Shown piece after piece: positions 1 through 22,075 of a stretch of 22,075 nucleotides of DNA; the stretch's first letter is position 1; every line of letters begins with the position of its first letter. The stretch spans positions 1 through 22,075 of IMG/VR virus record IMGVR_UViG_3300009181_000396. The stretch is one strand, 5' to 3'. The notes below the pieces were generated by a model. The model had not been told where the DNA came from. It made no database searches and saw only the letters and a list, made by a program, of their open reading frames with translations. Position numbers and translations under genes: made by a program. Source of the stretch: a virus.

Positions 1-480
1 GACATCCCGCATCTCAAATACTTTGCTATATAGCGCCCCCATTTCGGGTGGTGCTTGGTATACCATTGCTTCCCTTATCTCTACCTCCAACGCTGCCATT
101 TGGTCTTGCGCCATAACCCGTTTAAGGGCGGCTTCCATCAGGTTGGCATCAGGGTCGTAAACCGTCTTGCTCTTCTCTTCCTCTTCCCTTATGTGGTCAG
201 CAAGCTGTTCTTGCAGTTTGAAAAATTGAGAGAGCTGGGTAACAATGTCTGACATGACTTGGGTTTCGTCAACGGCAACGTAGGCTTCCTTCTTTTTCGC
301 CACAGGCTTGGCTTGAACGGTGGACGTTGATCCAAAGAGCTTTTGCCAAAAACTTCTAACTTGCTTTGCATCTAAAACAACCTCATCAACAGTTTTTTTA
401 ATTTCCATAAAAGAGGTTTTGGCCTCTTTATACAGCTTGCACCCTTGCTTGATTGCCCCCACACATGCGTTGGCTGCCAT
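1..480 (-). CDS. Unknown protein, truncated at the window's left edge; start uncertain (ATG 480 or ATT 501)
   Basis: An open frame that runs off the left edge without a stop, at least 160 residues. From ATG at 480 it reads MAANACVGAIKQGCKLYKEA. The frame also stays open upstream to a stop at 513-511, giving ELKIDPLSILM before that Met. The ATG has no ribosome site, while an ATT at 501-499 (Ile of KIDPLSILMAANA) has AAGAG 6 bases upstream (512-508), so a rare ATT start is possible. The rest is charged and helical (MEIKKTVDEVVLDAKQVRSFW, about 24-44; then SDIVTQLSQFFKLQEQLADHIREEEEK). No enzyme motif is seen. It follows the small membrane protein by 2-23 bases. Probably a structural or lysis-adjacent protein; function unknown. 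Confidence 0.7.
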   Translation of the reverse strand, partial: MAANACVGAIKQGCKLYKEAKTSFMEIKKTVDEVVLDAKQVRSFWQKLFGSTSTVQAKPVAKKKEAYVAVDETQVMSDIVTQLSQFFKLQEQLADHIREEEEKSKTVYDPDANLMEAALKRVMAQDQMAALEVEIREAMVYQAPPEMGALYSKVFEMRDV

Positions 481-503
481 AAGGATGCTGAGAGGGTCAA
501 TTT

Positions 504-713
504 TTAACTCTTAGGAAAAAAGCTATGACTGAGAAAACCTATAACCGAACTGATGGCAGACACAATAGCAATGCCGACCCACACCCCGCCCTTGCCTTTG
601 TTTACTAAGGCAATCAACTCTTCAATAGAAGCCTCAAGCTTGTCCAGCTTCTTTTCTAGGTTCTCTACTTTGGCGGTCAATGCGCCAAAAGCAATTGGAT
701 CAATTTCGCCCAT
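504..713 (-). CDS. Small coiled-coil plus transmembrane protein, holin- or XhlA-like
   Basis: A 69-residue protein. Residues 12-39 form a heptad-like helix (LTAKVENLEKKLDKLEASIE), then a charged hinge (NKGKGG), then one transmembrane helix (about 43-61, VWVGIAIVSAISSVIGFLSH) and a short polar end. This layout, an N-terminal coiled coil with a C-terminal membrane helix, is that of the XhlA family, often next to holins and endolysins. It could act in lysis as a holin or accessory, or in virion-membrane contact. No endolysin gene is visible in the window, so lysis is unproven. It starts 3 bases after the previous stop. Confidence 0.7.
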   Translation of the reverse strand: MGEIDPIAFGALTAKVENLEKKLDKLEASIEELIALVNKGKGGVWVGIAIVSAISSVIGFLSHSFFPKS

Positions 714-716
714 GAT

Positions 717-2624
717 TTACCTTCTCATTGATGGTGGAGGAACCGCACGGAGTTTTGTGTTGGCTTCCGTAGTTCTTTGATTGTTTAACTCAACAAATTT
801 TTGCCAATCTGATTTGGGGGCATTGGGATTGGAAGCCAAATATCTTTCCGCAGCCACATTAAATTGTTGGGGAGTTAGTTCTTTTCTAAGTTTTTCCAAA
901 TAGTCTTTTACACCTGGCCTAGACAAAAGCGCCTCTCTTTTGGCGTCTGTGCTGATAACTCCTGGCGCAAGGGTTGTTCCCATTAACGCTTGTTGAGCAG
1001 CCAAACCCGCAGGACCACCCAATACGCCTGCAACAGTGCCTACACCAACATCAAATCCAGCTTCTTTTATTGGGCCATAGTCACCCTGTGAAGCGGCATT
1101 TGCCAAATCAGAAGCCAAAATTAAAGCGCCAGTTACGCCTCCAACTTTTACAAGTTTTTTGCCGCCAACATTTTGTGTAATAGATTTTGTGTTTTCTTTG
1201 GGTGGCAATCCTTGCGCTATTGCTTCTTCTCTTGTTGGCCTATTAAGAGAGGCATTAATTTGTCTTGATTGAGCAGCCGCCGCTTCATTACTTGCTGGAT
1301 AGCCACCACTTGATTTTAAATTTGCCGTGTATGCTTCTTGACCTACAGCATTACGCACAGAATCCATGTAATTGCCGCCAGGCACAAATACCATGTCTTT
1401 GGGAATATCGTTTAAGGTATTTATAGTTCCTTTTTTATGTTTGACTTTACTTCCTGCATCTCCTTCACCTTGATACGCAGGCATACCCGAACCAGTTGTT
1501 GCTGTTGGTTTTCCTAATTTTTTTTCAATTGCTTCAGGTGGCACAGCAGCTTTAGGAGTGGTTTCAGGAGGAGGTGCTGGCGCTTTGGGTGTTTCTGCAA
1601 CTGGCGCAGGCTTAATCTCTTGTGTGGGTGCGGCAGGCATGGCTGCCTTGGCATTCATTTCTTCAATTGCTTGCGCTGGAGATATGCCTGGCTTTGCTTC
1701 ATTTATGTAATATTGATATTGCGGCTCAGTCATTTTCACGCCGTTGACAATACGCTCTGACGGTGCTTCAACAACTGGTGTCTTTGGCGCTTCAGCGGGG
1801 GCGGCAGCGGCGGCGGCTTCTTGATTGCGAACAGTGTTTGCCAACATCTCTGCTTGGGTAATGTCAGTGATTGGAACATTCGACAAACCAAATTGATTTT
1901 TTAAAACGCCAATGTCATATCCATATTTATTTTTGATGTCATTAGCAATTTGTGTTTCTTTTGCACTCATGCCCTTAGGCGTAGTTTGAATGTTTTGTTG
2001 CACATAATTGCCAGCTTCAAAAGTCCTAGACTTTATGTTGTTTGATGGTGTTTCTGCTGGTCCACCCGTTGGTTCAATCCGTTCTGCTGGATTAATTCCT
2101 TGTCCACGAGTAGGGCCAATGCCATCTATCTCGTTTTTCGATCTTGCATATTTCAAACCAAGACCACCCGCAATAGTTGCAGCAGTCAAAGGAAGGCCAA
2201 CCAAAATTCCTTTTTGTACAGTTTCAGGAATTGTGTTAAACGCTTCTCCAAATTTACCTTGCGATAGAAGATCAAAAGTAGTTCCTTCTGATCTATCGGG
2301 TTGTGCATTAGCGGGAGGTTGAGCAACACTTTGATTAGTAAAGTCTGTACCTTTTTTTGCTGTTTTTGCCAATTCAGCAGGCGAACTTAATTCAGGCAAT
2401 ACGCCAGGTACAAGGTTTGTAGAATCATCAGCAACAACTGCTTTATTTGTTTGTGCAACTTCAGCTTGTGGGGCGTTATTTTTATTTTGTAAAGCAACAA
2501 ATTTTGGATGCGTTCTTGCTTTGGCAATCAAATCATCATCGGTTTCGTTTTCCGATCCAACAATAGGAATTACCAAGCCTGGCGCCACCTCCACATCGTA
2601 TACAATTTTTTCAGGAGTTGCCAT
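717..2624 (-). CDS. Large internal virion protein with Pro/Ala-rich linker and hydrophobic segments
   Basis: A 635-residue protein. The N-terminal 45 residues (EKIVYDVEVAPGLVIPIVG and DDDLIAKARTHPKF) make a small folded unit reminiscent of a phage structural N-terminus. A hydrophobic helix lies at about 138-157 (KGILVGLPLTAATIAGGLGL), and two further hydrophobic stretches lie at about 494-510 (VGGVTGALILASDLA) and about 526-547 (VGVGTVAGVLGGPAGLAAQQAL). Between about 265 and 400 it is Ala/Pro/Glu-rich with runs like PAPPPETTPKAAVPPE, a flexible linker. The C-terminal 90 residues are charged and helical (YLEKLRKELTPQQFNVAAERYL). Hydrophobic segments plus a flexible linker suit an ejection protein crossing host membranes. 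It overlaps the previous gene by one base. Confidence 0.6.
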   Translation of the reverse strand: MATPEKIVYDVEVAPGLVIPIVGSENETDDDLIAKARTHPKFVALQNKNNAPQAEVAQTNKAVVADDSTNLVPGVLPELSSPAELAKTAKKGTDFTNQSVAQPPANAQPDRSEGTTFDLLSQGKFGEAFNTIPETVQKGILVGLPLTAATIAGGLGLKYARSKNEIDGIGPTRGQGINPAERIEPTGGPAETPSNNIKSRTFEAGNYVQQNIQTTPKGMSAKETQIANDIKNKYGYDIGVLKNQFGLSNVPITDITQAEMLANTVRNQEAAAAAAPAEAPKTPVVEAPSERIVNGVKMTEPQYQYYINEAKPGISPAQAIEEMNAKAAMPAAPTQEIKPAPVAETPKAPAPPPETTPKAAVPPEAIEKKLGKPTATTGSGMPAYQGEGDAGSKVKHKKGTINTLNDIPKDMVFVPGGNYMDSVRNAVGQEAYTANLKSSGGYPASNEAAAAQSRQINASLNRPTREEAIAQGLPPKENTKSITQNVGGKKLVKVGGVTGALILASDLANAASQGDYGPIKEAGFDVGVGTVAGVLGGPAGLAAQQALMGTTLAPGVISTDAKREALLSRPGVKDYLEKLRKELTPQQFNVAAERYLASNPNAPKSDWQKFVELNNQRTTEANTKLRAVPPPSMRR

Positions 2625-4357
2625 TATTTACGCCTCTTAATTGTTGGCTTAAAGTCTTGGTTTTTATCGTCTAAAAACTCTAACTTTCCTTTATTAGGAG
2701 GAGCGGCGGCTCCTTTAAGTTCAGTTGATTGTGATGCAGAGTTTTCGGGAACAATAGCTCCTGAAGGCAAAGATTTAACATCTACGGGTTTAGCAAGCTT
2801 GGGCATTTCATTTAAGATAACTCTTGCTTGATCTCTAAACTCTTTTTCTAGTCGCTTAAATTCATCTTGCTTTACCCATTGAGCTTCGTAACGGCCTGGC
2901 TCGGGTACAAAGTTAGGATTAACAGCACGTTCTTTTTTAAGCTCTTCGGTTTTCCATTTATCAAATGCAAATCCTTGAGCTGCCGCATATTCGCCTTGAA
3001 CCGCATTTAATTTTAATCGGCTTGCTTGATCTGTGATGTTTGGCAAACTGGTTGGCAGTTGAACAAACGCTGGCAAATTATCTTTATTTTCTGCATATTT
3101 TTTTTCACGCTGTCCCGCCAAATCAAAGTATCTATCTAATTTGGCAAGCTGAGTAATACGCTCTGCTGGCGCACCAGTAGTTTGAGCAATGCGAATTTGC
3201 TTGGCAAGTTCATCTCTAGTTTGATTAACAGTTCTTTCAATATTTTTACTTGAAGATGCTGTACTCATTCTAGAAGCTAATTCAGATGCTGACGCTGTTT
3301 CACCAGCGCCATTTTTAAATGTATCGCCCTCTACATGTGACCAAACAGTACCAAGTACAGTTCCAGTTTTGTTTTCAATTTCCTTAATACTGCCTGCATC
3401 TAAACTTTTTCCTTTTGTTGAAGAAGCTTGTTTTAAAGTTTGGATTGTGTTGTTGACGCTGGTGGCGTAATTCAAAACATTGCTGTTGAATCCCGCCAAT
3501 AATGTTTGAGTTTCTGCATCAAGATCTGTAAAGTCTTTTGCCAGTTCACCCATTTCTCTTGAAATATTTGATGCAACACCAAGAGCGGCAACAGCTTTGT
3601 TGTTTTTTTCAGTGTTCTCTAAATACGTTTTGATGTTGGCATCTTGCATCTGAATCTGTCGCTTGCGAGCCAAAGTCTTTTCTAACTCTCGGCTACCTCC
3701 ACGGGCGGCATACTCTTGACGTGAAATCATCTTTCCATCAGGATCAAAGATTGAATCAATCTGACCAAGTTCATTACGATTGACAATCAGCATTTTGCCT
3801 TGGTCATCGTATTCGGTTTCGGCTTTGACAGCGCCACCAGTGATCTGATTCAAAGCGCCAATCTTGTCACCCATAACAAATCGCAACAAGGCAGTACCAA
3901 TTTGTGGGTTGTCCTGAATCGTTGTCCAACCTTTGGCCCTAGCTTCATCACGATTGTTTAGGGTTTGATAAACCTGTTCAATGTCCATACGGCCTTGCGC
4001 CGTGTTGGTATCAATAGAAGTTAAAGCTTTTGCAAGCGGCGCATTTTTTTCAATTACCGCAACTTTATTTTTTGCGGCTTCACTCACCCTAGGATCGAAT
4101 GATGTTGTTAGGGAGTACAAAGCTTTTGCATCACCATTATCTACCGCTGATTCAAATAAATCAGCATCATTAACTGTAGTTGTTTTTACTGTTATCCCAT
4201 TTTGCTTTATTGGAACAACACTAGAAGGAGGGGCAACAGCCATAGGAGCTACTGCAACGGGCGCTGCTGGAACAGGAGCTACTGGCGTTTCAGGATCAGC
4301 CATTTCGATAACAGCGCCTAGATCTGCTAAAGGTGGTTTTTTTGTTATATCTACCAT
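2624..4357 (-). CDS. Probable internal virion / ejection protein, largely helical
   Basis: A 577-residue protein. The N-terminal 60 residues are Pro/Ala/Val-rich (PVAPVPAAPVAVAPMAVAPP). From about residue 65 onward it is highly charged and predicted helical, with many Lys, Glu, Asn and Gln (EKTLARKRQIQMQDANIKTY, about 229-248, and DEFKRLEKEFRDQARVILNE near the end), likely forming coiled coils. No Cys and no enzyme motif are seen; in particular I see no lysozyme-type Glu motif like that of T7 gp16. Position and composition resemble the large helical ejection proteins of short-tailed phages. The stop shares one base with the next start (TAATG). Probably released into the host cell envelope with the genome. 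Confidence 0.65.
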   Translation of the reverse strand: MVDITKKPPLADLGAVIEMADPETPVAPVPAAPVAVAPMAVAPPSSVVPIKQNGITVKTTTVNDADLFESAVDNGDAKALYSLTTSFDPRVSEAAKNKVAVIEKNAPLAKALTSIDTNTAQGRMDIEQVYQTLNNRDEARAKGWTTIQDNPQIGTALLRFVMGDKIGALNQITGGAVKAETEYDDQGKMLIVNRNELGQIDSIFDPDGKMISRQEYAARGGSRELEKTLARKRQIQMQDANIKTYLENTEKNNKAVAALGVASNISREMGELAKDFTDLDAETQTLLAGFNSNVLNYATSVNNTIQTLKQASSTKGKSLDAGSIKEIENKTGTVLGTVWSHVEGDTFKNGAGETASASELASRMSTASSSKNIERTVNQTRDELAKQIRIAQTTGAPAERITQLAKLDRYFDLAGQREKKYAENKDNLPAFVQLPTSLPNITDQASRLKLNAVQGEYAAAQGFAFDKWKTEELKKERAVNPNFVPEPGRYEAQWVKQDEFKRLEKEFRDQARVILNEMPKLAKPVDVKSLPSGAIVPENSASQSTELKGAAAPPNKGKLEFLDDKNQDFKPTIKRRK

Positions 4358-4370
4358 AATTTTTCCTTAA
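4358..4370 (-). promoter_or_regulatory. Stop-embedded ribosome site TTAAGGAAAAATT
   Basis: On the minus strand TAAGGAAAAATT is followed by ATG of the 577-residue gene. The TAA (4369-4367) ends the 197-residue gene. It is identical over 15 bases to the site at 4972-4958. Confidence 0.75.
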
Positions 4371-4960
4371 GCAAACGCCATTAAAAGTTTGACAATTGAA
4401 CCCATGTCCATTCCACCGCTTTGAGGAGCTTTACCCATTTGATCTTGTCCAACATTGGATGGAGGTGGGGCTGGGGCTTGTGTGGTTTGCAATGCAGCCA
4501 TGTCTTGCGATACATCTCTTTTGAACGTATCGGCGTTGACTGACTGCAAAGGGATTACGTCATTTACATCGTTATCTATTGTTCTAGCGGGAGCATCAGA
4601 AGGTTGAGATTGAAAAGGAATAATCTTTGAGTCAAGACTTTGCGTTGATAAAGCATCTAATGCTTTTTTTGTTTCGTCTTTTTGTATAAATGATTGAACA
4701 CTCATATCACCTCCTTGGACGGGAGGAACGCCAGTTGTAGCTATTTTTTCAGGAGCCACAGCGCCAGCAATTTTGTCGGTTATAGTTTTTTTGGGATTGA
4801 ACATGTCGTTCAGGTTTTCCACTGCACCTGACTTGTACAACGCATATCCAAGTAACCCAGCAGGAAGCATTTTGGCAACTTCACCCAATGGACCAGTGCC
4901 CATGTGCTGGCGCTCCTTGCCCAAAAATTGCAGCCCTAAACCGTCAAATGCTGTTGCCAT
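4367..4960 (-). CDS. Unknown protein with an N-terminal hydrophobic helix, probable ejection component
   Basis: A 197-residue protein that I do not recognise. Residues 21-45 (GTGPLGEVAKMLPAGLLGYALYKSG) are hydrophobic and glycine-containing, long enough for a weak membrane or amphipathic helix. The middle is polar with charged patches (FNPKKTITDKIAG, QKDETKKALDALSTQSLDSK). The C-terminal third is Pro/Gln/Gly-rich with a short terminal hydrophobic stretch (MGSIVKLLMAFA). It lies between two probable ejection proteins and overlaps the ribosome site on both sides. This pattern of a hydrophobic segment in a small polar protein fits ejection proteins that pass into or through host membranes, but this is inference. 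Confidence 0.6.
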   Translation of the reverse strand: MATAFDGLGLQFLGKERQHMGTGPLGEVAKMLPAGLLGYALYKSGAVENLNDMFNPKKTITDKIAGAVAPEKIATTGVPPVQGGDMSVQSFIQKDETKKALDALSTQSLDSKIIPFQSQPSDAPARTIDNDVNDVIPLQSVNADTFKRDVSQDMAALQTTQAPAPPPSNVGQDQMGKAPQSGGMDMGSIVKLLMAFA

Positions 4961-4972
4961 AATTTTTCCTTA
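4961..4972 (-). promoter_or_regulatory. Stop-embedded ribosome site TAAGGAAAAATT
   Basis: The minus strand reads TAAGGAAAAATT-ATG. The TAA is the stop of the 240-residue gene, AAGGA is the ribosome site, and ATG starts the 197-residue gene. The identical 15 bases recur at 4369-4355. Confidence 0.75.
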
Positions 4973-5692
4973 CAGACCAAAGCCTTTTGATTGGCTTGAT
5001 CCAGTTTGTGTATTGCCTTGAGTGCCAGCAAAGTTAGGTGTTGTGTTGGCCTGAGGTACGCCAAAAATAACTGAAGCGTACTTGTTGAATACATCTTGAG
5101 GAGCGCCAGCAAAACCAACTCTTGCACCAGCTTGTCCAGTGGCTCCAGTTAAACCTTGTTGACCAAACTCTGCAAGTTTTTGAGCAGCAGTTGCACGATT
5201 GGCTTCAACACCAGCAGAAGCCGCCGCTGCCGCCGTTTGTTGACGTTGCGTACCTAATTGACGTAAGTTTTTGTCTGCCAATGCCATACGAGAGCTACCT
5301 AGGCCACCAGCTCCACCAAACATGGTGTTTTGACTACCAAACTGTTCACGGATGTCTTCACGGCCTTTTTGTAAAGAAGCTTCAACTTGTTGGGCTTTGT
5401 AGTTGGGATCAAACAAAGTTTTAAGGCCACTTAAACCCGTTTTATAAGCGCCAGCACCTTGCCGTTCTAATTCAGCACCAACACGCCCAGCAACATCACC
5501 CGCACCACCAGCAACTTTTTCTACTGATGGCGCTACCTTGCCATAAACATCACCAGCTTGACCAAGAATTTGCCTGTAAGCTGGAAAAGCCGTTTCAGTT
5601 AAAAATTTGGTTTGCTCTCTTAATGCTTCCCGTTGTTCGGGTGTTAATTCAGTTTTTGTCGTGGAACTACCACCTGATGAGCCGAATGACAT
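4970..5692 (-). CDS. Probable internal virion / DNA-ejection protein (small)
   Basis: A 240-residue Gly, Ala and Gln-rich protein. It begins FGSSGGSSTTKTELTPEQRE, a pattern that I associate with internal or ejection proteins of short-tailed phages. It then has helical segments (ALREQTKFLTETAFPAYRQIL), an Ala/Gly stretch with alternating Gln and Arg (AGRVGAELERQGAGAYK), a basic-acidic helix VEASLQKGREDIREQF, and a Gly-rich stretch GGAGGLGSSRMALADKNL. The C-terminus is Asn/Gln/Gly/Ser-rich. It contains no Cys. It is followed by three more genes of similar style, in the place where T7-like genomes carry gp14 to gp16. The stop codon TAA is part of the next gene's ribosome site. The role is inferred from position and composition. 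Confidence 0.6.
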   Translation of the reverse strand: MSFGSSGGSSTTKTELTPEQREALREQTKFLTETAFPAYRQILGQAGDVYGKVAPSVEKVAGGAGDVAGRVGAELERQGAGAYKTGLSGLKTLFDPNYKAQQVEASLQKGREDIREQFGSQNTMFGGAGGLGSSRMALADKNLRQLGTQRQQTAAAAASAGVEANRATAAQKLAEFGQQGLTGATGQAGARVGFAGAPQDVFNKYASVIFGVPQANTTPNFAGTQGNTQTGSSQSKGFGL

Positions 5693-5706
5693 GATTTATC
5701 TCCTTA

Positions 5707-6123
5707 TTAAGGGCCTTTGCCCTGTGATCCACCAGCAGCGCCACCTTTACCTGATGCTCCAGTAGGAACTGGTGTTCCGCTTGACATTTCGTTTGGTGCG
5801 CCAATAGTATTTGAATATTGGTTTGGCACTTGCCTTGGTGTTACAGGGTTTCCTGAAGCATCAAGATTGATAAATGATTGAGGTTCAGCAACGTAAGGGC
5901 TTGTAGGCGCTGCGTAACTTGAACCACCACCTTTTCCTGCTGGCGCTACATTCATACCAGTGTTGCTGTTAGTGTTTGGCGCACCTAAAGTAGGTTGGCC
6001 TGATGTGGCGCTCATGGTGGTTGAGTTGACCGATCCAGCGGGTGTGCTAGGTGATGTACCCGCACCTTTACCCGCAGGCATTGATGATTGCGGTGATTGA
6101 ACTCCTGCTGATGCTGCGCCCAT
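5707..6123 (-). CDS. Low-complexity Ser/Gly/Pro-rich protein of unknown function
   Basis: A 138-residue protein of low complexity, made almost entirely of Gly, Ser, Ala, Pro, Thr, Asn and Gln, with few hydrophobic residues, so it is probably disordered. A short motif, P-A-G-K-G-x-G or S/A-G-K-G, repeats (PAGKGAG near 17, PAGKGGG near 62, GASGKGGA near 123, GSQGKGP at the end). These Lys-Gly steps are its only positive charges. It has a good start (AAGGGAAATC-ATG) and a clear stop, and lies at the start of the internal-protein block, so I believe it is real. It could be a DNA- or membrane-interacting virion component, but nothing proves this. The ribosome site lies in the 8-base gap after the oxygenase. 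Confidence 0.65.
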   Translation of the reverse strand: MGAASAGVQSPQSSMPAGKGAGTSPSTPAGSVNSTTMSATSGQPTLGAPNTNSNTGMNVAPAGKGGGSSYAAPTSPYVAEPQSFINLDASGNPVTPRQVPNQYSNTIGAPNEMSSGTPVPTGASGKGGAAGGSQGKGP

Positions 6124-6131
6124 GATTTCCC

Positions 6132-7235
6132 TTATTTAAAGAATTTGCCGACCATCCAGCAAACCACTGAATATCGATTGCCTTCTTCCACATCTTCCAC
6201 GCCGTGCATGATGAAGCTTGGGAATACAAGGACTGTGCCTTTGCTTTGCGGGGGGTAATACTTTTCGTGCCCGTTTTGTAGGTAAAACCTACCACCTTTG
6301 AAATCGTCATTAAGGAAGGCAAGTACTGTAAGTTTACGACATTCATCCCCATGTGCCAAGAAGGTATCCACATGCGATGTGTACCGCCCACCAGCAGGGT
6401 AAATTAAGAATTCAGCTTGGTTGGCATGGGTAATGTCAAACTTCCATGCCGCATGATTTGCCGCAAATCCCGCCGCAGCCAATCTACCTCCAATGTCCTT
6501 GTAGGTTGGTAATATAACCCTTTCTACATTTCGGATGGAGGTATCAATAGCACCAGCGCCAATAACGGGCGGCTGTTTTGGTATTTCGGTTTTTGTGTAC
6601 AGTTTTATTAATGAATCGCAAGCTTCTTTGGTCAAAATGTCTGTGTAAACCCATTGTTGAAGTTCTTGGCTTGGTAAGTTTAAGCCTTGGCGCTTGTCAA
6701 ACTTCCATTCTTTGTGTGGCCCATCAGCGTCAACGTAATGCAAAAACACTTGGGCTTGCCAATTACCTTTAAACTTTTTGCGCCAGTGGTGCTTTTCCAT
6801 GCCACGGTACAGAACAGCATCACCTACACCCATAGTGATCTTGGATGCGTTTTTTTCCCCTTCATCACCCATGTATATAGGCCAAGCCTCACCATCAAAC
6901 CCTAAAGTCAAAGTTGCGCTGATTTCACAAGATGCTCTGTCTGTATGGATCTTTAGCTTTTCACCAGTTTTGTATAACCGTGCATAGCTGTAAGTGGGAT
7001 ACAAGCGTTTGCCTGATGCCTTTTCAAAGTGAGGCAACAAATCAACAAGAAGTTTATCAAATGCCACAGCACCATGGATTGCTTCTGATGTAGGGCATTG
7101 ACTGTCTTTAGTGGTTTCTTTTGTGTCAATCAACCGTTTCAGTTCAACAGTTAATTCATTGCAATTCTCAACATCAAGGAAATCCTTGAGATGTACATAC
7201 TTTTCAATAATAAACTGAGACAGTTGATTACACAT
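6132..7235 (-). CDS. Tandem two-domain 2-oxoglutarate/Fe(II)-dependent oxygenase (prolyl-4-hydroxylase type)
   Basis: A 367-residue enzyme with two copies of the double-stranded beta-helix oxygenase fold. Copy 1 (about 70-170) has H97-x-D99 in KIHTDRASCE, then VGDAVLYRGMEKHHWRKKF, whose His149 or His150 is the distal iron ligand. Copy 2 (about 265-365) has H288-x-D290 in YTSHVDTFLAHGDE, then GTVLVFPSFIMHGVEDVEEGNRYS with His344 as iron ligand and Arg354 to bind 2-oxoglutarate. Copy 1 lacks a clear basic residue at the Arg354 position (Trp or Gln there), so its cofactor binding is less certain. Such enzymes use O2 and 2-oxoglutarate to hydroxylate protein side chains or small molecules. Its substrate is unknown, and the fibre's collagen arms hold no Pro or Lys. 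It sits after the tail tip genes in the same operon. Confidence 0.85.
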   Translation of the reverse strand: MCNQLSQFIIEKYVHLKDFLDVENCNELTVELKRLIDTKETTKDSQCPTSEAIHGAVAFDKLLVDLLPHFEKASGKRLYPTYSYARLYKTGEKLKIHTDRASCEISATLTLGFDGEAWPIYMGDEGEKNASKITMGVGDAVLYRGMEKHHWRKKFKGNWQAQVFLHYVDADGPHKEWKFDKRQGLNLPSQELQQWVYTDILTKEACDSLIKLYTKTEIPKQPPVIGAGAIDTSIRNVERVILPTYKDIGGRLAAAGFAANHAAWKFDITHANQAEFLIYPAGGRYTSHVDTFLAHGDECRKLTVLAFLNDDFKGGRFYLQNGHEKYYPPQSKGTVLVFPSFIMHGVEDVEEGNRYSVVCWMVGKFFK

Positions 7236-7444
7236 TAAATCTCCTCAGTTGGTTCAGGTGGTAAAGGATTTGGTTTTATTGTTTGATCCGAAGGGTCGTA
7301 CCAAAATTGGTCTTCCACCACATCATCGGCACAGTCAAACCAAAACAATTCAGTTGATACAGAAAATGTTTTTCCTTCTGCAACCACTTGCGCCACTCGG
7401 TAGCCTGTGTACCTTGGCTCGATTGTTGAAATCAGTGCTTTCAT
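7235..7444 (-). CDS. Small protein adjacent to the tail tip, possible fibre assembly partner
   Basis: A 69-residue protein. It has a beta strand YRVAQVVAEGKTF, then an aromatic and acidic stretch STELFWFDCADDVVEDQFWYDPSDQT, then a Pro-rich tail (PNPLPPEPTEEI). I have the impression that short proteins with the FW-x-DCAD--V-x-DQ-x-YYDP pattern are common next to phage tail fibre genes, but their role is not established as far as I know. A tail fibre assembly chaperone would fit the small size and position. It overlaps both neighbours by one base (TAATG on each side), so it is translated with the adhesin and the oxygenase. Confidence 0.75.
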   Translation of the reverse strand: MKALISTIEPRYTGYRVAQVVAEGKTFSVSTELFWFDCADDVVEDQFWYDPSDQTIKPNPLPPEPTEEI

Positions 7445-8124
7445 TAATAAAACTCCTCAATAATTACTACGCCACTTGCTCCAGCGCCACCAGGAATGTT
7501 AGCCCCATCTCCAGGTCGTTTAGAAGCACCACTACCACCGCCGCCGTAGGCTCCGCCAGCATTACCAGGAATTGAAGAGGGCGCGCTACCGCCAACAGCA
7601 GCGCCGCCGCCGCCCATAATAGAATTTCCTCCAGCACCTCCAGCAAAATTGGCTCCATACCCACCACCACCACCACCACCATTAATATTAGCTTGACCGC
7701 TTGAACCTACGCCACCTGCACCCCCTGGATTATTAGTGGTAGCTCCGTTTCCACTGCCACCCGCCGAACCACCAGTTGCAGAAATTACTGTAATTGGCGC
7801 AGCTCCAAATGAAGATGTTGCGCCAGCGCCGCCAACTGTGTAAGGTTGTGGGCCTGGCAAAGATGCTGCTGGGTAAAATCGTACAGCCGTTCCACCACCT
7901 CCACCACCACCAGAGCCACCTTGTACAGCTGGTGTGTTTAAAGCACCACCATTACCACCACCACCAACAACAGTTACTTTGATTGATTTAACTGATGCTG
8001 GCTTTGTCCAAGTGCCCGGTGAAGTACCAACAGTCATTAAATTAATATTTGTTGGGGAAGCTGTTGCTTGAACGGTTGCATCAGGAAATGTTACGCCTGG
8101 TGCGCCAATACTTGTTGTTGCCAT
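7444..8124 (-). CDS. Glycine-rich adhesin-like tip protein
   Basis: A 226-residue protein. Residues 1-50 are a small N-terminal segment with GAPGVTFPDATVQATA, a pattern common in phage fibre genes. Residues 54 to about 215 are dominated by Gly-rich loops (several runs of 4-7 Gly, separated by short strands such as PYTVGGAGAT and ISATGG). The end, GASGVVIIEEFY, is the typical last strand of the Glycine-rich domain family. Gly-rich loops of this kind form polyglycine-II sandwiches in receptor-binding tips such as those of T4-like adhesins. Inferred role: recognition of the host receptor. It contains no Cys and no enzyme motif. The stop overlaps the next ATG by one base (TAATG). The codons are GC-rich relative to surrounding genes because Gly is GGN. 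Confidence 0.78.
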   Translation of the reverse strand: MATTSIGAPGVTFPDATVQATASPTNINLMTVGTSPGTWTKPASVKSIKVTVVGGGGNGGALNTPAVQGGSGGGGGGGTAVRFYPAASLPGPQPYTVGGAGATSSFGAAPITVISATGGSAGGSGNGATTNNPGGAGGVGSSGQANINGGGGGGGYGANFAGGAGGNSIMGGGGAAVGGSAPSSIPGNAGGAYGGGGSGASKRPGDGANIPGGAGASGVVIIEEFY

Positions 8125-8138
8125 GCTTTACTCCTTAA

Positions 8139-8483
8139 TTAACCAGCACTGATAGTGCCAGCAGATGAAATGGTGACAATTGTTGTTGCCCCATACTTAA
8201 TTACCAAATCCGCTCCTACTTGCTCAATTGTGAAATTTGTAGTTACCACAGATGGCGCAGATCCTGTAATACTGATAGGCCAAGTACCTGATGATCCAGT
8301 ACCTGTTGGCGATGGAACATCAGTACCTATTGCAAGTCCAAGACTTGTTCTAGCTGCCGAAGCAGTTGACGCATTTGTGCCTCCTTTAGAAAGTGGCACA
8401 ACAGAATTTAATTGGGTTGGCGGCACTCCTCCTGAGCTATCTAAGCTATTAGAAAAGTTTGCCAAATTCATTGCTTGGGTCAT
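8139..8483 (-). CDS. Short fibre-like protein with a KGGTNA motif
   Basis: A 114-residue protein. Residues about 33-50 read LSKGGTNASTASAARTSLGL, a motif seen widely in phage tail-fibre shafts just before the globular tip. The second half is beta-prone with Val, Thr and Ile (TNFTIEQVGADLVIKYG). It is too short to be a full fibre and most likely extends the end of the 720-residue protein, to which it is coupled by ATGA. Its ribosome site lies within the last codons of that gene (ATG CTG AAA GGC GCA AAA TGA). The 226-residue Gly-rich gene follows after 14 bases, so the three may build one tail tip. No enzyme motif is visible. Confidence 0.72.
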   Translation of the reverse strand: MTQAMNLANFSNSLDSSGGVPPTQLNSVVPLSKGGTNASTASAARTSLGLAIGTDVPSPTGTGSSGTWPISITGSAPSVVTTNFTIEQVGADLVIKYGATTIVTISSAGTISAG

Positions 8484-10642
8484 TTTGCGCCTTTCAGCAT
8501 TGCTATTTCAGATTTTAGTATTTCTAGCTCTTTTTGCATATCAGCAAACAACTCTTTCATACTAGGCTTGTATTCAATGTAAACAGGCATATCCATGCCC
8601 AACACACCAGCGGCGCTTATTGATGATGCCGAAGCTTCTCCAGCACTTCTGAATGATACAAATTGTGAAGGCTGACCACTAAATGACAATGCACCAATGA
8701 TTGTGTATGTGTATATAAAATCAGCTGCGCCAGCCATTGTGTAGTCAGTTCCAGCCTTTATCAAAGCGCCACAAAACCACATCAAATGGGAGTTACGAGC
8801 AAATTGAGTTGGAAACACTACACTGGAATTGGCAAAAGTTGTTTGTGTATAGTTTTCAGAAAATATCAAAGCATTTGCATTATTAAAAGCAAAAACCACA
8901 ATATTTAAATTTCCACCAACTGATGGTGTAAACAATTCGTAGCCTTGATTTGTGCCTATGTAGTCATAGTCACTATCCATTATTAAAGCGCCATTTAATA
9001 AAAGTAGTTCAGCGCCATCAGTATTTGTGGCTGGTATCGTTGTTTGACCATTTACCAAAGTTTCGGTTTGTACAACAAATGGGACTTTGTCTGCTGATGT
9101 AACAGCATCAATCAATCTTATGTAGTACATCTGAATCACATCATTTAATGAACATGCACTTGCCAATGTCACTGTAGTTGATGTGCGGGTGTAATCGTAA
9201 TTGGGGTCAAGAAAACACCCATTGCGAAACACCAATATTTGATCGGGTTGTGTATTTGAAAAACTAAATGCCGTTTGGCCTGCGGTTGCGGATGTTTGCA
9301 ATGTGCTGTAACGAACAGTATCAAGTGCAGCAGCTTGAATAATCCGTCCAAATTCATCTACCTCAATTACAGAAGTTCCAGCTGGATCAAAAGAATATCC
9401 AGCAGTATCTCTACCTTGCCCATAAGGATCAAGATTTAAATTTACAACACCGTTGGCTCCCAAATTGGAAAATCCAATACGCCCCGATGTTGGACTGCTT
9501 ACATTAACAACTACAGCTCCCGTGCGGCTGTATACATCAACGTAAGGGCTGGCAGTTAGTGTTTGAGTTGTTTGATTTAACCAACCTGAATTGTCAGGTG
9601 CATCAATAGATAAATTAAATTGTGCAGTGTTGCCGCCAGTTGTTCTTACCCACAAATAAACATCAGTAATAAAAGTGCCGCCAGCATCAAACCATGTGTA
9701 ATTTGCTGGGTTTGTATCAAGGGCAATAATGTCAGATGCCTGCACACCAAAATATGTTTTACCCGCAGGATCATTAGATGAGCTTGCGCCTACACTACTT
9801 GTGCCATATCGAACCAATAAATATCTAAATGGAGACTCAACAATCAATGGGTCTGTTGAAATTATGCCAATAGAAGTCATTGCCCCCAAAGTGGCAACAT
9901 CTAAATTAATGGTTGTTCCATAAATATATGGAAGGTAGCCAATTGGTTTGTTTGCGTTGGGAACAAAAGAAATGTTTCGCCCACCAAAAGATCTGTAAAA
10001 CAATTCATCAGTTGCCCCAAAATCATACGGTGACCATTCGTAATCTGCGGGGTCCACTGATATGGTGTTGTCGGTTGATGTTGCTAAACCATAAAATAAT
10101 TTGTCTGTAGGACTATCACTAATGTTTGTGCCTGCACTGTCATCCGCAAATTTGACGTTCATCCATTGGTCAAACGGCCTAAATGGGTTATCAAGATCAA
10201 TGGAACGCAAAGGCACAAGCCGCCAATTTTGGTTTAAATCAGGTACTTCTTGAGAGGCGGCAAAAGTGGCATGTCGACCACCAGCAGTTACAACCCACAA
10301 TGTTTTGGTTGCTCCAAATCCACCAGTTACTTGAAACCATGTGTATTGAGCGGGGTTAACGCTTTCTGTGACAGTGTCGGTGTTAAACAGGCCAAAATAC
10401 AAACGACCATATGGGTTATCGCTAAAATTTAAACCAGCAGTGTTATCGGCATATTTGACATCCAAGTACCTGTATTGATACTGAATCAACGTGCCAACAG
10501 TGTTAGAAATGAAACCCGTAGATGGATCATTGTTGACAGGGTATTGCCCAGGCGGCGTACCAGCGCCCAAGTTTGCAAGGATGTAGTTGACCGCCTCAGA
10601 AATCTCTGAAATCGATGGGTTGCTGTCTAGTGCAAATGGCAT
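8480..10642 (-). CDS. Repeat-built tail protein (fibre or tail hub component)
   Basis: A 720-residue protein made of two kinds of repeat. Three copies of a roughly 80-residue unit occur at about 57-140, 158-235 and 271-354. Each has a V-K/R-Y/F strand, then DxxAG..xSDxP, Y-F-G-L/V/A, a VDPAxYxW motif, and a GG-R/N-x-A strand. Next is a short region at 370-445. Three tail-fibre-type units follow at about 448-510, 523-588 and 597-664, marked by a G-Q-T start, an NG loop and DYDY or DYT (e.g. LVFRNGCFLDPNYDYT). The C-terminus is helical (KELFADMQKELEILKSEIAML, about 696-716), a likely trimer coiled coil. Its ATG overlaps the stop of the nozzle gene by one base, and its stop overlaps the next gene as ATGA. 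It likely attaches to the nozzle and bears the short fibre and adhesin. Confidence 0.72.
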   Translation of the reverse strand: MPFALDSNPSISEISEAVNYILANLGAGTPPGQYPVNNDPSTGFISNTVGTLIQYQYRYLDVKYADNTAGLNFSDNPYGRLYFGLFNTDTVTESVNPAQYTWFQVTGGFGATKTLWVVTAGGRHATFAASQEVPDLNQNWRLVPLRSIDLDNPFRPFDQWMNVKFADDSAGTNISDSPTDKLFYGLATSTDNTISVDPADYEWSPYDFGATDELFYRSFGGRNISFVPNANKPIGYLPYIYGTTINLDVATLGAMTSIGIISTDPLIVESPFRYLLVRYGTSSVGASSSNDPAGKTYFGVQASDIIALDTNPANYTWFDAGGTFITDVYLWVRTTGGNTAQFNLSIDAPDNSGWLNQTTQTLTASPYVDVYSRTGAVVVNVSSPTSGRIGFSNLGANGVVNLNLDPYGQGRDTAGYSFDPAGTSVIEVDEFGRIIQAAALDTVRYSTLQTSATAGQTAFSFSNTQPDQILVFRNGCFLDPNYDYTRTSTTVTLASACSLNDVIQMYYIRLIDAVTSADKVPFVVQTETLVNGQTTIPATNTDGAELLLLNGALIMDSDYDYIGTNQGYELFTPSVGGNLNIVVFAFNNANALIFSENYTQTTFANSSVVFPTQFARNSHLMWFCGALIKAGTDYTMAGAADFIYTYTIIGALSFSGQPSQFVSFRSAGEASASSISAAGVLGMDMPVYIEYKPSMKELFADMQKELEILKSEIAMLKGAK
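8484..8498 (-). promoter_or_regulatory. Ribosome site GAAAGGCGCAAA inside the upstream gene's last codons
   Basis: The minus strand reads GAAAGGCGCAAA followed by ATGA. The AAAGG core lies inside the final codons Leu-Lys-Gly-Ala-Lys of the 720-residue protein, giving tight translational coupling. Its AGGCGCAAAATG is identical to that before the nozzle gene. Confidence 0.6.
9581..10474 (-). repeat. Three divergent protein repeats in the 720-residue tail protein
   Basis: This covers the codons for residues 57-354. The three units share the pattern Y-F-G-x, N/D-P-A-x-Y-x-W and a closing G-G strand, at spacings of about 101 and 113 residues. They are protein-level repeats, too diverged to stand out at the DNA level. 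Confidence 0.7.
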
Positions 10643-12264
10643 TAGAACGCATCCTCAACAACTGTAGCTTGCCAATTCATGGCTGTCATATTCCATGCAT
10701 TGGTTGCATCATTTGATTCAACTTTAATAGACACTGTACGCACAGCGTTTTGTTGAGTTGTTACCCAAGGATTGTCTGTAACAATATCCACAATTCCAGT
10801 TTGACCGTAAGTTGGATCTTGAGCGGTTGAGTTAGCGCCGCCAATGGTTATGTCTATGCTGCCCGTGCCAGCAATTTCGGGCAAAGCACGGTGTATGTAC
10901 ACTTTTGAGCTGTAAGGTACTGGGCCTTTTTCAGATTGCAAAACAAGGTTGTTGCGCTCAAACAATGCTGGAATTGGCGCATCATTGATAAATGAATTAC
11001 CTTGGCCTGTTTGAATTAATTCTGCACTTGCTGTGCTGCCTTGTGCGTAAGTAACACAACGTGTTGCATACATAAAGTCAGCTTCAGTTGAGTCATATAC
11101 AGGGGCTTCGCAACCATTACATGCGTCTTGAATGTCCTTTGGCGCATTCCACACCTGAAGGTCATAACGGTACGACAACATCTTGTTGCACCATCCCGTG
11201 CTTTCCAAGTCAGGATAGTAGATCTCAATCTGATACTTCTGCGTGTTGTTTACCATAAACAAACGGTTTTGGTAAGTTGGACTTAGGTTGGCAAAGAAAT
11301 AATTTCTAACCCGTTGATTACCCAAAGAGTTGAAATTGCTTCCATCGAATACCCAAATGTCTCTACTATCAATTCCATATACAGCTTGGTCAGTGTTGAC
11401 GCAACAATTGTTGTTTAGCAAGCCACGACCTTGGTTAAACAGTCGAACTCCAAAAATTGGTGCTGTGCTGCTTTGATATGCAATTGGGCTAAACACCACG
11501 GTATCCCAATATGAGCAAACGTAAAAACTGCCACCTAAAAAGAAACCATCAACTAATGGCCCACGCACAGGTACTTCTTGTTCGTTGGCAATGTTGGTTA
11601 GGGTTGGCTCCCAAGTAGCTGGGACACCTGTACCAGCAAAAGCTTGTGACCACCGAACCGTTGTTGGGAAATTTACTGTGACGCTGGTATCAAGATCTTG
11701 AGTTAAATTGCCTGCAATTAAAATGTTGCCAACATTGGGCGAGCAGAAATTACGCACAAATCCTGCTCGGGTGGCAACAACACTTGTTCCATAGTTCCAC
11801 ACAAAATCGTCAGGCGCTGTGTCATAAATTTGGATTTCGGTGTCAGTTGGACGGTAATACATAGGAGGGCGCAATGTGTCGTTGATAAAAAACACACCAC
11901 CAACCCATGATGAAGTAATATTTAGATCATCGTTATATCCCGTCAAAGCAACATTTGGATTTGCTCCATAACCTGGCGTTATATTGGTAACGCCAGTGGT
12001 TGCAACTTTGTACCATCTTCCTTCACGAGTTGCCACAATATAGACAAATGTGGTTTGATCACGATAGTTGGCATTTACAAAAATGGAGTTACCTGGAACG
12101 GCATCTAATATTTGTTGTTCGCCATAAACCTTCTTTACCCCACGCACATCTGCTTCAACATTCAAGCCGTTGTTGTATTCCGTTGGACCCAAGGCGTTGC
12201 TGGGCACATCGGGTGTAAACGACATGTTGGTAAATGGGGTACGCAGACGGGTGTAATCGGACAT
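10642..12264 (-). CDS. Tail nozzle / tail tube-B-like protein
   Basis: A 540-residue beta-rich protein that would form the nozzle below the adaptor through which DNA leaves, the role of gp12-like proteins in T7 and the nozzle in SU10-like phages. Supporting features are length, position with the adaptor and fibres, and recurring propeller-type strands. N-LNVEADVRGVKK near the start fits the entry motif (N-G-x-x-x-x-x-G-x-x-x-R type). SWVGGVFFINDTLRPPMYY (119-137), FPTTVRWSQ (199-206) and AVYGIDSRDIWVFDG (294-308) are also of that kind. Cys clusters at 287-288 and 382/385 (C-x2-C) are unusual for such proteins and could bind metal or form crosslinks. The start has the ribosome site AGAGGCGCAAA-ATG. 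It follows the glycosyltransferase cassette after a 28-base gap. Nozzle is my best call, and a generic tail protein is the fallback. Confidence 0.68.
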   Translation of the reverse strand: MSDYTRLRTPFTNMSFTPDVPSNALGPTEYNNGLNVEADVRGVKKVYGEQQILDAVPGNSIFVNANYRDQTTFVYIVATREGRWYKVATTGVTNITPGYGANPNVALTGYNDDLNITSSWVGGVFFINDTLRPPMYYRPTDTEIQIYDTAPDDFVWNYGTSVVATRAGFVRNFCSPNVGNILIAGNLTQDLDTSVTVNFPTTVRWSQAFAGTGVPATWEPTLTNIANEQEVPVRGPLVDGFFLGGSFYVCSYWDTVVFSPIAYQSSTAPIFGVRLFNQGRGLLNNNCCVNTDQAVYGIDSRDIWVFDGSNFNSLGNQRVRNYFFANLSPTYQNRLFMVNNTQKYQIEIYYPDLESTGWCNKMLSYRYDLQVWNAPKDIQDACNGCEAPVYDSTEADFMYATRCVTYAQGSTASAELIQTGQGNSFINDAPIPALFERNNLVLQSEKGPVPYSSKVYIHRALPEIAGTGSIDITIGGANSTAQDPTYGQTGIVDIVTDNPWVTTQQNAVRTVSIKVESNDATNAWNMTAMNWQATVVEDAF

Positions 12265-12277
12265 TTTGCGCCTCTGT
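12265..12277 (-). promoter_or_regulatory. Ribosome site AGAGGCGCAAA of the nozzle gene
   Basis: The minus strand reads AGAGGCGCAAA directly before ATG. The same AGGCGCAAAATG string precedes the 114-residue fibre-like gene at 8483, so these two tail genes share an uncommon translation-start context, different from the TAAGGAAAAATT type used by the ejection-protein genes. Confidence 0.6.
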
Positions 12278-12292
12278 CAAGTACCTTGGATT

Positions 12293-12748
12293 CTAGATGC
12301 TTTTCAACGATCCCACATGAATTATGTGGGGTAATATTTCTTCAGGTTTTACAAAGTGGTTAGGATTGTGTTCTGTGTTCTCCCACCAAAGAAATTGATT
12401 GGCGGCAAGACTGTTTCTATCCTTTAGCAAGTTAATGTTTTCAGGGTGTCCAAAGATTAATGGGTCTGACACCGACCACAGAACAATACCTTGTTTGCCC
12501 TCTGACCAACAAAAATGTTGAAAAAAACTATCCACCCCAATCCATGTTCGACATTCATGAATCAGTGCTTTTAGGTCAGAAATGCTCAAGTTTGTCCTGA
12601 AATCATCAGTCAATTGGCGTTCACCATCAGTTCCTATTTGAACAATTGGCTCATCAATCAACTTGATTAATTCTTGCCAGTAAGGATAGTTTTTGGGATT
12701 CTGTTTGCCATTGTTTAACGCACGAGAAAAGGGCTGGATGACAATCAT
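12293..12748 (-). CDS. GT9-like (heptosyltransferase-type) C-terminal donor-binding half
   Basis: A 151-residue protein that matches only the C-terminal Rossmann half of GT-B family 9 transferases. It starts at the first strand of that half (MIVIQPFS), then K and W of the usual K-x-W-P region (KQNPKNYPYWQELIKL), IVQIGTDGE (35-43) for the nucleotide-sugar loop, a SISDLKALIHECRTWIGVDS block (55-74), and D-S-x3-H with WSVSDPLIFG (73-100), the family's D-S-G-x2-H and late S-D-P motifs. The N-terminal half sits at the end of the upstream protein. The two frames meet at ATGA, so the pair could form a two-chain enzyme. A sequencing frameshift in one ancestral ORF is the main alternative. No heptose specificity can be claimed. 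Confidence 0.8.
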   Translation of the reverse strand: MIVIQPFSRALNNGKQNPKNYPYWQELIKLIDEPIVQIGTDGERQLTDDFRTNLSISDLKALIHECRTWIGVDSFFQHFCWSEGKQGIVLWSVSDPLIFGHPENINLLKDRNSLAANQFLWWENTEHNPNHFVKPEEILPHIIHVGSLKSI

Positions 12749-13713
12749 AGGTACATCCTTTCAAAAGCCGCTTGTAAGCTGCCAGTCCATTTCCACTGAT
12801 CCATCTTTTTGTAGATGTTCCATTGGTCAATGTCGCCATATAGTTGTTGGGCTTCCGCAATAGACCGTCCTTCAACAATTTCAGGGTAACAGGTAAACAC
12901 TACAGGGTTCTTGATCTTTGGCAAAATTTTAGAAAAGACAATGTGATCGCCAAGACCACAATTCAACACTACGATAGTGCTGTCGGCAATTGCAACATGG
13001 TTTTTAAAGATTTGGTCATCATGGGCATACATAGCAGGGTTGGTTTCAGACCTAATGCCGCCAGTAGGTTGCTTTAGATGCCATGTAACCGCATAAGGCA
13101 CAACAAACAACTTGTACCCTTTTTGATGCAAGCCATAGCTAAACAAAGATTCTTCCCTGTGTGCTACCCGTGATAAACCAAGGTTATAGTCATGTACGCC
13201 AGCACGATACAAGAAAGAGCAATACAAATGCTCGACTTGTTTCTTTTCTTTGATCAATCCCCATTGGATATTTGGTTCTATCTCAATATTGGCAATCAAT
13301 CCTGAAGACTCAATAACAGCAGGCAAATGAGGCGGGTTCATTACCGTGCCACCTATGGCTCCAACATCATCCGCAATGTGGCTGCAAAGCACCTCTAAGA
13401 CGTTTGGTTCAGGCACGGCATCATCGTCTACTCTCCACACCCAGTCATAACTCATGGTGTTTGCCATTTGATGGATATGGTGCTGGCCTTTTTTGTTGGC
13501 GAACAACCATTCCCATTGGATCTTTTTGCAACTCAAAACATAAAACAAGTTTTGATACAAAGGGTCTTCCCGCATGTCCTTTGGTTCATCGTTGTCATCA
13601 AAGACAATCAGTTTGTCGGGCAACCGTGTTTGATTCATTACGGCTTGGATAACCAAAGGCAGGGTAGTGAAGTATCTACCTCTTGTGGCAACAGAGCAAA
13701 GTATCTTACTCAT
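12745..13713 (-). CDS. GT2-type glycosyltransferase carrying the N-terminal part of a GT9-like fold
   Basis: A 322-residue protein in two parts. Residues 1 to about 235 form a GT-A family 2 transferase. It has a start strand ILCSVATRGRY, a nucleotide-binding FDDND (38-42), a metal-binding DDD in RVDDDAVPEPN (96-98), an acceptor-side acidic pair in HREESLFSYGL (Glu187/188), and a late His in VTWHL (211). Residues about 245-322 look different: IVVLNCGLGDHIVFSKILPKI followed by VVFTCYPEIV is the first strand, Gly-rich loop and helix of a heptosyltransferase (GT9) N-terminal Rossmann domain. This piece is only about 78 residues long, against about 150 in GT9 enzymes. The stop overlaps the next start as ATGA, and the next ORF supplies the missing GT9 C-terminal half. 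It probably adds a sugar to a glycan, phage fibre or host surface. Confidence 0.85.
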   Translation of the reverse strand: MSKILCSVATRGRYFTTLPLVIQAVMNQTRLPDKLIVFDDNDEPKDMREDPLYQNLFYVLSCKKIQWEWLFANKKGQHHIHQMANTMSYDWVWRVDDDAVPEPNVLEVLCSHIADDVGAIGGTVMNPPHLPAVIESSGLIANIEIEPNIQWGLIKEKKQVEHLYCSFLYRAGVHDYNLGLSRVAHREESLFSYGLHQKGYKLFVVPYAVTWHLKQPTGGIRSETNPAMYAHDDQIFKNHVAIADSTIVVLNCGLGDHIVFSKILPKIKNPVVFTCYPEIVEGRSIAEAQQLYGDIDQWNIYKKMDQWKWTGSLQAAFERMYL

Positions 13714-14380
13714 TGTCCCACCTACAAAGCATCAAATTGCACCTATTGGTGTTGCTGATAGGCTCCATAGTTGTTTTGCATCTGCCGTTCTCGGACACAT
13801 ACGAAAAGTCAAAGCCAACAAAGTCTTTTTCTGTCAAGCCATGCAGCTTGTGATGTTCACCCCAAAAGCCAACAGGCTCGTTGTGCGGGACGCTGATCAA
13901 AAGTCGTTTGCAATGGTGTTTAAGTTTTTCAACAATCTCTAATCCGTTAGAAAGATGCTCAATTACTTCAAACGCCACTATGGTTTCATGGTCAAGAAAT
14001 TCATATGTGTTGATATCAGCTTGAACAAACCATTTTTTTAAACCCCAATTTTGTTCTTTGGCAACATCAATAATGATTGGATCGTAATCAAGGCCAAGGT
14101 AATTGACTTGTTGCGAAAAAAATTGAGAACCGTAACCTGTGGCGCAACCAAGCTCAAGCATAGATGCGCCCAACAAGTTTTGATTTGCCCAAATATAACG
14201 AGCCGCTTCTCGGCCTCCTACTGGATCGCCTTTTAGGAATACAGCACGTTCAAAGTTGTTTGTCAGCCGCCATCGATACCAGTCAGGATGATGTTCTTTG
14301 GCAAGTTTTAAAACATGAATGTCGAGTATTTTTTCCCATTGCGTTGCTATGTCAAGTCCATACAATTCTTTGCTTTTCAT
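13706..14380 (-). CDS. Class I SAM-dependent methyltransferase
   Basis: A 224-residue soluble enzyme of the Methyltransf_23 kind. The SAM site is clear: motif I ELGCATGYG (residues 76-84), an acidic end of strand 2 in LGLDYD (Asp98), Asp122 in QADIN, and the post-motif block AFEVIEHL (136-143) followed by LLISVPHNE (160-168). The N-terminal helix, with WEKILDIHVLKLAKEHHPDWYRW, is the lid seen in sugar and small-molecule methyltransferases. The ATG lies inside the fibre's stop (ATGA), and the C-terminus overlaps the glycosyltransferase start by 8 bases, so all are translated together. Likely substrates are a sugar or glycan made by the neighbouring transferases. DNA methylation is unlikely because no DPPY/NPPY motif or target recognition domain is seen. 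Confidence 0.88.
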   Translation of the reverse strand: MKSKELYGLDIATQWEKILDIHVLKLAKEHHPDWYRWRLTNNFERAVFLKGDPVGGREAARYIWANQNLLGASMLELGCATGYGSQFFSQQVNYLGLDYDPIIIDVAKEQNWGLKKWFVQADINTYEFLDHETIVAFEVIEHLSNGLEIVEKLKHHCKRLLISVPHNEPVGFWGEHHKLHGLTEKDFVGFDFSYVSENGRCKTTMEPISNTNRCNLMLCRWDNE

Positions 14381-16743
14381 TTTTCTCCATTCAACTTTTT
14401 CAATTCCAATTCAAGGTTAATAACTCGCTTGGCAAGTTGGATGCATGCTACCAAAGAAGCATTACCGTAGGCAACCGATAAATACCCGTTATCGTTTTCA
14501 GATACAGCAATAGACAATGCTTTTTGCAAAGATTGAGCAGATACACCTACTTGGCGTATAGAAGATGGAGTATCGACACGGGTGTACTCTCCGTGTTTTA
14601 CCAATGCAAGCAAATTTATAAAGTCTTCAGGTAAATCTTCCCAGTCTGTTTTTAAACGCTCATCAGATGAGCCTGAATGTGTAATAGCGTTTAAATCGCC
14701 AGTTGACGGAGTGAAATAAACGGCTGAAGTTGTTGAAACAGTAGGAGTTTGATTTGATCCTGCCGCAGCTACGCCAACCACATATTGGGTTGTTGCCGCA
14801 ACGCTTGCTGTTGCATTAATTGCAGTGCTTGGACCTGATCCACCAGTTGCACCCGAGATGCCTGAAAAACCCGAATATCCCGAATAACCTGAAAACCCTG
14901 AAGTACCACTTGCTCCATTGGTTCCATTGGTTCCGCTGATGCCACTAAATCCTGACCAACCACTAATACCTGAAAAGCCTGAAGTTCCGTTTGTTCCGTT
15001 AGTACCATTGGTTCCACTGTAGCCTGAATATCCCGATTCTCCGCTAAATCCTGAAAGACCAAGACCGATAGCCCCACTTGCACCCGAAAATCCACTTATT
15101 CCCGAAAAACCACTAAATCCTGATGTTCCAATTGTTCCATTGGTTCCCGAGTAGCCACTGATTCCTGAAAATCCTGAATACCCGCTAATACCCGAAAAAC
15201 CTGATGTTCCATTGGTTCCGTTTGTACCGCTGTACCCTGAGATACCCGAATATCCACTGAATCCCGATGTACCGTTTGATCCATTGGTTCCCGAATATCC
15301 TGAATAACCGCTAATGCCGCTGTATCCCGATTGGGTGTACATCACTTGTGCAGCAGTAAAAATAATAGATGGCGTTCTAGGGTAATTTCCAGCCGCAGCT
15401 ATTGTTTCAAGAGAAACACTTGTGTTTCCTGTTTGCCAATAAACTTCAATGTAGTCTGCGGCATCAAGCGGCAAAACAAAATTGACAGTAACAATTTCTG
15501 ACGAAAATGCACTTCCTTGTTTGTCAGGAACATCGTAATGTGAATTTGTATCTGCTAAATTTGTGCCATTCTTTTTTAACCAAATTTGTGTGCTACCTTT
15601 TTGATTGCTGGTATTGGTAAATTGAATTGAAAAAGTTAAGCTGTAAACACCCGTATTTGCAAAAGTCACACGGCTATTTGAAACAACTGAAACGCCACTA
15701 TTTCCAGCATCCGCACTGTTTAGAGTAATGGGATAAGCAGTATTTATTGCCGCCGCTGTTTGTGTTGTTGTGTCCCAAAAAGAACCCCAATAGCCTTGAG
15801 TGCCACCAGCTCCCACAGCGCCTGAATACCCGCTGTACCCCGATATACCTGAGAAGCCCGAGATGCCGCTGTAACCGCTAAAACCCGACACGCCGCTACC
15901 TGAGTACCCTGAGTACCCTGAAAAGCCGCTTACGCCCGATCCTGAGAAGCCTGAGATACCTGATGCGCCCGAGAATCCGCTAATACCTGAAAATCCGCTT
16001 GCGCCTGAGATGCCACTAAAGCCGCTGATTCCACTGAAACCACTGAATCCGCTGATTCCACTGAATCCGCTGATGCCTGAGTATCCTGAATACCCACTTA
16101 CACCTGATCCCGAAAAGCCGCTAATACCTGAAGCACCCGAATATCCGCTAATACCTGAAAAACCTGAAGTGCCTACAGCGCCGCTAAAACCTGATTGACC
16201 TGAAAAACCCGAGATTCCACTAAAACCTGAAAAACCCGAGATCCCGCTAAATCCTGAATATCCGCTTACGCCTGATCCTGAAAAACCACTAGCACCAGTT
16301 GCTCCGCTAAATCCCGAATAACCCGAATAGCCGCTAAAACCCGATTGGCCTACTTGACCAAATAAGCCTGGCACGGTCCATGTCAATGGATCAGTGTTGC
16401 GTGAGTTGACAAGAGTAATCGATACCCAAATTTGACTGGGGTAAGTTACTGATGCTGGAGGTTGCGATGTCCAGCCAGCAGGCGCTGTACCTACGTTGGT
16501 TGTGAAGCTCCATGAACCACCCGTAGGCGTAGCAGGCGCAGTTGTGGCAACTTGGAAAACAAACCACTCAAAGTATGTTCCGCCAAAGGTTGTTCCACTG
16601 CCATATAAACCAGCCGATTCCGAACCTGGTTGAGCTACAACAGAGCCATTTGGGCTTGTGCCATATAAACCAGGAGTTGCAGCGCCAGGCTGGGCAATCA
16701 GTGCCCCATCGCCAGCGTTTCCGTAGAGGCCACCTGATGCCAT
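14377..16743 (-). CDS. Collagen-like tail fibre with C1q-like domain and S74 intramolecular chaperone
   Basis: A 788-residue fibre, probably a trimer. Order of parts: (1) residues 1-50, three tandem GLYG units, two followed by AQPG; (2) a compact beta domain, 51-125; (3) collagen-like arm I, about 126-315, Gly every third residue, mostly Gly-(Phe/Tyr/Ile)-Ser; (4) a C1q/TNF-like domain, about 316-470; (5) collagen-like arm II, about 471-637; (6) a C-terminal S74 chaperone starting near SSDERLKTDW. In endosialidase-type chaperones the Ser and Lys of SDERLK form the self-cleaving dyad. Here these are Ser693 and Lys698 with the same spacing, and the end shows the expected coiled-coil helix (LAKRVINLELELKKL). 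The fibre would be matured by release of about 96 residues. Its stop overlaps the next start as ATGA, coupling it to a methyltransferase. It could be a tail or head fibre. Confidence 0.88.
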   Translation of the reverse strand: MASGGLYGNAGDGALIAQPGAATPGLYGTSPNGSVVAQPGSESAGLYGSGTTFGGTYFEWFVFQVATTAPATPTGGSWSFTTNVGTAPAGWTSQPPASVTYPSQIWVSITLVNSRNTDPLTWTVPGLFGQVGQSGFSGYSGYSGFSGATGASGFSGSGVSGYSGFSGISGFSGFSGISGFSGQSGFSGAVGTSGFSGISGYSGASGISGFSGSGVSGYSGYSGISGFSGISGFSGFSGISGFSGISGASGFSGISGFSGASGISGFSGSGVSGFSGYSGYSGSGVSGFSGYSGISGFSGISGYSGYSGAVGAGGTQGYWGSFWDTTTQTAAAINTAYPITLNSADAGNSGVSVVSNSRVTFANTGVYSLTFSIQFTNTSNQKGSTQIWLKKNGTNLADTNSHYDVPDKQGSAFSSEIVTVNFVLPLDAADYIEVYWQTGNTSVSLETIAAAGNYPRTPSIIFTAAQVMYTQSGYSGISGYSGYSGTNGSNGTSGFSGYSGISGYSGTNGTNGTSGFSGISGYSGFSGISGYSGTNGTIGTSGFSGFSGISGFSGASGAIGLGLSGFSGESGYSGYSGTNGTNGTNGTSGFSGISGWSGFSGISGTNGTNGASGTSGFSGYSGYSGFSGISGATGGSGPSTAINATASVAATTQYVVGVAAAGSNQTPTVSTTSAVYFTPSTGDLNAITHSGSSDERLKTDWEDLPEDFINLLALVKHGEYTRVDTPSSIRQVGVSAQSLQKALSIAVSENDNGYLSVAYGNASLVACIQLAKRVINLELELKKLNGEK
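14380..14667 (-). other. S74 intramolecular chaperone domain of the fibre
   Basis: Residues 693-788 of the fibre. It begins with SDERLK (Ser693 and Lys698), the S74 auto-cleavage dyad. It continues through YTRVDTPSSIRQVGVSAQSL, where the Gln-Val-Gly-Val-Ser-Ala-Gln segment matches the family's GxxAQ-like strand, and GYLSVAYGNASLVACIQLAK, the typical L-x-V-x-Y stretch and long trimerising helix. Cleavage just before Ser693 is expected from the family. Confidence 0.85.
14833..15333 (-). repeat. Collagen-like arm II of the fibre, with GTNGT blocks
   Basis: About 167 codons of Gly-X-Y. Unlike arm I it holds five blocks of Gly-Thr-Asn type (starting near residues 485, 506, 533, 577 and 604), which create nine Asn-Gly-Thr/Ser triplets. 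It has no Pro or Lys. Confidence 0.88.
15799..16368 (-). repeat. Collagen-like arm I of the fibre, with 168-bp higher-order repeat
   Basis: About 190 codons of Gly-X-Y, mostly Gly-(Phe, Tyr, Ile)-Ser, with no Pro, Lys or Asn. Register breaks of the form Ser-Gly-Ser-Gly-Val occur at residues 155, 211, 267 and 281. The first three are exactly 56 residues (168 bp) apart, showing growth by duplication of a 168-bp unit. Confidence 0.9.
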
Positions 16744-16751
16744 GAATTACC

Positions 16752-17729
16752 TCACTTAAAGCTGTATCTTGGGTTTCGAGGCTGGAACTCAGATGTCAGG
16801 TGAGTGTCGCCACCACGCCATTTATCTTTAAAGTTCTGATCTTCAATCTTGCCATAGGCATCTTCAAAGCGACCATCCCATTTAACGGCCTCTTCGTTGT
16901 TTTTGTTTTTATCGTAGTACGCCCACAATGTGCCGTACAGGTATCCTTCAGGAAAAGATGCTAACGCCGCATTGTTTTGCACAATTGGGTTAAGCGCATC
17001 TTCGGTTGGGCCTAACAAAAATGGAAAAGTGCGTTGGTAATAAGCTTTGATAACTACGTTTGCGCCAGGGTTTGGCGTAAATACATAGTTGGGTCCAACT
17101 TCACTGAATGAAGCACGGATCACCCTTGGCACACCAAACGGGCGCACATAGAGTTGGTCAATCATTCGGCGGCGAATAATCTCTCGGTCACCAACACGGT
17201 CATAAATAATCCAAGGACCATATGAAGTGTTGGGGTCATTGGACGGAGGAGTTTCTTGAAAAAACAAAATAGGCCAATTCATATCCGCAGGGATAGGAGC
17301 CAAACCTTGTGCATCGGTTGTCAAAATTGTTGGGTCAACGGTGTCATATGGGTTGGTACGCAAGCCAGGCAGCTCAATCACACGCATCTTTAGTTCGGCA
17401 AGCTGAATACAAGCTTGTATTTCCAGCGATGATTGCGTTGGCATTTTTAAAATAGTTGCGCCAGGATATGTAACAGAACCCCAAATATTTTCGGGGTCAC
17501 TTACAGTAATTGTGGTGCTGGATACGGCTAAAACTGCGGTGTAGTTAGAAATGCCATTGGAAATAAAGTCGCCAATGTATATGAAAGGTCGAGGGTCAGC
17601 GGATACAGTAATAACGTCAGTTGAAGAGTTATAAGAAGTAGCCGTGATGGTTAAAGCTGTTGGAATTGCCCCTACCCACTGTGCTACACGACTTACCAAT
17701 GCGTTAGCAGATTGAATGAATAAGGACAT
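16752..17729 (-). CDS. Head-tail adaptor protein, SU10 adaptor-like
   Basis: A 325-residue protein that would sit under the portal and join the head to the tail nozzle. The order of motifs fits the adaptor group of short-tailed phages. A beta-rich N-terminal insert (about 25-90) comes first. Next is a helix, SLEIQACIQLAELKMRVIEL (about 100-120), then IPADMNWPILFFQETPP, then a conserved-looking block IIYDRVGDREIIRRRMIDQ (about 193-211). After it come PGANVVIKAYYQRTFPFLLG and a final helix with YLYGTLWAYYDKN and WDGRFEDAYGKIED, which carries the C-terminal arm. It starts with a GAGGTAG ribosome site, and the fibre gene follows after 8 bases. I am fairly sure of the adaptor role and less sure of the exact family. 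Confidence 0.72.
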   Translation of the reverse strand: MSLFIQSANALVSRVAQWVGAIPTALTITATSYNSSTDVITVSADPRPFIYIGDFISNGISNYTAVLAVSSTTITVSDPENIWGSVTYPGATILKMPTQSSLEIQACIQLAELKMRVIELPGLRTNPYDTVDPTILTTDAQGLAPIPADMNWPILFFQETPPSNDPNTSYGPWIIYDRVGDREIIRRRMIDQLYVRPFGVPRVIRASFSEVGPNYVFTPNPGANVVIKAYYQRTFPFLLGPTEDALNPIVQNNAALASFPEGYLYGTLWAYYDKNKNNEEAVKWDGRFEDAYGKIEDQNFKDKWRGGDTHLTSEFQPRNPRYSFK

Positions 17730-17737
17730 GGACTACC

Positions 17738-18235
17738 TCACTTGGTCGGAATAGCTGGATTGTATGGCAGGGGGATCTTCCCGCTCGGATGGCAGACAAA
17801 ATCAGAATAATATTCATTGACAATGGCGTAAAACAATATCTTGTCTTCTTTGTCTTGTTTGATCAATTCCCAAGGGCGATTATTAAACCACTTGGAACTG
17901 ATTTCATGGGCAAAACATTTAGGCAACTGCATGGCATGAAAAGTACCAGCAAACAAAGGATTGTCAGTACCGTGAATCGCATGAAATTCCCTTCGTTCTT
18001 TACAGAACTGTTTGATTTCCTGCACATTCTTTTGATCGTACTGTACATAGCGGTGACCGTTAACAGCACCTACTTTGTAATCCATTGTTTTGGTGTTGAA
18101 CGTCTGCGACCAAGTGCCTGACTTAACCTCATTGAAAAGTTTGTCGTTTTTGCGTAAAACGCCATCTATTCCAGCTTCAAGGTTACCCTTGGTGAAATAG
18201 TCTTCGTTAATTTGCGGTGTGTCGTCTAATTCCAT
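17738..18235 (-). CDS. Unknown 165-residue protein
   Basis: I do not recognise this protein. It is hydrophilic and mixed in charge, with many Lys, Asp, Asn and aromatic residues, and lacks the Thr/Gly richness of the neighbouring structural proteins, which hints at a globular soluble protein. Possible metal- or active-site residues are scattered (His in NGHRYVQYD, EFHAIHGTD, FHAMQLPKCFAHE and VCHPSGK), but they do not form a motif I can name. It starts 14 bases after the T tract of a strong terminator with an AAAGAG ribosome site, and ends 9 bases before the adaptor gene. The position between decoration and adaptor genes suggests a minor head or completion protein, or a cargo gene. Confidence 0.75.
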   Translation of the reverse strand: MELDDTPQINEDYFTKGNLEAGIDGVLRKNDKLFNEVKSGTWSQTFNTKTMDYKVGAVNGHRYVQYDQKNVQEIKQFCKERREFHAIHGTDNPLFAGTFHAMQLPKCFAHEISSKWFNNRPWELIKQDKEDKILFYAIVNEYYSDFVCHPSGKIPLPYNPAIPTK

Positions 18236-18248
18236 GCAATTCTCTTTT

Positions 18249-18279
18249 AAAAAAAGAAGGCTCCGAAGAGCCTCCTTTT
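18249..18279 (-). terminator. Rho-independent terminator after the decoration gene (UUCG tetraloop)
   Basis: The minus-strand transcript forms a 12-bp stem (18252-18279, one G-U pair) of AAAAGGAGGCTC and GAGCCTTCTTTT closed by a C(UUCG)G tetraloop, an exceptionally stable loop. A 7-base T tract (18255-18249) overlaps the distal arm. It lies just after the stop of the decoration gene and before the 165-residue gene. The opposite strand also ends in a T-rich tail, so weaker bidirectional action is possible. Confidence 0.92.
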
Positions 18280-18287
18280 ATTTCTAC

Positions 18288-19091
18288 TTAGTCTTGTGGC
18301 AACAATTGAACTGTAAATCCTTCAAGGATCACATTATCTGTTGCTGTAGCAAGATCACCAGTAATAGTGATTTTTGTAGCCGCAGTAGTGTCAATTGCTG
18401 TATAGACAGAAGCACCAGTTGCAGCGCCGCCAATCAATTGGCTGGTTTGTGCAGTCAACACACCACGATTGCGGATGGAGTTCATAGAACTGCCGCCAGT
18501 AGAAGTGGTATATGAAGATGAAGAACCAACAGCAGAACCGCCAAGGTAAACAACACCAGTTTTAGCGCCAGCAGAGTTATTGGTAGCCCAATTGGAGGTA
18601 ACAACGATTTGACCGTTGTTGCCAATAGCACCAGCAGGAACAGTGACGTTAATCAAAGTTGTTTCAGTGGTAGAACCAGTGTAAGAACTGTTTGAACCAG
18701 TTACCGCTGTCAAAGTTCCTGTGGGAACAGAAGGGGTAAATGCAACAGCGTTAACACCGTTTGCAACACCGTATTTACCAGCGTACACAACACCAACTGT
18801 AGTGCTTGAAAACACCACATAGTAAATACCACCAGTTGAGTCACCTGACACAGCAGAAGCTGGGAAGTAACAGAAAGCGGCAGCATAAGTTGTTGGCAGG
18901 GCAGTACCCAAAGTCACAGTGCCGTTAGTAGCAATAGTGCCACTGTTAGCAACCATAACAGGAATACCACTTGTAGCCAGTATGCGGGGGAAGAACTGGG
19001 TATTTGCATTGACATCAATAACGCCAGTAACAGCGCCAGTGTTTACGTCAGTTGCAAATGCCGTGTTGTACTGCTTGAAATTTAAAGACAT
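18288..19091 (-). CDS. Probable head decoration or head fibre protein
   Basis: A 267-residue protein rich in Thr, Ser, Gly, Ala and Val with very few charged residues, typical of beta-structured phage surface proteins. The N-terminal part (about 1-130) has repeated short strands. The C-terminal half (about 140-265) has a pattern I associate with jelly-roll domains of phage fibre and decoration proteins: TTLINVTVPAGAIGNNGQI, then NWATNNSAGAKTGVVYLGG, then SIRNRGVLTAQ. It comes right after the major capsid gene and is bracketed by two terminators, so it may have its own expression level, as expected for a protein needed in high copy number. No enzyme motif is present. A tail-attached fibre is the alternative. 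Start: AAAGG followed by AAAAATC and ATG. Confidence 0.6.
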   Translation of the reverse strand: MSLNFKQYNTAFATDVNTGAVTGVIDVNANTQFFPRILATSGIPVMVANSGTIATNGTVTLGTALPTTYAAAFCYFPASAVSGDSTGGIYYVVFSSTTVGVVYAGKYGVANGVNAVAFTPSVPTGTLTAVTGSNSSYTGSTTETTLINVTVPAGAIGNNGQIVVTSNWATNNSAGAKTGVVYLGGSAVGSSSSYTTSTGGSSMNSIRNRGVLTAQTSQLIGGAATGASVYTAIDTTAATKITITGDLATATDNVILEGFTVQLLPQD

Positions 19092-19111
19092 GATTTTTCC
19101 TTTAAAAGATT

Positions 19112-19141
19112 AAAAAAAAGGGAGTGGTTAGCTCCCTTTTT
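19112..19141 (-). terminator. Rho-independent terminator after the major capsid gene
   Basis: On the minus strand the transcript reads AAAAAGGGAG, a 7-base loop, then CTCCCTTTTT. This is a perfect 10-bp stem (19115-19141), and the 8-base T tract starts inside the stem and ends at 19112. It lies a few bases after the capsid stop codon and 20 bases before the next start, so it should terminate or attenuate transcription between capsid and decoration genes. Confidence 0.88.
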
Positions 19142-19144
19142 GCT

Positions 19145-20299
19145 TTACACCAAATAACGCTTAACTTGAGCGGCGGCACGAGGAGTGGTAACCACTGTGC
19201 CAGTTGTCATGGCTGCCAAAACAGCCACACCCGCTGGGTTACGCACAATCAATGTGCCTTCCATGATGTACTGGTCCAAAGAAGCATCAGCGTTGCTGAA
19301 GACTTCGTTATTTGGGCCAAGTTCACGTAAAGAACCCCACTGAACAACATCAGGATTCAAGAACAGAATCGAAGTGTTGTCTGCGCCAGTCTGATCCATA
19401 ACCCATGAGTCATCGATCTGATAGGTGTAGTTGAAGTCACCTTCGTATGTACCAATCGTGTCGCCCTTGTCAGCAGGGTTAAAACGGTTGATAGTACGGC
19501 TCTGAGGAATGTTGTCAGAGATAGTGGTACGCAACGAGGTTGGGACAACCATGTTGGTAATCTTGGCGTTGAAACGCTGTTCAGCGGTAGTAACCAACTG
19601 CTTGTACAGCACGGGGCTGAAAGCTTGCAGGGTAGTACCAGTGCTGAAAGTGAAGTAGCCAAGGCCAGCATTGCTCAACAAACCATTGAAAGGAGTGTTG
19701 GTGGCGGTTGCTGAAGTGGTGTCGTTACCATCGCTGGTAGCCAAGTTTAAAACGGAAGTACCGTCTGTGTCGTTGCCTGAACGTGTGCCAGCAAAAGAGT
19801 ACAAAGAACCAAAACGGCGACCGTTGTTTGGTGCTGAACCTTGAGTAGCATCTTGGCCTGAATATTTAATGGAAGCACCATCGGCACGAACCATTTGCAA
19901 TTCAACGTCAAACATGATTTCAGTCAATTGCTTGACTTCTTGATACGCTTGGGGATCACCACCAGCCTGTTCAACAGCACGAGCAGTACCAGTAGCACCG
20001 ATTGTGGTTGTAAAGATCTGTGTGTAGTTACCACAGTTAGCACGGGTGTTGCTGTCAGCGTTTGAAGCTGTAACGGCAGCGCCTTCTAACTTTGCGTTCA
20101 AAGTAGGTGTGCGGAAGTAATCAATGGGCCAAATGTGCAGGGTCGAATTGATCTTGCGCTTTTTGCTCATTGCCATGTTAGTGATCGGGGTGCGATCTTT
20201 AACATAGTTAGAAACGGTCAGGTCCAAGTCCTTGACCACGATGTCGGTAGTGTATGAACCATTACCGTTACCCAAACTTGTTGAGGTGATTGTTGACAT
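19145..20299 (-). CDS. Major capsid protein, SU10/DUF5309 type (HK97 fold)
   Basis: A 384-residue protein that would form the icosahedral or prolate shell. The N-terminal pattern fits the DUF5309 / SU10 major capsid family: an entry motif DRTPITNMAMSKKRKINS (about residues 36-53), then a Trp-containing segment (HIWPIDYFRTP), then N-x2-QIF-x-TTI-x-A-TGTARAV (about residues 90-110), and a helix with QAYQEVKQLTEIMFDVE, the E-loop and spine-helix area of HK97-fold proteins. The C-terminal half is beta-rich (DFNYTYQIDDSWVMDQ, LRELGPNNEVFSNAD). Length is close to the family norm. A good AAAGGAG ribosome site precedes the ATG. The gene is followed at once by an intrinsic terminator (19112-19141), so much of its message probably ends there. 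Confidence 0.9.
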   Translation of the reverse strand: MSTITSTSLGNGNGSYTTDIVVKDLDLTVSNYVKDRTPITNMAMSKKRKINSTLHIWPIDYFRTPTLNAKLEGAAVTASNADSNTRANCGNYTQIFTTTIGATGTARAVEQAGGDPQAYQEVKQLTEIMFDVELQMVRADGASIKYSGQDATQGSAPNNGRRFGSLYSFAGTRSGNDTDGTSVLNLATSDGNDTTSATATNTPFNGLLSNAGLGYFTFSTGTTLQAFSPVLYKQLVTTAEQRFNAKITNMVVPTSLRTTISDNIPQSRTINRFNPADKGDTIGTYEGDFNYTYQIDDSWVMDQTGADNTSILFLNPDVVQWGSLRELGPNNEVFSNADASLDQYIMEGTLIVRNPAGVAVLAAMTTGTVVTTPRAAAQVKRYLV

Positions 20300-20318
20300 T
20301 TAAAAACTCCTTTGAAGA

Positions 20319-21434
20319 TTAACGGCGGCGATTTTTATTTGCCGCCAACATGGCTGCCAATAGATCCTGTGCGGCTTTCTTATCACCTTTGTTGGCTCGT
20401 TCTTGGAGTTGTTGTGTCTCAGGTACGGGAGATGTTTTGGCTTTAGATACTGGGCGGTTGGACGCAGCCAACGAACCACCAGCATTCTTTACCTTAGGAC
20501 CTTCTCGGAATTTCATGCCATCCCGAATCAAACCTAAGATATGTTCATCACTGGATAGAAGATCAATGTTCTTCACCCCAGGGACATACGAGCCATTTGC
20601 ACCTTTCCAATCCTTTGCCAGTTTTTCACGCAACTCTTCAAAATTAGCTTTGTTAGCTAATTCTTTGTTGGTAAAGTTCTGTCTAGCTTGCTCAAGTTGT
20701 TCTTGAACGTACTGTGACCGAATTGCAAAAAACTGTTCAACTTTCGGGCGATTAGATTTAATGAAGCCAGCCTTCTCTTCAATCAATTGAGTGTTCTGAC
20801 GGATTGCCGCCTCTGCTCTGCTACGTTCTATTTCATCCGTAGCTTGATTTCTGATCTGCTCCCATTGCTGGTTGTATTGTTGAAGGGTTATCAGTTCATC
20901 TGCCGCACTTTGTAACTGCGGAACAACTGTTAACTCTAAACCAATTTGTAAACCATCAAGCTGATTAATCCTACTCGCCGTTAACTCTTCAAACTCTGCC
21001 TTCTCGGCTTTAAGTTTTCTCGCATTTTCATGAATAGCACTGCCTTGACCAAGAATTGCTGCCGCCTTCGATGCTGTTAGCTCCACAAAGCCGCCTTCTG
21101 CGTCCTTGTTGGGGATTCGCAACACCATGTCAGGGTTTTGCTCCGCAAACTCTAGGAAATTAACACCTTCATTTACACCATCGGTGGATTTAGTGTCTTC
21201 ACTATCGTCTATCGGCTCTTCAGTCGTTGCATTACTATCTTCAGGTTCGGCTTCCTCTTCAGGAGCCGCCTCGGGTGCTGGACTATTTCCAGTTGTACCC
21301 GCTGGTGGCGGCTGACTTCCATCAGGCTGCGGAGTGTTACGCCTATTGGCGGCAATCATCGCTGCAATGGTGTCTGCGGTTGGTGCGCTACCAGTTTGCT
21401 CAGTGGCGGGTGCTACTGCACTTACGTCTGACAT
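20319..21434 (-). CDS. Capsid scaffolding protein
   Basis: A 371-residue protein placed directly before the major capsid gene, where scaffolding proteins sit. Composition fits a scaffold. There is a Pro/Ala/Glu-rich acidic N-terminal third (about residues 33-90, with runs of Glu and Asp), then a long helical, probably coiled-coil region rich in Gln, Glu, Ala and Arg (about residues 135-285), and a strongly basic C-terminus ending NKNRRR that could contact the capsid protein, as in P22-type scaffolds. It has no Cys and no enzyme motif. A short motif, AAM(I/L)AAN followed by Arg/Lys/Asn, occurs near both ends (residues 24-33 and 360-371). The start is preceded by an AAGGG ribosome site. No protease gene is visible nearby, so removal by exit rather than cleavage is possible but not shown. 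Confidence 0.82.
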   Translation of the reverse strand: MSDVSAVAPATEQTGSAPTADTIAAMIAANRRNTPQPDGSQPPPAGTTGNSPAPEAAPEEEAEPEDSNATTEEPIDDSEDTKSTDGVNEGVNFLEFAEQNPDMVLRIPNKDAEGGFVELTASKAAAILGQGSAIHENARKLKAEKAEFEELTASRINQLDGLQIGLELTVVPQLQSAADELITLQQYNQQWEQIRNQATDEIERSRAEAAIRQNTQLIEEKAGFIKSNRPKVEQFFAIRSQYVQEQLEQARQNFTNKELANKANFEELREKLAKDWKGANGSYVPGVKNIDLLSSDEHILGLIRDGMKFREGPKVKNAGGSLAASNRPVSKAKTSPVPETQQLQERANKGDKKAAQDLLAAMLAANKNRRR

Positions 21435-21443
21435 ATCTTACCC

Positions 21444-21773
21444 TTATTTCTCGTTTGTTTCAGCTCTTTTTAGAGCCACCTTTCCGAGATATTCCTGCTT
21501 TTCGATGAAAGCCACGAAATCCCGAACCCCAGCAACAAAATGTGCGTTGCTAATCCTGTCAGCGTCTGTCTTGTCGTCTTCCAGTCGCTCCAATATGTAA
21601 AACCTGTAAAGGTTGAACATCAATGCAAAATCCTCGTTCCTAAGGAGGCGGCTGGCGCACTCCCCATTTTGTAAAACCAGCGTTCTCTGATCGTGCGTGG
21701 CCTCCTTAAATGTATGTTCTGTTCGTGTCCTTCGGTTAAAGGCTTCACGGATTTTCAATACCAAGCTTTTCAT
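21444..21773 (-). CDS. Small unknown phage protein between portal and scaffold
   Basis: A 109-residue protein with no family I recognise. The N-terminus is basic (KIREAFNRRTRTEH). The middle is predicted to be helical, with aromatic residues (FALMFNLYRFYILERL, about residues 48-63), and the C-terminus is charged (KVALKRAETNEK). The ATG start is preceded by an AAGGAT ribosome site in the 11-base gap after the portal-like gene. It lies between portal and scaffold and must be co-transcribed with them, so a minor role in head assembly is plausible. Nothing in the sequence shows a catalytic site, membrane segment or secretion signal. The function is unknown. Confidence 0.8.
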   Translation of the reverse strand: MKSLVLKIREAFNRRTRTEHTFKEATHDQRTLVLQNGECASRLLRNEDFALMFNLYRFYILERLEDDKTDADRISNAHFVAGVRDFVAFIEKQEYLGKVALKRAETNEK

Positions 21774-21784
21774 TTCTATCCTTT

Positions 21785-22075
21785 TTAATCAACTTGTACG
21801 GAAGTTAGCTTTCCACGATCAGCTGCCAACTGTTCAAAATAGTTGTCTGTGTCAATGTCTTCAGCTTTCTTAACCAGCAATGCTGTGTTGGCTGCTTTTT
21901 CGCCAGTGGTAGCTTTGTTAAGTTCCATCTTGGACTGCTTTTCTTGTTCGTCCATGCTTGGTGGTTTTTGCGCCTTAGACTGCATAATTCTTGCCGCCTC
22001 TTCAAGGGTTGGCAAATAAGCATCTACATCTTTTACGTTCAACACACGCAAGGTGTCTTCGTAAGGGCGGCGCAC
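21785..22075 (-). CDS. Probable portal protein, C-terminal fragment (5' end outside the window)
   Basis: This is an open frame from the window edge to a stop at 21785, giving 97 residues. The first codon in view (GTG) is an internal Val, not a start. The visible part reads RRPYEDTLRVLNVKDVDAYL and then a stretch rich in charged residues, Gln, Ala and Lys (about residues 30-70), as in the helical, hydrophilic C-terminus of portal (head-to-tail connector) proteins. The call rests mainly on position: it lies directly before a small gene, a scaffold and the major capsid protein, where the portal sits in podophages of this type. The next gene starts 11 bases after its stop. The core portal fold is outside the window, so identity is an inference. 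A minor head or internal protein is the alternative. Confidence 0.5.
   Translation of the reverse strand: MRRPYEDTLRVLNVKDVDAYLPTLEEAARIMQSKAQKPPSMDEQEKQSKMELNKATTGEKAANTALLVKKAEDIDTDNYFEQLAADRGKLTSVQVD

What the first reader, a model, noticed from the sequence alone, without database searches (positions are those of the whole stretch)
12293..16743. Collagen-like fibre translationally coupled to a methyltransferase and glycosyltransferase cassette
The fibre stop (ATGA at 14377), an 8-base overlap (13706-13713) and another ATGA (12745) tie the fibre, a SAM methyltransferase, a GT2 enzyme and a GT9-like half into one translated unit, placed between adaptor and nozzle genes. The arms are dominated by Gly-X-Ser, with over 100 Ser/Thr/Tyr hydroxyls regularly displayed. 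Inference: the cassette may glycosylate and methylate the fibre itself (O-linked on Ser/Thr), changing host range or shielding it. The alternative is alteration of host surface glycans. I know of no established phage system of this form.
Basis: partly seen in the sequence, partly recalled or inferred. Interest (0 to 1): 0.75.

Follow-up and report, generated by a model that had tools for sequence, protein, structure and literature searches.

The report
Phage fibre with matched sugar-adding enzymes
A freshwater phage carries, directly behind its collagen-like tail-fibre gene, a set of sugar- and methyl-adding enzymes, and across related phages the enzyme set changes whenever the fibre's repeat sequence changes, so the enzymes very probably decorate the fibre itself.

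Summary
A 788-aa fibre with 115 Gly-X-Y triplets (89 with Ser at Y) is followed, with overlapping start/stop codons, by a methyltransferase (MT), a GT2 whose C-terminus carries half of a GT9, and the other GT9 half. This is not a one-off: I analysed 194 cassettes in IMG/VR. Of 57 with at least 6 kb upstream, 53 have a collagen-like gene upstream, 51 of them of the unusual Pro-less G-[F/Y/I]-S type. Searching from the other direction, 24 of 36 G-[F/Y/I]-S loci carry the cassette against 0 of 41 other collagen-like loci. In 41 relatives of this phage, repeat and enzyme type match perfectly: G-[FYI]-S with this cassette (5), G-P-T with a different, GmaR/SunS-like GT (13), no collagen with neither (23); both traits need 7 changes on the tree, shared by every row. 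The window and its sister L151 (nozzle 97% identical) share fibre anchor and tip but differ in repeats and enzymes. Best reading: repeat-matched glycosylation (plus methylation) of the fibre shaft. No glycan has been shown; sugar, linkage and benefit are inferred. Virion glycosylation by phage enzymes and glycosylated collagens are known separately; the matched, co-switching module looks new.

The parts
14377..16743 (-). Collagen-like fibre, 788 aa: anchor (about residues 1-125), two G-[F/Y/I]-S shafts (residues 126-322 and 473-639), a middle domain (about 325-460, weak BclA_C match) and a Peptidase_S74 tip (693-744)
   Evidence: Pfam Collagen 1.6e-42, Peptidase_S74 6.4e-6, BclA_C 0.0038; repeat composition
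13706..14380 (-). SAM-dependent class I methyltransferase, 224 aa
   Evidence: PF13649 8.3e-8, above cut-off; 444 relatives matched in IMG/VR
12745..13713 (-). GT2 glycosyltransferase (GT-A fold, invariant D96-D97-D98) with the N-terminal half of a GT9-like domain at its C-terminus (invariant G253, G255, D256, H257)
   Evidence: PF00535 2e-5; invariants in 71 sequences; AlphaFold2 pLDDT 93.6; best structural matches polypeptide GalNAc-transferases, Z 19
12293..12748 (-). C-terminal half of a split GT9 (heptosyltransferase-like), 151 aa, invariant D73 and H78
   Evidence: PF01075 0.0028; AlphaFold2 pLDDT 93.1; best PDB matches WaaF, WaaC, TibC; single-chain GT2-GT9 fusion in L422
16752..17729 (-). 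SU10-type adaptor: upstream boundary of the variable block, collinear with sister phage L151
   Evidence: PF24175 3.6e-10; 93.6% DNA identity to L151 running into the fibre start
10642..12264 (-). phrog_3287 virion protein ('nozzle'): downstream boundary; used as the marker for relatives and for the tree
   Evidence: phrog_3287 6e-39; homology to L151 resumes at the base after the GT9C stop

Best explanation
The cassette is a dedicated modification module for the fibre shaft. Fibre chains are made in the cytoplasm. The soluble GT2 probably puts a first sugar on Ser (possibly Thr or Tyr) of the G-[F/Y/I]-S repeats. The GT9 rebuilt from two chains probably adds a second, perhaps heptose, sugar, and the methyltransferase probably caps the glycan. 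The likely benefit is a Pro-less shaft with exposed aromatic residues made soluble and stiff, and perhaps a changed or shielded virion surface. Shown: gene order, enzyme classes, and matching of repeat type to enzyme type. Inferred: fibre as acceptor, residue, sugars, order of steps, benefit.
For: (1) Of 57 cassettes with at least 6 kb upstream, 53 have a collagen-like ORF upstream on the same strand, 51 of G-[FYI]-S type. (2) From DNA-pattern scans for collagen-like repeats, 24 of 36 G-[FYI]-S loci and 0 of 41 others have the cassette, Fisher 2e-11. (3) In one phage family, with adaptor and nozzle in view, repeat and enzyme type agree in 41 of 41 loci: G-[FYI]-S/cassette 5, G-P-T/other GT 13, none/none 23; each trait needs 7 changes on the nozzle tree with identical labels on every row. 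(4) Window against L151 (nozzle 97% identical): anchor and S74 tip are shared (tip 80% aa), repeats and enzymes both differ; the tip is only 64-66% identical to L154/L155, which carry the window's cassette. (5) The same order and overlaps follow a G-[FYI]-S fibre in P19250A, a phage with a lambda-J-like gene. (6) GT2 is structurally nearest to protein O-GalNAc-transferases, GT9C to heptosyltransferases including the protein-modifying TibC; the alternative GT resembles GmaR and SunS, protein-modifying enzymes. (7) Catalytic-type residues are invariant in both GT parts.
Against: No biochemical evidence. 12 of 36 G-[FYI]-S loci lack this cassette; their neighbours pooled include other GT2, GT9 and MT proteins, but not shown for each locus. 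Four cassettes have no collagen-like gene in at least 6 kb upstream: L004, L120, L314, L422. GT-A folds are shared by sugar-chain enzymes (RmlT, SpsA) with Z only 1-2 lower. Only 3-4 independent contrasts lie on well-supported branches, too few for a sign test. S/T-rich collagens of unrelated phages do not clearly carry more GT neighbours than S/T-poor ones.
Confidence: 0.74

Rival explanations
1. The cassette modifies host surface glycans (LPS or capsule) during infection, to block superinfection or release virions, and merely sits near tail genes.
For: Common reading of phage glycosyltransferases (PMC7029224; PMC10202952). GT9 enzymes such as WaaC and WaaF build LPS core, and RmlT and TarP, which act on teichoic acid, are structurally close to the GT2.
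Against: It does not predict that the enzyme type follows the fibre's repeat type. The three proteins have no strongly hydrophobic segment. Related phages without a collagen-like fibre lack the enzymes (0 of 23).
Confidence: 0.08
2. Hitchhiking: fibre and cassette are one recombining tail module, so repeat type and enzymes move together without any functional link.
For: The genes are adjacent and exchanged as blocks with sharp borders.
Against: The tip between repeats and enzymes is closer to that of a phage with the other repeat/enzyme set than to those of phages with the same set. The match also holds where other genes lie between (L011, L153, L158, L160), across phage types, and from an independent search. 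The tip is more diverged than the flanks (75% against 89-94% DNA), so import of the whole block from an unsampled donor is not excluded.
Confidence: 0.1
3. The enzymes modify another part of the virion (fibre tip, neighbouring fibre, capsid), not the repeats.
For: Known mycobacteriophage glycans sit on capsid and tail-tube C-termini (Freeman 2023, cited in PMC12619734). L004 has the cassette with a non-collagen fibre.
Against: Tips vary widely among cassette-bearing fibres (S74 and several unrelated C-termini) while the repeat type stays the same.
Confidence: 0.07

Closest known systems
Mycobacteriophage virion glycosylation (Freeman et al. 2023)
   Same: Phage-encoded glycosyltransferases modify the phage's own virion proteins
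   Different: There capsid and tail-tube C-termini are modified; here the predicted target is a collagen-like fibre shaft and the enzyme set is matched to the repeat
BclA of Bacillus anthracis exosporium
   Same: A collagen-like surface filament carrying sugars on its collagen-like region
   Different: Bacterial spore protein; enzymes not compared here; no repeat-linked switching known to me
Mimivirus L230 collagen lysyl hydroxylase/glucosyltransferase
   Same: A virus modifies its own collagen-like proteins
   Different: Hydroxylysine-linked glucose, GLT25D1/PLOD-type enzyme, eukaryotic giant virus
TibC/BAHT autotransporter heptosyltransferases
   Same: GT9-fold enzyme acting on a protein; among the best fold matches of the GT9C half
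   Different: TibC is a single full-length chain forming a dodecamer; here the domain is split over two genes with half fused to a GT2
GmaR and SunS protein glycosyltransferases
   Same: Weak relatives of the alternative GT that follows G-P-T fibres in sister phages
   Different: Flagellin and bacteriocin substrates; not in this window

Membership tests
Glycosyltransferase family 2 (Pfam PF00535) | Profile score above curated cut-off; acidic metal-binding motif; GT-A fold | tested here: met
   25 against 23.3 bits; invariant D96-D97-D98 in 71 sequences; Z up to 19 to GT-A enzymes
Glycosyltransferase family 9 (heptosyltransferase) | Pfam PF01075 score above cut-off | tested here: not met
   C-half 17.5 against 22 bits
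Glycosyltransferase family 9 (heptosyltransferase) | Fold of the C-terminal nucleotide-sugar domain with conserved Asp and His | tested here: met
   TM (query) 0.67 to WaaF; ranks 1-28 all WaaF, WaaC or TibC; D73 and H78 invariant
Glycosyltransferase family 9 (heptosyltransferase) | Use of ADP-heptose | not testable with these tools
   needs an enzyme assay
Class I SAM methyltransferase | Pfam Methyltransf_25/12/11 above cut-off | tested here: met
   33.3, 31.6 and 28.8 bits, all above cut-off
Collagen-like protein | Long uninterrupted Gly-X-Y repeats | tested here: met
   PF01391 1.6e-42; runs of up to 30 triplets
Collagen-like protein | Pro-rich X position and few aromatics, as in described bacterial and phage collagens | tested here: not met
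   X=Pro median 0.01 and hydrophobic or aromatic X median 0.71 in cassette-linked fibres; E. coli prophage collagens lack Phe, Tyr and Trp (PMC3368898)
Collagen-like protein | Triple-helical structure | not testable with these tools
   needs CD or diffraction; not predicted here
Phage virion glycosylation systems | Glycan detected on virion protein | not testable with these tools
   needs mass spectrometry
Peptidase_S74 intramolecular chaperone | Pfam PF13884 above cut-off | tested here: met
   26.8 against 22 bits; self-cleavage not tested

The most novel reading that the evidence does not exclude
Tailed phages carry interchangeable 'shaft plus decorator' pairs: each type of collagen-like repeat has its own glycosylation machinery, and the two are exchanged together. 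The G-[F/Y/I]-S shaft would be a new kind of glycan-dependent collagen-like fibre built by a GT2, a split GT9 and a methyltransferase.
Probability: 0.55. Interest if true: 0.82.

Novelty: new variant of a known kind. Interest (0 to 1): 0.72.

Why it matters
Glycosyltransferases in aquatic phages are usually put down to host-surface or DNA modification. Here the gene content itself names the likely substrate, because enzyme and fibre repeat switch together. If true, it gives a widespread group of freshwater phages sugar-coated fibres, offers a natural set of matched enzymes and acceptor repeats for protein glycosylation work, and explains how a Pro-less collagen-like shaft rich in aromatic residues could fold and stay soluble. 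One isolated phage (P19250A) makes it directly testable.

Tried and rejected
Sequencing-error split of the GT9: rejected, the same 4-base overlap recurs in 154 cassettes. Bacterial origin: the genome-contig scan found only 3 MAG contigs, so the cassette looks phage-borne; those contigs were not examined further. General rule that all Ser/Thr-rich phage collagens carry GT neighbours: pooled Pfam scans of 145 and 136 neighbouring proteins gave few GT hits on either side, so I do not claim it. PDB sequence search with GT2 gave only spurious hits. PHROGs gave no useful match for the cassette proteins. Paper searches for glycosylated collagen-like phage fibres found no such report in the open library; subscription papers are not covered. 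A final Pfam scan of other window proteins failed on a wrong coordinate and was not repeated.

Full report
What is there. On the minus strand the window holds an SU10-like phage structural module: major capsid protein (SU10_MCP 2e-34), an SU10-type adaptor, the collagen-like fibre, a methyltransferase, a GT2, a GT9-like half and a phrog_3287 virion protein. The record is a 22,075-base IMG/VR virus fragment. All three reported overlaps are present. The fibre has an N-terminal anchor, two Gly-X-Y shafts separated by a small domain, and an S74 chaperone tip. Its repeats are G-F-S (30), G-Y-S (20), G-I-S (20) with almost no proline.

The enzymes. GT2 and its relatives keep a DDD motif and other acidic residues without exception in 71 sequences; the AlphaFold2 model is confident (pLDDT 93.6) and its nearest solved structures are polypeptide GalNAc-transferases (Z 19, rmsd 3.7, 243 residues). 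Other GT-A enzymes follow within 1-2 Z units, so the acceptor cannot be read off the fold. The last 80 residues of GT2 carry the N-terminal motif of a GT9 (GLGDH), and the third ORF is the C-terminal GT9 domain, whose 28 best fold matches are all WaaF, WaaC or TibC chains. In L422 a GT2 and a full GT9 are one 570-aa chain, which supports the two ORFs working together. The N-half here is shorter than in ordinary GT9 enzymes, so activity of the reunited domain is inferred. Variants exist: MT with an extra N-terminal GT2 (L088) and MT-GT2 fusions (11 cases). None of the three window enzymes has a strongly hydrophobic segment.

Is the neighbourhood conserved? Two scans with MT and GT2 returned 444 and 197 relatives in IMG/VR, of which the best 80 each were taken. 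With the pattern-ascertained loci I analysed 194 cassettes. GT2 and GT9C overlap by 4 bases in 154 and MT and GT2 by 8 in 90. Of 57 with at least 6 kb of upstream DNA, 53 have a collagen-like ORF upstream on the same strand, 51 of G-[FYI]-S type, at a median distance of 19 nt. Exceptions are L004, L120, L314 and L422. The cassette follows the same kind of fibre in P19250A, a cultured phage with a host-specificity-J gene, and 32 of 50 cassette loci of 12 kb or more show no homologue of the window's capsid, adaptor or nozzle proteins, so it crosses phage types. Only 3 contigs of bacterial or archaeal genome assemblies hold it.

Reverse test. Two DNA-pattern scans took collagen-like loci without reference to the cassette. 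With at least 4 kb downstream, 24 of 36 G-[FYI]-S loci and 0 of 41 others carry the cassette (Fisher 2e-11). The 12 G-[FYI]-S loci without it have, among pooled neighbours, other GT2, GT9, MT and sugar-nucleotide enzymes; ten selected proteins scanned singly did not assign these to each locus.

Natural swap experiment. Relatives were then collected by the nozzle protein alone. In the 41 loci showing both adaptor and nozzle, G-[FYI]-S fibres go with the cassette (5 of 5), G-P-T fibres with a different 353-aa GT with TPR repeats (13 of 13), and phages without a collagen-like fibre have neither (23 of 23). That other enzyme resembles GmaR and SunS, which act on proteins. On a maximum-likelihood nozzle tree each trait needs 7 changes and, since labels are identical on every row, these are shared switches; at least 3 for G-[FYI]-S lie on well-supported branches. 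Independent-pair tests go the expected way in all pairs (3 of 3, 4 of 4) but are too few for significance.

Hitchhiking. The window and L151 are 93.6% identical in DNA up to 144 bases into the fibre gene, unrelated in the repeats, 75% identical in the S74 tip, unrelated in the enzyme block, and 89% identical from the base after the GT9C stop. The tip lies between repeats and enzymes and is 80% identical in protein to L151 (other enzyme) against 64-66% to L154/L155 (same enzyme). Simple co-transfer of neighbouring genes therefore explains the match poorly, though an unsampled donor with an L151-like tip is not excluded.

Mechanism. Most likely GT2 glycosylates Ser at Y, the split GT9 extends, MT caps. 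Published collagens give a rationale: Thr glycosylation stabilises triple helices (Bann 2000, cited in PMC3368898), BclA is thought to gain hydration and stability from glycosylation (PMC8968730), and E. coli prophage collagens avoid Phe, Tyr and Trp, which these shafts are full of. The sugar, linkage and benefit are inference.

Known and new. Phage virion glycosylation (Freeman 2023 via PMC12619734), BclA and mimivirus collagen modification (PMC9614988) are precedents for the principle. I found no description of a fibre-repeat-matched cassette that switches with the repeat, within the limits of an open-access library. I rate it a new variant of a known kind.

Noticed in passing
window 6132-7235 (-): A 367-aa 2OG-Fe(II) oxygenase-like protein (PF13640 1e-16) lies among the structural genes; homologues occur in 11 of the 12 loci of the window's nozzle clade, with both G-[FYI]-S and G-P-T fibres. 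A hydroxylase acting on the fibre is possible.
   Followed up: partly
L151:8947-10005 (+): In sister phages with G-P-T fibres, a 353-aa TPR glycosyltransferase (weak GmaR/SunS match) sits exactly where the cassette is here; in L151 its start overlaps the fibre stop.
   Followed up: yes
Neighbours of G-P-type phage collagens (loci, pooled in alignment A2): Include GT25, PLOD-type GT and 2OG-Fe(II) oxygenase domains, reminiscent of animal and mimivirus collagen-modifying enzymes.
   Followed up: partly
L004:6673-12070 (+): A cassette with 89% identical MT next to the nozzle but beside a 942-aa fibre without collagen-like repeats: the clearest exception.
   Followed up: partly
L066, L067, L122 and others: A second, shorter collagen-like ORF directly downstream of the cassette (about 2.6 kb after its start).
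   Followed up: no
L088:4135-5412 (+): Long MT form carries an additional N-terminal GT2 domain (PF00535 4e-15), so some cassettes have three GT activities.
   Followed up: partly
L414:9379-11580 (+): G-[FYI]-S-type repeats (49 triplets) also occur in a contig of 494 kb, presumably a giant-phage genome.
   Followed up: no
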